Shown here in pieces: positions 1 to 64,000 of a DNA stretch of 64,000 bases; the stretch's first letter is position 1, and each line of letters opens with the position of its first letter. The stretch spans positions 1,116,001 to 1,180,000 of the forward strand of contig NZ_RQWN01000002.1 in NCBI RefSeq assembly GCF_003977755.1, given 5' to 3'. This DNA comes from Haloterrigena salifodinae. GTDB lineage: Archaea > Halobacteriota > Halobacteria > Halobacteriales > Natrialbaceae. Made by a program: the position numbers and the translations under genes. The notes under the pieces are model-generated. The model was not told the DNA's origin and searched no databases. It saw nothing but the letters and a program-made list of their open reading frames with translations.

Positions 1-118
1 GGACGCCGTAGTCGGTCTCGATCTCCGCGAAGAGATTCGTGTCTCCGAGTCGGAGGTGATCGCCCTCGGTCGCGCCGAACAGTTCCGCGTACTCCTCGCG
101 GGGGAGGTCGCGGCTCAT
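1..118 (-). CDS. ureC: Urease subunit alpha, N-terminal fragment (runs off the window)
   Basis: Only the first 39 codons are present, read leftward. They start [15 protein letters not shown] and continue [16 protein letters not shown], the conserved opening of the urease catalytic subunit, which hydrolyses urea to ammonia and carbamate at a dinuclear nickel centre in the cytoplasm. The ATG overlaps the ureB stop codon (ATGA), so the two are translationally coupled. The active-site lysine and histidines lie outside the window. Identity is firm from the N-terminus and its position behind ureB; the rest of the gene and any ureA or accessory genes would lie to the left. Confidence 0.93.
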
Positions 119-525
119 TCGTCGCCCTCCGTTGTTTCGTCGACCGCCGGATCCGCGATGTAGCCGCGCTCTCGAGCGCGCTCCATGGCGCGCGTTTTCA
201 CGGCGTCGTCGTCGAGGTCGCCCTCGACGAGGCCGCCCATGCCATAGACGGTGCGGTCGCCGCCGATCGCGACGAGGTCGACCTCGCGTTCGCAGCCGGG
301 TTCGAATCGGACCGCGGTTCCCGCCGGAACGTCGAGTCGCATCCCGTAGGCGGTTTCACGATCGAACGCGAGCCCGGGGTTGATCTCGAAGAAGTGAAAG
401 TGCGAGCCGACCTGCACGGGTCGATCGCCGGTGTTCTCGACGGTCACCGTCGCGGTCTCGCGACCCTCGTTGAGTCGAACCGGCTCCTCGGCCGGGCGCA
501 GTTCGCCCGGGACGAACTCGCTCAT
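115..525 (-). CDS. ureB: Urease subunit beta
   Basis: The 136-residue protein is the small structural beta subunit of urease. It opens with [20 protein letters not shown] and has the family core [15 protein letters not shown] (about residues 42-56) and [17 protein letters not shown] (about 73-89). Length is slightly above the usual 100-120 residues because of an acidic C-terminal tail. The gene overlaps ureC by 4 bases. It is divergent from the urea transporter operon about 1 kb away, so uptake and hydrolysis of urea sit together. A TATA-like run on the minus strand near 608-618 could serve as its promoter. Confidence 0.95.
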
Positions 526-1342
526 CGATCGATCACGTCGGTCCTCGAACCGACAGCCGTGCGAAAACGATAGCTCATCACGACGCCAGATAGGCGGACG
601 AACAACGTAAATAGATCCGTGGATGACAATACTTGCTCAACTAATTTCGAGGTTCTAGCAGAAGGTGCACGAAACCGGATTATACAAACTTCGGTTGATA
701 AATGACCCACAAGGACCGAATATTCGTTCGATTATTCGCTCGCCCACGCGGATCGACACCCGCCTTCGGCGTCGTCCGCGGCACACAGGTCGATCCGCCG
801 TTGCGGTGTCGCCCTACGGTCATCGCCGAGCCGATTCTTCGTCCCCGACCGCCAAACGGCCGCTCGAGTCGTCGTCCCCGATGATCCGCTCGGAACTTGA
901 CGAGTCGGCAAAATAATACGGGATTGAGAATCGAATACGACATCGTTATCATAAAACGGTATCGGCGGTCGCGAACTGACGGCGCAACGCGGCGACTCGA
1001 GAACGGTGCCCATTCGTCGAGCAATATCGAGATGGTCCAACGTTCACAAACATCGTTACGGTAGAAGTCGTCGCATTCTATTTCGGTTCGAATGTGAACG
1101 TTTGCTAAATTCGAGCGTAGAGCCGGAGCACCGTCGAAATATCTCGGATTTCCGGAACCGAACGAGGACATAATATCCGATTCTGAGAGGTTCGTGTTGG
1201 AGAAATATCGTCGGTAACGACCTGCTCTGGAGCCTTCAGTGAAACCCCCCGTTCGTCGATCTGCGGAATATCGCTCTTCGACGCCGCTATTCGATGAATT
1301 CGGCGACCGTTTGCAGCTATACGCGGGAGAAATCGGATATTC

Positions 1343-1377
1343 GTCCGAAGTACTAGGGACTACAGTCCCATTTCGGA
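1343..1377. promoter_or_regulatory. Nested inverted repeat upstream of the urt promoter
   Basis: Outer arms TCCGAA (from 1343) and TTCGGA (ending near 1377) enclose an inner perfect palindrome GGGACT-AC-AGTCCC at 1356-1369. The inner copy sits about 60 bases before the TATA box at 1432. This could be an operator for a nitrogen regulator or, less likely, a terminator hairpin; no regulator can be named from the sequence. Confidence 0.45.
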
Positions 1378-1431
1378 TGATTACCCACTACCCGAGACAA
1401 CTATAGCGATTGTACTCTCTTGAGATAACCC

Positions 1432-1438
1432 TTTTATA
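1432..1438 (+). promoter_or_regulatory. TATA box of the urt operon
   Basis: TTTTATA stands in a locally AT-rich stretch. An archaeal start site about 25 bases downstream would fall near 1461-1463, just 4-6 bases before the ATG at 1467, so the transcript would open almost leaderless on the first small ORF. Confidence 0.6.
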
Positions 1439-1466
1439 CCTGCTCTATTTTCAAGCACTCAGACAT

Positions 1467-1556
1467 ATGATCGGACAATCGTGGTCCATTAGACGAGATA
1501 CGTCCGGGAAGGACCAAGGAACTCGACCGACGGCCGACAGAGGGCAACTGAGATGA
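1467..1556 (+). CDS. Possible 29-residue leader peptide 1 of the urt operon
   Basis: ATG at 1467 opens a 30-codon frame starting MIGQSWSIRRDTSGK that ends in TGA at 1554-1556. That stop overlaps the ATG of the next small frame (ATGA), which in turn overlaps the urtA start. The start lies 29 bases after the TATA box, as expected for a leaderless haloarchaeal mRNA. The peptide matches no family I know. It may be a real leader that couples translation to urtA, or a chance frame; the chained overlaps favour the former. Confidence 0.45.
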   Translation: MIGQSWSIRRDTSGKDQGTRPTADRGQLR

Positions 1557-1606
1557 GCGCACCGACCGATCCGACGGGTGCGACCGGCGCCGGTGATCGC
1601 ACGTGA
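1553..1606 (+). CDS. Possible 17-residue leader peptide 2 of the urt operon
   Basis: ATG at 1553 begins a 17-codon frame, MSAPTDPTGATGAGDRT, ending in TGA at 1604-1606. It overlaps the previous small frame by ATGA and the urtA GTG start by GTGA, so ribosomes finishing here could restart at urtA. Its composition is threonine-, glycine- and alanine-rich with no recognisable domain. The GGTGATC ribosome-binding site of urtA lies inside it. Confidence 0.4.
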   Translation: MSAPTDPTGATGAGDRT

Positions 1607-2871
1607 CCGGACGTCAGTGTTCCCGACGCGACGTTCTCGCCGGAGGCTCCGCGAGCGCCCTCGCCGGACTCGCCGGCTGCGTCGCGGAAGGCGGCCTCGT
1701 CGGTCTCGGCGACGGCTCGAGCGGGCCGACGGTCGCCATCCTCGAGGACCGCTCCGGGACGTTCGCGCTGACGGGGACTGCCAAGTACCGAACGACGAAG
1801 CTGGCCATCGAGGAGATCAACCGCGACGGCGGGATCCTGGGCGAGGAGATCGACGTCTTCGCCCCGGACCCGCAGTCGGACAACATGCGCTACCAGGACC
1901 TCTCCCGGTACGCGATCTACCGGGAGGACGTCGACGTCATGTGGGCCGGCTACTCGAGCGCGACCCGGGAGGCGATCCGGCCGATCGTCAACGAACACGA
2001 GCAGCTGTACTTCTACACGACCCAGTACGAGGGCGGCGTCTGCGATAAGACCGTCTTCCCGCTGGGCGCGACGGCCCGCCAGCAACTCGGCGCGGTCGTC
2101 CCCTACATGATCGAGGAGTACGGCGACGAGATCTACACGATCGCCGCGGACTACAACTTCGGCCAGCTGTCGGGCGACTGGGTGAAGATTATCGCCGAGG
2201 AACACGGCGCCGAGGTCGTCGGCGAGGAGTACATTCCGCTGAGCGAATCGCAGTTCGGCTCGACGATCAACGACATCCGGGCGGCCGACCCCGACTTCGT
2301 GATGTCGATGCTCGTCGGCCAGGACCACTCCTCGTTCTACGAGCAGCGGCTGGCCAGCGGGCTCACCGACGTCCCGATAGGGACGTCGACGAACATGGCA
2401 CAGGAGCGCGAACACCTCCGGATCGATCCGCCCGCGCTGGAGGACGTCTACGCCGGCGTCAGCTACATGGAGGAGCTGCCGACCGAACGCAACGAGGCGT
2501 TCGTCGAGCGCTACTACGACCGCTGGGACGACGCCGAGTACATCAACCAGGAGGCTCAAAACAACTACTTCTCGGTCTACCTCTACAAGGAGGCGGTCGA
2601 ACGCGCGGGCACGTTCGATCAGGAGGCGGTGATCGAAGAGCTCGAGAGCGGAATCGAAGTCGAAGCGCCGGAGGGCGACGTGACGCTCGATCCGGCGACC
2701 CACCACGTCGAACACAACATGCGAGTCGCACATGCGGACGAGACCCACGAGATCTCCTTCGACGACGAGCGGACGATCGAACCGTCGTTCCTGCACGATG
2801 TCGGCTGTGATCTCACGAGCGAGGCCGAACAGACGCAGTACGAACCGGCGGACTACTACGAGGTGATCTGA
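1603..2871 (+). CDS. urtA: Urea ABC transporter, substrate-binding lipoprotein
   Basis: The 422-residue protein is a type I periplasmic-binding-fold (Leu/Ile/Val-family) receptor of the UrtA branch, predicted to bind urea outside the cell. Residues 1-26 form a haloarchaeal Tat lipoprotein signal: CSRRDVLAGG with the twin arginines, then a lipobox ending LAGLAGC. The mature part carries ILEDRSGTFALTGTAKYRTT and MWAGYSSATREAIRP, typical of UrtA. The GTG start is chosen because GGTGATC at 1592-1598, complementary to the 16S 3' end, lies 4 bases upstream and because it puts the Tat signal at the N-terminus. It is first of five urt genes, beside urease. Confidence 0.9.
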   Translation: MTGRQCSRRDVLAGGSASALAGLAGCVAEGGLVGLGDGSSGPTVAILEDRSGTFALTGTAKYRTTKLAIEEINRDGGILGEEIDVFAPDPQSDNMRYQDLSRYAIYREDVDVMWAGYSSATREAIRPIVNEHEQLYFYTTQYEGGVCDKTVFPLGATARQQLGAVVPYMIEEYGDEIYTIAADYNFGQLSGDWVKIIAEEHGAEVVGEEYIPLSESQFGSTINDIRAADPDFVMSMLVGQDHSSFYEQRLASGLTDVPIGTSTNMAQEREHLRIDPPALEDVYAGVSYMEELPTERNEAFVERYYDRWDDAEYINQEAQNNYFSVYLYKEAVERAGTFDQEAVIEELESGIEVEAPEGDVTLDPATHHVEHNMRVAHADETHEISFDDERTIEPSFLHDVGCDLTSEAEQTQYEPADYYEVI

Positions 2872-2873
2872 CC

Positions 2874-3755
2874 GTGGCGACACCGGAACTCCTGAACCTC
2901 GGCTTCGAGTTCGTCGAGATCTTCGCCTTCATCGTCCTCGCGACGGTGGGGCTGGCAGTGATCTTCGGCATGATGGGGATCATCAACCTCGCTCACGGCG
3001 AGTTCATCCTCGTCGGCGCCTACGCGACCTCCTTCGCCGTCGCCGCTGGCCTGCCGCTTGCGGTCGCAATGGCCGTCGGCGTCGTCGTGACCGCCGCCTT
3101 CGGACTCGTCCTCGAGCGACTCATTATCCGTCGCCTCTACGGACGGCTGCTCGACTCGATGGTCGTCACGTGGGGGATTAGCCTCGTGATGATACAGCTC
3201 ACCCGGATCGCTTTCGGCAACACCGCGCCCGGCGTGGGGATCCCGTTCGGCCAGCTCCCGGTCGTCGACGGACCGACCTACTACCTCGTGCTCGCGGTCA
3301 TCGCGGTCGGCGTGCTCGGCGGGCTGTACGCGCTGTTCACGTGGACCGACTTCGGCGTCCGCGCACGCGCGACGATGCAAGACGAGGAGACCGCCCGCAG
3401 CATGGGCGTCGATACTGACCGGATGTACATGGCGACGTTCGCCATCGGTTCCGGGCTCGCCGGTCTGGCCGGCGCGCTGTACGCGCCCGTGATGACCGTC
3501 ACGCCCGAGTACGGGACCAGCTTCCTCGTCGAGTCGTTCGTCGCCGTCGTCGTCGGCGGCTCCTCGGTCCTCCTGGGCACGATCCTGGCAAGCGGCTTCC
3601 TCGGCACGATCAACGCCGCGTTCACGAACCTCGCCGGGACGTTCATGGGACAGGTCGCGATGCTGGTCGCCGCCATCGTCGCCATCCGCCTGATGCCCGA
3701 CGGGATCACCGGACTGCTGTCCGACCTCCGCGAGAAGTGGGGTGAGAGCGAATGA
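2874..3755 (+). CDS. urtB: Urea ABC transporter, permease UrtB
   Basis: This 293-residue inner-membrane permease is of the LivH/UrtB type. The protein is hydrophobic throughout, with about eight predicted membrane segments. It opens at a GTG two bases after urtA and carries the family signatures GMMGIINLAHGEFILVGAYA (about 30-49) and RARATMQDEETARSMGVDT (EAA-like loop that contacts the ATPases, about 163-181). It forms the channel together with UrtC. The next gene overlaps it by 4 bases, so the cluster is a single operon. Confidence 0.92.
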   Translation: MATPELLNLGFEFVEIFAFIVLATVGLAVIFGMMGIINLAHGEFILVGAYATSFAVAAGLPLAVAMAVGVVVTAAFGLVLERLIIRRLYGRLLDSMVVTWGISLVMIQLTRIAFGNTAPGVGIPFGQLPVVDGPTYYLVLAVIAVGVLGGLYALFTWTDFGVRARATMQDEETARSMGVDTDRMYMATFAIGSGLAGLAGALYAPVMTVTPEYGTSFLVESFVAVVVGGSSVLLGTILASGFLGTINAAFTNLAGTFMGQVAMLVAAIVAIRLMPDGITGLLSDLREKWGESE

Positions 3756-4858
3756 GCGTCGACTCGAGCAACGGGCCGCTAGCCGGCCTCCGCCGGCCGT
3801 TCGAAGGGCCGAACACGATGGGGAACACCCCGAGCTTCTGGCTCGGTTTCGTCGCCGCCGTGGCCGTCCTCGCGGCGCTGCCGATCCTCTTCGGTTATTA
3901 CGCCGCCGAGATCGGCGCCGTGTTCCTCGCGTACGCCCTGCTGGGCGTCAGCCTCGCGTTCATCTGGGGCTACTGCGGAATCCTGAGCTTCGGCCAAGTG
4001 GCGTTCTTCGGCATCGGCGGCTACGCGTTCGGCGTCGTCGCGATCAACGTGCCGACGCTGACCGGGGCGACGCTGGGGCTGCTGGCCGCGATCGCCGTCT
4101 CGACGTGCTTCGCCGCCGCGCTGGGCTACTTCATGTTCTACGGTGGCGTCCGGGACGTCTACGTGACGATCTTAACGCTCGTCGTCGCGCTGGTCCTCTA
4201 TACGTTCATGGGCCAGACCGCCGGCGGCGAGTGGGCGATCGGCGACGCCCGCCTCGGCGGGTTCAACGGGATGAGCGGCGTCCCCGACCTCGGGATCGGA
4301 ATCGGTTCGACCGGCCTCGAGATCGGAATTGTCGGCCACTACTACGTGACGCTGAGTGCACTCGTGGCGACCTATCTCGGGCTGCGCGCGCTGGTCAACA
4401 GCCGGTTCGGGTACGCGATGGTCGCGACCCGCGAGGACGAGAGCCGGACCGAGATGTTCGGCTACAACACGACGTTCATCAAGTTCGCCGTGTTCACGAT
4501 CGGCGGCGCGATCGCCGGCCTCAGCGGCGTTCTGTTCGCGACGCAGAACAACTATATCGATCCGAGCGTCTTCGGCATCACCGCCGCCGCCCTGCCGGTC
4601 GTCTGGGCCAGCGTCGGCGGCCGGACCTCGCTTCTCGGCACCGTCGGCGCCGCGCTCGCGATCCAGTTCGTCGACTATCAGCTCGCGCTCTCGGGCAGCG
4701 AGTGGGCGCTGGTAATCATCGGCTCGCTGCTGGTGTTCGTCGTCCTCGTGATGCCCGAGGGAGTCGCGCCGCGGCTCCGCGATCTCGTCGTCAACTACCG
4801 CTCGTCCGAGCCGACGCCGGCGGACGCGCCGGCCGGCACTGAGGAGGTGAGCGACTGA
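3752..4858 (+). CDS. urtC: Urea ABC transporter, permease UrtC
   Basis: This 368-residue LivM-type permease is the second membrane half of the urea transporter. It has the diagnostic stretch LAFIWGYCGILSFGQVAFFG (about 69-88) and the cytoplasmic loop NSRFGYAMVATREDESRTEM (about 213-232) that couples to the ATPases. Its start ATG overlaps the urtB stop (ATGA) and its TGA shares a base with the urtD ATG. The soluble N-terminal 25 residues and acidic C-terminus are usual for haloarchaeal versions. Confidence 0.92.
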   Translation: MSVDSSNGPLAGLRRPFEGPNTMGNTPSFWLGFVAAVAVLAALPILFGYYAAEIGAVFLAYALLGVSLAFIWGYCGILSFGQVAFFGIGGYAFGVVAINVPTLTGATLGLLAAIAVSTCFAAALGYFMFYGGVRDVYVTILTLVVALVLYTFMGQTAGGEWAIGDARLGGFNGMSGVPDLGIGIGSTGLEIGIVGHYYVTLSALVATYLGLRALVNSRFGYAMVATREDESRTEMFGYNTTFIKFAVFTIGGAIAGLSGVLFATQNNYIDPSVFGITAAALPVVWASVGGRTSLLGTVGAALAIQFVDYQLALSGSEWALVIIGSLLVFVVLVMPEGVAPRLRDLVVNYRSSEPTPADAPAGTEEVSD

Positions 4859-5634
4859 TGGGGACCAGTGATCCGACCGTCATGACGACGCAGGCCGTCG
4901 ACGAGACCGGCGAGGGAACCTCGCGGATCCTCCAGACGCGGAACCTGCGAAAGGAGTTCGGCGGCCTCACCGCGACCGACGACGTCGACTTCGCGCTCGA
5001 GGAGGGGGAACTGCGCTGTCTCATCGGCCCCAACGGCGCGGGGAAGAGCACCTTCCTCAACCTGCTGACGGGCCAGCTCGAGCCCACGGCCGGGAAGATC
5101 TATTACGACGGTCACGACGTCACCGACCTGCCCTCGTACGAGCGGGTCGATCGCGGCATCAGCATGAAGTTCCAGGTCCCGAGCATCTACGAGGGGCTGA
5201 CCGTCGCACAGAACCTGCGGATCCCGCTCCAGCAGGTCGCCGACGGCGACGCGTTCGAGGCGCGAACGCGCGAGATCCTCGAGCGCTTCGACCTGCTTAC
5301 CGAGCACGATATCGTCGCCTCGAACCTCTCGCACGGCCAACAGCAGCGACTGGAGATCGGGATGGCGATGGCGCTGGAGCCGACCCTCATGTTGCTGGAC
5401 GAACCGGTCGCCGGCCTCTCTGTCGAGGAGACCGCCGAGATTGCCGACCTGCTGCGGGAGATTTCGGATGACGGCGTCGCGCTGATCGTCATCGAACACG
5501 ACATCGACTTCGTCGAATCGATCGCGGATCGCGTCACCGTCCTCGATCAGGGCTCGATCTTCCGCGAGGGCACCGTCGAGGCGGTCAAGAGCGATCCCGA
5601 AGTCAAGCGGATTTACCTGGGGGAAGATCACTGA
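4858..5634 (+). CDS. urtD: Urea ABC transporter, ATP-binding protein UrtD
   Basis: The 258-residue ATPase of the LivG/UrtD type has Walker A GPNGAGKST (about residue 59), an ABC signature in LSHGQQQRLEIG, Walker B LMLLDEPVAGLS and the switch histidine in IEHD. It powers uptake by the UrtBC channel from the cytoplasmic side. The start chosen overlaps the urtC stop by one base; an internal ATG 8 codons later is also possible because the first 20 residues are not conserved. Confidence 0.92.
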   Translation: MGTSDPTVMTTQAVDETGEGTSRILQTRNLRKEFGGLTATDDVDFALEEGELRCLIGPNGAGKSTFLNLLTGQLEPTAGKIYYDGHDVTDLPSYERVDRGISMKFQVPSIYEGLTVAQNLRIPLQQVADGDAFEARTREILERFDLLTEHDIVASNLSHGQQQRLEIGMAMALEPTLMLLDEPVAGLSVEETAEIADLLREISDDGVALIVIEHDIDFVESIADRVTVLDQGSIFREGTVEAVKSDPEVKRIYLGEDH

Positions 5635-6332
5635 TGCTCGAACTCACGAACCTGCGCGCGTCGTACGGCAAGACACCGATCCTCCGCGGCGTCGACGTCG
5701 CCGTCGACGAGGGAGAGATCGTCGGCATCATGGGGAAAAACGGCGTCGGGAAGACAACACTGATCAAGGCCGTCGTGGGCCTGCTCGAGGCCGACGAGGG
5801 CACCGTCGTCTTCGACGGCGAGGACGTCACCGACGAACCGGCCGACGTCCGCGCCCGCCGCGGGATGGGCTACATTCCGCAGGGGCGGGACGTCTTCCCC
5901 GAGTTGACCGTCGAGGAGAACCTGCGGATGGGCGAGACGATCAACGAGGGTGACGACCGCCTGCAGTACGAGGCCGTCTACGACTACTTCCCGATCCTCG
6001 AGGAACGCCGCGACCAGAAGGCGGGGACGATGAGCGGCGGCCAACAGCAGATGCTCGCGATCGGGCGCGCGCTGATCGGCAACCCCGAGCTGCTCCTGCT
6101 TGACGAGCCCTCCGAGGGCGTCCAACCCTCGATCGTCCAGGACATCACGCGAGACCTGCGGAGCGTCAACGAGGAGCTCGGGACGACGATCTGCTTCGTC
6201 GAACAGAACCTCCACGTCGTGCAAAATCTCGCGGAACGCTGCTACGCCATCGACAAGGGAGAGATCGTCGACGAACTCGGTCCAGACCGCCTCGAGTCCC
6301 GCGATGCGGTGACGGAGTATCTGGCGGTGTGA
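5634..6332 (+). CDS. urtE: Urea ABC transporter, ATP-binding protein UrtE
   Basis: The 232-residue LivF/UrtE-type ATPase pairs with UrtD. It has Walker A GKNGVGKTT (about residue 34), signature MSGGQQQMLAIGRAL, Walker B LLLLDEPSEGVQPS and switch FVEQN. EPSEG with IQ/VQPS is typical of UrtE rather than LivF. Its ATG shares a base with the urtD stop. It ends the operon and converges on an HTH-CBS gene. Confidence 0.92.
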   Translation: MLELTNLRASYGKTPILRGVDVAVDEGEIVGIMGKNGVGKTTLIKAVVGLLEADEGTVVFDGEDVTDEPADVRARRGMGYIPQGRDVFPELTVEENLRMGETINEGDDRLQYEAVYDYFPILEERRDQKAGTMSGGQQQMLAIGRALIGNPELLLLDEPSEGVQPSIVQDITRDLRSVNEELGTTICFVEQNLHVVQNLAERCYAIDKGEIVDELGPDRLESRDAVTEYLAV

Positions 6333-6374
6333 CCCGCCAACTCGAGCGTCGACGAGGGGACCCGCCAACTCGAG
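6331..6374. repeat. 16-bp direct repeat at the end of urtE
   Basis: GACCCGCCAACTCGAG occurs twice, at 6331-6346 and 6359-6374, with a 28-base period. The first copy overlaps the urtE stop codon. It looks like a small tandem duplication in the convergent intergenic gap. Confidence 0.75.
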
Positions 6375-6384
6375 GACTGACCGA

Positions 6385-6924
6385 CTAGGAGAACCGCGAC
6401 GCGATGTCGGCCTCAGTGATGATCCCGACCGTCTCGCCGGCCTCGGTGATCATCACGGCCTTGTAGTGTTCGAGCAAGTTACTGATCTCGTCCAGCGTCG
6501 CGTCCTTCGACACCGTCGGGAAGCTCTCGCTCATGTGCTCCTCGACGGGCTCGTCGCGGGCCTCCGAATCGAGGTGGACGAGGTCGCCCTGGCTGATCGA
6601 ACCGACCGGAATGCCGTCCTGGATGACGGCGAGCTGGGAGTAGGCCTCCTCCTCCATCTTCCGAGCGGCTTCTTTGACGGCGTCGTTGGGTGCGACGTTG
6701 ACGACGGCCTTGTTCATCAGGTCCTCGGCGCGGACGACGTCGCTCTCGGCCTTCTCGAGGGCGTTGACGATGCGGCGCAGCGTCGAGAGCCGCGGGTCGA
6801 CGTCCCCACCCTCGATTCGGGCGATCAACGGCTGGGAGACGTCGGCCGTCTCCGCAAGTTCGCTCTGGGTCAGCCCGAGTTCGGTACGGCGCTGGCGCAG
6901 ATCCGCGGGCGTCGGAAGTTCCAT
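6385..6924 (-). CDS. HTH-XRE / tandem CBS-domain regulator
   Basis: The 179-residue protein joins an XRE-type helix-turn-helix (about residues 5-55, with LTQSELAETADVSQPLIAR) to two CBS domains (about 62-118 and 125-179), which usually sense adenine nucleotides or S-adenosylmethionine. It is probably a ligand-responsive cytoplasmic transcription regulator; the target is unknown. The start MELPTPADLRQRR is preferred over the ATG three codons upstream because it is the family's usual N-terminus. It faces urtE tail to tail, so its link to urea uptake is positional only. Confidence 0.85.
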   Translation of the reverse strand: MELPTPADLRQRRTELGLTQSELAETADVSQPLIARIEGGDVDPRLSTLRRIVNALEKAESDVVRAEDLMNKAVVNVAPNDAVKEAARKMEEEAYSQLAVIQDGIPVGSISQGDLVHLDSEARDEPVEEHMSESFPTVSKDATLDEISNLLEHYKAVMITEAGETVGIITEADIASRFS

Positions 6925-7587
6925 ACGGATCAATAACTGCGGGTTATCAAAAATACTTTGGTTGGGTGACTGTCCGAAGTAAGATGGGTGCGGAGTTCAC
7001 GCATAAATTCTATCCTTACTGTGAATCTTGTCGAACGTCTTGATCGCCGAGACAGCCATTAAAGATTCTGCACCCCCGTAGACTCGCTACGGAAGTTTGC
7101 TGGTTCCGAACGTCGCGGGACCTTGTCGCCGTGGTTGTCCTTGAACCACTCGTTCTGGACATCAACGTCGTCGCTATCCGTATCGCGACTGTGAGCTTGA
7201 GGGTCGACGACGCACACTCGCATGAGCGCCCGTGAATTGACTGAACAACGCTGAGAGGTTCACGATGATTGACTACGAGCTGTTGTCTCGCAAGCGTATT
7301 GACGAGGATTTGAGTGTAAGATACTCCAAGTATGATTGGATATTCACACGCGCAGACTCATCAGGGAAGACGGGTTCGCGTCTACCCTCGAGCACGGGTC
7401 GACTTCTTCATCGAGTAGTCGGACAAATCCGGCCCAACAATGGTATTTCTTCTCTTGTTTTGCTTCCCCATAACAATGTCATGCGTAGTATGGGATTTAG
7501 ACAGTTCTAAAACCGGAACGGTCGCCGCCATGGTGATTACCGGCCGACGCCGTCGATTGACGGCGGCAGTCAGCAGCCAAGGCGCGC
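6925..7587. other. Intergenic region with no recognised gene
   Basis: About 660 bases with lower GC than the surroundings. A minus-strand frame from an ATG at 7223 to a TAA at 7059-7061 (54 codons, reading DVDVQNEWFKDNHGDK in its middle) and a plus-strand frame at 7265-7510 are open, but neither matches a family I know. The mixture of coding-like short stretches and stops resembles decayed insertion or accessory DNA. No terminal repeats were found. Confidence 0.4.
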
Positions 7588-7941
7588 TCAGTCCTCTTCT
7601 TCCGTCTCGATGATGTCGACGACCGAGAGGGGAACGTCACGCAGCGCGCCGCCGACCTCGCTCTTGGCGATTCGGGAGGCGTGTTCCTCGCTGTCGGCGT
7701 TGTACACTTCCATCTCGAGGGCCAGCCCCACGAGCGCGGTGTCGGCCGCGATGAAGGCCGAGTCGAAGGGTTCCCCGCAGGCGGGACAGCCCGTCGCGCC
7801 GACCTCGACTTCGACGTAGTCCATGTCTTCGCTGTTGAGTCGTTTCCCGGCTTCGCTGACGGCGACGCCGATCGCGTCGTCGATCTCTTCGACGTCACGA
7901 ACGAGCCATGCGGCTTCCATCGCGACGAGATAATTGCCCAT
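7588..7941 (-). CDS. DUF555 / UPF0212 family protein
   Basis: A 117-residue cytoplasmic protein of the archaeal UPF0212 (DUF555) family. It starts MGNYLVAMEAAWLVRDVEEI and contains GATGCPACGEPFDSAFIAAD, whose CxxC may bind metal. The frame is open for another 58 codons upstream to 8115, but that extension is arginine- and proline-rich and unlike the family, so the ATG at 7941 is used. Function is unknown in the family. Confidence 0.88.
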   Translation of the reverse strand: MGNYLVAMEAAWLVRDVEEIDDAIGVAVSEAGKRLNSEDMDYVEVEVGATGCPACGEPFDSAFIAADTALVGLALEMEVYNADSEEHASRIAKSEVGGALRDVPLSVVDIIETEEED

Positions 7942-8311
7942 ACGTGGTGGTCGTCCCGGGGGGTTTCCTGTCTTGCGGTTCGTCGCCGGCAGATGACCGC
8001 GTTCTCGAGCCCGGTTCGTTCTCGACGGATTCGCGACGAGCACCGGGTGCGGAGCGTCCGCGGTGGCGCGCGACCGCCGCGGGCCGGGTGCGCACGTGAG
8101 CCGAATCGTTCCCATAAGTTACGAGAATTGACCGAGTCGATTGCCGCCTGCATAGCCGTACATCGACTCGAGTACGCCTCTATTTGTCCGCTCTACAACT
8201 TCAATTGAATCGCAAGCAGGCGTCGACCTAATTCCTGCCGGTCGATCGTTATAGTCAACTAACTACAAGAAGGCTTATATATACCCGTCGTCTGGCCATG
8301 GCTGAACGTCG
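7942..8311. promoter_or_regulatory. Divergent intergenic region with TATA box for the small ORF at 8312
   Basis: The region separates DUF555 from a small rightward gene. TTATATATA at 8275-8283 lies about 30 bases before the ATG at 8312, a good haloarchaeal promoter with a very short leader. Apart from that I see no gene or clear repeat here. Confidence 0.5.
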
Positions 8312-8488
8312 ATGATATCCCGCGTGTACCACGCGACCCTGTTCGCCCTGTACCAACTGTGCATCCTGACCGGCATCGTCGCGATGCCGCTCGCGATCGC
8401 CGCCCGCCAGGCCGGCGTCACGCTACCGATCCACCGCGTCCTCGCGAACGTCGAGGACGCCCTCGAGGCCAAACAGCACGAGGAGTAA
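8312..8488 (+). CDS. Small conserved-type haloarchaeal protein (58 aa)
   Basis: ATG at 8312 opens a 58-residue frame starting MISRVYHATLFALYQLCILT, with one hydrophobic helix (about residues 8-30) followed by an amphipathic acidic tail ending EAKQHEE. It is probably a small membrane-associated protein. It is supported by the strong TATA box 30 bases upstream, GC-rich third positions and its place just before psmB. No function can be assigned. A five-codon frame (ATG at 8298) overlaps its start by ATGA and may be chance. Confidence 0.65.
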   Translation: MISRVYHATLFALYQLCILTGIVAMPLAIAARQAGVTLPIHRVLANVEDALEAKQHEE

Positions 8489-8590
8489 TCGAAACCGTCC
8501 AGACTGACATCGAAAGCGCTGTTTCTGTCGGCTCTCGCCTCGAGAGCCACCGGTTCGGAAAGCGGAAACCCCCGAGGTGACCGCCGGTGT

Positions 8591-8596
8591 TTTATA
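8591..8596 (+). promoter_or_regulatory. TATA box of psmB
   Basis: TTTATA lies 26 bases before the ATG at 8622, which predicts a leaderless transcript beginning at or next to the start codon. Confidence 0.6.
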
Positions 8597-8621
8597 CCGT
8601 GCCGGTCGTAACGTTTCGTCA

Positions 8622-9353
8622 ATGCGAGCACCTCAGCATAATTCGGACTTCTCTCGTACCGTCGACCAGTTGGCCGACGATCCGAACCCCTACGAGCCCG
8701 AAATCGGGTCGATGCCCCAGAACGACCTGACGCGGGCCGACCTCGACAACGTCAACAAGACCGGGACGACGACGATCGGTATCTCGACGGCCGACGGCGT
8801 CGTCATCGCGACGGACATGCGCGCCAGCCTCGGCGGCCGATTCGTCTCGAACAAGAACGTCCAGAAGGTCGAGCAGATCCACCCGACCGGTGCGCTCACG
8901 CTCGTCGGCTCGGTCGGCGGCGCCCAGTCGTTCATCTCGAGTCTCCGTGCCGAGGTCAATCTCTACGAGTCCCGCCGCGGCGAGCAGATGAGCATCGACG
9001 CGCTCGCGACGCTGGCGGGCAACTTCGCCCGCGGCGGCCCGTTCTTCGCTATCCACCCGATTCTGGGCGGCGTCGACGCGGAGGGCAGCCACGTCTACAG
9101 CATCGACCCCGCCGGCGGCGTCATGGAGGACGACTACACCGTCACCGGCTCCGGGATGCAACTCGCCTACGGTCACTTAGAGCAGGCCTACGAGGAGGAC
9201 ATGTCCAACGAGGAAGCCGTCTCGGTCGCGGCCCACGGCATCAAGTCCGCCGTCGAGCGCGACACCGGCTCCGGCAACGGTGTCTTCCTCTGTGAGATCA
9301 CCGACGAGGGCGTCGACATCCACGGCCACCACGACTTCGACGAAGTCCTGTAA
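8622..9353 (+). CDS. psmB: Proteasome subunit beta
   Basis: The 243-residue precursor is the catalytic beta subunit of the archaeal 20S proteasome. A 48-residue propeptide (MRAPQHNSDF...) is cut before Thr49 in the sequence NKTG-TTTIGI; that threonine becomes the N-terminal nucleophile. The catalytic Asp and Lys are visible in DGVVIATDMRAS and GRFVSNKN. The start is chosen from the match to haloarchaeal propeptides and the TATA box 26 bases upstream; the frame extends 15 codons further without support. It is transcribed alone. Confidence 0.96.
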   Translation: MRAPQHNSDFSRTVDQLADDPNPYEPEIGSMPQNDLTRADLDNVNKTGTTTIGISTADGVVIATDMRASLGGRFVSNKNVQKVEQIHPTGALTLVGSVGGAQSFISSLRAEVNLYESRRGEQMSIDALATLAGNFARGGPFFAIHPILGGVDAEGSHVYSIDPAGGVMEDDYTVTGSGMQLAYGHLEQAYEEDMSNEEAVSVAAHGIKSAVERDTGSGNGVFLCEITDEGVDIHGHHDFDEVL

Positions 9354-9492
9354 GTCGGCTCGAGGCGAGCGAATTCCGATTTTCGCCGTTATCCGTTGGC
9401 AGAGCCGCGGCTCCGTTCGACGCGGTAGCCGTTCGGTATCGATCGTTGCAGAACCGAGAGAAAAATTCGGATTCGGGAGGGACGCGACGCAG

Positions 9493-10617
9493 TTACTCGA
9501 GCCGAGTCGCCTGCTCGAGCTGGAACTCCGAGACCTGGGGTTCGGCGAGTTCGGTCGCGCGTCCCGTCTCGCTCGAGCGGTAGATCGCGTCGATGACCCG
9601 CTGGACGGTCAGGGCCTCCTCGACGGTGTTCGTCTCAGGCGCCGCGCCCGCAGCGATCGCTGCGAGGAACTGTTCGTCCTGTTCCGCGTAGCCGGTCACC
9701 GACTCGTCGCCGGTCATCGTCACGTCGGCGTAGTGATCGCCGCCGGCGGTGCCGGCCTCGAGGATGTTGAGGGTGGTGTCGCCGATGTCGAACTGCGCGC
9801 CGGCCTCGGTGCCGCGCACGCGGAAGTCCATGCTCTCCTCGCGGTTGGTCGCCCAGGCGGCCTCGAGCGAGATCGTCTGGCCCTCGGCGGTGCGGATGAA
9901 GGCGCTGACGGAGTCGTCGACCTCGTAGGTCTCGGCTTCGGCGTCCCAGTTGTCGCCGAAGCCCTCGGGGTCGGCGTACTCCGCGTCGGTGCCGAAGGTT
10001 GTCCGGGTGATCCCCGACACTTCGGTGATCTCCGGGAAGTCAAGCGCATAGAGGGCGAGGTCGAGCGCGTGGACGCCGATGTCGAGTAAGGCGCCGCCGC
10101 CGGCGAGTTCTGGGTCCGTAAACCACGAGCCGGGGCCGGGGACGCCTCGCCGCCGGACGTAGTTGGCCTCGACGTGGGTGAGGTCGCCGAAGCGGCCGCG
10201 GGCGTGTTGTTCGTCGAACATGGCCATCGACGCGGCGTGGCGGTTGTGGAAGCCGACCATACAGATTCCGTCCGCGCGCGCGGCGGTGCGTGCGACTCGC
10301 TCGGCGCTCTCTATCGTGTGGGCCAGCGGCTTCTCGACGAGCACGTGACAGCCGGCCTCGAGAGCGTCGACGGCGATCGGTTCGTGGAACCGGTTGGGCG
10401 TCGTCACGATGACGGCGTCGACGTCGTCCTCGACGACCATCTCCTCGTGGGTCTCGTAGGTTCGCGCACCGAACTCGTCGGCGAAGCGCCGGCGTTGGGC
10501 CTCGACGAGGTCCGTACCTGCGACGACATCGGCACCGAGGTCGGAGATACTGCGCGCGTGCAGGTGACCCATCCCGCCCAGACCGACGATTCCGACACCG
10601 ATCTCGTCGCCGATCAT
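9493..10617 (-). CDS. Gfo/Idh/MocA family oxidoreductase
   Basis: The 374-residue protein has an N-terminal Rossmann fold with GIVGLGGMGHLHARS (about 8-22), the EKPLAHT motif that binds the nicotinamide ribose (about 99-105) and a C-terminal alpha/beta domain with DIGVHALDLALY. It probably oxidises or reduces a sugar, inositol or related polyol with NAD(P). The ATG at 10617 is used because the 53-codon upstream extension does not resemble the family. It is divergent from a ThuA-like gene; such pairs commonly act together on sugars. The substrate cannot be read from sequence. Confidence 0.85.
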   Translation of the reverse strand: MIGDEIGVGIVGLGGMGHLHARSISDLGADVVAGTDLVEAQRRRFADEFGARTYETHEEMVVEDDVDAVIVTTPNRFHEPIAVDALEAGCHVLVEKPLAHTIESAERVARTAARADGICMVGFHNRHAASMAMFDEQHARGRFGDLTHVEANYVRRRGVPGPGSWFTDPELAGGGALLDIGVHALDLALYALDFPEITEVSGITRTTFGTDAEYADPEGFGDNWDAEAETYEVDDSVSAFIRTAEGQTISLEAAWATNREESMDFRVRGTEAGAQFDIGDTTLNILEAGTAGGDHYADVTMTGDESVTGYAEQDEQFLAAIAAGAAPETNTVEEALTVQRVIDAIYRSSETGRATELAEPQVSEFQLEQATRLE

Positions 10618-10780
10618 CGCGAAACCTCCGATTGAGGGGCAGTCCGGGAGGAGACGGTAGCAGAAACGGGCGATTTCGATGACATTTGTGTGCGGTCCCA
10701 GTCCATAGAGAGAAGCGGTCGGCGATCGAAATAAGGGTTGTGACCGATTAATCTGTACAATCGTCTTGTCTTTCAATCAG

Positions 10781-10826
10781 AATTATACGATTACTGCCCG
10801 TATCAGCGGGACAGAATAGTATAATT
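10781..10826. promoter_or_regulatory. Mirror-image TATA boxes of a divergent promoter
   Basis: AATTATAC at 10781-10788 and its exact complement GTATAATT at 10819-10826 face away from each other across 30 bases. The left copy would serve the oxidoreductase on the minus strand and the right copy the ThuA-like gene on the plus strand. A regulator bound between them could control both. Confidence 0.5.
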
Positions 10827-10896
10827 GTATCCGTAAACCAGACTGTCACGCGCCAGTATCACCTCAGCTAAGGGCGTTCGCGATGACGCCCGCCCG

Positions 10897-11619
10897 ATGG
10901 CCGACGTTACGATCTGGAACGAGTTCCGTCACGAGCGCGAGGACGACGAAATTGCGGCCGTCTATCCGGACGGGATCCACGCGACGATCGCCGACGCGCT
11001 CAGCGCCGACGGCGCCGATCGAGAGGACACAGCCGATCACACGATCCGTACCGCAACGCTGGACGAGCCGAAGCACGGCCTTCCGGCGGACGTCCTCGAG
11101 GAAACCGACGTCCTGCTGTGGTGGGGCCACGAGGCTCACGACGAGGTTTCGGATGACGTTGTCGACCGCGTTCAGGAGCGGGTCCTCGAGGGAATGGGTC
11201 TGATCGTTCTTCACTCGGGTCACTACTCGAAGATCTTCAAGCGGCTCATGGGAACCACCTGCAACCTCCAGTACCGCGAGGACGGCGCGACCGAACGGCT
11301 CTGGGTCGTCGATCCCGGCCACCCGATCGCCGACGGCCTCGACGAATCGATCGAACTCCCGCAGACGGAGATGTACGGGGAGCCGTTCGACGTTCCCGAG
11401 CCCGATCGGCTGGTGTTCACCAGCTGGTTCGAAGGCGGCGAGGTGTTCCGCAGCGGCTGTTGCTACCGGCGAGGCAGCGGCCGGATCTTCTACTTCCGGC
11501 CGGGCCACGAAGAGTATCCGATCTACGAACACGAGGACGTTCGGCGCGTGCTCCGCAACGCCGTCGATTGGGCGACACCGACGGAGGGCGCGCCGCGGAC
11601 GTTCGGCAAACGGGACTGA
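10897..11619 (+). CDS. ThuA-like (trehalose utilisation) domain protein
   Basis: A 240-residue protein of the ThuA family, which has a class I glutamine-amidotransferase-like fold. Recognisable stretches are [10 protein letters not shown] at the start, [15 protein letters not shown] (about 70-84), [20 protein letters not shown] (about 100-119) and [13 protein letters not shown] near the end. ThuA proteins are linked to sugar metabolism, but their reaction is not well defined. It is divergent from the Gfo/Idh/MocA gene through a symmetrical promoter, which suggests co-regulation. Confidence 0.85.
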
Positions 11620-11655
11620 ACTCGGGTGAATTTCGTCCAAGCGGGGACCACTGGG

Positions 11656-12507
11656 CTAGAACGTCTGTCTACCCTCGTCGGTGACGACGCTCTCGAGCAA
11701 CTCGATCGGCGTCGCGTCGTAGTTGGGGTTTTCGACGGCGAAGCCCTCCGCGGGCTCCGGCATCACTTCGCTGCCCGACCGAAACTCGTTCTCGAAGACG
11801 AACCCCTCGCTGACGATCTTCGACGCCGAGCCGAGGACGGTGACGGGGACGTCCAGTCGCGCGGCCGTCGACGCGAGCGGGAACGTCCCGACGCGGTTGT
11901 ACAGCGTGTCCTCGACGATGCAGTCCATGCCGACGACGACGCGGTCGCACTCCTCGAGGTAGACCCCGTGGGCGCTGTCAGTGATCAGCGTCGTCTCGAC
12001 GCCGTCGAGGTCCGCGAGCGCCCGCGCCGTCTTGCGTCCGATAAAGCGGGGCCGGGCCTCGGTGACGTAGACCTCGAACTGCTTGCCGTCGGCGGTCGCC
12101 CGCTCGAGGGCCTCCAGCACGGTCGAGGAGTAGTCGTGAGTCAGCAGCGTCGCGCCGTCCTCGAGGAGGTCGGCGGCGTTCTCGGCCGCGAGGTCCTTCC
12201 CTGACTCGACCCGCGAGACGACCGCGTCGATCTTGTCCCGGGTGTACTGTTTGGCCTCCTCGACGCTGTCGTGATCGGCGTCGGAGACGTCATCGACGAC
12301 TTCCCGGACCGCGTTCTGCAGCGAGGCGTGGGAGGGGTTCGCGCGTCGGAGCACCGAGCCGTTGCGCTCGAGGGCGCGCGTGTACTCCTCAACGGTAGCG
12401 AACTCTCGCTCGAGCAACTCCTCTAGGGCCCGCGTCGCGCGGACGGCCACCACCGAGGAGCTGTGGGTCTGCATCTCCTGGATCTGCTCGACCGTCTCGT
12501 CGATCAT
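11656..12507 (-). CDS. eIF2B alpha/beta/delta-like protein (ribose-1,5-bisphosphate isomerase relative)
   Basis: The 283-residue protein belongs to the eIF-2B/R15P isomerase/MtnA superfamily. An N-terminal helical part (about 1-95) precedes a Rossmann-like domain with LLTHDYSSTVLEALERA (about 122-138), EVYVTEARP and the conserved VVVGMDCIVEDTLYNRVGTF (about 193-212). In archaea such proteins act either as ribose-1,5-bisphosphate isomerase in AMP salvage or as uncharacterised homologues; the haloarchaeal short form has often been called translation initiation factor 2B. I cannot separate these by eye. It is probably an isomerase-fold cytoplasmic protein. Confidence 0.75.
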   Translation of the reverse strand: MIDETVEQIQEMQTHSSSVVAVRATRALEELLEREFATVEEYTRALERNGSVLRRANPSHASLQNAVREVVDDVSDADHDSVEEAKQYTRDKIDAVVSRVESGKDLAAENAADLLEDGATLLTHDYSSTVLEALERATADGKQFEVYVTEARPRFIGRKTARALADLDGVETTLITDSAHGVYLEECDRVVVGMDCIVEDTLYNRVGTFPLASTAARLDVPVTVLGSASKIVSEGFVFENEFRSGSEVMPEPAEGFAVENPNYDATPIELLESVVTDEGRQTF

Positions 12508-12567
12508 ACCTGCACGAATTCCCGTCAGGGAGAAAGGTGTTCGGGTGTCGGTAGCGGCCGCGGCCGG

Positions 12568-12894
12568 TCAGTCTGCGGATTCGAAGCCGAAGATGCGCCG
12601 TAACTCCGCTTCGATTCTCATGACGAGTTCCTCGAGGACGGTGTCGAACTGCTCGGGCTTGCCGACGGCGCTTCGGACCTCCTCGACGCGCTCGTCGGGC
12701 AGTTCGATCCGGAACTTGCCGTCTCCCTCATAGAACGGCTCGCTCTCGCTCAGAACGTTCCGATCGATCGCTTTGAGGATCTCGGAGTCGTAGCGGCCGT
12801 GTAGTTGGTTGTAGGCGTTGGAGTAGGCCTCCTGGAGTTCCTCGAAGTAGTGGACGTACTTGTCCTCGAACTTCTCGGGGTCGAACTCGGTCAT
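12568..12894 (-). CDS. DUF5783 family haloarchaeal protein
   Basis: A 108-residue acidic cytoplasmic protein opening MTEFDPEKFEDKYVHYFEEL with the conserved ESEPFYEGDGKFRIELP (about 50-66). It resembles the haloarchaea-restricted DUF5783 family, largely helical and of unknown function. It lies 60 bases from the eIF2B-like gene on the same strand and may be co-transcribed with it. Confidence 0.75.
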   Translation of the reverse strand: MTEFDPEKFEDKYVHYFEELQEAYSNAYNQLHGRYDSEILKAIDRNVLSESEPFYEGDGKFRIELPDERVEEVRSAVGKPEQFDTVLEELVMRIEAELRRIFGFESAD

Positions 12895-13271
12895 GGTCGG
12901 TTGTGGGCCAGCAGGCGGGTAAACGGTTCGGGACCGCTTTGGAGACTCATCTCGAGCGACGTTCGGCGACTCGAGGTATCACAAATCACTCGAATCATCC
13001 CTGCTATCGTGGCGACGGGGAATTGCCACGCCCTCCCCAGCCGACTGCGGTCCTCACTCACGGGTCGTCCCTCCCCGTTCGTTGCGGTCCTCATCCACTG
13101 GAAGACGCAATGCGTCTTCCAAGCCTTCACTCACTCCGTTCGCGAAGACCTCGCACGAGTCGTTGATCGCTCCTCGCTGTCACTCGGACCGATTGACAGC
13201 GCGCGCCACCGTCCGTCGGATGCGCTCTCCGCGACCGCAGACTTACGTCCTCGAGTCCCATAGAACCGCCG
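12895..13271. repeat. Intergenic region holding a dispersed-type repeat with a perfect palindrome
   Basis: No gene is evident. From about 13015 to 13230 the sequence has the character of haloarchaeal intergenic repeats, with CTGCGGTCC and TTGCGGTCCTC variants and runs such as CACTCCGTTCGCG. A perfect hairpin lies at 13099-13121: TGGAAGACGCA and its complement TGCGTCTTCCA around a single A. Whether it recurs elsewhere in the genome cannot be checked here. Confidence 0.5.
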
Positions 13272-13595
13272 ATGACCGTCACCGTTCGCTACACCTGTCC
13301 CCACTGCAACGCAGTCGTCAGCCTCGAGCGGCCGCCGGATCTGGCGGATCGGTCGGTCACGAAGAGCCCGCAGCCGGGGTGGGAGTACGCCGACCCGGAC
13401 GATCCGGGCCGCGAATCGGCCGACGGCATCGAATTTCTCTGCGGTGAGGACGGACCCGTCACCGACCTCGAGGGCGAGCCGGTCGAGGGCTGCGGGCGAC
13501 CGTTCTACCTGAACTTCGTCCGCTACGAGCAGGGGGTCGAGCTCGAGCCGGATCCGCCGACCTACGGCGGGCCGCGGTTCGATTTCAACGCCTGA
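13272..13595 (+). CDS. Zinc-ribbon hypothetical protein (107 aa)
   Basis: The 107-residue protein has an N-terminal CPHC (about residues 9-12) and a second cysteine pair in FLCGEDG and EGCGRPF (about 56 and 74), arranged as a possible zinc ribbon with an insertion. It ends YGGPRFDFNA. I know of no function; it looks like a conserved haloarchaeal cytoplasmic protein. It stands alone in front of the Gdx transporter gene. Confidence 0.6.
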   Translation: MTVTVRYTCPHCNAVVSLERPPDLADRSVTKSPQPGWEYADPDDPGRESADGIEFLCGEDGPVTDLEGEPVEGCGRPFYLNFVRYEQGVELEPDPPTYGGPRFDFNA

Positions 13596-13701
13596 GACGG
13601 GTTCGCGGTCGCGCGGATCGGTTCGTAGACCGGTTCGCGCCGAGTCGTCGCCTCGAGACCGACAGGGGCCTATACCCGCGGTTCCGATCCTCGAGTCGAG
13701 T

Positions 13702-14022
13702 ATGTCGTGGTATCTCCTGGTGCTCGCGGGACTGTTCGAAGTCGGCTGGGCGATCGGGCTCGGGTACTCCGACGGGCTCTCGCGGCCGCTCCCGACGCTC
13801 GCCACCGTCGTCTCCCTCGTCATCAGCATGGGGCTGTTGGCCCTGGCGGTCAGAGACCTCCCGGTAGGAACGGCCTACGCGGTCTGGACGGGGATCGGCG
13901 CCGTCGGGACCGCGTCGCTCGGGATCGTCCTCTTCGACGAACCCGTGTCTGCGGCTCGAGTCGGCTTCCTCAGCGTGATCGTCGTCGGGATCGTCGGGCT
14001 GCACCTCACCGGCGGCCACTGA
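13702..14022 (+). CDS. SMR-family transporter, Gdx/SugE type (guanidinium exporter-like)
   Basis: The 106-residue protein has four membrane helices of the small multidrug resistance family. The essential glutamate is in GLFEVGWAIGL (helix 1), and LPVGTAYAVWTGIGAVG (helix 3) is the SugE/Gdx signature rather than EmrE. Such proteins work as antiparallel dimers and export guanidinium or quaternary ammonium ions in exchange for protons. No guanidine riboswitch-like structure was recognised before it. The start is the first ATG and fits the family length exactly. Confidence 0.88.
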   Translation: MSWYLLVLAGLFEVGWAIGLGYSDGLSRPLPTLATVVSLVISMGLLALAVRDLPVGTAYAVWTGIGAVGTASLGIVLFDEPVSAARVGFLSVIVVGIVGLHLTGGH

Positions 14023-14117
14023 CGACCGACCGGCGGCGGTCCGCGGTGCGACTTCAACGCGTAGACGGTGCGCATCGGTCACAGACAGCGTTCGCGCGGC
14101 CAATTTGCTGGTGCGGT

Positions 14118-14188
14118 CTTTTTGGACCAGCTTTTTGCAAGGGCTCGAGCGAACGAAGTGAGCGAGCGCCCGCAGGAAAAAGGTGGGA
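14118..14188. repeat. Imperfect long inverted repeat (dispersed haloarchaeal intergenic element)
   Basis: Between Gdx and Mrp lies a roughly 60-base imperfect hairpin: CCAGCTTTTTGC on the left and GCAGGAAAAAGGTGG on the right, with an inner stem GGGCTCG...CGAGCGCCC around GCGAACGAAGTGAG. The loop motif GCGAACGAAGTGAGC occurs again behind tRNA-Thr (near 39207). This looks like a small mobile or repetitive intergenic element. Confidence 0.5.
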
Positions 14189-14225
14189 ACACAACCCTTT
14201 TCGACGCCCGGAAGTAGCTAGTTAC

Positions 14226-15302
14226 ATGGACGAAGCCGCCGTTCGCGACCGCCTCCGGACGGTCGAAGATCCGGAACTCGGCGACGACATCGTTTCGCTC
14301 GGACTCGTCAACGACATCACCGTCGACGGCGAGCAGGTCGATATCGATCTCGCGCTGGGGGCGCCGTACTCACCCACCGAGACCGATATCGCCGGCGAGG
14401 TACGGGAACTGCTCCTTGAGGAGGGTCTCGAGCCGGACCTCTCGGCGAGCGTGCCCGACCGGGACGACGTCGCCAACGAGGACCAGGTGCTGCCGGGCGT
14501 CAAGAACGTCATCGCCGTCGCCTCCGGGAAGGGTGGCGTCGGCAAGTCGACGGTCGCCGTCAACCTCGCGGCCGGCCTCTCGCGGCTGGGCGCCAACGTC
14601 GGCCTCTTCGACGCCGACGTCTACGGCCCGAACGTGCCACGGATGGTCGACGCCGACGAGCCGCCGATGGCGACTGAGGACGAGACGCTCGTGCCCCCCG
14701 AGAAGTACGGCGTGAAGCTGATGAGCATGGCCTTCCTCACCGGCGAGGACGACCCCGTCATCTGGCGCGGCCCGATGGTCCACAAGGTCATCACCCAGCT
14801 CACCGAGGACGTCGAGTGGGGCCACCTCGACTACCTCGTCATCGACCTCCCGCCGGGGACCGGTGACACCCAGCTGACGATGCTCCAGACCATGCCTGTC
14901 ACGGGTGCAGTCATCGTCACGACGCCCCAGGACGTCGCCCTAGACGACGCTCGGAAGGGCCTCGAGATGTTCGCCAAACACGACACCGTCGTGCTCGGCA
15001 TCGCCGAGAACATGTCGACGTTCTCCTGTCCCGACTGCGGTGGCGAGCACGACATCTTCGGTTCCGGCGGCGGCCGGGAGTTCGCCGACGAACACGAGAT
15101 GCCGTTCCTGGGCTCGATCCCGCTCGACCCGGCCGTCCGCGAGGGCGGTGACGGCGGGAAGCCGACCGTCCTCGAGGACGAGAGCGCCACCGGCGACGCC
15201 TTCCGGACGATCACCGAGAACGTCGCGAACAACACTGGGATCGTCCACCGGCGCGGCGTCTCCCAGACCAGACGGAACGAGGCGGCCTCGGCCGATCGAT
15301 GA
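14226..15302 (+). CDS. Mrp/NBP35 family iron-sulfur carrier ATPase
   Basis: The 358-residue protein has an N-terminal MIP18/DUF59 domain (about 1-80) and an Mrp P-loop ATPase with deviant Walker A ASGKGGVGKST (about 99-109). It also has DLPPGTGDTQLTMLQT and the CPDCGGEHDIFG motif (about 265) that holds a bridging Fe-S cluster. It is likely to assemble or deliver [4Fe-4S] clusters in the cytoplasm. The ATG at 14226 is used because it begins the DUF59 domain; the open frame upstream is non-homologous. The next gene overlaps by 4 bases. Confidence 0.9.
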   Translation: MDEAAVRDRLRTVEDPELGDDIVSLGLVNDITVDGEQVDIDLALGAPYSPTETDIAGEVRELLLEEGLEPDLSASVPDRDDVANEDQVLPGVKNVIAVASGKGGVGKSTVAVNLAAGLSRLGANVGLFDADVYGPNVPRMVDADEPPMATEDETLVPPEKYGVKLMSMAFLTGEDDPVIWRGPMVHKVITQLTEDVEWGHLDYLVIDLPPGTGDTQLTMLQTMPVTGAVIVTTPQDVALDDARKGLEMFAKHDTVVLGIAENMSTFSCPDCGGEHDIFGSGGGREFADEHEMPFLGSIPLDPAVREGGDGGKPTVLEDESATGDAFRTITENVANNTGIVHRRGVSQTRRNEAASADR

Positions 15303-15556
15303 CGGCGGACGACAACCCCGACTCGACGGACGAATCGGACACACCCGAGTTCGAGCCCGATCCCGAACGCGTGGCGGCGCTCCGCAACGTCGCCGACGAC
15401 ATCCGCGGGGAAACCAGCGAGAGCAAGCAACTCGCTAACATCCTCTACCGGACTAGCGACCTCTACGATCCCGACGAGGAGACCACGCCCGAGGAGATCG
15501 TTCGCAACGTGAAGTTCATCCTCGAGGTCACCGAACGCGGTGGCCTCGATCGCTGA
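15299..15556 (+). CDS. Conserved haloarchaeal small acidic protein (85 aa)
   Basis: The 85-residue protein starts with an acidic disordered 20-residue stretch followed by a helical core, AALRNVADDIRGETSESKQL and EEIVRNVKFILEVTERGG. Its ATG overlaps the Mrp stop codon (ATGA), so it is translationally coupled to the Fe-S carrier. No domain is recognised; a helper role in Fe-S assembly is only a guess from position. Confidence 0.65.
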   Translation: MTADDNPDSTDESDTPEFEPDPERVAALRNVADDIRGETSESKQLANILYRTSDLYDPDEETTPEEIVRNVKFILEVTERGGLDR

Positions 15557-15887
15557 ACCGCGACGCCGCTTCGCGGACCGGTTTTTCGACCGTCTTCGCC
15601 GGCTGTTCATTTCGTCCCCTCGTTTCTCGTCAGCCGTTCGTTTCTCCTTCCTATTCCTCGCCGATGTGCCCGAGCGAACGACCGAGAGCCGGATTGCCCG
15701 CGATAGCTATGGCTCCGATGACAGGATATCGAGAAACCACCCGCTGATACTCTGATGAATTTCTACGACATTCTGTGGTATCAAATGGTTCCTAAAACCA
15801 TTTAGGGACAGCGCTTATACGAGTCGCCGTCGTTCTCGCGGGTAGGTACCAGGGACGGCAATTACCCGTCACTGCGCCCTCGACACC
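15557..15887. promoter_or_regulatory. Intergenic region with palindrome and promoter of the coiled-coil gene
   Basis: No gene is seen. A T-tract at about 15582-15587 may end the mrp transcript. A perfect inverted repeat, AAATGGTT at 15783-15790 and AACCATTT at 15796-15803 around CCTAA, stands just before a TATA-like GCTTATAC (about 15812-15820), upstream of the gene at 15888. Its position suits an operator. Confidence 0.5.
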
Positions 15888-16895
15888 ATGACCGACGCAA
15901 CCACGCCCATCGAAGCCACGTTCGAACTGCAGCGCCAGTCGATCAAACAGAGCCAGCAGCTGTTCGAGCAGGGGCTCGAGTTCCAGGAGAACGCGATGGA
16001 GACGATGCTTCGCAACGGGATGGCGGCCCAGCGAAGCGCCCAGCGCCAGGGCACCGAACTCGCCCGCCGGTTCCTCGACGCCCAGCTCGAGGCCCTCGAG
16101 GACGCCATCGACGAGGACGCCTACGACGTCCGGTCGACCGTCGACGAGGGATTCGAAGAGAGTACGGCACAGACCAAGCAGGCGTTTAACGAAGGGTTCG
16201 AGCAACACGCCGAACTGGTCCAGCGGATGCTTCACGCGCAGTTCGACGCCCTCGACTCCGTGATGAACGGCGACGAGTTCAACGTTCGCTCGGCCGTCAA
16301 CGACGGCTTCGACGAGTTCGAGCACACCCAGGACGAGGCCTGGGAGGAGCTCGAGGACGGCTTTCTCGAGGCCGTCGACGAACTGACCGCCCAGCAACAG
16401 CAGGTGCTCGCCGACTCGACGCAGTCGATGCTCGAGGCCCAACAGGAGACCGAACAGCAGACCGTCGAGGGCGTCCGCCGCGCCGAGGAGGCCGCCGAGA
16501 CGGTCCAACAGCAGACCGAAGACGTCGCTGATACCGTCCAGCAGTCCACCGAAGCGGTCGCACAGACGGCCCAGGAGTCGACCGAGTCGGTCGCCCGGAC
16601 GAGCCAGCGCGGCGCGCAGGACCTGGTCGGCGAGGCCGCCGAAGCGACCGAGAGCACCGTCGTCGAAACCACGAACGCGATTGAAACCGCGACCGAGGAA
16701 GGAGCCGACGCGACCGAGCAGAACCTGCAGGCCCTCGAGGGCGTCGGACAGACCTATGCCGAGCGACTGGCAGACGCGGGCATCGAGACTATCGCCGACC
16801 TCGCGAGCACGCAGGCCGAGACCGTCGCCGACGCCGCCGAAATATCCGAGGACCGCGCTTCGGAGTGGATTCAGGCGGCCCAGTCCCAGGCGTAG
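15888..16895 (+). CDS. Phasin-like coiled-coil protein with C-terminal helix-hairpin-helix
   Basis: The 335-residue protein is almost wholly helical. Residues 1-80 (FELQRQSIKQSQQLFEQG...) resemble phasins, which coat polyhydroxyalkanoate granules. About 80-270 is a glutamine- and glutamate-rich amphipathic coiled coil with near-repeats such as TVQQQTEDVADTVQQSTEAV. Residues 280-330 (LEGVGQTYAERLADAGIETI) form a helix-hairpin-helix of the type found in DNA-binding proteins. The pairing could tether a granule or another structure to DNA, but this is inference. There is no signal peptide or membrane segment. It is transcribed alone behind a palindromic site. Confidence 0.6.
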   Translation: MTDATTPIEATFELQRQSIKQSQQLFEQGLEFQENAMETMLRNGMAAQRSAQRQGTELARRFLDAQLEALEDAIDEDAYDVRSTVDEGFEESTAQTKQAFNEGFEQHAELVQRMLHAQFDALDSVMNGDEFNVRSAVNDGFDEFEHTQDEAWEELEDGFLEAVDELTAQQQQVLADSTQSMLEAQQETEQQTVEGVRRAEEAAETVQQQTEDVADTVQQSTEAVAQTAQESTESVARTSQRGAQDLVGEAAEATESTVVETTNAIETATEEGADATEQNLQALEGVGQTYAERLADAGIETIADLASTQAETVADAAEISEDRASEWIQAAQSQA

Positions 16896-16945
16896 TCGGG
16901 CCCGACAGTCGCGTCACTTTTGGGCGCCTCCCTCGAGACTCGAGT

Positions 16946-17608
16946 GTGGACGCGAATCAACAGTCTCGGGCGAACCCGTTCGGCATGGACGAGGAGTGTC
17001 GGAACTGTCCGGCGCTCTGTGAGACGCGCACGCAGGTCGTCCACGGCTACGGCGACGTCGACGCGGACTTTCTGTTCGTCGGCGAGCGACCGACCGCGAG
17101 CGCGGACGCGATCGGCGTCCCGTTCGCTGCGGAGGCGGCCGACGGGGCGGCCGCCGAGGGAACCGAGTCGGAGACGACCCTCCGGCGAATGCTCGAGCGG
17201 CTCGGGCTCTGCGATTCGACGTCGCCGGCCGACGAGCCGGTCCTCGAGAACGTCTACCTGACGAACCTCACGCGCTGTCGCGATCCCGATCGACGGCCGA
17301 CGGACGAGGAGATCGGCAACTGCGATCCCTACCTCAACGCCGAGATTCGGATGATCAACCCCGAGATCCTCGTCCCCGTCGGCGAGCGACCGCTGCGGGA
17401 GCTCGGCGTGGAATACACGACAACGCCGGCCGACGACCTCGCGCTGCCGGACGACCACGCCGTACGGATCCGCGGCCGCGGGTTCGAACTCGTGCCGATG
17501 GTCGATCCCCGCGAACAGTCCGACGCGCAGACGCAGGCGTGGCTCGAGGAGTTCGTCGACCTGATGGCGTCGGACTACCGCCAGACGAAGGGGCGACGCG
17601 AGCGGTAA
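16946..17608 (+). CDS. Uracil-DNA glycosylase superfamily protein (family 4/5-like)
   Basis: The 220-residue protein has the N-terminal CxxC of Fe-S uracil-DNA glycosylases in CRNCPALCETR (about 18-28), followed by DADFLFVGERPTASADAIGVPF (motif 1 region) and a second cysteine pair in LTRCRDPDRR and GNCDPYL. The usual GEAPG of motif 1 reads GERPT and the second motif reads PMVDPRE, so activity may differ from classic family 4 enzymes. The GTG at 16946 is used; an ATG 13 codons later (MDEECRNC) is also plausible. Confidence 0.75.
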   Translation: MDANQQSRANPFGMDEECRNCPALCETRTQVVHGYGDVDADFLFVGERPTASADAIGVPFAAEAADGAAAEGTESETTLRRMLERLGLCDSTSPADEPVLENVYLTNLTRCRDPDRRPTDEEIGNCDPYLNAEIRMINPEILVPVGERPLRELGVEYTTTPADDLALPDDHAVRIRGRGFELVPMVDPREQSDAQTQAWLEEFVDLMASDYRQTKGRRER

Positions 17609-17620
17609 GCGATCGACTCA

Positions 17621-17857
17621 TCACCAGTACGGGTTGGCGAGCCACTCGCGGGATCGCGCGCCGAGGGCGGCCAGCGCGCCGACCGCGACGACGACGACCG
17701 CGAGCACGCCAAGAAGCGGCGCGAGGTAGTCGCCGGAGCCGAGCAGGGTGCTGTCGGCGAAGCTCCAGACGCCGAGCGCCGCCAGCAGGACGACCGTCAG
17801 GACGCCGAGCAGACCGACCGGTCCGGGAATCGACCGCGGGAGCGTTTGCTCTTCCAT
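17621..17857 (-). CDS. Small two-helix membrane protein (78 aa)
   Basis: The 78-residue frame starts MEEQTLPRSIPGPVG and has two hydrophobic helices (about 15-38 and 48-69), ending RSREWLANPYW. It is an integral membrane protein without a recognised family. It converges on the glycosylase gene, with 12 bases between the stops. An upstream GTG/ATG would add nine residues without homology. Confidence 0.6.
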   Translation of the reverse strand: MEEQTLPRSIPGPVGLLGVLTVVLLAALGVWSFADSTLLGSGDYLAPLLGVLAVVVVAVGALAALGARSREWLANPYW

Positions 17858-17967
17858 AGCCGAGTGCTGTCGGTCCACCACCATAATTCGTCCGCCGGCG
17901 GCGCAAGCGGCGGGGTCGCGCTGGCGAAAGCGCCGCGTTCAAGAGTCGCGTCCGCGGAGAACCGTGT

Positions 17968-18741
17968 ATGATCGTCGTCGTTCCGGTCGATCCGCCTCGA
18001 GAGGGTCTCGTCCTGTCGTCGCTCGTCGACGAAACGCCGCTGTCGGCCGCCGACGCCGTCGCGCTCTACGAGGCCGCCGTCGCCGACGTCTGCTGGGCCG
18101 TCGCCGAGAGCGGCGGCGACCTGCTGGTCAACTACCGCGACGCGGAGACGCTGCCCGACGAGTTCGCCAACGCCGACTCCGATCCCGAAGCCGAGGTCCG
18201 CACGCTCGTCATCGACGCGCTCGGGGAGGACGCCATCGCCGGCGACGGCGACCGCGACGCGGGCGTCCGATTCGAACGCCAGGTCGGCTCGAGTCGCGAT
18301 GCGCGGATCGGCAACACCGTCAGCCACCTTCTCGAGCGCGAGGGCGCCGACAGCGTCGGCGTTCTCGAACCCACGGCGCCGCTGGTTCGGCGAACCGAGA
18401 TCGACGGCGTGGCGATGTCTGTCCGGCGCCACGAGGTCGTCCTCGGGCCGTCCGCCGAGGGACGAACCTACCTCGCCGGCTTCCGGGAGGCGATCGACTT
18501 CGCCGACGCGTACGCGACGCCGGAGGTAACCACGCTGGCAACTCGAGCCACGGACGCGGGTTTCGGGGTCGGATTCGCCCCCATGCTCCCGACCGTCGAC
18601 ACGCCCGCGGGACTTCGCTCGACGCTCGCGCTGCTTGAGGCGCGACGCCTCGCGGACCAGCCGGGCAGCGAGGCGACGGCTGCCGTCGTCGACGAACTGG
18701 GACTTGCGATCGGGGACGACGGTTCGCTCGAGCGATCGTAA
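17968..18741 (+). CDS. DUF2064-like GT-A-fold (nucleotidyl/glycosyl-transferase-like) protein
   Basis: The 257-residue protein starts MIVVVPVDPPREGLVLSSLV and has the C-terminal pattern of DUF2064/CofC-type transferases: EVVLGPSAEGRTYLAGFREAI (about 150-170) then MLPTVDTPAGLRSTLALLE (about 210-228). The usual DxD-like segment is replaced by VLEPTAPLVRR, so metal-dependent transfer is uncertain. It is soluble and ends about 40 bases before tRNA-Ser. I place it in the fold with moderate confidence and give no substrate. Confidence 0.6.
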   Translation: MIVVVPVDPPREGLVLSSLVDETPLSAADAVALYEAAVADVCWAVAESGGDLLVNYRDAETLPDEFANADSDPEAEVRTLVIDALGEDAIAGDGDRDAGVRFERQVGSSRDARIGNTVSHLLEREGADSVGVLEPTAPLVRRTEIDGVAMSVRRHEVVLGPSAEGRTYLAGFREAIDFADAYATPEVTTLATRATDAGFGVGFAPMLPTVDTPAGLRSTLALLEARRLADQPGSEATAAVVDELGLAIGDDGSLERS

Positions 18742-18781
18742 CCGACAACACTTTTTGAACGTACGGAGAAGGTGACGATGA

Positions 18782-18865
18782 GGTGGGGTAGCGAAGCGGC
18801 CTAACGCGCCTGCCTTGAGAGCAGGTGGCTGTATAGCCTCATGGGTTCAAATCCCATCCCCACCG
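18782..18865 (+). tRNA. tRNA-Ser (anticodon TGA)
   Basis: A full cloverleaf is visible: acceptor GGTGGGG (18782-18788) pairs CCCCACC (18858-18864) with discriminator G. The anticodon stem CCTGC/GCAGG holds loop CTTGAGA with anticodon TGA. A long variable arm (TGGCTGTATAGCCTC) marks a type II serine tRNA, and the T-arm is ATGGG-TTCAAAT-CCCAT. There is no intron and CCA is not encoded. It reads serine codon UCA. Confidence 0.96.
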
Positions 18866-18985
18866 TATTTTGCCGCGAACAATCTCGTGAGTGGCAAATA
18901 CGAAACGTTGGGATTTGAATCAGGGAGGAGCTTCGCTCCGACCGTGGTTCAAATCCCATCCCACCGGATTTTGCCGCAAGTGGCG
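18866..18985. repeat. tRNA-Ser tail cassette: hairpin plus antisense and sense copies of the T-arm
   Basis: Directly behind tRNA-Ser come a hairpin (TTGCC...GGCAA around GAACAATCTCGTGAG), an antisense T-arm piece TGGGATTTGAATCA, a hairpin GGAGC-TTC-GCTCC and a sense copy TGGTTCAAATCCCA continuing ATCCCACCGGATTTTGCCGC, which repeats the tRNA 3' end and its trailer. The antisense and sense pieces can pair over 14 bases with one G-U. The same layout follows tRNA-Thr at 39141. Confidence 0.6.
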
Positions 18986-19053
18986 ATTCCCGCATCGCGA
19001 GTTACGGAGTTCGCTTGCAGCGAATCAAAGGCGATACCAACCGAACAACCGAT

Positions 19054-19872
19054 ATGCTCTCCGCCTCGAGCGCCGTAACCGATCCCGGTCTCGTCAACGC
19101 CCTCGCCGCGGTGTTCGCGGTCGCCCTCGCACTGGTCCACGTCTTCGCCGGCCGACTGCGTCATCTCGAGGCGATCCCGCGCAGCCGGTGGCTGTCGATA
19201 GCGGGTGGCGTCTCGGTCGCGTACGTCTTCGTTCATATCCTCCCCGACGTCGGGGCAGCCGCCGAGGCGATCGACGAGAGCAACACCGTCCTCGCCACCG
19301 TGGATCACCACGTCTATCTCGTCACACTCGTCGGGTTCGCCGCCTTCTACGGCCTCGAGCGGTTCGCCATGGTGAGAGCCGACACCGAGAGCGAAGGGGG
19401 TGGGAGGGGTGGCGCCGCCGTCGATGCCAACGACTCGAGGGCCGTCGCCGACGGTTCGGAACCGGAGCCCGACGGCGTCTTCTGGCTCCACGCGGGCTCG
19501 TTTGCCGCCTACAACGCGCTCATCGGCTATCTGCTCGTCCACCGCGAAGAGCCGGGCGTCGAGAGCTTGACGCTGTTTTTCGTCGCAATGGCGCTGCACT
19601 TCCTCGTGAACGATTTCGGCCTCCGCGAGCACCACGGGCGAATCTACCACCGCTACGGTCGGTGGCTGCTCGCGGCGGCCGTGCTGTTCGGGCTCGCCGT
19701 CGGCTACGTAACCCCGATCGGGGAGTTCGCCGTTGCGCTCCTGTTCGCGTTCCTCTCCGGCGGGATCATCCTCAACGTCATCAAGGAGGAACTCCCCTCG
19801 GAACGCCGGAGTCGGTTCTGGGCCTTTGCCGTCGGCGCCGCGGGTTACACCCTGCTGTTGCTCGCCGCGTAG
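19054..19872 (+). CDS. ZIP-like polytopic membrane protein
   Basis: The 272-residue protein has about seven or eight hydrophobic segments and a poorly conserved acidic loop (about 118-150). The stretch SVAYVFVHILPDVGAAAEA (about 50-68), with His and a proline-aspartate pair, recalls ZIP metal transporters, as do ALHFLVNDFGLREHHG and FAFLSGGIILNVIKEELP near the end. It may move divalent metals or be an inactive relative. The start MLSASSAV is chosen because the preceding 13 codons overlap the tRNA-tail region. Confidence 0.55.
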   Translation: MLSASSAVTDPGLVNALAAVFAVALALVHVFAGRLRHLEAIPRSRWLSIAGGVSVAYVFVHILPDVGAAAEAIDESNTVLATVDHHVYLVTLVGFAAFYGLERFAMVRADTESEGGGRGGAAVDANDSRAVADGSEPEPDGVFWLHAGSFAAYNALIGYLLVHREEPGVESLTLFFVAMALHFLVNDFGLREHHGRIYHRYGRWLLAAAVLFGLAVGYVTPIGEFAVALLFAFLSGGIILNVIKEELPSERRSRFWAFAVGAAGYTLLLLAA

Positions 19873-19974
19873 CGGTCGAACTACCGGCGAGCCCGCGGGA
19901 GCGATCGTTCGGAGACGGAGCGGCGTGCAGTCGCACACCTGTCGTTTTTGCCTCGGACCGGTGAGAGACCCACT

Positions 19975-21063
19975 ATGTACGCGTTCCGCGAGTGGGGCAG
20001 TCGTCGTGTCGTCTGGATCGGTCTCGGCCTGCTCATCGCCCTCGCGATCGCCGTCGCCCTCCGAGCCTACTTCGGGACGTTCCTCTTCGCGATCTTCCTC
20101 TACTACGCCACCCGACCGCTCTACCGACTACTCGATCGCCGTCTCGAGCACCCGACCGTCACGGCGACGATCACGATTCTGGCCGTCGTCGTCCCCATGG
20201 TTGCCGTCGTCGGCTACGCGGGATTCGCGGCCCTGCAGGAACTCGACCGGTTCCTTGCCGCGAGCAATCTCGAGACGTATCGATCGGCTCTCGACCCGTA
20301 CCTCTCGCTGGCTCGCAATGGGAACGTCGGACGGCTCCGGGAAACGGTCGCGTCGGACACGGGCCGGTCGATCGCCTCGGAGCTCCGGCAGGGCCTCCCG
20401 AGCGTCCTCGGTCAACTGTCCGCTGCCGCGGGCTTCGTCGTCGGGGTCCTCGTTCGGGTGTTCCTCATGCTCACGTTCCTCTTTTATCTCCTGCGGGACG
20501 ACTCGAAGCTCGGCCGCTGGTTCGCGGACAGCGTCGACCACGACGATCAGGTCGTCTCGTACCTCGAGGCGGTCGACGACGACCTCGAGACGATCTTCCT
20601 CAGCAACCTCGCGGTCGTCGGGGTCGCGGGGGCCATGGCCGCCGTCACCTACCTCGTCCTGAACCTCGTCGCGTCGGGTACCGTCGTCGGCACGCCGGTG
20701 TTGCTGGCCGTCCTGATCGGAATCGGGACGCTGATCCCCGCGGTCGGGATGAAGATCGTCTACGTCCCGTACGGCCTCTATCTGGTCGGCCTCGCGATCG
20801 CGACGTCGGTGCCGTTCTGGCAGCCGATCGCCTTCTTCGTCCTCTCGTTTACGATCATCGACACCGTTCCGGACTTCTTCGCCCGATCGCTGCTCTCCGC
20901 GCGCAGCGGCGTCCACATGGGACTGGTCCTGCTGGGGTACTTCCTCGGGACGCTGGCGTTCGGCTGGTACGGGCTCTTCCTCGGGCCGATCATCGTCGTG
21001 CTAGCGGTCCACTTCGCCCACCGGATCTTTCCCGACCTCGCGAGCGCGGCCCTCGCCGAGTGA
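19975..21063 (+). CDS. AI-2E family transporter (PerM-like membrane protein)
   Basis: The 362-residue integral membrane protein is of the AI-2E/PerM family, with eight predicted helices. Family features are FLFAIFLYYATRPLYRLLDR (about 33-52), the central soluble segment (about 85-150), and LLAVLIGIGTLIPAVGMKIVYVP followed by GLVLLGYFLGTLAFGWYGLFLGPIIVV. Members export small molecules or act in ion homeostasis; the substrate is unknown here. The ATG at 19975 gives a normal family N-terminus. It is transcribed alone. Confidence 0.85.
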   Translation: MYAFREWGSRRVVWIGLGLLIALAIAVALRAYFGTFLFAIFLYYATRPLYRLLDRRLEHPTVTATITILAVVVPMVAVVGYAGFAALQELDRFLAASNLETYRSALDPYLSLARNGNVGRLRETVASDTGRSIASELRQGLPSVLGQLSAAAGFVVGVLVRVFLMLTFLFYLLRDDSKLGRWFADSVDHDDQVVSYLEAVDDDLETIFLSNLAVVGVAGAMAAVTYLVLNLVASGTVVGTPVLLAVLIGIGTLIPAVGMKIVYVPYGLYLVGLAIATSVPFWQPIAFFVLSFTIIDTVPDFFARSLLSARSGVHMGLVLLGYFLGTLAFGWYGLFLGPIIVVLAVHFAHRIFPDLASAALAE

Positions 21064-21319
21064 CCGTCGGCCTCGAGTCTCCCGTCGGCTGACGGCACGC
21101 CCTCGTTGCATCTGTCACCCCCGTAACTATGTGGCCGGCGTGACGATTCCAGGGTATGAGCGATGTCGTCACTGCGAACGCGGTCGACGGACGACCGTCC
21201 GCCGACGAGGACGAGACGCGGACAGCCGTCCCCTCGTGTTCGGCGCCGGTTCCGGTCGCGGTATCGATCTCCGGATACGAATCGGCTCGCAGATCGCCTC
21301 GAGTCGGGAGGGAACGGCG

Positions 21320-22651
21320 ATGGTAGACCTCGTCGCCGACCTCGCGCGGCTGTTCGGGGCGTTCGTGCTGGTCGCCCTGAACGGCTTTTTCGTCGCCGCG
21401 GAGTTCGCCTACGTCCGCGTACGCTCGTCGGCCGTCGAGCAGGCGGTCGCGGAGGGCCGCGCCGGGTCGGGGATCCTACAGGAGGCCGTCGATAACTTGG
21501 ACGACTACCTCGCGACCACCCAACTGGGGATCACCATCGCCTCGCTGGGGCTGGGGTGGCTCGGAGAACCGGCGGTCGCGGCCTTGCTCGAGCCGGTGCT
21601 CGCGCCCGTGCTTCCCGAGAGCGCGCTCCACCTCGTCGCCTTCGCCATCGGCTTCAGCTTCATCACGTTCCTGCACGTCGTCTTCGGCGAACTCGCGCCG
21701 AAGACGATATCGATCGCCCGGGCCGAACGCGTGGCCCTGCTGGTCTCGCCGCCGATGAAGTTCTTCTACACGATCTTCATCCCCGGGATCATCGTCTTCA
21801 ACGGGGCGGCCAACGCCTTCACGCGGCTGATCGGAATCCCGCCGGCGTCGGAGACTGACGAGACGCTCTCCGAGGAGGAGATCCGGACCGTCCTGAGCCG
21901 CTCCGGACACGAGGGCGAGATCGATACCGGCGAGGTGGAGATGATCGAACAGGTCTTCGAACTCGACGACACGACCGTGCAGGAGGTGATGGTGCCCCGC
22001 CCCGATGCCGTCACCATCACCGGCGATCTGTCGCTCTCGGAGCTTCGATCACTGATCCTCGAGGAGGGACACACCCGCTATCCGGTGCTCGACCCCGACG
22101 AGGACGACCAGGTGGTCGGCTTCGTCGACGCCAAGGACGTGTTGCGAGCGGGCGAGTCCGACGGCGACCTCGAGCGCGTGACGGTCGACGAGGTCACCCG
22201 CGAGATGCCGGTCGTTCCGGAGACGACCCGCGTCATCGATCTCTTAGAGCAGTTCCAGGGGGACCGGGCCCAGATGGCCGCGGTCATCGACGAGTGGGGC
22301 GTCTTCGAAGGGATCGTCACCGTCGAGGACGTCATCGAGGTGGTCGTCGGCGACCTCCGCGACGGGTTCGACGCCGACGAGCCGTCGATCGATCGCCGCG
22401 ACGACGGCGCGTACGTCATCGACGGCGCCGTCACCGTCTCCGCGGTCAACGACCGACTGGACGCCGACCTCGAGAGCGACGAGTTCGGTACCATCGGCGG
22501 ACTCGTGTTGGATCGGCTGGGCCGGGCCCCCGAGATCGGCGACCACGTCGAAGTCGACGGCTACGCCCTCGAGGTCAAGGACATTGAGGGTGCCCGAATC
22601 GCGTCGCTCATCGTTCGCGAGAATCCGCGCGCCGAGGAGTCGACCGACTAG
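21320..22651 (+). CDS. CNNM/CorC-type hemolysin-family membrane protein with CBS domains
   Basis: The 443-residue protein has a DUF21/CNNM transmembrane domain (about 5-190, with ALNGFFVAAEFAYVRVRSS and VVFGELAPKTISIARAE), a CBS pair (about 205-335, with MVPRPDAVTI and DEWGVFEGIVTVEDVIEVVVG) and a C-terminal CorC/HlyC transporter-associated domain. Such proteins are linked to magnesium or cobalt export. The start MVDLVADLARLFGA is preferred, because the 63 upstream codons of open frame are arginine-rich and unlike the family. Confidence 0.87.
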   Translation: MVDLVADLARLFGAFVLVALNGFFVAAEFAYVRVRSSAVEQAVAEGRAGSGILQEAVDNLDDYLATTQLGITIASLGLGWLGEPAVAALLEPVLAPVLPESALHLVAFAIGFSFITFLHVVFGELAPKTISIARAERVALLVSPPMKFFYTIFIPGIIVFNGAANAFTRLIGIPPASETDETLSEEEIRTVLSRSGHEGEIDTGEVEMIEQVFELDDTTVQEVMVPRPDAVTITGDLSLSELRSLILEEGHTRYPVLDPDEDDQVVGFVDAKDVLRAGESDGDLERVTVDEVTREMPVVPETTRVIDLLEQFQGDRAQMAAVIDEWGVFEGIVTVEDVIEVVVGDLRDGFDADEPSIDRRDDGAYVIDGAVTVSAVNDRLDADLESDEFGTIGGLVLDRLGRAPEIGDHVEVDGYALEVKDIEGARIASLIVRENPRAEESTD

Positions 22652-22720
22652 GGGCGTCGCCGACGCTACCGACGAAGACGGGGCGCCGCAAAAATCGAAC
22701 TCGCCGACCTCAGTCGACGC

Positions 22721-23764
22721 TTACTGGTAGGAGAGCTCGAGGTCGCGAGCGCGCTCGAGCAGGTCGGTGTCGTAGTACTCCTCGGTCTGTCCCGGACGCA
22801 TCTCGTCGATCGCGCGGACCTGTTCGACGGTGTTCTTGAAGTTCTTGAACGTTGCCTCGTCGACCATCTGGCCGTCGAGCGTGACCGCGCCGGTGCCCTC
22901 GCGCTTGGCCTCGTTGAAGCGCTCGATCTTGCTCACGTCGCGCTCGAGTTCCTGGGGCGTCGGCATGTGGATGGTGTTGGCCTGGATCGTCTGCTTCGGA
23001 TAGAGCGACCAGGAGCCGTCGAGGCCGAGGCGGGCCTCGTGTTCGACCTGATCCGCGTACTCGTCGGCGTTGTAGTAGGTCAGGCCGGCCCGTTCCTTGA
23101 ACAGATCGTCGAAGGGACCGCCGATCGAGACGAGGCCGGCGGCGCTGGCCTCGTTGGACATCGCCTCGAGGAGGCCGTCCCAGCGCGGGCGGCCGTCGCC
23201 GAGGTCGCGGCCGCCGAGTTCGGCGGTGTAGTCGACGGGCCCGAAGACGAGCCCGGTGAGTCGGGAGTCCTCGCCGAACATCGTGATCTCGCGCAGGTCG
23301 GAACGAGCGCGGCCGGTCTCGACGATGATCGAGAGGCCGATCGAGCCGTCGGCGTAGCCGTGTTCGGCCTCGGCTTCCGCGACGACCTCGGCGGCGCGCC
23401 GGACGTCCTCGAGGCGGCCGACCTTGGGGACGACGACGCCGTCGATCTCGTCGCCGATCTCGCCGACGAGGCGATCGATCTGGTTGCGGCCCTTCTCGCG
23501 GTACTCCTCGTCCTCGTAGCTCCACTCGACGCGGGGCCAGATCTCCCCGGGGAAGTCGTGTTCAGGGACTTTCTCGATAGTGTTCTCGAGGCCCTCCGCT
23601 TTCATGTTCGGCGCCGTGCCGTCCTCCATGTCGGGAACGAGCCAGTCGGGCGCCTGAAAGCCCTCCGCGGTGAGCGCGGAGACGAGGTACTTCGCCGAGT
23701 CGTCTTTCGGAACGGCGGCCGGTGCGGTCTGGAAGGTTCGACAGAGTCGGATGTCGTCGGTCAT
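22721..23764 (-). CDS. mcl: Beta-methylmalyl-CoA lyase / CoA ester lyase (CitE-like)
   Basis: The 347-residue protein is a TIM-barrel HpcH/HpaI/CitE aldolase. It carries LVPDMEDGTAPNMKAE (about 42-57), VVPKVGRLEDV, IIVETGRARSDL with the metal-binding glutamate, and LVFGPVDYTAELGGRD. In the haloarchaeal methylaspartate cycle this enzyme splits beta-methylmalyl-CoA into glyoxylate and propionyl-CoA; the adjacent hydratase makes its substrate. It is the last gene of the leftward cluster, 97 bases after the hydratase. Confidence 0.88.
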   Translation of the reverse strand: MTDDIRLCRTFQTAPAAVPKDDSAKYLVSALTAEGFQAPDWLVPDMEDGTAPNMKAEGLENTIEKVPEHDFPGEIWPRVEWSYEDEEYREKGRNQIDRLVGEIGDEIDGVVVPKVGRLEDVRRAAEVVAEAEAEHGYADGSIGLSIIVETGRARSDLREITMFGEDSRLTGLVFGPVDYTAELGGRDLGDGRPRWDGLLEAMSNEASAAGLVSIGGPFDDLFKERAGLTYYNADEYADQVEHEARLGLDGSWSLYPKQTIQANTIHMPTPQELERDVSKIERFNEAKREGTGAVTLDGQMVDEATFKNFKNTVEQVRAIDEMRPGQTEEYYDTDLLERARDLELSYQ

Positions 23765-23861
23765 GTGTCTGGATCTGGGTGGATCTGCGGTCGGTATCGG
23801 TTGGTTGCGGTCGACGGCGGTCGGTATCGATCGTTCGCGGTCGGTTCCCTGTTCGATCGGA

Positions 23862-24929
23862 TTAGCTGGGGCGCTTCCGGATCTCCGCGGTTCGCGTGCC
23901 GGAGTAGACGGGTTCGTCGTCCTGGTTGAACGCGATGTGTTCGAACCGGACGGTACCCGCCTCGTCGCTCGAGGCATCATTTTCGGCCTCGAGAACGCGC
24001 GTAAACGCGTAGACGGTGTCACCGACCGCGACGAACGTGTGGAACGATTCGTCGTCGAAGCCGACCTCGCGCCAGGTCTCCTCGTCCGAGCGGGCGTGAC
24101 CCAGCGCGGTTGAGCGGGTGACGTCGCCGTAGGTGACGATGTCGCCTGACGGCGAGTCGCTCATCACGTCGACGTTGTGGTGTTGTTTGGCCGTGTTGAG
24201 CGTCGCCAGCGGCAGCGAGGCGACGGTGACGTCGTCCTGCGTGCGGCCGCGCTCGTGGCGGTAGGCGACGGCCGCGTTCTCGTCGCCGGCTTGCTCGAGC
24301 GCTTCGACGAAGTCCTCGAAGTAGCCGCCCTCGGGAGCGACGAACTCCTCGGGGAGGTCGGGACCGTTGTCTTCGCTCTCCTCGGCGGCCGCGGCTCCGC
24401 TCCCGTCCGTCGCAACCGGCTCGCGCCGCGGGATCATGTTCGTCCGTTCGTAGGAGCAGAGCACCTCGCCGGTCTCGGCATCCGTCCCGCGGGTGTGCCA
24501 GGAGACGATCCCGTACTCGGGCCGGGAGTTCGAGGTCGCGCAGTTGACGACCTCGCTCTCGACGTGGAGTTCGGCGCCCGCGTAGACGGGCGTGTCGGGG
24601 AACCGGACGTCAGTCCGGCCGAGGAAGTAGCCCCCCTTCTCGCTCAGGTCCTCGACAGTGATCCCCAGCGTCGCGGCGGTGAGATAGTCCGGGTGGATCG
24701 GCGGTTCGTCGAAACCGCGGGCTTCGGCGGCGTCGGTCCGCCAGTAGGCAGGGTCGTGGTTGAGCGTCTGGCTCATCCACTGCTCGTTACCGAAGCGCGT
24801 GAGGGTGAGGCCGGGGTCGTGTTCGATGACGTCCCCCTCTTCGAAGTCCTCGAAGCAGTTGCCCTTCTCCTTCGTATCGGCTCGCTCGAGCGCCTGTGCG
24901 AACGTGTCTGGGTCGGTCCAGTCAGTCAT
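23862..24929 (-). CDS. mch: Mesaconyl-CoA hydratase (MaoC-type)
   Basis: The 355-residue protein has two hot-dog (MaoC-like) halves joined by an acidic linker (about 175-200). It starts MTDWTDPDTFAQALERADT and carries NHDPAYWRTDAAEARGF and YGDVTRSTALGHARSDEETW. It is predicted to hydrate mesaconyl-CoA to beta-methylmalyl-CoA in the methylaspartate cycle. Its start overlaps the end of the methylaspartate ammonia-lyase gene by 8 bases, supporting one transcript. Confidence 0.9.
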   Translation of the reverse strand: MTDWTDPDTFAQALERADTKEKGNCFEDFEEGDVIEHDPGLTLTRFGNEQWMSQTLNHDPAYWRTDAAEARGFDEPPIHPDYLTAATLGITVEDLSEKGGYFLGRTDVRFPDTPVYAGAELHVESEVVNCATSNSRPEYGIVSWHTRGTDAETGEVLCSYERTNMIPRREPVATDGSGAAAAEESEDNGPDLPEEFVAPEGGYFEDFVEALEQAGDENAAVAYRHERGRTQDDVTVASLPLATLNTAKQHHNVDVMSDSPSGDIVTYGDVTRSTALGHARSDEETWREVGFDDESFHTFVAVGDTVYAFTRVLEAENDASSDEAGTVRFEHIAFNQDDEPVYSGTRTAEIRKRPS

Positions 24930-26205
24930 CTGCGGTCACCTCGTCCGTCTCGCTCCCGGTCCGTCGCTGTTGGCGATTCCGTCGTGCGATCGTCCGTCGC
25001 ATCTCGTTTTCGACGATCATGTAGCCCTCGTCGAAGCCCATCCCGGGCTTGGCCAGCACCTGCGCGGCGTCGGTCGCGAGCGCGACGTGGGCGCAGGCCC
25101 GCGCGGAGGTCTCCGTCTCGTTGCAGGTGCCGCCCAGATAGGCGCGGGTTTCCGTCCCCTCGCAGTAGCGAACCGCCTGCCCGCTGCGATGGATTCCGCC
25201 GAGATCGGGGGTCTTGACCTGCACGAGGTCCGCAGCCTCGGCGTCGACGAACGCCTGCACGTCCTCGAAGGTGTTGCACCACTCGTCGGCGACAATGTCG
25301 ACGCCGACGTCGGCCTCAGCCAGCCCCTCGCGGAGTTCGACCATCGCCGCGATCTGATCCTCGCGGTCGCCGACGTCCATCGGCCCCTCGATCTGGATCG
25401 GGTACGGTGCGGCCGCGTCCTCGAGGGCCGCAAAGTAGTCGACGACCTCGTCGCGGTCGTAGGGCGCGCCGAAGACCTCCCCGATCATGCCGTACACGTC
25501 GATATGGAACCGGGGCTCGTAGCCCTCCGGTCCGAGTTCCTGCGAGCGCTCGGTGAGCCACTCGACGTACTCGAGGAGCGTCTCGCCGTTCTCGCCGATC
25601 TTCTCGACGCTGTTGATGAGGGCGTGGGGGAGCACGGGGACGCCCTTGACGAACATCTTCTCGGTGTTGTTGTAGCGGTCGTCGCCGGACTGACCGAAGA
25701 CGGGCACCGGCTCCGTGGCGGGCTCGGTGCCCAAGGCGTCGGCCAGCACGTCCGTGCGCGTGGTGTGCTGGGCTTCGGCGGCCGCGGACAGCAGGGCCTG
25801 CGAGACGCCGTAGCGGATCGCCGTGTGGAGCCGGTCGCCGTCTACGTGCATGTTCTCGAGCGTCTCCGCGTTCTCGAGGAAGTCGGTCGCGTCGCGGCCC
25901 TCGAGTTCGTCGGCGACGGGGCCGGAGACGACGGGAGCGTACTCCTCCGCCTGGAAGAGTGGATCGCGCCCGCCGGCGCCGGAGTACTGGACCGCGGCGC
26001 AGTCGCCGCGCACGACGGTTCCGTCGGCGAGTTCGATATCGACGATGATCGTCTCGCCGGCCTGGCGAATCTCGTCGAAGCCGTCGGTGACGGGCTCGCC
26101 CTCGTAGGTGAACCCGTCCTGCTGTGCGCCCCGCTTGATCGCGCGCTGGTCGTCGAAGAAGAACCCGGAGTAACCGGGCGTCGCGTGGACTCCTGTGATT
26201 TCCAT
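24922..26205 (-). CDS. mal: Methylaspartate ammonia-lyase
   Basis: The 427-residue enzyme belongs to the enolase superfamily. It removes ammonia from (2S,3S)-3-methylaspartate to give mesaconate. Seen are the N-terminal capping domain (MEITGVHATPGYSGFFFDDQ), PFHID-like RFHIDVYGMIGEVFG with metal ligands, DIVADEWCNTFEDV, and the catalytic lysine segment LVQVKTPDLGGIHRSGQAVR. The ATG at 26205 is used because it lies one base after the glmE stop and matches the family; a GTG four codons upstream overlaps glmE. Confidence 0.92.
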   Translation of the reverse strand: MEITGVHATPGYSGFFFDDQRAIKRGAQQDGFTYEGEPVTDGFDEIRQAGETIIVDIELADGTVVRGDCAAVQYSGAGGRDPLFQAEEYAPVVSGPVADELEGRDATDFLENAETLENMHVDGDRLHTAIRYGVSQALLSAAAEAQHTTRTDVLADALGTEPATEPVPVFGQSGDDRYNNTEKMFVKGVPVLPHALINSVEKIGENGETLLEYVEWLTERSQELGPEGYEPRFHIDVYGMIGEVFGAPYDRDEVVDYFAALEDAAAPYPIQIEGPMDVGDREDQIAAMVELREGLAEADVGVDIVADEWCNTFEDVQAFVDAEAADLVQVKTPDLGGIHRSGQAVRYCEGTETRAYLGGTCNETETSARACAHVALATDAAQVLAKPGMGFDEGYMIVENEMRRTIARRNRQQRRTGSETDEVTADD

Positions 26206-26206
26206 G

Positions 26207-27646
26207 TTAGACGTCACCCGTTGACTGCGGTCGGCCGATGAGCTTGCCGTCGCTGATCGCGTCGACGTCGTCCGCGACCATGCGGAACGACTGTTTGCGG
26301 CCCTCGGTGTCGGCCCGGCGCGAGAGCCGCGCCTTGTGGATCTCCTTGATGTCGTCGTCCATCTCGAGGTCGGCCCACTCGAAGATACGGACTCGACCGT
26401 CGTCGTCCCGCGCGGGGAGGACGGCGCCCTTCGCGCTGTCGCTGGGCGCGAAGGGGACGTCCAGCGCGCCGGAATCGAAGGCCTCGATCGTGCCCTGGAC
26501 GACGTCGCCGTCGCCGTGCTCGAAGATGGTGTCCATCAGACACCGGGTCTCGCGCTCGATCAAGTCCTGTTCCTCCGCGATGCCGTCGATGTCGATTTTC
26601 TGCTCGATGGCCATGTCGATGACCTGCCGCGTGGTGCGCAGGCCGGCGGAGTTGGCCTCCTTGGTCGGGACCCCCTGGAACTCCTGGGGGGACTTGGTGA
26701 TGACCTTGTCCGGCTGGGCGATGGCGGCGGTCATCCCGCCGAGGCCGATCACGCCGTTGGCGCGGGCCTCGTCCGGCGGGAAGCCGCCCATCCACTCGTG
26801 GAAGACCGTCGTGACGACGACCTCGTCGGGGAGGTACTCGTTGCCCAGCTTCTTCAGGGCGTTCAGGGCGGCGACGTCCTGGACGACGTTGCCGACCTGC
26901 CCGTAGCCGAGCGTGATCGATCGGACGCCCTGCGTGGCGGCGAGCTGGCCCTCGACGATCATGATCGCGATGGCAATCGACGGCGGGACGAGGGTACCCG
27001 TCAGCGGGCCGAAGGGCTCGCGGTTGATCCGCACGCCCCGCTCGGTGTAGGCGCCCGCCAGCCGGTCGACGAACTGCCACTTCTCGATGGTCTCCTCGAG
27101 GCCGTGGCGTTTCGTGTACGGAATGTTATACGAGATCGGACCGCCCTCGAAGCTCTGGAAGCCGCCGGCGAAGGTGATTGCGGCCAGCAGCCGGGCGTCG
27201 GGCGTTCCGTGACGGACCTCGATCGGCGCGTCGATCGAGTCGATCAGCTCCCGGCAGCCGTCGACGCCATGGTTGACGGCGGGGAACCCGTTGAGGGTGT
27301 CGTCGCCGGTCTCACGCGCTTTTTCGAGGCCCTGCTGGGCCTTCTCGTACTCGTTGTCGCGCGTGTACGAGTCGATGGTCGTCGGCAGGAGGTCCGCCTG
27401 CCCCTCCCGGTGGAGGTACTCGAGGAGTTCGATCTGGTCATCGAGCCGAGGGACGCCGGCTCGCGGTTGCAAGAGCGGTTTGTCGGCCGACTCGAGGACG
27501 TCCGCGAATCGCTTGTTATCGGGCAGCGACTCGTGGTAGGCGACGGCGTCCTCGAAGTCGACGTCGTCGCCCGTCGACCAGTTCGACCGGATTTCTTCGT
27601 CGATACGCCGTAGCTCGTCGGCGGGAATGCGTTCGTCTCGTATCAT
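26207..27646 (-). CDS. glmE: Glutamate (methylaspartate) mutase, epsilon subunit
   Basis: The 479-residue catalytic subunit of adenosylcobalamin-dependent glutamate mutase is a TIM barrel that interconverts glutamate and 3-methylaspartate. Conserved stretches include LLQPRAGVPRLDDQIELL, TIDSYTRDNEYEKAQQGL and GGFQSFEGGPISYNIPYTK. It directly follows the sigma subunit gene with no gap and precedes the ammonia-lyase. Length is typical (480-485). Confidence 0.93.
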   Translation of the reverse strand: MIRDERIPADELRRIDEEIRSNWSTGDDVDFEDAVAYHESLPDNKRFADVLESADKPLLQPRAGVPRLDDQIELLEYLHREGQADLLPTTIDSYTRDNEYEKAQQGLEKARETGDDTLNGFPAVNHGVDGCRELIDSIDAPIEVRHGTPDARLLAAITFAGGFQSFEGGPISYNIPYTKRHGLEETIEKWQFVDRLAGAYTERGVRINREPFGPLTGTLVPPSIAIAIMIVEGQLAATQGVRSITLGYGQVGNVVQDVAALNALKKLGNEYLPDEVVVTTVFHEWMGGFPPDEARANGVIGLGGMTAAIAQPDKVITKSPQEFQGVPTKEANSAGLRTTRQVIDMAIEQKIDIDGIAEEQDLIERETRCLMDTIFEHGDGDVVQGTIEAFDSGALDVPFAPSDSAKGAVLPARDDDGRVRIFEWADLEMDDDIKEIHKARLSRRADTEGRKQSFRMVADDVDAISDGKLIGRPQSTGDV

Positions 27647-28087
27647 CTACGAACTGATGGTAGCCCGTTCGGACTCGGTCGGTCTGATCTGCAGGTCCTC
27701 CCGAAGCGCCGCGATCGCGTCTTCGGGGTCCGTCTCGGAGTCGAAGACTCGATCGAAGCCGAGCCGCCGGAACGTGCGCCGGGTCCGCTCGAACTCGTCC
27801 TGGCCGACGGCGAGGTTGCCGCCGATGTAGGTGACGGCGTCGACCCCGGCGTCCTCGAGGACCTCGTGGAATCCCTGGCAGTCCTGCTCGGCGTGGCCGT
27901 AGAGCGAGGAGACCAGTACGGCCTCAGCGTCGTGTGCTACGGCGGCCTCGGCGAACTCTTCCTGGGAGGTCTGGACGCCGAGGTTGATCACGTCGAAGCC
28001 CGCTGCGCTGAAGGCCTGTTCGAGGATGGTGATTCCAACGACGTGAGCGTCGGAGCCGATCACGCCGAGGACGACCGTTTGGGACAT
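27647..28087 (-). CDS. glmS: Glutamate (methylaspartate) mutase, sigma (B12-binding) subunit
   Basis: The 146-residue cobalamin-binding subunit has the base-off B12 signature D-x-H-x-x-G in GSDAHVVGITILEQ (about 11-24) and the later GGNLAVGQDEF segment. It forms the active mutase with the epsilon subunit. The start MSQTVVLGVIGSD is preferred; five more codons are open upstream. It is the first gene of the leftward cluster and is divergent from the CoA transferase gene. Confidence 0.93.
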   Translation of the reverse strand: MSQTVVLGVIGSDAHVVGITILEQAFSAAGFDVINLGVQTSQEEFAEAAVAHDAEAVLVSSLYGHAEQDCQGFHEVLEDAGVDAVTYIGGNLAVGQDEFERTRRTFRRLGFDRVFDSETDPEDAIAALREDLQIRPTESERATISS

Positions 28088-28163
28088 CGTATGCAGAACC
28101 ATGAGGAACCGGACTATAAAGTTAATGATCTTCCATGATAATACACCTTAACCGTCCTAATAG

Positions 28164-28206
28164 CGTCCCTATGGGACGGTGTCACAATGTACATTATCGA
28201 TGATAA
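28164..28206. promoter_or_regulatory. Two inverted repeats in the glmS-CoA transferase divergent promoter
   Basis: CGTCCC-TAT-GGGACG lies at 28164-28178 and TTATC-GAT-GATAA at 28194-28206, both perfect. They sit midway between the divergent starts at 28087 and 28241, in the only AT-rich stretch of the cluster. A regulator binding here could switch both halves of the methylaspartate cycle together. Confidence 0.5.
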
Positions 28207-28240
28207 GGTTTAGGTGCCGGCCTGAAAAAGGGTCCGGTAC

Positions 28241-29413
28241 ATGGGAGCGCTTTCGAATCTGCGCGTGCTCGATCTGACCCAGGTGCTGGCCGGGCCGTAC
28301 TGCACGATGTTGCTCGCGGACATGGGCGCGGACGTCGTCAAAATCGAGCGGCCGGGCGGCGATATGATTCGCTCGAACCCGCCGTTCGTCGACGACCCCG
28401 AGACGGAGGCCTACGGCGGCTACTTCCAAAGCGTCAACCGCGGCAAGAAGAGCATCGAGCTGAACCTGGGCGACGAGGACGATCGCGCGGACTTCCTCTC
28501 GCTGGTCGAGGCGGCCGATATCGTCGTCGAGAACTACCGCTCGGGGACGATGGAGAAGTACGATTTGGGCTACGAAACCCTCAAAGAGCACAACGACGAC
28601 CTCATCTACTCCTCGATCCGCGGCTTCGGCGACCCGCGGACGGGCGAAACGGAGCGGCAGGGTCAGCCCTCCTTCGACCTCATCGCACAGGCGCTGGGCG
28701 GGGTCATGGAGACCACCGGCCAGCCCGACGGCCCGCCGACGAAGACCGGCCCCGGCGTCGGCGACCTCTTCACCGCGACGCTGAACTGCATCGGCATTCT
28801 GGCCGCCGTCAACCACCGCGAACAGACCGGCGAGGGCCAGTACGTTGACACCGCCATGTACGACTCGATGCTCAGCTTCACCGAGCGCGCCGTCTACCAG
28901 CAGTCCTACACGGGCGAGGCGCCGACTCGACGGGGCAACTCCCACCCCACGCTCTTCCCCTACAACGCCTTCGAGACCGCCGACGGCTACGCCGTCATCG
29001 CCGCGTTCAACAACAACCACTGGGCCGAACTCTGCGACGTGATGGGCCGTGAGGACCTCGCCGAAACGTATCCGACGACCGCGGAACGTCTCGAGCACCG
29101 CGCGTCGCTCCGCGACGAGATCGCCGACTGGACCCTCGCACAGACCAACGAGGAACTGGTGAGCAAACTCGAGGGCCGGGTCCCGGCCGCCAAGGTCCAG
29201 ACCACCGAGGAGATCTTCGACGACCCGCACGTCCACGCGCGAGACATGCTCGTGCCCGTCGAACAGCCCGGCGCCGACCGCGACGTCGAGATCGCGGGCA
29301 ACCCGATCAAAATGAGCGAGACCGAGCCCAGGCCTCGCGGTCGCGCGCCGCTGTTAGACGAGCACCGCGAGGAGATTCTGGGTGAGCGGGCGGAGAAGAC
29401 GGCCGACGACTGA
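28241..29413 (+). CDS. mct: Family III CoA transferase, probably succinyl-CoA:mesaconate CoA-transferase
   Basis: The 390-residue protein is a CaiB/formyl-CoA transferase-fold enzyme: LRVLDLTQVLAGPYCTMLLA at the start, DVVKIERPGGDMIRSNPP, VNRGKKSIELNL, and the catalytic aspartate region YVDTAMYDSMLSF (about 205-217). Given its neighbours it most likely moves CoA from succinyl-CoA to mesaconate, linking the ammonia-lyase to the hydratase. Homologous transferases use other acids, so the substrate rests on context. Confidence 0.87.
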   Translation: MGALSNLRVLDLTQVLAGPYCTMLLADMGADVVKIERPGGDMIRSNPPFVDDPETEAYGGYFQSVNRGKKSIELNLGDEDDRADFLSLVEAADIVVENYRSGTMEKYDLGYETLKEHNDDLIYSSIRGFGDPRTGETERQGQPSFDLIAQALGGVMETTGQPDGPPTKTGPGVGDLFTATLNCIGILAAVNHREQTGEGQYVDTAMYDSMLSFTERAVYQQSYTGEAPTRRGNSHPTLFPYNAFETADGYAVIAAFNNNHWAELCDVMGREDLAETYPTTAERLEHRASLRDEIADWTLAQTNEELVSKLEGRVPAAKVQTTEEIFDDPHVHARDMLVPVEQPGADRDVEIAGNPIKMSETEPRPRGRAPLLDEHREEILGERAEKTADD

Positions 29414-29497
29414 GCGACGGTCGTATTCGGTATTCTTCGACGGAACTGAGAGGGGCGTACGGTGGGTCAGATTGAAATCTCTCCGGACACGTACCGT

Positions 29498-30001
29498 CTA
29501 ACAGCGGCACACACCGCCCTTTCGGATCTGGTTCGTGACGTGACGATGGATCTCCTGCGCCAGTGATTGCATGACGTCTGCTTGCTCCTTCGTCGGCCGT
29601 TTTCCGCCGTAGTAGCTGTCCGTCCGGTTCTCGGTGTACAGTCCCGCGAGCCTGTCAGTCGTCGAGCGGGAGAGCAGCGCGAGCTCCGATGCTCGATCGT
29701 AACAGTACGTGTGATCGTGGAAGTCCCGTAGTTCGTCTCCGCCCTCTGCGAGCGCGTACGCCTCTATCGACCGTTCGATGGCTCCGAAACAGAGTTCGAT
29801 CGTTGCGGTATAGTAGCCGTCACCGTCGAGTCGTTCGATGACGTGAAGTAGCGTACACCCCTTCGTGAGTTGGGATGTCCACTCGTCGTCCGTGTCGATC
29901 GTCTCCTCGTACGTCGGGATTCCGTGTCCCTCCTCGTTGAACGCGTCGACAGCGGTTTCGAGGGCGTCGGTAATCGCGTTCGGATCGGACCCGTCACGCA
30001 T
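29498..30001 (-). CDS. HepT-like HEPN toxin (RNase-type)
   Basis: The 167-residue helical protein has the HepT motif R-x4-H-x-Y, with R92, H97 and Y99 in LRDFHDHTYCYDR. HEPN toxins with this motif act as RNases and are silenced when the partner adenylylates the tyrosine. It overlaps the upstream MntA-like gene by 8 bases. The ATG at 30001 is chosen because GGTGAT lies 4 bases before it; a GTG at 30010 and an ATG at 30007 are alternatives. The C-terminal tail ends KGGVCRC, an uncommon cysteine-containing end. Confidence 0.8.
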   Translation of the reverse strand: MRDGSDPNAITDALETAVDAFNEEGHGIPTYEETIDTDDEWTSQLTKGCTLLHVIERLDGDGYYTATIELCFGAIERSIEAYALAEGGDELRDFHDHTYCYDRASELALLSRSTTDRLAGLYTENRTDSYYGGKRPTKEQADVMQSLAQEIHRHVTNQIRKGGVCRC

Positions 30002-30689
30002 CCCCATCACCGCCCTGACTGATCACGTTCCGAACCGTTCCAAAGTCCTCAGTTTCGTAGAGCGCGATTCCATCTCGCAGGATTTCGCGGAGTTCGGAGA
30101 GGTAGTTCGGAACCGCCTGCAGCGCTTCGACGTCGACCTCGTACTCGTATCGATCGCCGTCGAACGATTCCTCCTCGAGGTGCTGACGGATTCGGTTCGC
30201 TTCCCGCTGGGCTTCCATTCGACCGCCCTCGACCAGCACCCAAAGATCGATATCGCTTCGTCGGTCGGCCTCGCCTCGAGCCACACTCCCGTACAGGACG
30301 ATTCCGACCACGTCGTCCAGTTCGTCCGCGAGCGTCTCGACGGCCGTCTGTACGGGCGCGTGGAACTCCGACTGCGGGATCTGGAAATATGGGTTGTCGG
30401 GAACGGAGAGCCGCTCACGGTTGATCCGCACCATCCGCTTTCGGCCCTTCCGTTCCGCGGTGACGAGATCGTTACTCGAGAGCACATCGATCGCGTTGGT
30501 AACGCTCGGCCTCGAGTGATCGACCGCGTTCGCGAGCTCCGTCATCGAGAACTCGTTGTCGGGATTTCGACTTAAAAGTGAGAGAACATCATCGATCACC
30601 TCGCTTCGGAATAATCGGCCGTCTTCAACGGGGATATCGAGGGTTATGGTCGTCCGATCCGTCGACGACGTGTTCGGTTTCGTTTTCAT
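29994..30689 (-). CDS. MntA-like nucleotidyltransferase antitoxin with N-terminal winged helix
   Basis: The 231-residue protein joins a DNA-binding winged helix (about 30-98, with FSMTELANAVDHSRPSVTNA as recognition region) to a minimal nucleotidyltransferase domain. The full GS-x10-D-x-D motif is present: G134-S135, then D146-I-D148. MntA antitoxins transfer AMP onto the HepT tyrosine. The fused winged helix would let the antitoxin repress its own promoter, and a 16-base palindrome lies one base before its ATG. It overlaps the toxin gene by 8 bases. Confidence 0.85.
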   Translation of the reverse strand: MKTKPNTSSTDRTTITLDIPVEDGRLFRSEVIDDVLSLLSRNPDNEFSMTELANAVDHSRPSVTNAIDVLSSNDLVTAERKGRKRMVRINRERLSVPDNPYFQIPQSEFHAPVQTAVETLADELDDVVGIVLYGSVARGEADRRSDIDLWVLVEGGRMEAQREANRIRQHLEEESFDGDRYEYEVDVEALQAVPNYLSELREILRDGIALYETEDFGTVRNVISQGGDGDA

Positions 30690-30690
30690 T

Positions 30691-30706
30691 GTAAGGGATA
30701 CCTTAC
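30691..30706. promoter_or_regulatory. Palindromic operator at the MntA-HepT start
   Basis: GTAAGG-GATA-CCTTAC is a perfect inverted repeat one base upstream of the mntA ATG (30687-30689). TATA-like sequence on the minus strand lies at about 30714-30728, so the transcription start would fall inside or beside this site. It is a natural operator for the winged helix of the antitoxin. Confidence 0.65.
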
Positions 30707-30722
30707 GCGATCTACTTATAGT

Positions 30723-30893
30723 TTATATTAGATCCTGCAATTCCTTATATACTACTGGATGTTTTTGATCAGGATCGGCTGGCATCTCGAGACGGTCCCG
30801 CTCGTTCCGGACGAGTGTCTGCCGACTCTCGGACGTGATGGTACTGCGAGATAGCGACTCGAGGTCATCGACGGCCAGTGGGTCAAATCTCTT
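30723..30893 (-). pseudogene. Truncated coding remnant between McrC and MntA genes
   Basis: A minus-strand frame is open from after a TAG near 30893 to a TAA at 30723-30725 and reads like real haloarchaeal coding sequence (RFDPLAVDDLESLSRS, then TLVRNERDRLEMPADPDQ). There is no start codon until an internal ATG 21 codons before the stop. It is best read as the 3' end of a gene whose front was lost. I do not recognise the family. Confidence 0.4.
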
Positions 30894-30933
30894 TTCCGGC
30901 CACTATCTCGACGACCGAATCGAAGATCGCGAG

Positions 30934-32280
30934 TTACAGAATCTCGCGTAGTATGCGCTCGAGGTTCCGCTCTAACTCCGACGCCTGCAGAATCGTCACC
31001 GGGTTCTCGGACTGTTCCTCGAGCGAGGGCGGGTCGTCGTCGCGATCTTGGACAACGAGGAGTCCGTTCCAGCCCGAGCCGAAGTACTCCGTCTCGTCGG
31101 GGCCGAAGACGAACTCCTCGTTGACACGGAGGAAGGCGAGGTATTCGAGCGTCTCCTTGATTCCTCGACGGATCGTGTCGACGTTGGCGCTGTTTTTGAC
31201 CTCCACAATCAGGTATTCGTGCTGATCGTTGTCTTCGGAGATGACCTCGAGAACGATGACGTCGGGACGACCAGTGTGATTCCTGAAGTCCCGTTCGAAG
31301 TAGTTGCCGGCGATATCCTGAGCCTCGAGTTGGACTTTGTCCGTTCGGGAGAGAGTTTCCGCGTCCTCGTCCGGTTCAGCGACGAACGAGAGGTTCCGAT
31401 CGCCCGCGGAGTTGTCGTGGTAGAGGACGATCTCCTTGTCGTCTTCGAACCGGGCCACCTCCTGTCGACCCGTCGCGATCGTCTTGTACTCCGGTTGGCT
31501 CTCTCGAAGACGCTCGAGCGTCGCGACGAATCGAAAGAGGACGAACAGTTCGAACAGCGAATCCTGATCGTCGGGCGCGATCGCCGTCTCCTCGAGCAGT
31601 TGGCGAATCGCGTCGGGATCGCCGTTAAATAGTCGCTCTCGAGATTTGAGGAGGGAGGCCGCCTCGCGATACACCGCGTGGCGCGAGTCTGCGGCGGTCG
31701 TGAGCATGCGTTCCGTCGGCTCGTAGGCGTCCGGATCGCGAATGCGGCGAATGTGGACGTTTCGATCGACGATCCGCTGCAGTTCGTCGATCAGATTCTC
31801 GTTGCCCGTCCACGTCTCTCGGACCCAGTCGTAGTCGCTGCGGAGGTACTCTTCGGCCTCTCGAATCGTCGTATGAACGATCGATATCAGCCGCTTGAGA
31901 ACGATATTCTCGGGAATGTCGTAATCCTCCATCCGGTCGTCACAGACGAAGATCGACCGATCTCGAGGGTGTTCGGAGTAGCGCTTTTTGATCGTCTCGC
32001 TCCAGTTGATCCGCCCGTCGACCGCGCCGCGGCGGGTTCGTGACGTCGTCCGCGTTTCGGTTCGAATGCTTCGCAGGTGCATCGAGAGATCCCGCACGAA
32101 ATCGACGACGTCGGATTTGAGGATGAAGTGCAAGTCGAGAAGCAGTTCGTACTCCTCGAATCGGTCGTCCAACTGTTCGGGCTTGATCGACTGCGCCAGC
32201 TTCCGTTCGGGGAACGATCCTTGCATCACGTGAGCGAGGATGTCTTCGCTCAGTTGGTCGAGGAGTTCGTCCCTATTCAT
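30934..32280 (-). CDS. McrC-like PD-(D/E)xK nuclease of a modification-dependent restriction system
   Basis: The 448-residue protein has a mostly helical N-terminal region with DUF2357-like elements (SLFELFVLFRFVATLERL, about 241-258) and a C-terminal PD-(D/E)xK nuclease core: D340 in TGRPDVIVLEVI, then E360-V-K362 in YLIVEVKNSANV. In McrBC systems this subunit cuts DNA when activated by the McrB motor. Its ATG overlaps the end of the McrB-like gene by 3 bases within an 8-base overlap. It ends about 245 bases before the MntA gene. Confidence 0.78.
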   Translation of the reverse strand: MNRDELLDQLSEDILAHVMQGSFPERKLAQSIKPEQLDDRFEEYELLLDLHFILKSDVVDFVRDLSMHLRSIRTETRTTSRTRRGAVDGRINWSETIKKRYSEHPRDRSIFVCDDRMEDYDIPENIVLKRLISIVHTTIREAEEYLRSDYDWVRETWTGNENLIDELQRIVDRNVHIRRIRDPDAYEPTERMLTTAADSRHAVYREAASLLKSRERLFNGDPDAIRQLLEETAIAPDDQDSLFELFVLFRFVATLERLRESQPEYKTIATGRQEVARFEDDKEIVLYHDNSAGDRNLSFVAEPDEDAETLSRTDKVQLEAQDIAGNYFERDFRNHTGRPDVIVLEVISEDNDQHEYLIVEVKNSANVDTIRRGIKETLEYLAFLRVNEEFVFGPDETEYFGSGWNGLLVVQDRDDDPPSLEEQSENPVTILQASELERNLERILREIL

Positions 32281-34918
32281 TCTCCGCGACCGTCACCTGC
32301 AGCATCTCTCGAGCGGCCCGCTCGAGCAGCGAGTCGTCGATCTCTCTAACGGCCGCGATATCGCGGACGATCTGTCGCCGCTTCGGAACCCCCTCGAGTT
32401 GCGGGAAGATATAGCTGATAACCGCCTGTGTGAGATGGTACTCGAGATCCGATTCGGGATGGTGGTTCACGTACCGGAGGACGTCCTCGATGATCGCCGG
32501 TCCGATCGCTCGCTCTTCGACGGCGTGGTTCGTCTCCCGCCAGACGCGCCCGGTCGCCATCGCGACGTTCCGGTCGGGATCGAGCCCCCACGCGTCGGCG
32601 TACTCGTAGACGAGATCCTCTAACTGGCCATCGTCGGCCGGTAGTTCGGGGGCGGGGACGCGGACGAACGCGAACCGACGCATGAACGCGTAGCTCATCT
32701 CGTAGAGCGACGTCTTGTCGTAGGTGTTCATCGTCGCGAAGATTCGCCACGAGTCCGGGACGAGGTACTGGTGGTCGGCAGGGCGTCCCGACAGTTCGTC
32801 GGTCGTCGTGAGTTCGATCTCGCGACCGTCCTTGGTGTACGGTAGCTGCACCGACTGGCCGGAGAGGAGCGTGAAGAGTTGTCCGAATGCCTTGTCGATG
32901 TCAGCGCGATTCAGTTCGTCGATGACGATCAACTCGTTCGATTGGGTTTCCGTCCGATTGTTCTTGAGTCGATTGAGGACGATTCCGGGCGTGAACGCGA
33001 GGTCGTCACCGTCGCTCTCGGTCGATTCGTTCGGCATGTAGCCGCCGACCGTGTCGAACGTCGACCAGTCGGCCGTCGCCGTCGTCATCTCGTAGTCCGA
33101 GTACAGGTACGGATACCTGGCCGTGAGATGCGAACAGACGCGTCGAGCGATCTCCGTCTTGCCAGTTCCCGGCGGTCCGGTCAGGAGGATGTGTTTGCCC
33201 GACTGGAGGGCTGTCGTGATCTGCTCGAGTACTCGCTCATCCCCGTCGTCGGGGAAGTAAAGCCCCTCGAGCGTGTCGTCAGGGATCGATCCACGGCACG
33301 ACTCGTGGACGTTGACCGTCGTCACTTCGGTCAACGACTCGGCCATCGCTTCGACGAGCGCGATCGGTCGGTCGCGATCGACGGCCCCGTCTTCCGCCCG
33401 GAACGTCGCGTACATCGACTGAACCGGGAACTCGGTACTGGACGTCCCGGAACAGATCTCGTTCGCTCGATCGGTCGGGAGGAGATCGCTCGTCAGTGCA
33501 GCAGCCTCCCGATCGATCCTCGAGGTCGACTTTTCGGTGATCGATCGCGATGTATCGATTTCGCCGATCGAACCCGTGAGGAAGAGTCGATCGAACGACG
33601 CGATGAGCGAATACGACTCGTCCTCGTGTTCGTCTTGCCACCATGGGTCGTTCGTCTCGAACCGCCGACCGATGATTCCGACGCCGATGACACCGCTCTG
33701 CTGGGTAGCGAGTTCATCGTCCGACGACTCTCCTCGAGCGTGAAGTACGACGACGTCTCCTTCGGAGAGGTCGGTCCAGTGGTTTCGATTCGCCTCTTCG
33801 AACAAGATCGAACCGTATCTAACGGTCGTGAGCCAGTCCTCAGGCGGCGCAGTGAACGCATAGACCGTCGGTGACGTTTCTCTAATATGGGAGAGTACGG
33901 GATGGTCGATATCCGTCGGGCGAGAGCTGGTCTCTTCGCCCTCGACGGTGTACGTGTCGCGGAGAATACTGTTCAATCGAGGCTGACTCAACGGTGCACC
34001 GCCGTCGGCAATTTTCGCTTGCAGTATACGAACCCAGCAGAGAAACAGCGTTTTCGCTGGCGAGAACGAGAAGTGTGACCCGATGCCGAGTTCGTCCGCA
34101 GTCTCCACGAGTTCGGGCTCGATCGATTCGTAGATCGCTCGCAGTTGATCGAACGTCGCAGCGGTACTCGAAGTAACGGTTCCGGACGGTTTGAACCCCT
34201 CGAGCGCCGCCGACCATTCGATAATGAGTGCTTCTCCGAGGCGCGTTTCGAGCCACGATGTCTCTTTCGAGGATTCCTCGAGTCGCGTTCGAACGTCAGC
34301 GATCGCGGATTCGAGGGTCTCGTAGTCGTCGGCTGCCGAGGACGAGTCGATCCGAGTGCCACGGATTTGTTCGATGAGGTCAGCGACGGAATCGTACTCC
34401 TCGAAGAACGTTGATCCGGTGCGATCGAATTTGATACGGGCGAACGTGTTGTTCGGCCACCCGCTATACCCGACCGTCTCCCAGAAATTCTCGCGATTGA
34501 GCGTCGTTTCGTACACGGGCTCGAGAAACAGCACGTGGGGGTACGACTCGTCAGAGACCTCTCCCCAGCCGACGGCGTCCGTAAACGCCGCTGCCGTCTT
34601 GTCGTCCAGAATCGTCGCTCGCTCGATACGAGCCAGATACGTATACTCGCCGCCGAAGTGACCGTCGCGATCCGCAAACAAGAGATAATCACCGCCGTTA
34701 GCGGCCTCATCCGCTTGGTTTCCCCAGACACGAACCGTCTCGCTCTCGACCGGAATATCGCAGATATCCGTGAGCCGTTCTCGAGGAACCCCATCGATGA
34801 CAGTTCGGTCGAAGTTGATCCGGATCGGTTCGTCATCCGCCGTTTTCACCGGCACTTGGTAGACTATCGGATCGCTGGTAAGAGAGTCCGCAGCCGATTC
34901 GCGTCCCCCAGACGTCAT
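32273..34918 (-). CDS. McrB-like AAA+ NTPase with two putative modified-base reader domains
   Basis: The 881-residue protein ends in an McrB-type AAA+ motor (about 555-870): Walker A GPPGTGKTEIA (581-591), Walker B LIVIDELNRAD (663-673), the McrB signature MNTYDKTS (730-737) and arginines in FMRRFAF. In front lie two segments that look PUA/EVE-like: about 17-190 (IVYQVPV...GGEYTYLARIERA) and about 338-460 (VYAFTAPPEDWLTTVRYGSI...HWTDLSEGDVVVLHA...GVIGVGIIGRRF). Between them is a helical stretch (195-320). EVE-like domains read modified bases, so this is probably the specificity and motor subunit of a type IV restriction system. Confidence 0.8.
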   Translation of the reverse strand: MTSGGRESAADSLTSDPIVYQVPVKTADDEPIRINFDRTVIDGVPRERLTDICDIPVESETVRVWGNQADEAANGGDYLLFADRDGHFGGEYTYLARIERATILDDKTAAAFTDAVGWGEVSDESYPHVLFLEPVYETTLNRENFWETVGYSGWPNNTFARIKFDRTGSTFFEEYDSVADLIEQIRGTRIDSSSAADDYETLESAIADVRTRLEESSKETSWLETRLGEALIIEWSAALEGFKPSGTVTSSTAATFDQLRAIYESIEPELVETADELGIGSHFSFSPAKTLFLCWVRILQAKIADGGAPLSQPRLNSILRDTYTVEGEETSSRPTDIDHPVLSHIRETSPTVYAFTAPPEDWLTTVRYGSILFEEANRNHWTDLSEGDVVVLHARGESSDDELATQQSGVIGVGIIGRRFETNDPWWQDEHEDESYSLIASFDRLFLTGSIGEIDTSRSITEKSTSRIDREAAALTSDLLPTDRANEICSGTSSTEFPVQSMYATFRAEDGAVDRDRPIALVEAMAESLTEVTTVNVHESCRGSIPDDTLEGLYFPDDGDERVLEQITTALQSGKHILLTGPPGTGKTEIARRVCSHLTARYPYLYSDYEMTTATADWSTFDTVGGYMPNESTESDGDDLAFTPGIVLNRLKNNRTETQSNELIVIDELNRADIDKAFGQLFTLLSGQSVQLPYTKDGREIELTTTDELSGRPADHQYLVPDSWRIFATMNTYDKTSLYEMSYAFMRRFAFVRVPAPELPADDGQLEDLVYEYADAWGLDPDRNVAMATGRVWRETNHAVEERAIGPAIIEDVLRYVNHHPESDLEYHLTQAVISYIFPQLEGVPKRRQIVRDIAAVREIDDSLLERAAREMLQVTVAENE

Positions 34919-34952
34919 TGGTTCCTAAACCGAGACAGTATCGTCCCATAAA
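34919..34952 (-). promoter_or_regulatory. Promoter and small palindrome of the McrBC-like operon
   Basis: On the minus strand ATTTATGG (about 34945-34952) precedes the ATG by roughly 27-34 bases. GGTT-CCTA-AACC at 34921-34932 lies 2 bases before the start codon. The 11-mer TGGTTCCTAAA within it (34920-34930) also occurs in the palindrome at 15786-15796. Confidence 0.45.
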
Positions 34953-35178
34953 TCCTTCCGTAATACCGACTCGCATACATTTCGGATCCTTGCCCAAGTT
35001 CCGACTCGAACTCGAGGGCGGGATCACCTGACGCCGATAGGGACGGCCGTTCCAATTGTCTGTTTGCAGACGATCGGCGTGACGAACGTCACACAGAGTC
35101 CGGTCTCACCGATGTTGTGTCACCGATTGTCGCCCGAAGAGAGTAACCCTTTTGCGGGACCCCTGCACACGTCGGAGT

Positions 35179-35505
35179 ATGAGCAGCGACTGGCCCGTCG
35201 ATCCCGACGGCGAGGAAGGCAGCGAGGGAATGCGCAAGTACGACATGCGAATCATCGCGGACAAGGTCGACGAGGAGGAGGACTTCCCGATGGTCCGCGA
35301 CGAGTTCGTCGAGGAGTACGGAGACTACCCGATCCGGATCAACTACAAGCGCGTCGTCCCGATGCGCGAGATCTTCGAGAACGTCGAACCCGAGCGCTTC
35401 GAGACGATCCTCGACATGCACAAGGCCGTCGGCGACGCCATGCGCGCCGGCGACTTCTGGGAGTACCACCCGCAGGGGAAGAACCCCGAGCGGAAACACG
35501 CCTGA
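35179..35505 (+). CDS. DUF5785 family haloarchaeal protein
   Basis: A 108-residue soluble protein starting MSSDWPVDPDGEEGSEGMRK, then a compact alpha/beta core with EEYGDYPIRINYKRVVPMRE and an end rich in charged residues (FWEYHPQGKNPERKHA). It resembles the haloarchaeal DUF5785 family of unknown function. The ATG at 35179 gives the family N-terminus. It marks the return to core genome composition after the defence island. Confidence 0.75.
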   Translation: MSSDWPVDPDGEEGSEGMRKYDMRIIADKVDEEEDFPMVRDEFVEEYGDYPIRINYKRVVPMREIFENVEPERFETILDMHKAVGDAMRAGDFWEYHPQGKNPERKHA

Positions 35506-35649
35506 CGCGGACGCGGTCGCGTCTCGCCTCCGTTCTCGACTCGAGGCCCCTCCCTACTTGAGAGTCCCCTCGAGTCTCCCGTTCGTGTCCCCATCACGAA
35601 TCTGGATTACGTATCGCTTATACGACGGCGTTCGAAACCAACTGCTACC

Positions 35650-36411
35650 GTGACTAATACGCAGGTTACGCTCGTTCAGATCGACAACTACGGGCCGTGG
35701 ACGGTCACACCGGAGCCGCGACGGGAGGCCGACCTCCAGACGATGCAGTCCCGGCTCTACGCCGACATCTCCCAGTTCGTCGGCAACCGCGGCGGCTACA
35801 CCTTCTTCACTCGCTTCGACAACATGATCGCCGTCACGAACGGCCTCGATCTCGAGGATCACGCGCTCCTCCAGGAGTCCGTCGGCAATCGGTACCCCGT
35901 GACGCTCAGCCTCGGCGTCGCGGCCGATACCAGTCCCGTGCAGGCGCTGGCCGACGCGACCGCGCGCGTCCAGGACGCCGGCAGCGCACAGGACGAGGAT
36001 CGACGCGAGTGTCTCGAGGGCCGGGCCGTCGGCCCCGCCGACCGAACCGCCGAAGACGTCCAGATCGCCCACTTCGACGTCATCAACGCGACCGGCACCT
36101 ACACCGACGAACTCAACGCCTTCGACACGTTCATCGAGATCGAACAGGGGTACGCCGAACTCATGCGGCACATGCGCCACGCCCACGAGAGCCTCTCGTT
36201 TTTCGTCGGTGGGGACAACATCATCGTCACCTGCCCGGACCTCGACGAAGGTGACTACGAGGAGGCCATCTACCACGTCGAGGAGGCCGTCGACGTCGAA
36301 CTGCAGGTCGGCGTCGGCCGCGGGGAGTGCGCCCACGACGCCGGCTTCGCCGCGAAACACGCCCTCGAGACCTGTCGGGCCGACGGGACCCGCGTCGAAC
36401 TCGAGTGGTGA
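35650..36411 (+). CDS. gch3: GTP cyclohydrolase III
   Basis: The 253-residue enzyme opens GTP to 2-amino-5-formylamino-6-ribosylaminopyrimidinone phosphate, the first step toward riboflavin and coenzyme F420 in archaea. It starts at a GTG, VTNTQVTLVQIDNYGPWTVT, and has two ferredoxin-like, cyclase-related halves. The metal-binding GGDN motif lies in SFFVGGDNIIVTCPD (about 191-205), matched in the first half by FFTRFDNMIAVTNG. The C-terminus ends ADGTRVELEW. It is transcribed alone. Confidence 0.93.
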   Translation: MTNTQVTLVQIDNYGPWTVTPEPRREADLQTMQSRLYADISQFVGNRGGYTFFTRFDNMIAVTNGLDLEDHALLQESVGNRYPVTLSLGVAADTSPVQALADATARVQDAGSAQDEDRRECLEGRAVGPADRTAEDVQIAHFDVINATGTYTDELNAFDTFIEIEQGYAELMRHMRHAHESLSFFVGGDNIIVTCPDLDEGDYEEAIYHVEEAVDVELQVGVGRGECAHDAGFAAKHALETCRADGTRVELEW

Positions 36412-36584
36412 GCGATTCGAGCGATCGCGCCGGGAGTGCGACCATTCGGGGACGGGATGTCGCCAGCGTAGCGGACAGTTTTCCGCGGTAGAACGGCCGA
36501 GAAACCGACTCACGGAACTTCGATCCCGATTCGCTTAAGAGTGGCGGGGGTAGCTTTTAGCCGGTGTGTGGCTATCTTTCACAC

Positions 36585-37205
36585 ATGGAATCGGAACTGT
36601 CGGTCAGGGAGGTCCTGACGAACGACTACGTCGGCGTCAGCGAGTCAGACACGGTTCGCGGCGCCGTTGAACTCATGCGAGAGGAGCGCTCGAGTTGCGT
36701 CCTCGTCGTCCGCGGGAGCGAGCCGGTCGGAATCATGACAGAGTGGGACGTCCTCGACGTCGTCGCCGACGAGCGCGATCCGTCCGAGACGACTGTCGGC
36801 GATGTCATGAGTTCGCCGGTCATCACGTTCGGGCCGGACCGGTCGCTCACCGACGTCGCCGACGCGATGGCCCGCGAGAGCATCCGCAACGTCGTGGTCG
36901 AGGACGACGAGGGCGTGGTTGGCTTGCTCACCCAGCGCGACGTCATCGCCGCCGCGGGCTCGTTCCAGGCCACGATGACACCCGGGCGAACGGCCAACAC
37001 TGCGACGGGACTCGAGGGCGCGCAGCCGTCGGACGAGCGCTCCGCGCAGTCCCAGCCCGCCGGCGAGAGTCTCGACTCGCGGATGCTGGCCAACGGCGGC
37101 GACGAGTACACAACCCAGGGCGTCTGCGAAGCCTGCGGCTCGCTCGCGGAGGCGCTGTGGGACGCCAACGGCCAACTGGTCTGTGCGGACTGTCGCACGG
37201 TGTGA
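36585..37205 (+). CDS. Tandem CBS-domain protein with C-terminal zinc ribbon
   Basis: The 206-residue protein has two CBS domains (about 8-60 and 70-125), beginning SVREVLTNDYVGVSESDTVR, then a linker of about 45 variable residues and a C-terminal CEACG...LVCADC zinc ribbon (about 178-202). CBS pairs bind adenine nucleotides; the zinc ribbon suggests contact with nucleic acid or protein. The target is unknown. The ATG at 36585 matches the domain start. Confidence 0.8.
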   Translation: MESELSVREVLTNDYVGVSESDTVRGAVELMREERSSCVLVVRGSEPVGIMTEWDVLDVVADERDPSETTVGDVMSSPVITFGPDRSLTDVADAMARESIRNVVVEDDEGVVGLLTQRDVIAAAGSFQATMTPGRTANTATGLEGAQPSDERSAQSQPAGESLDSRMLANGGDEYTTQGVCEACGSLAEALWDANGQLVCADCRTV

Positions 37206-37271
37206 CCGTCGAGGAGCCGGCGGTCCGCACCGCTCCGAGCGGACACGTACCGTTGTGTGTTAAACAATAGC

Positions 37272-37284
37272 GTGACACAGTCAC
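37272..37284. promoter_or_regulatory. Palindrome upstream of pgk
   Basis: GTGAC-ACA-GTCAC is a perfect 5-base-arm inverted repeat about 58 bases before the pgk ATG. It differs from the known TrmB motif (TACT...GAGTA). It could be an operator for the glycolytic gene. Confidence 0.4.
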
Positions 37285-37341
37285 CGACAGCGATTTCTCC
37301 GATGGAAAGACCTTTCGGGTGCCGCGGTGCACCTGTGGACA

Positions 37342-38568
37342 ATGATCGATACCCTCGACGACCTCGACGTCGAAGGGACCACCGTCGGCGTCCGCGTGGA
37401 CATCAACAGCCCGATCGGCGACGACGGTACCCTCGCCGACGACGCCCGACTGCGTGCCCACGTGGACACCCTTTCGGAACTGCTCGAGCGCGGCGGCCGG
37501 GTCGCCGTCCTCGCTCACCAGGGCCGGCCCGGCGGCGACGACTTCGTCTCCCTCGAGTCCCACGCCGAGCGGCTCTCGAAACTGCTCGAGCGGCCCGTCG
37601 ACCACGTGGACACGACGTTCAGCGACGCCGCCCGCGAAGCCGTCCGGAACCTCGAGAACGGCGACTGCCTCGTCCTCGAGAACACGCGCTTCTACAGCGA
37701 GGAGTACATGGAGTTTGATCCCGACCGCGCCGCCGAAACCCACCTCGTAGAGGGGCTGGCCCCGGCGCTGGACGTCTACGTCAACGACGCCTTCGCCGCG
37801 GCCCACCGCTCCCAGCCCTCGCTGGTCGGCTTCCCGACCGTCCTCCCCGGCTACGCCGGCCGCGTGATGGAGTCGGAACTCGACGTCCTCGGGACGATCG
37901 AGGAGACCCCGGAACCACGGATCTACGTCCTCGGCGGGGCGAAGGTCCCGGACTCGATCGACGTCGCCTGGTCCGTCCTCGAGAAGGGGCTGGCCGACCA
38001 CGTCCTCACCGCGGGCGTCGTCGGCAACGTCTTCCTCATCGCCGACGGCGTCGACGTCGGCGACGCCAGCTCCGACTTCATCTACGACCAGGGCTACTGG
38101 GACGAGATTGATCGCGCCGCCGACCTGCTCGACGCCTACGGCGACAGTATCGCGCTCCCGCGAGACGTCGCCGTCGAACGCGACGGCGAGCGCCACGAAC
38201 TCGGCGTCAACGCCCTCCCGCCGGGCGACGAGGAGGCCGCCATGGACATCGGTAGCTCGACGCTCGCCTACTACGAACGCCTGCTCGAGGACGCGGGCAC
38301 GGTCATCCTCAACGGCCCCGCCGGCGTCTTCGAGGAGGAGGCGTTCGCGACGGGAACCCGGCAGCTCTACGGCGCCGCGACCGACGTCGAGATGAGCATC
38401 GTCGGCGGCGGCGACACCGCCTCCGCGCTGCGCAGCCTCGGCGTCGACGGCTTCACACACGTTAGCACCGGCGGCGGCGCCGCCCTGCGGATGCTCACCG
38501 CGGAACCGCTGCCCGCCGTGACCGCACTTCAGGATGGACCCAAACGACAACAGCCGGCTGACGATTGA
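37342..38568 (+). CDS. pgk: Phosphoglycerate kinase
   Basis: The 408-residue enzyme interconverts 1,3-bisphosphoglycerate plus ADP and 3-phosphoglycerate plus ATP in glycolysis. It has GVRVDINSPIGDDGTLADDA (substrate loop), LAHQGRPGGDDFVSLESHAE, YVNDAFAAAHRSQPSLVGFP and the C-terminal nucleotide loop VGGGDTASALRSLGVDGFTHVSTGGGAALRML. The start MIDTLDDLDVEG is standard. The downstream acetyltransferase gene starts inside its last 12 codons. Confidence 0.95.
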   Translation: MIDTLDDLDVEGTTVGVRVDINSPIGDDGTLADDARLRAHVDTLSELLERGGRVAVLAHQGRPGGDDFVSLESHAERLSKLLERPVDHVDTTFSDAAREAVRNLENGDCLVLENTRFYSEEYMEFDPDRAAETHLVEGLAPALDVYVNDAFAAAHRSQPSLVGFPTVLPGYAGRVMESELDVLGTIEETPEPRIYVLGGAKVPDSIDVAWSVLEKGLADHVLTAGVVGNVFLIADGVDVGDASSDFIYDQGYWDEIDRAADLLDAYGDSIALPRDVAVERDGERHELGVNALPPGDEEAAMDIGSSTLAYYERLLEDAGTVILNGPAGVFEEEAFATGTRQLYGAATDVEMSIVGGGDTASALRSLGVDGFTHVSTGGGAALRMLTAEPLPAVTALQDGPKRQQPADD

Positions 38569-39055
38569 ACGCGCCACCGCCGACGACGTCGAGACGGTCG
38601 CGGACCTGTGGGTCCGACTGGCTCGAGACCAGCGCCGACACGACTCCTACGTCCGCGCCGACGCCAACCGGGAGACGATGCGGGACACGCTCGCGGCCCA
38701 CCAGGTCAACGACGGGCTGCTCGTCGCCCGCGACGGCGAGACTGTCGTCGGCTTCGCCTCGTTTTCCGTCGAACGGGGCTCGCTCCAGCTCGACGCCACC
38801 CGCGGCGTGCTCTCGAACATCTACGTCGTTCCCGCCGCCCGCGAGCAGGGCGTTGGAACGGCGCTGCTCGAGGCCGTCGAGGACGAACTCGCGTCCCAGG
38901 GCGCCGAAGTCGTGGTGCTCGAGGTGATGGCCCACAACGAGGCCGCCCGGCGGTTCTACGAGCGGAAGGGGTACGAGACCTATCGGGTCGCGATGGAACG
39001 CGACCTCGGCGACGACCGTTCGGAAAACGATACACATTCAAAGGAGGACGGCTAA
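38534..39055 (+). CDS. GNAT family N-acetyltransferase
   Basis: The 173-residue protein has the GNAT fold: beta strands at TIERATADDVETVADLW, the acetyl-CoA loop VVPAAREQGVGTALLEAVED (about 97-116) and the motif B end HNEAARRFYERKGYETYRV. It likely acetylates a small molecule or protein N-terminus; the acceptor is unknown. It overlaps pgk by 35 bases in another frame, so it is translated from the pgk message. An acidic hydrophilic tail follows the domain. Confidence 0.85.
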   Translation: MDPNDNSRLTIERATADDVETVADLWVRLARDQRRHDSYVRADANRETMRDTLAAHQVNDGLLVARDGETVVGFASFSVERGSLQLDATRGVLSNIYVVPAAREQGVGTALLEAVEDELASQGAEVVVLEVMAHNEAARRFYERKGYETYRVAMERDLGDDRSENDTHSKEDG

Positions 39056-39066
39056 CCCGAAACTGC

Positions 39067-39140
39067 GCCAGGGGAGCATGGGTGGTTCATGCACTCGACT
39101 TGTAATCGAGACTCCCGGGGTTCAAATCCCCGCCCTGGCT
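39067..39140 (+). tRNA. tRNA-Thr (anticodon TGT)
   Basis: The cloverleaf is complete: acceptor GCCAGGG (39067-39073) with CCCTGGC (39133-39139) and discriminator T. The D-arm is GCAT...ATGC, the anticodon stem CTCGA/TCGAG with loop CTTGTAA and anticodon TGT, and the T-arm CGGGG-TTCAAAT-CCCCG. No intron is present and CCA is not encoded. It reads threonine codon ACA. Confidence 0.96.
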
Positions 39141-39260
39141 TGCTGACGCGAACAAATTCGTGAGCGTCAGCAGCGAGCCGGGATTTGAATGAGACCGAGG
39201 TTCTGCGAACGAAGTGAGCAGGTTCTCGGCCGTGGTCCAAATCCCCTCCCTGGCTTGAAT
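39141..39260. repeat. tRNA-Thr tail cassette: hairpins plus antisense and sense T-arm copies
   Basis: Behind tRNA-Thr comes a perfect hairpin GCTGACGC...GCGTCAGC around GAACAAATTCGTGA. It is followed by an antisense T-arm piece CGGGATTTGAAT, a hairpin CTGC...GCAG around GAACGAAGTGA, and a sense copy GGTCCAAATCCCC running on into CTCCCTGGCTTG, which repeats the tRNA 3' end and trailer. The order and spacing match the cassette behind tRNA-Ser at 18866. Confidence 0.6.
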
Positions 39261-39830
39261 CCTTAGGCTCAAATCCGCTACCGACAGATATCGATACTTC
39301 CAGAATTAACGGAGATTCCGGCAGATCCCCTCTCGAGCAACGAGAATCGCCCGCGACGGGGACGACTCACGACTCGAAACGCTCCGGACTATTATTACGG
39401 ACTCGCCGATACTGGATACTGTCCGGGTCGCATCTCCCTGAGAACGCCAGATCTCACATCCACTCCCAAGTTGCCTTCGACTCGGACACCCCGGTACCGG
39501 CACGTAGTGTCACCCGAAACGCCGACGGAAGTCGGCGTCGGAACTCCCCTTTCGACCGGTGGCGTGTCGATCAAAATCGACTATTGATAGCGAAGCGATT
39601 CCGATCGGCAGCGACCGGTGTGGTCGTTTCGAATGTCTCGAGTCGAACGGTAGTCGTCGGCAACGGCGGACTCCCCATCCCGCCACTCGAGTATTCGACT
39701 ACCGCAAATTAAGCCTACTGGCCGGCTAGTCCCACGTTGGACCGGGTTTCGGACGATTCGGAGCGCTCCGAGTGACATCGCAGCCGGCCGATCGTTCGCA
39801 GCCGTTGCCGACGCGTTCGGAGACGGGCGC
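39261..39830. other. Intergenic region with no recognised gene
   Basis: About 570 bases follow the tRNA-Thr cassette, up to the end of the HTTM gene. Short frames exist on both strands, but none shows codon bias, motifs or a start with a promoter. I see no repeat that returns elsewhere in the window. Confidence 0.5.
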
Positions 39831-41336
39831 TCAACAGCGTCTGGTGACCCGCTCGTTCACGACTGGGTCGCCGGCCGGCCCGTCCGCCTCGACCGGCTGC
39901 TCGAGGTGATAGATCGTCACCGACTCGAGGTCTCGATCCGACGCTGCGCAGACGTACCCCGCTGCCGGCTCGTACTGCGACTCGCCGGCGTACCGCATAT
40001 CGACGCCGTACCGGTGCCAGAGCGTCGTCGGGTACGTCTCGGCGGCGTCCGGCGGCGGATCGAACGCGACTGCGCCGCCGTCGACCGCGTCGATCGTCTC
40101 GCCCGACTCGAGGGTCGCCTCGATCGCGTACCAGCTCGAGGTGTCCGGCGGGTTCGGCGCGAAGAACGACCAGCTCACGTCCGAGAGTTCGCCGTCCAGA
40201 TCCGGCGTCGAATCCTCGGCGATTCCGAGACTCGCCACCTGCCAGCAGAGTATCGCGACGAATACGCCAGCGAGCAACGCGGTGCTCCCGACTCGGACAC
40301 CCCGCCGGACGCGGGGGAGGCGTGGCCTCGAGCCGGGCAGTAGCGGTCCGGTTTCTCCGATTCGATTCACCCGAATCGAGGACGGGAACCGCTGCCGGAC
40401 GCTCGGAGCGACGGGAGCTGTAATCTCCTCGAGCCGGTGCCAGACCGGTGCCGGGAAGAACAGGAGCAGGCCGGCGATCATGACGAACGGGAACGCGCCC
40501 AGACGCATCGTCGCGGCCATCCCGAGGTGCGCGCAGACGAACGCGGCGGCGAGTGCGGTCCGCGGCCGCCCGGTGTACAGAAGCAGGAACGGCGAGACGG
40601 AGAGCATGGCGACCCAGAGCCAGTTGATCGCGGTGAGCACCGTCCCGAACTCGGCGAGGGACGGCCCGAGCAACACGATGTACTCCTCGAGATGGAAGAT
40701 CCGGGGTACCGCCGTCCCGGACAGCCACGCCTCGCTCTGGAACTTGTGGACCGCGCTCGCCGCGTAGATGGTCACGAAGTGGACACAGAGAATTGCCGTC
40801 TCGAGCGAGTAGACGGGGCGCTCGTCGTCGCTCCGCCGGCGGTCACCGAGCGACCAGCGCGCGTCGAGCGGCAGGAACAGGCCCAGAAACAGGAACGTGA
40901 GCAGGATGGTGTCGCCGCCGTTGACCACGTGCGGGTTCCGGGCGAACAGGGAGGCCAGCAGGACCAGAGAGAGCCCCAGCGAGAGCTTTGTCCGGTAGCC
41001 GACGAGGAGACACGCGGCGGCGACGCCGGCGATCGCGAACAGCATCCCTTGTACCCACGCCGCGCCGGAGACCGCGTGGAGCGACGCGGCCGCAAACGTG
41101 GGATAGACGTCGGCGAGCGCCGAGCGCGGGAAGACGCCGCCGTCGGTGTAGAACGGTACTAGCCCCGGCACCCGGAGGAACGCCAGATCGGCGAGTAGGA
41201 GCACTCCCAGCACGATCCGAAACGCACCGAGCGCTCGCGGATCGATGCCCAGACGCGGTCTCGCGACCGCGTGGAGTCGCTCGAGGGTCGCGCGGGATCG
41301 ACCGGTCGGTTTCGGGTCCTGTTGTGACGAACTCAT
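39831..41336 (-). CDS. HTTM-domain (gamma-carboxylase-like) membrane protein
   Basis: The 501-residue protein has a horizontally transmembrane (HTTM) domain related to vitamin K-dependent gamma-glutamyl carboxylase: LGAFRIVLGVLLLADLAF (about 36-53), FYTDGGVFPRSAL, SLFARNPHVVNGGDTILLTF and AASAVHKFQSEAWLSGTAVP. About nine hydrophobic helices are followed by a C-terminal extracellular-type domain (about 365-501) with two cysteines. Its reaction in archaea is unknown. It stands alone. Confidence 0.82.
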   Translation of the reverse strand: MSSSQQDPKPTGRSRATLERLHAVARPRLGIDPRALGAFRIVLGVLLLADLAFLRVPGLVPFYTDGGVFPRSALADVYPTFAAASLHAVSGAAWVQGMLFAIAGVAAACLLVGYRTKLSLGLSLVLLASLFARNPHVVNGGDTILLTFLFLGLFLPLDARWSLGDRRRSDDERPVYSLETAILCVHFVTIYAASAVHKFQSEAWLSGTAVPRIFHLEEYIVLLGPSLAEFGTVLTAINWLWVAMLSVSPFLLLYTGRPRTALAAAFVCAHLGMAATMRLGAFPFVMIAGLLLFFPAPVWHRLEEITAPVAPSVRQRFPSSIRVNRIGETGPLLPGSRPRLPRVRRGVRVGSTALLAGVFVAILCWQVASLGIAEDSTPDLDGELSDVSWSFFAPNPPDTSSWYAIEATLESGETIDAVDGGAVAFDPPPDAAETYPTTLWHRYGVDMRYAGESQYEPAAGYVCAASDRDLESVTIYHLEQPVEADGPAGDPVVNERVTRRC

Positions 41337-41842
41337 CGGCGAGTGACGTCCGGCAGATTCGATCGCTAGTATAAGTGCTTTGTAGTGTCACTTCTTCCGT
41401 CACATTGTGCCGCTATTGGAATAGTCTGAGAGCGAATGAGACGAGGACTCTCGAGACGGACGAAAGCCGCAGCGACGACCTGCTGAGCGAACCTACTGGA
41501 TAGACTCGACTCGAGAGACCGGAGCCGTCACTCGCCGGTGGTCCGGCAGGTACCGATTCGAGTGCCTGAAAAAGTCGGCCGGCGAAAGCCGACGGTGGAA
41601 CGATGATAACCGAGGACGAGGGAACTGTCTCAGAGTCGGAACCCCCCTACTGGCAACGACTAGGTGTTCCTCCCTCGTCATTAGCGTGAACGTCCCAGAT
41701 AGTGATAGCTCCATTGCCAAACTGTGTAGGTAGTGGCACGACGGGACGTCGACTCGAGCCCGTTACCGACCGATTCGATCCAGAACGCGACCGAATCGTC
41801 ACCGCCGCTCTCTCGGCCCAAACGGTAGTGTCCCGCGGCCGG
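41337..41842. other. Intergenic region between HTTM and UspA genes
   Basis: About 500 bases. The first 60 bases upstream of the HTTM start are AT-richer and probably hold its promoter (ATAAGTGCTTTGTAGTGTCA region). The remainder has short frames without support. No repeat or RNA structure stood out. Confidence 0.45.
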
Positions 41843-42469
41843 TCACTCGGGTCGTTTCGCGGTCCGCGCCTCGCCCGATACGGCATCGACGTGGACGTGA
41901 ACGGTATCGGTCGCCGTCTCGAGGGGGACGATCCAGGAGGCGCTGGTTCGATGGGGGTCCTCGAGGACGGTGATTTCCGCCGGGTCGAGCGAGCCGTCTT
42001 CCTCGGCGAGCGCCTCGCGGGCGATCCGGGTCGCCTCGTCGGCGTCGTCGATCCGGACGTTTTCGGTGAGGCGAACGGTCACGACCGGCGCGTCGGCCAT
42101 CCGAACGACGCGCTCGGTGACGCTCCCGACTAGCACGCGGTCGAGGCCGGTCCGGCCCTGGGTCCCCATGACGATCATGTCGACGTCGTGTTCGTCGGCG
42201 TACTCGAGGATTTCCTCGTGGGGAACGCCCTGCTCGACCGCCGTCACGACCTCGACGCCCTTACGGGTGGCCTCCCGCTCGACGCGCGCGACGGCGCGGT
42301 CGGCGGCGGCGATCGCCGTATCACTCTGTAGCGTCCCGAGGGGCCCCTCTGGAACGACCGACAGCGCGTGGATGGTCGCCCCGAACTGCTGTGCGATGGC
42401 CATTCCGTGGTCGATCGATTGGCGGGTCCCGTCGCTCCCGTCCGTCGGAATGAGCACGTCCTGATACAT
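41843..42469 (-). CDS. Universal stress protein (UspA family) with C-terminal extension
   Basis: The 208-residue protein has a UspA domain (about 1-143) with MYQDVLIPTDGSDGTRQSID at the start and the ATP-binding GTQGRTGLDRVLVGSVTERV (about 98-117). Residues 150-208 form an extra domain with TSASWIVPLETATDTVHVHV, resembling haloarchaeal YndJ/HalOD-like extensions. It is a cytoplasmic stress-linked protein. It is divergent from the 2-oxoacid dehydrogenase operon. Confidence 0.87.
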   Translation of the reverse strand: MYQDVLIPTDGSDGTRQSIDHGMAIAQQFGATIHALSVVPEGPLGTLQSDTAIAAADRAVARVEREATRKGVEVVTAVEQGVPHEEILEYADEHDVDMIVMGTQGRTGLDRVLVGSVTERVVRMADAPVVTVRLTENVRIDDADEATRIAREALAEEDGSLDPAEITVLEDPHRTSASWIVPLETATDTVHVHVDAVSGEARTAKRPE

Positions 42470-42547
42470 GGTATCGGACGTTAGGAATCCGGACGTATAT
42501 AGCCTCGAGTCCCGCTCTAGGGGACTCGCGTCGCCGTTCCGGTGCCT

Positions 42548-42556
42548 AGCTATTTA
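42548..42556 (+). promoter_or_regulatory. TATA box of the 2-oxoacid dehydrogenase operon
   Basis: CTATTTATC lies about 30 bases before the ATG at 42585, which predicts a very short leader. Confidence 0.5.
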
Positions 42557-42584
42557 TCGATCGATGTGGTGACACCCACCGAGC

Positions 42585-43631
42585 ATGGTACCTGTTACCG
42601 ACCTACAAGAGATGTACGAGGCCATGGTGACGGCGCGCCAGTACGAGGAGCGCCTTCAGGAGGAGTACCTCGAGGGGAAGCAACCGGCGTTCGACATCTC
42701 CGCCGGGCCGATTCCCGGCGAGTTACACCTCGCCGCGGGCCACGAGGCATCGGGCGCGGGCGTCTGCCAGCATCTGCGCGACGACGACACGGTGACGGCG
42801 CCGCACCGACCCCATCACATCGCCGTCGCAAAGGGCGTCGATCTGAAGCGGATGACCGCCGAAATTTTCGGCCGCGAGACGGGCCTGAGCAAGGGGAAGG
42901 GCGGTCACATGCACCTCTTCGATCCAGACGTCAACTTCGCGTGCAGCGGGATCATCGCCGAGGGCTGCCCGCCCGCGGTCGGCGCCGGACTGGCCGCGAA
43001 GAAACGAAATACCGACAGCGTCGCGGTCGCGTTTCTCGGTGAGGGGGCGATCGATCAGGGCGCGTTCCTCGAGTCGCTCAATTTGGCTGCCGTCCAGAAC
43101 CTTCCCGTGGTCTTCGTCGTCGAGGACAACGACTGGGCGATCAGCATGCCCAAAGATCGCGTCACCGACGTCAAGAACGGCGCGCGGCGCGCCGACGGCT
43201 TCGATATGCCGGGAACCCGCGTGGACGCCGACGACGCCGTCGCAGTCTACGAGGCCGCGCGGGAGGCGATCGGTCGCGCTCGAGACCGGAACGGACCGTC
43301 GCTGCTCGAGGTCCAGGTCCACCGACGCATGGGTCACTTCATGGGCGACCCCGAGGCCTACCGCTCCGACGAGGACAAGGCCGCGGCCGAGCGGCGGGAC
43401 TCGATCGACCGCCTCGAGTCGGACCTGCGGGCCCACGACGTCGACGACGAGACGATCGACGAGTTGCGCTCGAGCGCTCGGGAGCGCGTCGAGGAGGCGA
43501 TCGAGTGGGCGAAAGAGCAACCGGAGCCCGAACCGGCGGCCGCCCACGAAGACGTGTTCTCGAATCCGCCGTCGGGCGTGACGGACAGCGAACCGAACGT
43601 TGCGGAACCAGAGGCCGGAGGTGACGACTGA
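42585..43631 (+). CDS. 2-oxoacid (pyruvate/acetoin-type) dehydrogenase E1 alpha subunit
   Basis: The 348-residue thiamine-diphosphate enzyme subunit has HLAAGHEASGAGVCQHLRDD, GRETGLSKGKGGHMHLF and the ThDP motif starting FLGEGAIDQGAFLESLN and ending VEDNDWAIS (about 149-187). With E1 beta it decarboxylates a 2-oxoacid or acetoin and passes the acyl group to lipoate. Haloarchaea often carry several such operons of uncertain substrate. It is the first gene; the E1 beta ATG overlaps its stop by one base. Confidence 0.9.
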   Translation: MVPVTDLQEMYEAMVTARQYEERLQEEYLEGKQPAFDISAGPIPGELHLAAGHEASGAGVCQHLRDDDTVTAPHRPHHIAVAKGVDLKRMTAEIFGRETGLSKGKGGHMHLFDPDVNFACSGIIAEGCPPAVGAGLAAKKRNTDSVAVAFLGEGAIDQGAFLESLNLAAVQNLPVVFVVEDNDWAISMPKDRVTDVKNGARRADGFDMPGTRVDADDAVAVYEAAREAIGRARDRNGPSLLEVQVHRRMGHFMGDPEAYRSDEDKAAAERRDSIDRLESDLRAHDVDDETIDELRSSARERVEEAIEWAKEQPEPEPAAAHEDVFSNPPSGVTDSEPNVAEPEAGGDD

Positions 43632-44677
43632 TGGCACAACAGGAGCGAGATCCGGCGGAAGAACGGCAGACGGACCGATCGCTGACGATGAGCCGCGCGA
43701 TGGTCGAGGCCATCGCCCACGAAATGCGTGAGGACGACGAGGTCTTCTACATGGGCGAGGACGTCGCCGACTACGGCGGCATCTTCGACAGCACTGAGGG
43801 CCTGCTCGAGGAGTTCGGCCGCGACCGCATCATGGACGTCCCGATCAGCGAGACGGCCTACATTGGCGCCGCGGTAGGGGCGGCTCAGGCCGGGATGCGA
43901 CCGATTGCCGAACTCATGTTCGTCGACTTCTTCGGCGTCGGGATGGATCAGATCTACAACCAGATGGCCAAGAACACCTACATGAGCGGCGGCTCCGTCA
44001 GCGTTCCGATGGTGCTGACGGCCGCCGTCGGCGGCACATACAACGACGCCGCCCAGCACTCCCAGGCCCTCTACGGGACGTTCGCCCACCTGCCGGGGAT
44101 GAAGGTCGTCGTCCCGTCGACCGCCTACGACGCGAAGGGGCTGATGCACAACGCCATCCGTGACGACGATCCGGTCGTCTATCTCTTCCACAAGCGGCTC
44201 ATGGGCATCGGCTGGCTGCCGGCGCCAGACGGCCCGAAGACGCCCGTTCCGGAAGACGACTACACGATTCCCTTCGGCAGCGCCGACGTCAAGCGCGAGG
44301 GAACGGACGTGACCGTCGTCACGCTCGGCCTGCACGTCCACCGCGCGCTCGAGGCCGCCGACGACCTCGCGGACGACGGGATTGACGCCGAAGTGATCGA
44401 CCTCCGAACGCTGGTGCCGCTTGACACCGAGACCGTCCGCGACTCGGTCGCGAAGACCGGCCGCCTCGTCGTAGTCGACGAGGACTACCGCTCGTTCGGC
44501 GTCACCGGCGAGATCGTCGCGCGGGTGGCCGAGGACGGACTCGCCGACCTCGAGGCCGTCGAGCGGGTGGCCGTCCCGGACGTCCCGCTTCCCTACGCAC
44601 GGCCGATGGAGAACGAGGTCATCCCGGATGCCGAGGACATCACGGATGCCGTCCGCGCGGCCCGCGGTGACGAATGA
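43631..44677 (+). CDS. 2-oxoacid dehydrogenase E1 beta subunit
   Basis: The 348-residue partner of E1 alpha carries GEDVADYGGIFDSTEGLLEE, PISETAYIGAAVGAAQAGMR, MGGS-like TYMSGGSVSVPMVLTAAVG and the C-terminal transketolase domain ending VPLPYARPMENEVIPD. The first 18 residues are hydrophilic and variable. It overlaps the lipoyl-domain gene by 4 bases. Confidence 0.92.
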   Translation: MAQQERDPAEERQTDRSLTMSRAMVEAIAHEMREDDEVFYMGEDVADYGGIFDSTEGLLEEFGRDRIMDVPISETAYIGAAVGAAQAGMRPIAELMFVDFFGVGMDQIYNQMAKNTYMSGGSVSVPMVLTAAVGGTYNDAAQHSQALYGTFAHLPGMKVVVPSTAYDAKGLMHNAIRDDDPVVYLFHKRLMGIGWLPAPDGPKTPVPEDDYTIPFGSADVKREGTDVTVVTLGLHVHRALEAADDLADDGIDAEVIDLRTLVPLDTETVRDSVAKTGRLVVVDEDYRSFGVTGEIVARVAEDGLADLEAVERVAVPDVPLPYARPMENEVIPDAEDITDAVRAARGDE

Positions 44678-44937
44678 GTTCGGATGACGACCGCGTCGCC
44701 GTCGACACCGGCGACGTCTGGCCCGAGGACACCGACGAGGACGAGGGCGTCGTCGTCAACTGGTTCCTGAGCGAAGGGGCCGGCGTCGAGGCGGGCGACG
44801 CCCTCTGTGAGTTCCAGGTCGAGAAGGTCAGCGTCGACGTTCCGGCGCCGACAGACGGCACGATCGACGAGATCGTCCTCGAGGAAGACGACGAGTTCGA
44901 GCGCGGGGCCGTCCTCGCCTGGATCGCCCCGGCGTAG
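44674..44937 (+). CDS. Stand-alone lipoyl-domain protein (E2 lipoyl carrier)
   Basis: The 87-residue protein is a single biotinyl/lipoyl domain with the attachment lysine in FQVEKVSVDVPAP (Lys at about 50) and symmetric beta strands. It carries the acyl group between E1 and E2. In most organisms this domain is fused to E2; here it is a separate gene and ends 39 bases before the E2 core gene. It overlaps E1 beta by 4 bases. Confidence 0.88.
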   Translation: MSSDDDRVAVDTGDVWPEDTDEDEGVVVNWFLSEGAGVEAGDALCEFQVEKVSVDVPAPTDGTIDEIVLEEDDEFERGAVLAWIAPA

Positions 44938-44976
44938 CGGCGGCCGCGCTCGAGTCCTCTCGATAACTGATTTCCG

Positions 44977-45810
44977 ATGCCACCCACCGATACAGCATCC
45001 GACGGGAGCGACGAACGGGAGACCGAGACGAACGGCGACGGCGAACGGGACCGAAACGGCGGAGCGGACCGCGACGACGGGTCGGGAAGCGACGAGACCC
45101 CGAATACCGACGAAACGGACCAAACCGTCCGCGAGGAGCGATCGCTCTCCCCGATGCGGCGGACGATCGCGAACCGCCTGCAGGACAGCTATCGGAACGC
45201 CGTCCACGTGACAGCCAGCCGAGAGGTCGGCGCCGAGGCGCTGTTCCGTGCGGTCGAGACCGCGAACGACCGCCTCGAGGCGGACATCTCGCTGGTCGAC
45301 GTCGTGCTGGCCGCGCTCTCGGCAACGCTCGCGGACCATCCGGCGTTCAACGCGACGTTCGAAGACAGAACCCACCGCACGTACGAAGAGCACAACGTCG
45401 GCGTCGCGGTCGATATCGAGGCGGGGCTGGTGGCGCCGGTCCTGCGCGATGTCGGCTCGAAGTCCCTCGCCGAGATCGCGACCGAACGACGACGGCTGAC
45501 GGAAACCGTTCAGTCTGGCGCGTACACGATGGACGACCTCCGGGGCGGGACGTTCACCGTCACGAACCTCGGCGTCCTCGGCGTCGACTCGTTCACGCCG
45601 GTCATCAACCCGCCGGAGGTCGCGATCCTCGGGATCGGACGGACGCGGGAACGGGCCTGCCGCGGCGACGACGGTCTCGAGTTTCGCCGCGAGTTGACCT
45701 ACGATCTGAGCTTCGACCACCGGATCGTCGACGGCGCGGACGCGGCTCGGTTCCTCGGGACGCTCGCGGACTACACCGAGGGTGCCGAACGGTTCGCGCC
45801 CGACGGCTGA
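44977..45810 (+). CDS. 2-oxoacid dehydrogenase E2, catalytic core only
   Basis: The 277-residue protein has a low-complexity acidic N-terminus (about 1-48), then the chloramphenicol-acetyltransferase-like core with LSPMRRTIANRLQDSYRNAV, VGVAVDIEAGLVAPVLRDV and the active-site SFDHRIVDGADAARFL (about 248-263). It lacks a lipoyl domain and I see no clear E1/E3-binding domain, although a short helix may hide in the linker. No E3 gene follows, so dihydrolipoamide dehydrogenase must be encoded elsewhere. Confidence 0.88.
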   Translation: MPPTDTASDGSDERETETNGDGERDRNGGADRDDGSGSDETPNTDETDQTVREERSLSPMRRTIANRLQDSYRNAVHVTASREVGAEALFRAVETANDRLEADISLVDVVLAALSATLADHPAFNATFEDRTHRTYEEHNVGVAVDIEAGLVAPVLRDVGSKSLAEIATERRRLTETVQSGAYTMDDLRGGTFTVTNLGVLGVDSFTPVINPPEVAILGIGRTRERACRGDDGLEFRRELTYDLSFDHRIVDGADAARFLGTLADYTEGAERFAPDG

Positions 45811-45893
45811 CCCGACTCAGCGGGGTCCGCTCCTGTTCCCGGTACGGTTAGAAACCCAACAGGAATATATATTCAGAGAGACTATCGTGAAAT

Positions 45894-46721
45894 ATGCGCG
45901 ACCGATATCGCAACGGACTGGCGGTAGTCGACGCCAGTCTGGACGTGTTTCGCGCCCGCCCTGGGCTCGCAATCCTCCCGCTGTTGAGCCTCATCGCCGT
46001 CGGCAGTGCGTACGCGGCCGTCGGCGTCGCGATCCTCCACTACGGCCTGCTCGGCGCGGTATTCACGAACGATCTCGTCAGGTACGGCGCCATGTTCGCC
46101 GGCCTCGCGATTTCCTCGAGCGTCGGCGTCTTCTTCAACGCCGCGGTGGTCCACTGCGCGTCGCGGCAGTTCGACGGCAAGGAGACGTCGGCCCGCGACG
46201 GGCTCGCGGCCGCGTGGGACGCCCGCCGGGAGATCGCGAAGTGGAGCCTCGTCTCCGCGACGATCGGGACCCTCCTCTACGTAGCCGAAGACAACGCCCC
46301 CGGCGTCGGCACGCTCACCCGATCGATCCTCAATCTCGGATGGGGGTTGCTGACGTTTTTCGTCGTCCCAGTGATCGTCACAGACCGAACGGGCTCGCTT
46401 CGGTCGGAACTCCGGAAGAGCGGCGACGCGTTCGCCCGAACGTGGGGCGAGTCGATCACCGCAGCGTTCGGGATCGGCCTGGCGCTGTTCCCGGTCACGC
46501 TGGCCGGGATCTGCATGCTCGTCGTCGCCTACGTCTCGGCGACGGGACTCACCGCGTACGGACTCGGCGCGCTCGGCGGCCTCCTTGTCGTCGCGACCCT
46601 CGTCGTCACGCAGGTACTGGGCATGATCGTCCGAACGGCGCTCTACCGGTACGCGACCGACGGCGAGTGCGTGGGCCCGCTCGCGGAACTTGACCCGGAG
46701 GAGGTTTTCGTCGACGACTGA
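45894..46721 (+). CDS. DUF6159-type haloarchaeal membrane protein
   Basis: The 275-residue protein has six or so membrane helices and begins MRDRYRNGLAVVDASLDVFR. The middle holds KWSLVSATIGTLLYVAEDN and LTFFVVPVIVTDRTGSLRSE. It resembles the DUF6159 family of unknown function. AATATATATT at about 45863-45872 lies 25-30 bases upstream, predicting a leaderless message. It may be a general membrane-organising protein; there is no enzymatic motif. Confidence 0.7.
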   Translation: MRDRYRNGLAVVDASLDVFRARPGLAILPLLSLIAVGSAYAAVGVAILHYGLLGAVFTNDLVRYGAMFAGLAISSSVGVFFNAAVVHCASRQFDGKETSARDGLAAAWDARREIAKWSLVSATIGTLLYVAEDNAPGVGTLTRSILNLGWGLLTFFVVPVIVTDRTGSLRSELRKSGDAFARTWGESITAAFGIGLALFPVTLAGICMLVVAYVSATGLTAYGLGALGGLLVVATLVVTQVLGMIVRTALYRYATDGECVGPLAELDPEEVFVDD

Positions 46722-46889
46722 CCCGCTCGAGTCGGTCGGTCGCAGTCACCCTTCGTACGGATCAGCAGGCGACCTGACTCACGCTCGAGAACGACCGGTC
46801 GCAGTCGACGAACCGGAACGACTCGCTAACGCTGACTGTATTGATTGGGTGAGTGGTTACCGTCGGAAAGGATCCCTCCGGTGTATCTT

Positions 46890-46948
46890 TGACAATCTTT
46901 TTTACGGTACACGAAAACGTATCGCACGGAGCATGACAAATCTTGTCA
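46890..46948. promoter_or_regulatory. Palindromic site on the start codon of the acyl-CoA synthetase gene
   Basis: TGACAA-ATC-TTGTCA (46934-46948) is a perfect inverted repeat that begins on the ATG itself and spans codons 1-6. A matching half, TGACAATCTT, lies 44 bases upstream at 46890, next to a T-rich TATA-like stretch. A repressor here would block a leaderless promoter. Confidence 0.5.
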
Positions 46949-48516
46949 CTAACGTCGCGGCCGCCGTCGAGGACCACGGCGAGAACACCGCGATCGGGTT
47001 TCAGGGCTCGGAAACGAGCTACGAGGAGTTCTGGGGGCAGACCGGAGCGTTCGCCACCGCACTCGAGGAACGGGGGCTGGGTGCCGACGATCGGGTCGCG
47101 CTCTATCTGCCGAACGTACCGCCGTTTCTGATCTCGTTCCACGGGACGTTGCGGGCCGGCGGAGTCGTCGTCCCGATGAACCCGCAGTACAAGGCCCGTG
47201 AAATCAGCCATCTGCTCGCCGACAGCGGGGCAAAGGTCGTCGTCGCACTCGCCGATCTCGTTCCCTTCGTCACGGAGGTCCAAGACGAGACCGATGTCGA
47301 ACACGTGGTCAGCGTCGGCGGCGACGCGGACGGTGCCACCGAGTTCGAGGCGTTCCTCGAGCCGGGTGATCCCGGTATCGCCAAGCGCGACGACGACGAC
47401 GACGCCGTCCAGCCGTACACCTCCGGGACGACGGGCCAGCCAAAGGGCGTCCAGCTCACCCACGAAAATCTCGCATCGAACGCGAACGCAGCGTCGAAAC
47501 TCATCCCCGACGGAATCCGGCCGGACGACAAATCACTCGGCGTGTTACCGCTGTTCCACATCTACGGGATGACCGTCGTCATGAACGCGTCGCTGTTCAA
47601 CGGCGGTGCGTACTACCCAATGGCCTCGTGGGATGCACAGGAGGCCGTCTCGTTGATCGAAGACGAGGAGATGACGATCATGCACGGCGTACCGGCGATG
47701 TACAACGACGTTATCAATCAGCCGAACGCCGAGGAGTTCGACATGTCCTCGCTGAGACTCTGTGGCGTCGGCGGCTCCGGGATCCCGGTTGAGGTCCTGC
47801 GCCGGTTCGAGGAGCTCTACGAGCCGAAGATCTACGAAGGATACGGCCTGACCGAGACCAGCCCGATCACTCACTTCAACAGCCCGATCGAAGGCCGTCG
47901 AGTTGGCAGCATCGGGAAGACCGTCCCCGGCGTCGACTCGAAAGTGGTCGACGACGACTTCGGAGAGGTCCCACCGGTCGAAACGGGTCCCGTCGACGAG
48001 GAGGAGGCCGACCTCCACGAGATCACCGGCGAGATCGTCGTCGCCGGCCCGAACGTGATGAAGGGCTACTACGGCCTGCCCGAGGCCAACGAGGAGGCCT
48101 TCACTGAGGAGGGCGGCCGTCGCTGGTTCCATACCGGCGACGTCGGCTACCGCGACGAGGACGGCTTCTTCTACGTCGTCGATCGCGAGAAGCACATGAT
48201 CGTCACCGGGGGCTACAACGTCTACCCGCGGGAGGTCGAGGAACTCCTCTTCGAGCACGAGGACGTCGCCGACGCCGCCGTCGCGGGCATTCCCGACGAA
48301 CGTCGCGGCGAGACCGTCAAGGCGTTCATCGTACCGACGCCCGACGGCGACGTGACCGAGGACGAGATCAAGGAGTACTGTCTGACCAACCTCGCGGAGT
48401 ACAAACACCCCCGCGAGGTCGAGTTCGTCGAGGAACTGCCCCGGACAACCACGGGCAAGGTCCAGAAGTTCAAGCTCCGCGAGCAGGACGAAGAGGAGGA
48501 GGCGGAGGCCGAATAA
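46933..48516 (+). CDS. Long-chain fatty-acid (acyl-) CoA synthetase
   Basis: The 527-residue adenylate-forming enzyme has the P-loop motif YTSGTTGQPKGVQLTHENL (about 158-176), GYGLTETSPITHFNSP (about 311-326), WFHTGDVGYRDEDGFFYVVDR and the C-terminal catalytic lysine in PRTTTGKVQKFKLRE. It activates a carboxylic acid with ATP and CoA, feeding beta-oxidation. The ATG at 46933 is chosen because it begins the family domain and carries the palindromic site; 81 upstream codons are open but unlike it. The next gene overlaps by one base. Confidence 0.9.
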   Translation: MTNLVTNVAAAVEDHGENTAIGFQGSETSYEEFWGQTGAFATALEERGLGADDRVALYLPNVPPFLISFHGTLRAGGVVVPMNPQYKAREISHLLADSGAKVVVALADLVPFVTEVQDETDVEHVVSVGGDADGATEFEAFLEPGDPGIAKRDDDDDAVQPYTSGTTGQPKGVQLTHENLASNANAASKLIPDGIRPDDKSLGVLPLFHIYGMTVVMNASLFNGGAYYPMASWDAQEAVSLIEDEEMTIMHGVPAMYNDVINQPNAEEFDMSSLRLCGVGGSGIPVEVLRRFEELYEPKIYEGYGLTETSPITHFNSPIEGRRVGSIGKTVPGVDSKVVDDDFGEVPPVETGPVDEEEADLHEITGEIVVAGPNVMKGYYGLPEANEEAFTEEGGRRWFHTGDVGYRDEDGFFYVVDREKHMIVTGGYNVYPREVEELLFEHEDVADAAVAGIPDERRGETVKAFIVPTPDGDVTEDEIKEYCLTNLAEYKHPREVEFVEELPRTTTGKVQKFKLREQDEEEEAEAE

Positions 48517-49316
48517 TGGCGCTGGGCGAAGCGGTCCACCTCGAGATCGAGGCCGACGGCCCCGCGACGATCACGCTCGACCAACCGGATCGGCGCAACG
48601 CCCTCTCGGAGGCGATCAGCACCGGTATCTCCGAAGCGCTCGACGAGATCGAGGGTAGCGACGCTCGAATCGTCCGTATCGAGGGCTCGGGCGGCTCGTT
48701 TTCGGCCGGCGGCGACATCGAGCGCATGGTCGAGGGAATCGAAAACGACGTCCCTGCCGACGAGCGGGTGCGCAGGCTCGAGCGCTCGACGAACGCGCTC
48801 ATCGGGCGAGTGGCGAAGTTCCCGATTCCGACGGTCGCGGTGATCGACGGCCCCGCCGTCGGCGCCGGCGCGAACCTCGCGATCGCCTGCGACGTGCAAC
48901 TGGCCAGCGAAACGGCCGTCTTCGGCTTCGTCTTCCGGCAGGTCGGGCTGAGCATCGACGCCGGCACGTCCTACCTGCTGCCCCGCATCGTCGGTGAGAA
49001 CGTCGCCAAGGAACTCGTGTTGACCGGCGACATCATCGACGCCGGCCGCGCCGAAGAAATCGGCCTCGTTAATCACGTCTACGGCGCCGAGGAGTTCGAC
49101 GAGCGGGTCGACGAGTTCGTCGAGAAGGTCGTCTCCGGCCCGCCGGTCGCGCTTCGACACGCCAATCGGCTGGTGGGCGAAGGGCTCGATAAATCGCTCG
49201 AGCAGGCGCTGACCGACGAGGCGACGGCCCAGGGGATCGTCTTCGACACCGCGGATCACGAGGAGGGCGTCGACGCCTTCCTCGAGGACCGCGAGCCGTC
49301 GTTCGACGGCCGGTAG
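48516..49316 (+). CDS. Enoyl-CoA hydratase/isomerase family protein
   Basis: The 266-residue crotonase-fold protein has ITLDQPDRRNALSEAIS at the start, the oxyanion-hole pieces SGGSFSAGGDIERMVEG (about 58-74) and GPAVGAGANLAIACDVQLA (about 112-130), and a C-terminal helical tail. It is likely to hydrate or isomerise enoyl-CoA made by the adjacent synthetase. Its ATG shares a base with the synthetase TAA. Confidence 0.9.
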   Translation: MALGEAVHLEIEADGPATITLDQPDRRNALSEAISTGISEALDEIEGSDARIVRIEGSGGSFSAGGDIERMVEGIENDVPADERVRRLERSTNALIGRVAKFPIPTVAVIDGPAVGAGANLAIACDVQLASETAVFGFVFRQVGLSIDAGTSYLLPRIVGENVAKELVLTGDIIDAGRAEEIGLVNHVYGAEEFDERVDEFVEKVVSGPPVALRHANRLVGEGLDKSLEQALTDEATAQGIVFDTADHEEGVDAFLEDREPSFDGR

Positions 49317-49373
49317 CGGCCGAATTCGTTCTCCGACTCGAGCGATACTCCCGTCTCCGTTCGCGACCGTCGC

Positions 49374-49838
49374 TTAGCGATCCGGCTCGGTCCGAGCGGT
49401 CCCGCCGCCGACCGGAATCAACGTCGAGACCCGTGCGTTTTCCTTGATCTGCAGGCCGCCGTCGGCGACGGTCAGCGGGATCAGCGGTAGGTGCGACGCG
49501 ACCAGCATCGAGGGGTGGGAGCTGCCCCGAGCCAGCAGTTCGTTGCGCGGCTGGAGCTGGACCGGCTCCTCGAGGTCGGTCAGGAACTCGTTGTGCTGGA
49601 GGACGTACTGGCCACCCTCGAGATCCCACCAGCCGTACTCGTCGTCCGGATCGCGAAGATCGGTGGGCACCGGCTCGAGGTCGGCGTCCTCGAGTTCGTC
49701 GCCGCCGAAATCCAGTCGCCCGGGCGCGGCGACCTCGTAGATTGCGCTGACGGTCAGATCGATGCCGTGCTCGTGGACCTGTGCGGGTTCGTATACGAGG
49801 TTGTCGACGACCTCGGCGAGCGGATGCTCAGCGGACAT
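49374..49838 (-). CDS. dCTP deaminase/dUTPase family protein
   Basis: The 154-residue protein is a trimeric dUTPase-fold enzyme as judged by LDFGGDELEDADLEP, VLQHNEFLTDLEEPVQLQPR and LARGSSHPSMLVASHLPLIPL. It may remove uracil-containing nucleotides from the pool. The start MSAEHPLAEVVDNLVYEP is preferred; ten more codons upstream are open. It is divergent from the MOSC gene. Confidence 0.72.
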   Translation of the reverse strand: MSAEHPLAEVVDNLVYEPAQVHEHGIDLTVSAIYEVAAPGRLDFGGDELEDADLEPVPTDLRDPDDEYGWWDLEGGQYVLQHNEFLTDLEEPVQLQPRNELLARGSSHPSMLVASHLPLIPLTVADGGLQIKENARVSTLIPVGGGTARTEPDR

Positions 49839-50062
49839 TTCGGTCGGAGTGATGGTTTCCCAGCGCAAAAAACGTGTCCTCGTCCCATCGAATATCGTCG
49901 GTGCGTCGAGCGCCGGCGGAGCCAGCGGACTCGAACGCTGACCGAGGTACCCTCGCCGTCGATTCGGATCACGACTGGCGGCTCGCTATCAACCACAGTG
50001 ACTTTCCGATATTCTTTCCAAAACGAATACACCTAAAAGTTAGGCCGTCAACAGTAGGGCCG

Positions 50063-50887
50063 ATGGTACACCTCGAGCGGATTCGGATTCGGCCGGTCGC
50101 GTCCCTCGATGCGATCTCGGTTTCGGAACGGACGCTCATCGACCGCGGACCGGCGTGGGAGCGGCGGTATACGATCGTCGAGCGAACGCCGGGAAGCGAC
50201 GCCCGACCCGCGCCGGTCACCGCGGAACGCGAACCCCGACTCCGCAGGCTCGAGACGACGTACGACCTCGAGCGAGAGACGGTGACGGTCCGCGAACGAG
50301 GAAGCGACGAGACCGCGACCTTCCACCTCAACCTCGATCGGGAGTGTTTCGCCTCGTGGCTCTCGGAGTACCTCGGCTACCCAGTCGAGATCGTTCGCAC
50401 CGGCGAGAGCGGCGGCCCGGACGCCGCAGTTCCGTCGGGACCGACGGTCGTCAGCGTCGAGACGCTCGAGACGGTCGCCGAGTGGTACGACGAGATCGAC
50501 GCCGACGAACTCTGTCGTCGCGTCCAGCCGACGCTCGTCATCGGCGGCGCCCCGCCGTTCTGGGAGGACCGACTCTACGGGCGGGCCGACCGGATCGTTC
50601 CCGTCGAGGTCGGGTCGACGACGCTGTACGGGACCGCGCCGTCGCAACTGTGCGGCGTCTCGGCGCGCGACCCTGAAACCGGCGCGCAAACCGACGGGTT
50701 TCGGGAGACGTTCGTCAAGCGCCGCCGCGCGACGCTACCTGACTGGGCGACCGCGGTGCGGTTCGACCACTACTTCCGGCTGTTGTCCGAAACGCGAGTC
50801 CCGCAGGCGTCGGTGGGGACGACGCTCTCGGTCGACGAGCCGGTCACCGTCAGGGAGCCCGTCCCATCCCCGACGCCGGCTGACTGA
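50063..50887 (+). CDS. MOSC-domain-type protein
   Basis: The 274-residue protein starts MVHLERIRIRPVASLDAISV, resembling MOSC N-terminal domains (molybdenum-cofactor sulfurase C-terminal family). A middle segment has LCRRVQPTLVIGGAPPFWED, similar to the MOSC core RFRPNLVVDG-like strand, and a later KRRRATLPDWATAVRFDHYF. The catalytic cysteine common in MOSC is in SQLCGVSARDPET. It may handle sulfur or metal-sulfur transfer. The family assignment is moderate. Confidence 0.65.
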   Translation: MVHLERIRIRPVASLDAISVSERTLIDRGPAWERRYTIVERTPGSDARPAPVTAEREPRLRRLETTYDLERETVTVRERGSDETATFHLNLDRECFASWLSEYLGYPVEIVRTGESGGPDAAVPSGPTVVSVETLETVAEWYDEIDADELCRRVQPTLVIGGAPPFWEDRLYGRADRIVPVEVGSTTLYGTAPSQLCGVSARDPETGAQTDGFRETFVKRRRATLPDWATAVRFDHYFRLLSETRVPQASVGTTLSVDEPVTVREPVPSPTPAD

Positions 50888-51045
50888 CTCGAGCGACGAC
50901 GGCCGACGCGTTGTTGCCCGTCGATCGGCGTAGCGAGCGAAACTGCCGTTTGTCGGCCGAACGCGCCGAGACGCGTCCGCACTCGATTTTCACATCTGGT
51001 ATTCGGAGCCAAAGCTCAAAGAGGGCGCTCTGATTTGCCGGTGTC

Positions 51046-54000
51046 ATGGGAACGGGTCTCGATATCGGACCGGGAGCGCTCAGGGTGGCCGCGGAACCGG
51101 CCGGGGACGCGATCGAATCGGTACCGCCGGTCGTCGTTCCAGTCGACGACGCCGCGGCGAGCGATCTGACGGATGACGGACTGTCCGTGGAGCGAGAGGG
51201 AACGACCTACGCAGTCGGCGAGACAGCCGAGGCGGTCGCCGACGCGACCGGCACGGCGCCCGAGTCGCTGTTTTCCAACGGTGTCTTGGCGGTCGACGGC
51301 TACGCAGAATCGGCTCTCGAGGCGCTGCTCGAGGACGCGCTCGGGAACGGCGCGAGCGACGGGCGACTCTGCTATACGACGCCGGGGACGCTGGTCGGCG
51401 CCACGGAGCCGACCGCGGCCCACCGGGAGATTGTCGAGTCGATCGTCGCCGAGCACGCGGCCGATATCACGCCGATCAGCAGGGGATTCGCCGTCGTCTA
51501 CGACCAGCTGGCCGAGGACAACTACACCGGGCTCGGCATCTGCATCGGGCCGCAGACGACCGACGTCGCGCTGGCCTACTACGGCGTGCCCGCGTTGGCG
51601 TTCTCGCTCGCGAAGGGCAGCGAGTGGATCGTCGAGCGAGCGGCGGCCGATACCGGCCGCGAGCCGGCGGAGATCGCGGCCGTCCGCGAGGAGTTCGCGC
51701 TCGATCCCGACGCCGCGTCGGGCGAGGTCGAGAGCGCGCTCGCGCAGGCCCACGACGCGCTGATCGGCGACCTCGCCGACGCAATCGCGGCCGAGGCCGA
51801 CGAGAACGACGTGCAACAGGGGCTGGCCGTCCCGATCGCAGTCGCCGGCGACGGCGCGATCGAGGGCCTCGAGTTCCTGCTTGGCGGGCGGTTCGACGCG
51901 GCGGCGCTCCCGTTCTCGGTTCGCGGGGTGCGGCTGGCCGACGACCCCGCCGGGAGCGCCGCCCGCGGTGCGCTCGCGGCGGCCGAAGACAACGTCGACG
52001 CCTACGAGGACGTCACCTGGTCGACGGCCGAAACCAATGGGGACGGCGACGAGTCGAACGGGGCTTCGGCCGGCGCCGACGCGAGCAGATCGACGACGCT
52101 CACCTTCGACGGCGATCTGGGCGGCGGGGCCGGCGTGGACCGCGACCCCGCTGACGACGCCATCGAGCAGCTGTTCGACCGGCTCGCCGACCGCGACGAG
52201 GAGATCGAATCGGTCCGAACCGACCTCGAGTCGGCGTTCGATGACATCGCGTACGTCGAGGAGCGGACGGCCGAGGTCGAGACGGTCGCGGAGCTCGACG
52301 AGCGCCTCGAGGCGTTCGCCAACGACCTGCGCGACCTCGAAGCCGAGAGCGAGACGCACGCGAGCGACGAAACGGTCGACGAACTGGGGGACGATCTCGA
52401 GGCGCTCTCGACGGCCTTCGAGGACTTAGAGACCGACGTCGACGGCCTCGCGACCGAGCTGGAAGCCGACCTCGAGGCGGTCGAATCCGGGTTGGCGGAC
52501 GATATCGACGAGTTGGAAGCCGAGCTAGCGGATGACCTCGACGAACTGGAGTCCGGACTCGAGACCGACCTCGAGACGCTGTCGGAGACGGCGGCAGACG
52601 AACGTGCGGCCCTCGAGGAGCGAATCGAGGAGCTCGCCGACGATCTCGAGGGGGTTTCGGACAGAACGAACTCGCTGGACGAGCGACTCGAGACGATCCG
52701 AACGGGCCTAGAGCGGCTCGAGTCGGAGACCGCGTCCGCGGCCGACCTCGAGGACGCGATCGCGACGATCGATCGCCTGGACGAGACGCTCGCGGCGATC
52801 GACGAGGACGTCGACCGGATCGACGATCGTCTCGCTGCTCTGGACGACGGCCTCGAGGAGCAGGCGACCCGGATCGACGGCGTTGATAATCGACTCGACG
52901 ATGTTGACGACCGGCTCGCTGACCACGTCGAACAAACTGATGACGACCTCGAGGAATTCGCGGCAGATATCGAGGCCGTTGAGGCGACGGTCGACGACGA
53001 ACTGGCTGCCGTCGACGCCGATCTCGAGGACGTGGCAGCGACGATCGAGGACGAAATCGACGCGCTCGAGGGTGAACTCGAGTCGGTCGACGACCGGATC
53101 AGCGACGCCGATGGCCGGATCAGCGATGTCGACGACCGGCTTGAGGACGTGATCGATGACGTCGACGATCGAATTCAGGGCATCGACGATCGGCTCGAGG
53201 CGACCGACGACCGCGTCGGGACGGTGGCCGACGACGTCACCGACGCCCGCGAGACGCTGGGTGCCCGAGCCGACGATCTGGAGGCGCGCCTGGAGAGCGC
53301 TCGGGAGACGATCGGGGACGTCGAGGCGACGGCGGCCGGCGACGAACGGGTCGACGCCGTCGAAGACGACCTCGAAGAACTCGAAGACAGTGTCACGAGC
53401 GTCTCGGAGCGACTCGAGGACCTCGCGGAGCGGACGGCGCTCGAGGATGCGGTCACCGACCTCGCGACCGACCTCGACGCCGCCGAGAGCGAACTCGCCG
53501 ATCTCGGCGAGAAGTTCGACTTGCTCGAAGTGGAGGTCGACGACCGGTTCGAGGCGACGACCGCCGAATTCGAAACGACGGCGACCGAACTCGAGGCGCG
53601 ACTCGACGACCGGACGGACGACGTCGAGACGAGACTCGAGGACGCAGTCGGATCGATCGAAGACGATTTCGCGACGCTCGAGTCGCGCCTCGATCGCCTC
53701 GACGAAGCGGCTCCGGAGGATGACGCGGTCGCCGAACTGTCCGATTCGCTCGCGGAGACGCGGGAGACGGTCGAATCGGCGACCGCGGAGGTCGACGCCC
53801 TCGGAGACGACCTCGACGCGCTCGAGACGACGCTGACGGAGCGAATCGACTCGGTCGAGACGGAACTCGACGACATCGCGTCCGACCTCCGATCGACGGT
53901 GGCTGAAGAGACCGACGCGCTCGCGGACCGTCTCGAGCGGGTCGACGATCGCTCGGCGACCGTCGAGAGCCGACTCGAGGACGTTACCGAAACCGTCGAC

Positions 54001-54816
54001 GCCGACGTCGAACGAATCTCGGCGCGCGTCTCGGAATTCGACGACCGCCTCGAGTCCCTCGACGAGACGGCCGCGTCCGCGGACGCCGTCGCGACGCTCG
54101 AGGAGTCGATCGACGCCGTCGAGGGAGAGCTCGAAACGCTTCGGGCGGCGTCCGACGAAACGCGCGAGGCGATCGACGCCCTCGAGGCCGACCGCGAGGC
54201 GGCGCTGGAGGACGTCGCGGATCGCGTCGACGATCTCGAGGGCCAGACCGACGCGCTTGCGAGCCGAGTCGATCGACTCGACGACCGCTCGACGCGAGTC
54301 GACGACCTGGCCGACCGCGCGGACGAACTCGATGACCGGACGAGCGAGCACGGGTCGCGGCTCGATCGACAGGCCGATTCGCTCGCGGCCCACGACGACC
54401 GCCTTGAGTCGGTCGCGAGCGAGGTCGACGACCTCGCAGCAGCCCTCGACGCGACGCCAGACGAGACGGTCCTCGAGTCGACGGACGATCGACTGGACGC
54501 GCTCGCGGATCAGGTGGACGGACTCGAGTCGGCGCTCGACGATGTGGAGTCGTCGACGGCCCGCGGAGAGCGACTCGAGGCGCTACAGACGGACGTCGCC
54601 GAGTTGCGAGAGCGCGTCGAGACGGAAGCGCAATCCCACGAACGGGACGAGTCGTCCGGAACGGCGGAGACGGTCGTTCCGATCGCTGCCGGCGGTGGCG
54701 GCGCCGGCGTCGTCGCCGGCGGCTCGCTCGCGCTCGCGGGCGACGGGACGATCGGCGCCGTCGCCGTCGTGTTCGGCGTCGTCCTGATCGCCGGCGCTAT
54801 CGCGGCGAGTCGGTAA
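51046..54816 (+). CDS. Actin/MreB-fold N-terminus with giant coiled coil and C-terminal membrane anchor
   Basis: The 1256-residue protein has three parts. Residues 1-330 look like the actin/Hsp70 ATPase fold: LDIGPGALRVA (phosphate loop 1, D6), GLGICIGPQTTDVALAYYG (phosphate loop 2, where the usual Asp is Cys) and AVAGDGAIEGLEFLLGGRF (adenosine loop). Residues about 365-1200 are nearly unbroken heptads such as ADLEDVAATIEDEIDALEGE, very rich in D, E, L and R. The last 47 residues hold one or two hydrophobic segments (GAVAVVFGVVLIAGAIAASR). It is thus a candidate membrane-tethered cytoskeletal or scaffold protein; function is unknown. Confidence 0.7.
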   Translation: MGTGLDIGPGALRVAAEPAGDAIESVPPVVVPVDDAAASDLTDDGLSVEREGTTYAVGETAEAVADATGTAPESLFSNGVLAVDGYAESALEALLEDALGNGASDGRLCYTTPGTLVGATEPTAAHREIVESIVAEHAADITPISRGFAVVYDQLAEDNYTGLGICIGPQTTDVALAYYGVPALAFSLAKGSEWIVERAAADTGREPAEIAAVREEFALDPDAASGEVESALAQAHDALIGDLADAIAAEADENDVQQGLAVPIAVAGDGAIEGLEFLLGGRFDAAALPFSVRGVRLADDPAGSAARGALAAAEDNVDAYEDVTWSTAETNGDGDESNGASAGADASRSTTLTFDGDLGGGAGVDRDPADDAIEQLFDRLADRDEEIESVRTDLESAFDDIAYVEERTAEVETVAELDERLEAFANDLRDLEAESETHASDETVDELGDDLEALSTAFEDLETDVDGLATELEADLEAVESGLADDIDELEAELADDLDELESGLETDLETLSETAADERAALEERIEELADDLEGVSDRTNSLDERLETIRTGLERLESETASAADLEDAIATIDRLDETLAAIDEDVDRIDDRLAALDDGLEEQATRIDGVDNRLDDVDDRLADHVEQTDDDLEEFAADIEAVEATVDDELAAVDADLEDVAATIEDEIDALEGELESVDDRISDADGRISDVDDRLEDVIDDVDDRIQGIDDRLEATDDRVGTVADDVTDARETLGARADDLEARLESARETIGDVEATAAGDERVDAVEDDLEELEDSVTSVSERLEDLAERTALEDAVTDLATDLDAAESELADLGEKFDLLEVEVDDRFEATTAEFETTATELEARLDDRTDDVETRLEDAVGSIEDDFATLESRLDRLDEAAPEDDAVAELSDSLAETRETVESATAEVDALGDDLDALETTLTERIDSVETELDDIASDLRSTVAEETDALADRLERVDDRSATVESRLEDVTETVDADVERISARVSEFDDRLESLDETAASADAVATLEESIDAVEGELETLRAASDETREAIDALEADREAALEDVADRVDDLEGQTDALASRVDRLDDRSTRVDDLADRADELDDRTSEHGSRLDRQADSLAAHDDRLESVASEVDDLAAALDATPDETVLESTDDRLDALADQVDGLESALDDVESSTARGERLEALQTDVAELRERVETEAQSHERDESSGTAETVVPIAAGGGGAGVVAGGSLALAGDGTIGAVAVVFGVVLIAGAIAASR

Positions 54817-54942
54817 GGAGATCGTTGCGGGTCGCTCGCACAGTCGCTCCTTCTCGGAGATTCTCGCGTTCGCGGAGCCGGCGCTACGCGTACGGAGCTG
54901 CGGGAAAACGGCGCCGTCGGTCGTCACGAGGGCTGCGACCGG

Positions 54943-55074
54943 TTACTCGCGGATCGGGTCGACGTTTCGCATCTCGCCCCCGCACCGCCGACAGGTGCTG
55001 ACGAGCGCGTCGGCGACCGTCTCGCGGTGCCCGCACGCCACACACTCGTACTCGAGCTGCTCGGCTACTGTCAT
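54943..55074 (-). CDS. Rubrerythrin-like zinc-ribbon micro-protein (43 aa)
   Basis: A 43-residue protein starting MTVAEQLEYECVACGHRETV with a second pair in STCRRCGGEM, giving a two-CxxC zinc ribbon of the rubredoxin-like type found in many haloarchaeal micro-proteins. It may bind zinc and take part in protein or nucleic acid contacts. The start ATG at 55074 is the only one that gives both knuckles. It is convergent with the coiled-coil gene. Confidence 0.8.
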   Translation of the reverse strand: MTVAEQLEYECVACGHRETVADALVSTCRRCGGEMRNVDPIRE

Positions 55075-55147
55075 ATGCTAACGTTTGTGATGAATCGTGT
55101 TAACTCTTTCCACGGTAAATAGTATCGATGAACGTCATCGAACGCGA

Positions 55148-56368
55148 CTACTCGAGCAGCCAGAGCACGGCACCGAGCGCCGTGGCGGCGGCGACCGACA
55201 CCGCGAGGAGACCGAACGCGGGCCGGAAGCCGGCGACTTCCGAGAGCGTGCCGACGATCGCGGGGGCGATCGCCCCGGCCGCCATCAGCAGCGTCCGGAC
55301 GACGCCGAGCCCGCCGCCGGCGACGTCGTCGGGGATCGCCGACATCAGGTAAGCCCCCCTGACGGGCCGGAAGCCGTGGGAGCCGATCCCGACCGCGACG
55401 AGTGCCGCGCCGAGAACCAGTGGCCCGGCCGTCCCGGTCAAGACGATGAGAGCGGTCAGGGAGACCGACGCGATCCCGAGCGTGCCGACGATGAGCGGGA
55501 GTCGTCCGACCCGGTCGCTGAGATCGCCGGTGACGAGTTGGACGAGGCTCGCGAGGAAGAGGGCGCTGTAGAGCAGGCTCGCCGTCGCGTCAGTCAGCCC
55601 CGCCTCCTGCGTGAGATACAGCGGGGCGAACGCGACGAACCCGTTGTAGGTAAACGAGAACAGCACCGTCAGCAGCGCGAACACCGCGAACCGCGGGTCC
55701 CGAAGGAGCGTCGTGTACTGTCCGATGCCGCCGGCCGAGACGGCGGCCGTAGCGGCGTCGCTCGCGGAGTCGTTCGGGAGGCGTCGCGGAACGCGTACCC
55801 GAAACGCCGCGCCGAGTCCGAGGCCGAGCAGCCCGGCGCCCAGGAAGAGCAGCCGCCAGCTATCGCCCAACGGGAACGAGACGCTCGCGACGGCGACGAT
55901 CACGGCCGGCGCGACGACGCCCCCGAAGGCGCCGAACGTGTCGAGCACGCCGAGGGCGCGGCCCGTTCGCTCGGGGTAGGCCCGCGACAGCAGCCGAACG
56001 GCGACGGTCTTGTGTGCGCCGGTGCCGGCGCCCATGACGAGCATCGCGCCGACGAGGACGAGAAACGGCGAGTCGACGACCAGCGCGAGGGCGGCGACGG
56101 CCGCGACGACGACGCCCGCGGTGATAACGCCCACTGAGCCAAAACGATCCGCGAGCACGCCGGAGGGAAACTGCATGGCCGCGTAGACGAGCATCAGACC
56201 GGTGTAGGCGGTCCCGAGAACCGCGTTCGAGACGCCGTAACTCGCCCCAAACGAGTCGAACAGCGGCGGGAAGGCGTAGCGAAGGAACTTCGCGAGAAAC
56301 CAGATCGCCGCCGTCAGGACGAGGACGTCGTAGCCGCGGAGTCGGTCGACTGTCTCGCGAAGCGCCAT
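55148..56368 (-). CDS. Major facilitator superfamily transporter
   Basis: The 406-residue integral membrane protein has 12 predicted helices. The MFS loop 2-3 motif appears as FPSGVLADRFGSVGVITAG (about 68-86) and again, degenerate, as TGDLSDRVGRLPLIVG in the second half. It could export drugs or move nutrients; the substrate is not evident. It has a central loop (about 190-215) that is short and hydrophilic. It stands alone. Confidence 0.87.
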   Translation of the reverse strand: MALRETVDRLRGYDVLVLTAAIWFLAKFLRYAFPPLFDSFGASYGVSNAVLGTAYTGLMLVYAAMQFPSGVLADRFGSVGVITAGVVVAAVAALALVVDSPFLVLVGAMLVMGAGTGAHKTVAVRLLSRAYPERTGRALGVLDTFGAFGGVVAPAVIVAVASVSFPLGDSWRLLFLGAGLLGLGLGAAFRVRVPRRLPNDSASDAATAAVSAGGIGQYTTLLRDPRFAVFALLTVLFSFTYNGFVAFAPLYLTQEAGLTDATASLLYSALFLASLVQLVTGDLSDRVGRLPLIVGTLGIASVSLTALIVLTGTAGPLVLGAALVAVGIGSHGFRPVRGAYLMSAIPDDVAGGGLGVVRTLLMAAGAIAPAIVGTLSEVAGFRPAFGLLAVSVAAATALGAVLWLLE

Positions 56369-56893
56369 ATGGGTCTATCGGGGATATCCGAACGAACGAC
56401 GAATACCCACCGATTTCGCCACCGCGATCGAAACGGGGACGAACGGTGTATCAGTGACTGCGGCGGGGCCGGTCGACGGCGATCGCGACCGATCTCGGGC
56501 GGTCTCGTAGTCGGTCGCCGTTCGTAGTCAGTCGTCTCGGAGGCGATCGTCGCCGCGCTGTGCTCGCCCTCGAGTCGTCTCGGGTTAGCCCGCTTATCGC
56601 TGACCCCAGCGTCGAATATCACCGGAGCGTCGCAACTGCGTTATTCCTGCGCTTACTGAGCGATTGGACGAACGTCTACTGATAGCGTCCTCGAGCCATC
56701 GATCGACGCGCCGGTATCCATCTGACTGTACCAGATCACATGACCTGTTCGGTCGAAACCTGCTACCGACGCAACCGTGAATAATCGGACGAACGAGAAA
56801 TATCGCGGTCGCCCGAGCGTAGGGCGCCGTCGCGTCGGTCCGCCGCAGTAGCTTACGCGTGTCTGTGCCGACGCGGCCCTAACGGCCGCCTCA
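56369..56893. other. Intergenic region without recognised gene
   Basis: About 525 bases between the MFS gene and the first acidic paralogue. It contains AT-richer stretches near 56640-56810, suitable for promoters. No conserved frame or repeat is evident. Confidence 0.45.
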
Positions 56894-57358
56894 TCAGTCG
56901 AAGTCCGGGAGGTCCTCCGGCGGTTCGTACTCGGCCTCCCAGTCGATGTACTCCTCCTTGAGGATCACCGAGACGATCTGGCCGAACTCGGTTAGTTCGG
57001 CGTTGATCGAGGAGACCGTCCCCCATGTATCGAGGCCCGGGTGGTACTCCCGCGCCTGCCAGTCCTCGGGGATGCCGGGCGCGTGATAGCCGACTCTGTC
57101 GGCGAAGTCGTCCCAGAAGAAGTCGAATCCGGCGAAGAGATCCATCTCGCGGGCGATCTCGTACTCCCGTTCCTCGAGGTCGGTGTCCTCGCACCACTCC
57201 TCGAACGCTTCCTCCCAGGCGCCCGTCTCGAGGAACTCCTGGAGTTCCTCGCGCCGATAGTCGACGTCTCCGTCGGCGCTGATCGTCGCGTCCTCGTACT
57301 CGTTCGGGTCGACGAAGTTCAGTTCCGGCGGCTCAGGCGGTTCGACCTCGAGTGTCAT
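56894..57358 (-). CDS. Acidic helical protein, paralogue A of a flanking pair
   Basis: The 154-residue protein is very acidic and starts MTLEVEPPEPPELNFVDPNE. It shares a pattern with the protein at 58734-59183: GAWEEAFEEWCEDTDL (about 53-68) and FDFFWDDFADRVGYHAPGIP (about 86-105). No known domain matches. The two copies flank an M20 peptidase and read in the same direction, suggesting duplication followed by divergence. It is cytoplasmic and probably haloarchaea-specific. The ATG at 57358 is preferred over a start 13 codons upstream. Confidence 0.65.
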   Translation of the reverse strand: MTLEVEPPEPPELNFVDPNEYEDATISADGDVDYRREELQEFLETGAWEEAFEEWCEDTDLEEREYEIAREMDLFAGFDFFWDDFADRVGYHAPGIPEDWQAREYHPGLDTWGTVSSINAELTEFGQIVSVILKEEYIDWEAEYEPPEDLPDFD

Positions 57359-57424
57359 GACCGGACGTAGGAGGGGTTCGCGGATAAGAATTCCCACCTC
57401 CGGTCGCGAGGCGGCGATCGGACG

Positions 57425-58690
57425 TCACCCGTCCCGTTCCCGATCGATCGCGAACGGCACCTGCGCGTACGCAATCGCGTTTCGCAGGAGTTTGTCGACG
57501 GTCGTGTACTCGTCGACCGCGTGTGCCGTCCCCGTTCCGGTCGCGAACTCGACCGTCGGGACGCCGGCGTCCCGAAAAACCTGGGCGTCGCCTCCGCCCG
57601 TCGCGAACCGTCGATAGACCGGCGTCGGAACGACGTCCTCGACGACGTCGGTCGTCGCGCGGACGATTGCGGACTCCGGATCCGTATACGACCCCGCCGT
57701 CCACGCGATGTCCGTGATTGTCGCGGCCTCCCGGTCCTCGAGGCAGTCGCGAATTCTCGAGACGATCGCCTCGGGATTGACCGTCGGGAGCACGCGGACG
57801 TCGAGGTCGGCCCGAGCGCTCGAGGGGACGGTGTTGACCGCGTCGCCCCCGCTGAACCGACCGAGGTTGACGGTCGGCGAGTGGAACAGCGCTCTGGCGG
57901 ACGCCTCGTCCAGATAGCAGGCGTAGTAGGCGACGCTCTCGGCGAGGATCTCGTCGTCGATTCCGTCCGTCGGCACGTCTAACTCGCGGAGGCGTCGGCG
58001 ACAGGTCCGTAGGATCTCGTAGAGTCCGTCGATCGCGTTCTCGCCGAGCACCGGCCGCGAGCCGTGGGCGGCCCGGCCCTCGTACTCGATCGTCGGCCAG
58101 ACGTAGCCCCGGTCGCCGACCGCGACCGAGTTGACGTCGGTCCGCCCGGTGGCCTCGCCGACGATACAGGCGTCGGGATCCAGCCGATCGGCGGCGAACC
58201 GATCGGCCAGCCCGATATCGCCCCAGACCTCCTCGTCGCTCACGAGGGCGAACTGCAGGGTCACCGGCGGTTCGGTGTCGGTACGAGCGTATGCGCGGGC
58301 GACCTGAATCATCGCCCCGATCGCGCCCTTCATATCGTTCGTCCCGCGGCCGTACAGGCGATCGCCGTCGATCTCGCCGAGCGGATCGCGGTCCCACTCC
58401 GCGGCGGTGAACGGCACCGTATCGACGTGCCCGTTGTACAGCAGGGTGAACTCGTCGGCACCGGGCAGCGTCGCGACGACGTTCGGTTTCATCGGGTCGA
58501 CGCCGAACCGGTCGCAGTCGAATCCCAGCGACTCGAACTCGTCGATCAATCGGTCGACGAGTTCCCGCGTGTTCCCGGGCGGGTTCCGGGTGTCCGCCGC
58601 CACGATTTCGCGGGTGGTCTCGAGGAGTTCCCGCGGATTGTCCCGGAGATACGTCCGTACCGACTCGGGCGAGTTCCGATCGCCGTCCAT
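57425..58690 (-). CDS. M20 family metallopeptidase (ArgE/DapE type)
   Basis: The 421-residue zinc peptidase has the metal ligands in LYNGHVDTVPF (about 84-94), RGTNDMKGAIGAM (about 114-126) and SDEEVWGDIG (about 150-159), plus a late TGTGTAHAVDEYTTVDKLLR. A dimerisation domain lies at about 180-300. It may cleave acetylated or succinylated amino acids or dipeptides. It lies between two paralogous acidic genes on the same strand and may share a transcript with them. Confidence 0.88.
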   Translation of the reverse strand: MDGDRNSPESVRTYLRDNPRELLETTREIVAADTRNPPGNTRELVDRLIDEFESLGFDCDRFGVDPMKPNVVATLPGADEFTLLYNGHVDTVPFTAAEWDRDPLGEIDGDRLYGRGTNDMKGAIGAMIQVARAYARTDTEPPVTLQFALVSDEEVWGDIGLADRFAADRLDPDACIVGEATGRTDVNSVAVGDRGYVWPTIEYEGRAAHGSRPVLGENAIDGLYEILRTCRRRLRELDVPTDGIDDEILAESVAYYACYLDEASARALFHSPTVNLGRFSGGDAVNTVPSSARADLDVRVLPTVNPEAIVSRIRDCLEDREAATITDIAWTAGSYTDPESAIVRATTDVVEDVVPTPVYRRFATGGGDAQVFRDAGVPTVEFATGTGTAHAVDEYTTVDKLLRNAIAYAQVPFAIDRERDG

Positions 58691-58733
58691 ACCCGAGCCA
58701 CGGTCGCCGGACGGCTAAACCCTCGGCCTCGAG

Positions 58734-59183
58734 TCACTCCCAGTCGTAGCCGAACTCCTCGCTCCCCCGGTGGATGTAATCGTTCTCGAGCACTTCGCTG
58801 ACCGTCCGCGCGAGGTCGTCCAACTCCTCTTCGACGGTTTCGACGGTGTCGGCGTCGAACTCCTCGTGACCGTCAAATTGATCCTCGGGGATCGACGGAA
58901 CGCGGTAGCCGACGTCCTCGGCGGCCTGATTCCAGTAGAAGTCGAGTTCGTCGAGCAGGCCCGCCTCGCGGACGGCTCGGAACTCCGCGTCAGTCAGGTA
59001 GGTGCGGTCGGCCCAGTCGTCGAACGCGTCCTCCCAGGCGCCGGCCCGTAAGAACCCCTCGAGTTCGCCGCGCCGCACGTCGTCTCCGATCCGTTCCTCG
59101 GGTTCGTCGACGGCGTCGTAGTCGCCCGGATCCGACGACCCGCGGAGCGCGGGCGGGTCGGGAACCTCGGTGTCGAGTGCCAT
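58734..59183 (-). CDS. Acidic helical protein, paralogue B of a flanking pair
   Basis: The 149-residue protein starts MALDTEVPDPPALRGSSDPG and carries GAWEDAFDDWADRTYL and LDFYWNQAAEDVGYRVPSIPEDQF, matching paralogue A at 56894-57358. The aromatic and acidic spacing of the two is conserved while the sequence has drifted. No function is known. It is the first gene of the leftward trio with the M20 peptidase. Confidence 0.65.
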   Translation of the reverse strand: MALDTEVPDPPALRGSSDPGDYDAVDEPEERIGDDVRRGELEGFLRAGAWEDAFDDWADRTYLTDAEFRAVREAGLLDELDFYWNQAAEDVGYRVPSIPEDQFDGHEEFDADTVETVEEELDDLARTVSEVLENDYIHRGSEEFGYDWE

Positions 59184-59358
59184 ACGTGAGGTTCGTCCGG
59201 GAGGAGGATGTGCGTTTTCCCGGCGAGGGACCGGTCTCCGCTTCGACGGGGGTCAATTCGAGAGCGACGAGGCGATAGACCGGACAGCGACTGCGGTCGA
59301 CTACGCTCTCGCCGTTTCGATCCCCACAGTTATTTCGAACGACACCCAACTGTCACGT

Positions 59359-59772
59359 ATGGGCAGCGAAAGCGGCGGCCGAAGCTACACGCTGACGGAA
59401 ATCTTCGCCATCAAGTTCGTCCTGGCCGACGTGCTGATCATCGCCGCCTTGCTACTGGCGGGGCCGCTGTGGGCGCTCGGCCTCACCGCGCTGTTCGTGG
59501 CCAGCACGTTCCTCATCTGGTATCTCACCCGTCGCAGCGAGCGAGCCGACGCCCACCGTGCGGCCGAGCGGGAGTGGGACGCCGCGGAGGCCGCATCCGA
59601 ACGCACGGCGGATGCGAGCGACCCCGTCACGAGACTGCAGGAGCGGTACGCCGACGGCGAACTCTCCGAAGCGGAGTTCGAGGCGAAACTGGATCGGCTG
59701 ATCGAGTCCAACGAGCGGGCCGACGCCGCCGGACTCGAGACCGAGGAACTCGAACTCGAGCGGTCGCAGTAA
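59359..59772 (+). CDS. SHOCT-domain membrane protein
   Basis: The 137-residue protein has two hydrophobic helices (about 10-50) and a C-terminal SHOCT domain: DPVTRLQERYADGELSEAEF then EAKLDRLIE (about 88-118). SHOCT domains mediate protein contact and are found in many archaeal membrane proteins. The ATG at 59359 gives MGSESGGRSYTLTEIFAIKF, the family-type start; the 63 codons of frame upstream are not conserved. Function is unknown. Confidence 0.75.
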   Translation: MGSESGGRSYTLTEIFAIKFVLADVLIIAALLLAGPLWALGLTALFVASTFLIWYLTRRSERADAHRAAEREWDAAEAASERTADASDPVTRLQERYADGELSEAEFEAKLDRLIESNERADAAGLETEELELERSQ

Positions 59773-59888
59773 CAGCTGAAACGACTCGCGCCGATCGCAC
59801 AGCCGACGCGCAATCGGGTGTGCAACGACTCGCAGCGGCCACTCTTGGTCCCAAACACTCAATCGGCGCCCCGCCGTAGCCCCGGCCG

Positions 59889-60668
59889 ATGACCGACTAC
59901 GAGGCGGCGATCCTCGACGTCGACGGCACGATCGTCCGCGGTGAGGAGTTGCTCCCGAACGCCACCAACGGCCTCCGCGACCTCGAGGACGCCGGCGTCG
60001 ATCGACTCCTGTTCTCGAACAACCCGACGCGCGGCAGCGATCACTACGGGGCGAAACTCGAGCCCCACGGGATCGACGTCGATCCGGCGACCGTCCTCAC
60101 CTCGGCGACGGTCTCGGCGGAGTACCTCGCGACGACCCATCCCGATGCGACGGTCTACCTCGTCGGCAGCGATCGGCTCCGGGCCATCCTCGAGGAGGCG
60201 ACCGTCGGATTGACCGACGACCCCGACGCCGCGGATGTCGTCCTGGGCTCGTTCGACGAGGAGTTCACCTTCGGCACGCTCTGGGAGTCGCTGCGAGCCC
60301 TCGAAGGCGACGTCCCCTTCTACGGGACCGATCCGGACGCGACGATCCCGATCGACGACGGCGAGATTCCCGGCTCCGGGGCGATCCTCGCTGCGATGGA
60401 GGCCGTCGCGGGCCGGGAGCCCGACGCGATCCTCGGGAAACCCTCGTCGGTCGCCGCGGCGGCGGCGATGGACCGCCTGAACGCCGCTCCCGACCGGACG
60501 CTGGTCGTCGGCGACCGCCTCAACACGGACATCGCGTTGGGAGAGCGAGCCGGCATGACGACGGCGCTCGTGTTGACCGGCGTGACCGACCGAGCCGATG
60601 TCGAGTCGTCCGAGATCCAGCCCGATCACGTCCTCGAGTCGCTGGCTGACGTCGCGACGCTGCTGTAG
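59889..60668 (+). CDS. HAD-IIA family phosphatase (NagD-like)
   Basis: The 259-residue hydrolase has the DxDGT nucleophile motif in AILDVDGTIVRGEELLPNA (D10 and D12), motif II FSNNPTRGSDHYGAKL, motif III lysine in LGKPSSVAAAAAMDRL and VGDRLNTDIALGERAGM for metal binding. It removes phosphate from nucleotides or sugar phosphates; members act as promiscuous cytoplasmic phosphatases. It is transcribed alone. Confidence 0.88.
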   Translation: MTDYEAAILDVDGTIVRGEELLPNATNGLRDLEDAGVDRLLFSNNPTRGSDHYGAKLEPHGIDVDPATVLTSATVSAEYLATTHPDATVYLVGSDRLRAILEEATVGLTDDPDAADVVLGSFDEEFTFGTLWESLRALEGDVPFYGTDPDATIPIDDGEIPGSGAILAAMEAVAGREPDAILGKPSSVAAAAAMDRLNAAPDRTLVVGDRLNTDIALGERAGMTTALVLTGVTDRADVESSEIQPDHVLESLADVATLL

Positions 60669-60813
60669 CGCTCCGCTCGGCGATCGCCGAGGCCCGCCGG
60701 CGAAGGATCGGTGACACGATCTCGAGTCGGTCCCGATCGGAATCGGACGGGCGTTCCTGCAACTCGTGTGCTCGAGAGACATATTTATGGGTAACAGTCA
60801 CGAACCGCTATCT

Positions 60814-61053
60814 ATGAAGGAACGAATCAAGCGCGTCTTGCTCCGAGCTCGGTACGCCGCGATCGGCGCGGCCGTCGGCGCCGCGATCGGCTCCGTCTTC
60901 AGTCGAAACGCCGCGAGTACCGGCGGTGCGATCGGCGCGATGACCGGTGCGACCATCGCTGACACCCGCGAGACGGCAACGGCCGTCCTCGAAGAGGCCA
61001 GAGAACAGGACTTCGTGCCGCTGTCGGAAGACGCCGATAGCGACTCGAACTGA
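60814..61053 (+). CDS. Small glycine-zipper membrane-associated protein (79 aa)
   Basis: The 79-residue protein starts MKERIKRVLLRARYAAIGAA and continues with small-residue runs AVGAAIGSVFSRNAASTGGA, a glycine-zipper pattern typical of small membrane-inserting proteins. The tail is acidic. ATATTTATGG at 60780-60789 sits 25-34 bases before the ATG, suggesting a leaderless start. An ATG nine codons upstream is possible but less likely. Function is unknown. Confidence 0.6.
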   Translation: MKERIKRVLLRARYAAIGAAVGAAIGSVFSRNAASTGGAIGAMTGATIADTRETATAVLEEAREQDFVPLSEDADSDSN

Positions 61054-61288
61054 ACTAGCTCCGTTTTCGCCGCGCGACCGAATCGACGGATCGCTCGGGC
61101 TCGGTTCCGAACGGCGGTCAGTCGGTAGTGTCTGCCGTCAACTTCCCATGCGGTCTCGAGCGATGGTAACCGGAGACGGACACCCCGGTCGCGGATGTAG
61201 GTCGGCGCCGCGCCGCCGGAGCCGCTCGGAATCGATCGATCGCTGACGCGGTCCGAGTCGACGGTCGTCCCGGCTGCTCTGTATTCGA

Positions 61289-61732
61289 TCAGCGGTCGCC
61301 GTCGCCCTCGAGTGCCGCCTGCCGTAGTGCTACTTCCTGTTCGCTGTCGGCGGTCAGCTCGGGCACCGCCGTCGGGTTCTTCTCGTCGTCGATCGCGACG
61401 TAGACGAAGTAGGATTCGGTCGTCATCTCCCGCTCCCGCGTCCGCAGGTCCTCGCGCTCGGCGACCAGCCGGACCTTTACACTCGAGGTGCCCGCGTCGT
61501 AGACGTAGGCCGTGATGTAGGCGGTGTCGCCGACGTGGATCGGCCGCTCGAAGTTCATTTGGTTGACGCGGGCCGTCACGCAGGTTTCGCCGGCGAACAG
61601 CATCGCGGACATGGCGCCAACCTCGTCCATCCATTTCATGACGGTGCCGCCGTGGGCCGTATCGAGCATGTTGGCGTGGTTGGGCTGGACCATCTCGCGA
61701 TTCTCGACGAGCGTCTCGATGAGATCGGTCAT
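61289..61732 (-). CDS. Acyl-CoA thioesterase, hot-dog fold
   Basis: The 147-residue protein starts MTDLIETLVENREMVQPNHA and has MLDTAHGGTVMKWMDEVGAM (about 22-41), the cytosolic acyl-CoA hydrolase signature with the catalytic acidic residue, and AYVYDAGTSSVKVRLVAERE. It hydrolyses acyl-CoA to free acid and CoA. The ATG at 61732 is preferred because the 18 codons upstream are variable. It is divergent from the TraB gene across an AT-rich inverted repeat. Confidence 0.87.
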   Translation of the reverse strand: MTDLIETLVENREMVQPNHANMLDTAHGGTVMKWMDEVGAMSAMLFAGETCVTARVNQMNFERPIHVGDTAYITAYVYDAGTSSVKVRLVAEREDLRTREREMTTESYFVYVAIDDEKNPTAVPELTADSEQEVALRQAALEGDGDR

Positions 61733-61807
61733 CGGTTGTTCGTTCGGGACGAGCACAAACACTCTTGTCGTCGCTTCGGCCCGCAATACCGCGGCGGTTC
61801 GTCGTGG

Positions 61808-61853
61808 GAAATAATTATATGCAATAAGTAAGAAATCGGAATTATTATTTCCT
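61808..61853. promoter_or_regulatory. AT-rich inverted repeat between thioesterase and TraB-family genes
   Basis: GGAAATAATT (61808-61817) is matched by AATTATTATTTCC (61841-61853), an inverted repeat with a 3-base insertion. It lies between the divergent starts at 61732 and 61898 and provides TATA-like sequence for both. Confidence 0.45.
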
Positions 61854-61897
61854 CCGGCTTCGATACTGGTAAAAGTCGTCGCCGAGTTGACTCGCTA

Positions 61898-63667
61898 ATG
61901 AGCGATGCAGGCGACGCCGACGTGCCGGCACCCCCCGATCCACCGGGTGACGAACCGGGCTCCGTCACCGTCCTCGGGACGGCCCACGTCTCGCAGTCGA
62001 GCGTCGACGAGGTCCACGAAACGATCGATCAGGAGCAACCAGACGTCGTCGCCGTGGAACTGGACGAGAACCGGTACCGCCAGATGCAGGGCGGCGCGCC
62101 GGACGACATCGAGGCGGGCGACCTCCTCTCGGGGAACACCGTCTTCCAGTTTCTGGCCTACTGGATGCTTTCCTACGTCCAGTCGCGGCTCGGCGACCAG
62201 TTCGACATCGAACCCGGCGCGGACATGCGCGCCGCCATCGAGTCCGCCGAACGCAACGGGAGCGGCGTCGCGCTGGTCGACCGGGACATCCAGGTGACGA
62301 TCCAGCGGTTCTGGCGCGGGCTCTCGATCACCGAGAAGCTGAAGATGGTCGGCGGGCTCGCGCTGGGGGTCACCGATCCCCGGACCATCGGGCTCTCCTT
62401 CGGCGCCATCGGCGGCGCCCTCGTCGGACTCCTCTTCGGGGCATTCCTCGCCCCGTTGTTGGGGCTGGGTGACACCCTGTTGCTCGGTATCAGCGGCTCG
62501 ACGACGCTGGCGTCCGCCGGTGCCGTCACCGCCGGGGCCTTCGGCGGCGCCCTCGTCGGACTTCTCTTTCTCCCCTCGCTCGAGTCGATCGGGAGATCGA
62601 ACGGCGTTGCTGGCGGGTTCACGATACGGATCCTCGCTGGAATGGGACTCGGAATCGCGGCCTGTCTCGCGCTCGTCGCGGCGGAGGTGTCCGTCGGGCC
62701 GTTCTCCGTCGGGACCTTCGAGAGCCTCGGCACCTACGCGATCCGCGGGACAGCCGGCATGCTCGCCGGCCTCGGCATCGGCGTCCTCGTCGGCGCGGTC
62801 GTCGGGCTCCTCCTCGACGGCATCAGCGGCGACGTCGACGAGATCGACGAGGTCGACATCGAGGAGATGACCGACGGCGACGTCGTTGCGGCGATGATGG
62901 AGGAGTTCCGCCAGTTCAGCCCGCGCGGGGCCAACGCCCTGATCGACGAACGCGACGCCTACATCGCTACCCACCTCCACCGGCTTCGCCAGCAGGGGTA
63001 CGACGTACTCGCCGTCGTCGGCGCCGGACACAAGGCCGGCATCGAGCGCCACCTCCAGAACCCCTCGGAGATCCCGTCCCTCGAGTCGCTGTCGGGGACG
63101 ACCTCGAGCAGCCGGTTCTCGCCGCTGAAGATCGTCGGCTACCTGCTGACGCTCGGCTTCGTCGCCTTCTTCTTCCTCCTGGTCATGGCCGGCGTTCAGG
63201 ACACATTCCTGCTTCAGCTGTTCGGAGCGTGGTTCCTGATTAACGGAATCTTCGCGTTCACGCTCGCCCGCCTCGCTGGCGCGCGCTGGATCAGCGCGGG
63301 CGTCGGCGGGGCCGTCGCCTGGCTGACGAGCATCAACCCGCTGCTGGCGCCGGGCTGGTTCGCCGGCTACGTCGAACTCAAATACCGACCGGTCAACGTC
63401 CGGGACATCCAGACGCTAAACGAGATCATCGACGACACCGAGCGCCCGATCGAGGAGGCCTTCGCCGACATGTTCGAGGTGCCGCTGTTCCGGCTCATCA
63501 TGATCGTCGCGCTGACCAACATCGGAAGCATGATCGCGAGCTTCCTGTTCGTGGTTGGCGTGTTGCCGTGGCTGGCGCCCGAAATCGGTGGGATCAACGC
63601 CCTGTTCAACGAGCTCTTCCGCGGGGCCGAGAACACGCTCGAGCTGCTCCGAGGGCTGTTGACATGA
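61898..63667 (+). CDS. TraB/GumN-family membrane protein
   Basis: The 589-residue protein has an N-terminal TraB domain: VTVLGTAHVSQSSVDEVHET (about 23-42), VVAVELDENRYRQM and NGSGVALVDRDIQVTIQRFW, the latter with the acidic active-site pattern. Glycine-rich helices follow (about 155-300), then a second domain piece with HLHRLRQQGYDVLAVVGAGH and four to six C-terminal helices. TraB relatives are thought to be proteases; the haloarchaeal form is unstudied. The next gene, a putative M50 protease, overlaps by 4 bases. Confidence 0.85.
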   Translation: MSDAGDADVPAPPDPPGDEPGSVTVLGTAHVSQSSVDEVHETIDQEQPDVVAVELDENRYRQMQGGAPDDIEAGDLLSGNTVFQFLAYWMLSYVQSRLGDQFDIEPGADMRAAIESAERNGSGVALVDRDIQVTIQRFWRGLSITEKLKMVGGLALGVTDPRTIGLSFGAIGGALVGLLFGAFLAPLLGLGDTLLLGISGSTTLASAGAVTAGAFGGALVGLLFLPSLESIGRSNGVAGGFTIRILAGMGLGIAACLALVAAEVSVGPFSVGTFESLGTYAIRGTAGMLAGLGIGVLVGAVVGLLLDGISGDVDEIDEVDIEEMTDGDVVAAMMEEFRQFSPRGANALIDERDAYIATHLHRLRQQGYDVLAVVGAGHKAGIERHLQNPSEIPSLESLSGTTSSSRFSPLKIVGYLLTLGFVAFFFLLVMAGVQDTFLLQLFGAWFLINGIFAFTLARLAGARWISAGVGGAVAWLTSINPLLAPGWFAGYVELKYRPVNVRDIQTLNEIIDDTERPIEEAFADMFEVPLFRLIMIVALTNIGSMIASFLFVVGVLPWLAPEIGGINALFNELFRGAENTLELLRGLLT

Positions 63668-64000
63668 GCGTCCGCGCGCGGTCGCGGTCGGAGCCGGAGC
63701 TGACCTTCAGCGACCGGGAGCTGATCGATCTCGCCGTCGCGTGGGTGACGCTGTCGGTCGCGTTCTCGCTGATATTCGCGCCGATCCAGAACGGCGCCGA
63801 CGTCGGCTACTTCCTCGGGATGGTCGGGTTCAGTCTCGTCACCGTCGGGGTCGCCTTCCTGTTACACGAGCTCGCACACAAGGTCGTCGCGATCGAACAC
63901 GGCCAGATCGCCGAGTTCCGAGCGGACTACCAGATGCTGTTTCTGGCTCTCATGGGCGCGCTCGTCGGCTTCCTCTTCGCCGCCCCTGGTGCCGTCTACC
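63664..64000 (+). CDS. M50-type zinc metalloprotease, N-terminal part (runs off the window)
   Basis: 112 codons are present. The hydrophobic protein has the HExxH zinc motif in FLLHELAHKVVAIEHG (about 67-82), as in site-2-type intramembrane proteases, flanked by membrane helices. The ATG overlaps the TraB stop (ATGA), so the two are coupled. It probably cuts membrane proteins. The C-terminal aspartate ligand lies beyond the window. Confidence 0.8.
   Translation, partial: MSVRARSRSEPELTFSDRELIDLAVAWVTLSVAFSLIFAPIQNGADVGYFLGMVGFSLVTVGVAFLLHELAHKVVAIEHGQIAEFRADYQMLFLALMGALVGFLFAAPGAVY

What the first reader, a model, noticed from the sequence alone, without database searches (positions are those of the whole stretch)
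51046..54816. Actin-fold ATPase fused to a giant coiled coil and a membrane tail
One 1256-residue protein combines an actin/MreB-like N-terminus, over 800 residues of coiled coil and a C-terminal hydrophobic anchor. A fully extended coil of that length would reach about 120 nm (0.15 nm per residue). The Asp of phosphate loop 2 is replaced by Cys in GICIGPQTTD, so ATP hydrolysis may be slow or absent. I know of no described archaeal protein with this layout; it could be a membrane-tethered filament, a chromosome or cell-shape tether, or a mechanical spacer.
Basis: partly seen in the sequence, partly recalled or inferred. Interest (0 to 1): 0.75.

Follow-up and report, generated by a model that had tools for sequence, protein, structure and literature searches.

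The report
Membrane-tethered coiled-coil volactin paralogue
A salt-loving archaeon and most of its family (Natrialbaceae) carry, besides the ordinary actin-like protein volactin, a second volactin that has lost its main catalytic residue and is fused to a very long rod ending in a membrane hairpin, which suggests a built-in membrane tether for an archaeal actin skeleton.

Summary
Window 51046-54816 (+) encodes 1256 residues: an actin fold (1-321), an acidic linker, about 820 residues of heptad coiled coil and a C-terminal hydrophobic hairpin. The actin part is a full-length match to Pfam Volactin (PF25216, E 1e-116), the family of the Haloferax disk-shape actin. The genome also has the ordinary short volactin (about 341 aa). 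Haloarchaea show two paralogue groups: a nearly frozen short form, and a fast-evolving long form that always has actin + coil + hairpin. The long form is common in Natrialbaceae, has divergent relatives in three other families, and was never found without the short form. The better clue is the catalytic Glu (CcMreB E140): Glu in 37/37 short forms, acidic in 0/46 long forms (33 Lys/Arg). Best explanation: a membrane-anchored, probably hydrolysis-poor volactin paralogue that tethers, nucleates or caps volactin filaments at the membrane through a long segmented rod. Anatomy, fold and conservation are shown; the link to short volactin and the biochemistry are inferred. No description of this layout was found in the open-access library.

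The parts
51046..54816 (+). Whole gene: volactin-family actin fused to coiled coil and membrane hairpin, 1256 aa, stop codon included
   Evidence: same layout in all complete long-form proteins examined
51046..51984 (+). Actin-fold domain, aa 1-313 (Pfam PF25216 Volactin, full length; AlphaFold2 fold to about aa 321)
51055..51087 (+). Phosphate-1 loop GLDIGPGALRV (aa 4-14); Asp6 in 45/46 long forms, Gly8 in 40/46
51481..51483 (+). Arg146, at the place of the catalytic Glu (CcMreB E140); Glu in 37/37 short volactins, never acidic in 46 long forms
   Evidence: role of E140 from PMC4051119
51535..51564 (+). Phosphate-2 loop GICIGPQTTD (aa 164-173): Cys166 at the Asp position, Thr171 at CcMreB T167
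51838..51858 (+). Adenosine motif AVAGDGA (aa 265-271); Gly268 invariant in 46/46 long forms
52009..52161 (+). Acidic, Gly/Ser-rich linker (aa 322-372), poorly conserved; pLDDT under 50 at its start
52162..54627 (+). Segmented coiled coil, aa 373-1194 (822 residues), D/E-rich, period about 3.5, stutters and hinge-like breaks
54673..54738 (+). Hydrophobic segment 1 of hairpin, aa 1210-1231 (VVPIAAGGGGAGVVAGGSLALA)
54751..54807 (+). Hydrophobic segment 2 of hairpin, about aa 1236-1254 (best 19-residue hydropathy 2.67)

Best explanation
The gene is the long paralogue of volactin. Shown: an actin fold with nucleotide-pocket motifs, a long segmented coiled coil, a conserved C-terminal hydrophobic hairpin, and a fixed order of these parts across the family. 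Inferred: the hairpin sits in the cell membrane with both ends in the cytoplasm; the coil pairs in parallel (Arg enriched at g, Glu at e) into a rod of up to about 120 nm with hinges; the actin domain binds ATP but hydrolyses it slowly or not at all because the catalytic Glu is gone. Most likely it works as a membrane-bound adaptor: its actin head joins the end (or side) of filaments of the ordinary short volactin and nucleates, caps or stabilises them, while the rod and hairpin hold that point to the membrane over a long, flexible reach. This would be analogous to Spiroplasma MreB3, a low-ATPase paralogue proposed to anchor other MreBs to the membrane.
For: Fold and family. Paralogue pair in the same genome. 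Layout constant in all complete long forms examined (actin, D/E-rich coil, glycine-rich hairpin). Every genome with an unambiguous long form in the samples also has the short form. Catalytic Glu position: Glu in 37/37 short, 0/46 long acidic. E140 and T167 position the attacking water in CcMreB (PMC4051119); Spiroplasma MreB3, lacking the E...T-X-[D/E] motif, releases phosphate very slowly yet forms filaments and is proposed as a membrane anchor (PMC9597168). Haloferax volactin filaments cross the cytoplasm and touch the membrane only at their tips (PMC10869688), so an end-anchoring factor is expected. The long head evolves fast (72% identity in a pair of genomes whose short forms are about 97% identical) but under purifying selection, as expected for a head with fewer contacts than a filament subunit.
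Against: No direct evidence that long and short forms touch; their genes are not adjacent and the long gene's neighbours (MOSC-domain protein, MFS transporter) look unrelated. About a third of Natrialbaceae and many other haloarchaea have only the short form, so tip anchoring, if general, cannot depend on the long form; the short gene has its own conserved upstream membrane protein gene (DUF7139) in 30/30 loci. Short volactin itself lacks the Thr and the acidic residue of the E...T-X-[D/E] motif, so the ATPase contrast is a matter of degree. Long forms probably descend from one ancestor, so 46 sequences are not 46 independent losses.
Confidence: 0.42

Rival explanations
1. The long form makes its own membrane-bound filaments or lattice, independent of short volactin: a static scaffold whose heads polymerise with bound ATP and whose coils space the filament from the membrane.
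For: Complete actin domain with phosphate-1 and adenosine motifs kept; Spiroplasma MreB3 forms filaments despite lacking the hydrolysis motif (PMC9597168); purifying selection on the head.
Against: Head sequences diverge to about 44-50% within one family while the filament-forming short form stays about 92-99% identical; filament subunits are usually more constrained.
Confidence: 0.25
2. A long-range tether between the membrane and something other than an actin filament (nucleoid, division machinery, another membrane), with the actin fold used as a nucleotide-switched binding head.
For: Rod of up to about 120 nm; catalytic Glu lost; coil length varies several-fold between species, more like a spacer than a precise ruler.
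Against: No DNA-binding or other partner domain was found; similarity to SMC and Rad50 models covers only the coil and stays far below their cut-offs.
Confidence: 0.18
3. It takes over the DNA-partitioning job of salactin in lineages that lack salactin.
For: Salactin is absent from all 37 Natrialbaceae genomes of the first sample and present in other families; no genome in the 194-genome sample has both.
Against: The pattern follows clades, so it may be one event; Natrialbaceae without the long form also lack salactin; one genome outside that sample (G038) has a divergent long form and salactin.
Confidence: 0.08
4. Artefact: a chance fusion, misassembly or pseudogene.
For: None found.
Against: Same layout in dozens of species including complete chromosomes; purifying selection.
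Confidence: 0.01

Closest known systems
Volactin (HVO_2015, VolA; Pfam PF25216), Haloferax volcanii
   Same: Same family; full-length domain match, E 1e-116
   Different: Short volactin is about 341 aa with no coil or membrane hairpin, keeps the catalytic Glu and is nearly frozen in sequence; the long form is about 30-37% identical to it
Salactin (VNG0153C; Pfam PF25229), Halobacterium salinarum
   Same: Haloarchaeal actin-fold protein; also lacks the phosphate-2 Asp (Asn)
   Different: Different family (no coil, no hairpin; disordered N-terminal tail), measured ATPase; absent from Natrialbaceae sampled
Spiroplasma MreB3
   Same: Actin-family paralogue with a degenerate hydrolysis motif, proposed as membrane anchor of other MreBs
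   Different: Bacterial MreB; anchored by an amphipathic helix, no coiled coil; unrelated origin of the anchor
MamK / MreB / BeeR (bacterial actins)
   Same: Closest solved folds (VIA Z 24-27)
   Different: About 17-21% identity, no such coil; catalytic Glu present in MreB and MamK
RodZ, formins, spectrin-type linkers (own knowledge)
   Same: Join an actin-type filament to the membrane or to a nucleation site
   Different: They bind actins through other domains; here the actin fold itself is part of the linker

Membership tests
Volactin family (PF25216) | Full-length match of the actin domain above the family's cut-off (35 bits) | tested here: met
   389.9 bits, profile 1-321 of 321
Volactin family (PF25216) | Groups with volactin paralogues; long and short forms separate on one branch | tested here: met
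   99/96 support; unrooted, salactins not in that tree
Volactin proper (VolA orthologue) | Short single-domain protein that keeps the catalytic Glu | tested here: not met
   1256 aa, Arg146 at that place; the true orthologue is a separate gene
Volactin proper (VolA orthologue) | Dynamic filaments and a role in disk formation | not testable with these tools
   needs imaging and deletion
Actin superfamily | Two-lobed actin fold with phosphate-1, phosphate-2 and adenosine motifs | tested here: met
   AlphaFold2 pLDDT 89; Z 24-27 to MamK, MreB, actin; D6, G8, T172, G268 kept in most long forms
MreB-type ATP hydrolysis (E...T-X-[D/E] motif) | Catalytic Glu, Thr and acidic residue | tested here: not met
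   E140 position never acidic in 46; T167 position Thr/Ser in 39/46; E169 position acidic in 2/46, one of them this protein
Salactin (PF25229) | Match to the salactin family | tested here: inconclusive
   A real salactin matches PF25229 at E 5e-186; the window protein's best 25 Pfam matches do not include it, but 52 weaker ones were not shown
SMC / Rad50 / ASRP coiled-coil proteins | Score over the curated cut-off | tested here: not met
   All far below cut-off, coil only, e.g. ASRP 122 of 300 bits

The most novel reading that the evidence does not exclude
Natrialbaceae and some relatives have a two-actin system in which a dynamic short volactin is anchored or capped at the membrane by a catalytically degenerate volactin with its own built-in rod and membrane hairpin: an actin that has become its own linker.
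Probability: 0.35. Interest if true: 0.8.

Novelty: new variant of a known kind. Interest (0 to 1): 0.6.

Why it matters
How archaeal actin filaments are attached to membranes is, as far as I could find, unknown; Haloferax volactin touches the membrane only by its tips, with no identified anchor. A paralogue that carries its own membrane anchor and has lost the main catalytic residue gives a concrete candidate in Natrialbaceae, a family with culturable members, and an example of an actin turned into a structural linker.

Tried and rejected
Asp-to-Cys as sign of a dead ATPase: rejected as not diagnostic, since characterised haloarchaeal actins lack the Asp too. Gene neighbourhood as a clue: the upstream MOSC-domain gene and downstream MFS gene look like vertical inheritance; ORF clustering was noisy because wrong-frame ORFs are long in GC-rich DNA. 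SMC, Rad50, EzrA, apolipoprotein and similar hits to the coil: generic heptad similarity. Single-sequence search of PDB: no match; profiles were needed. Hairpin as a shared membrane module in the same genome: only itself and two weak matches. Viral copies: none found. In-frame stop reported in many salactins: in the three checked it is simply the natural end of the gene. The review PMC10955848 is not held, so it could not be checked.

Full report
What is there. The ORF at 51046-54816 (+) is exact: 1256 residues, ATG start, an in-frame stop four codons upstream. It behaves as coding DNA under purifying selection: dN/dS of the actin part is 0.27-0.36 against six orthologues; the linker is mostly weakly constrained, the coil intermediate.

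The actin domain. Pfam Volactin PF25216 covers residues 1-313 over its whole length, E 1.4e-116. A single-sequence PDB search finds nothing, but family profiles reach MreB, FtsA, MamK and BeeR. AlphaFold2 gives pLDDT 89 and pTM 0.90. Foldseek's best hit is the MamK filament (E 7e-13, TM 0.72); VIA-align gives Z 27.1 for MamK (291 residues, 3.1 A), 25.1 for BeeR, and about 24-25 for MreB and actin.

Two paralogues. The same genome has an ordinary volactin of about 341 aa. Among 61 genomes (the window's own and 60 relatives), nearly all Natrialbaceae have the short form, about 89-99% identical to this genome's, while long forms are about 44-93% identical to the window's domain within the family. 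In an evenly drawn sample of 194 genomes of the order, long forms occur in 29 by my count: 24 of 39 in the window's family, 5 in two other families; a divergent relative (834-aa open frame) occurs in a further family (G038, L059). All these genomes have the short form. The tree separates long and short forms on one branch, 99/96. The two most divergent long forms (L053, L057) sit on long branches, so their exact place is unsure.

Layout. All complete long proteins examined have actin domain, D/E-rich heptad coil and a C-terminal hydrophobic hairpin, in nearly all with a glycine-rich first segment (AGGGGAGVVAGG-like) and a strongly hydrophobic second one. The region between head and hairpin varies from about 100 to over 850 residues (different trims were used), which speaks for a spacer and against a fixed ruler. 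The window's coil spans about 373-1194. A heptad model trained on 41 long-form proteins puts Leu/Val/Ile at a and d, Glu/Asp at e and Arg at g, the pattern of attractive g-e' pairs in parallel coils, and finds about 27 register breaks in the window protein, roughly half of them stutters that a continuous coil tolerates; others coincide with T/A-rich motifs and look like hinges. The 120 nm figure is thus an upper limit. The break count depends on the model's settings.

Active site. HMMER alignments of the family profile to Caulobacter MreB and to MamK agree that CcMreB E140 corresponds to Glu in short volactin and to R146 here. Counts: Glu in 37/37 short; in 46 distinct long domains R17, K16, T5, Q4, S2, A1, P1. 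CcMreB T167 is Thr/Ser in 39/46 long and Met in short; the phosphate-2 Asp is Cys in 35/46 long and Ser in short; E169 is Ser in 30/46 long (Asp173 in this protein) and Asn in short. E140 and T167 hold the attacking water in MreB filaments (PMC4051119); in Spiroplasma MreBs loss of the E...T-X-[D/E] motif gives very slow phosphate release while filaments still form, and MreB3, which lacks it, is proposed as a membrane anchor (PMC9597168). Salactin, whose phosphate-2 Asp is Asn, has measured ATPase activity (PMC10746226). Hence the Cys alone says little; the missing Glu says more. Both volactin groups are degenerate compared with MreB, so slow hydrolysis in the long form is a prediction, not a result.

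How it may work. Haloferax volactin filaments span the cytoplasm and touch the membrane only by their tips, and rapidly grow and shrink (PMC10869688). A membrane-bound, slow-hydrolysing volactin head on a flexible rod is well suited to nucleate, cap or hold such tips. This step is inference: there is no interaction data, the genes are apart, and many haloarchaea manage without the long form. The short gene has its own conserved upstream membrane protein gene, DUF7139, in 30 of 30 loci, a rival anchor in all these species.

Relation to salactin. Salactin was found in 68 of the 194 genomes and in none of the 29 with a long volactin, nor in any of 37 Natrialbaceae of the first sample. The pattern follows families, so it may be a single historical event; G038, outside that sample, has both salactin and a divergent long form.

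Literature. Searches of open-access papers for volactin, salactin, haloarchaeal actins and coiled-coil actins found no description of this layout. Most subscription papers and bioRxiv preprints are not covered.

Verdict. A real, conserved, apparently undescribed architecture within a known family: new variant of a known kind.

Noticed in passing
L001 479-1399 and the same place in L003-L031 (next to short volactin; outside the window): A multi-pass membrane protein gene (DUF7139, PF23600) lies directly upstream of the short volactin gene in 30 of 30 loci: a candidate membrane partner of volactin.
   Followed up: partly
G000-G036 (Natrialbaceae); Salactin is absent from every Natrialbaceae genome sampled, although described as broadly conserved across Haloarchaea.
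   Followed up: partly
L059 7522-10023 (G038): Very divergent actin-like head with coil and two C-terminal hydrophobic segments, 834 aa open frame, in another family whose genome also has salactin.
   Followed up: partly
L058 7166-7624 (G049) and G172:C4:12424-13352: Volactin fragments: a 153-aa open frame matching only the C-terminal part, and two adjacent partial frames beside two intact copies; possibly decayed copies.
   Followed up: no
short volactin, all loci: Short volactin has Met at the place of MreB's catalytic Thr167 and Asn at E169, fixed in 37/37, so its ATPase chemistry may be unusual too.
   Followed up: partly
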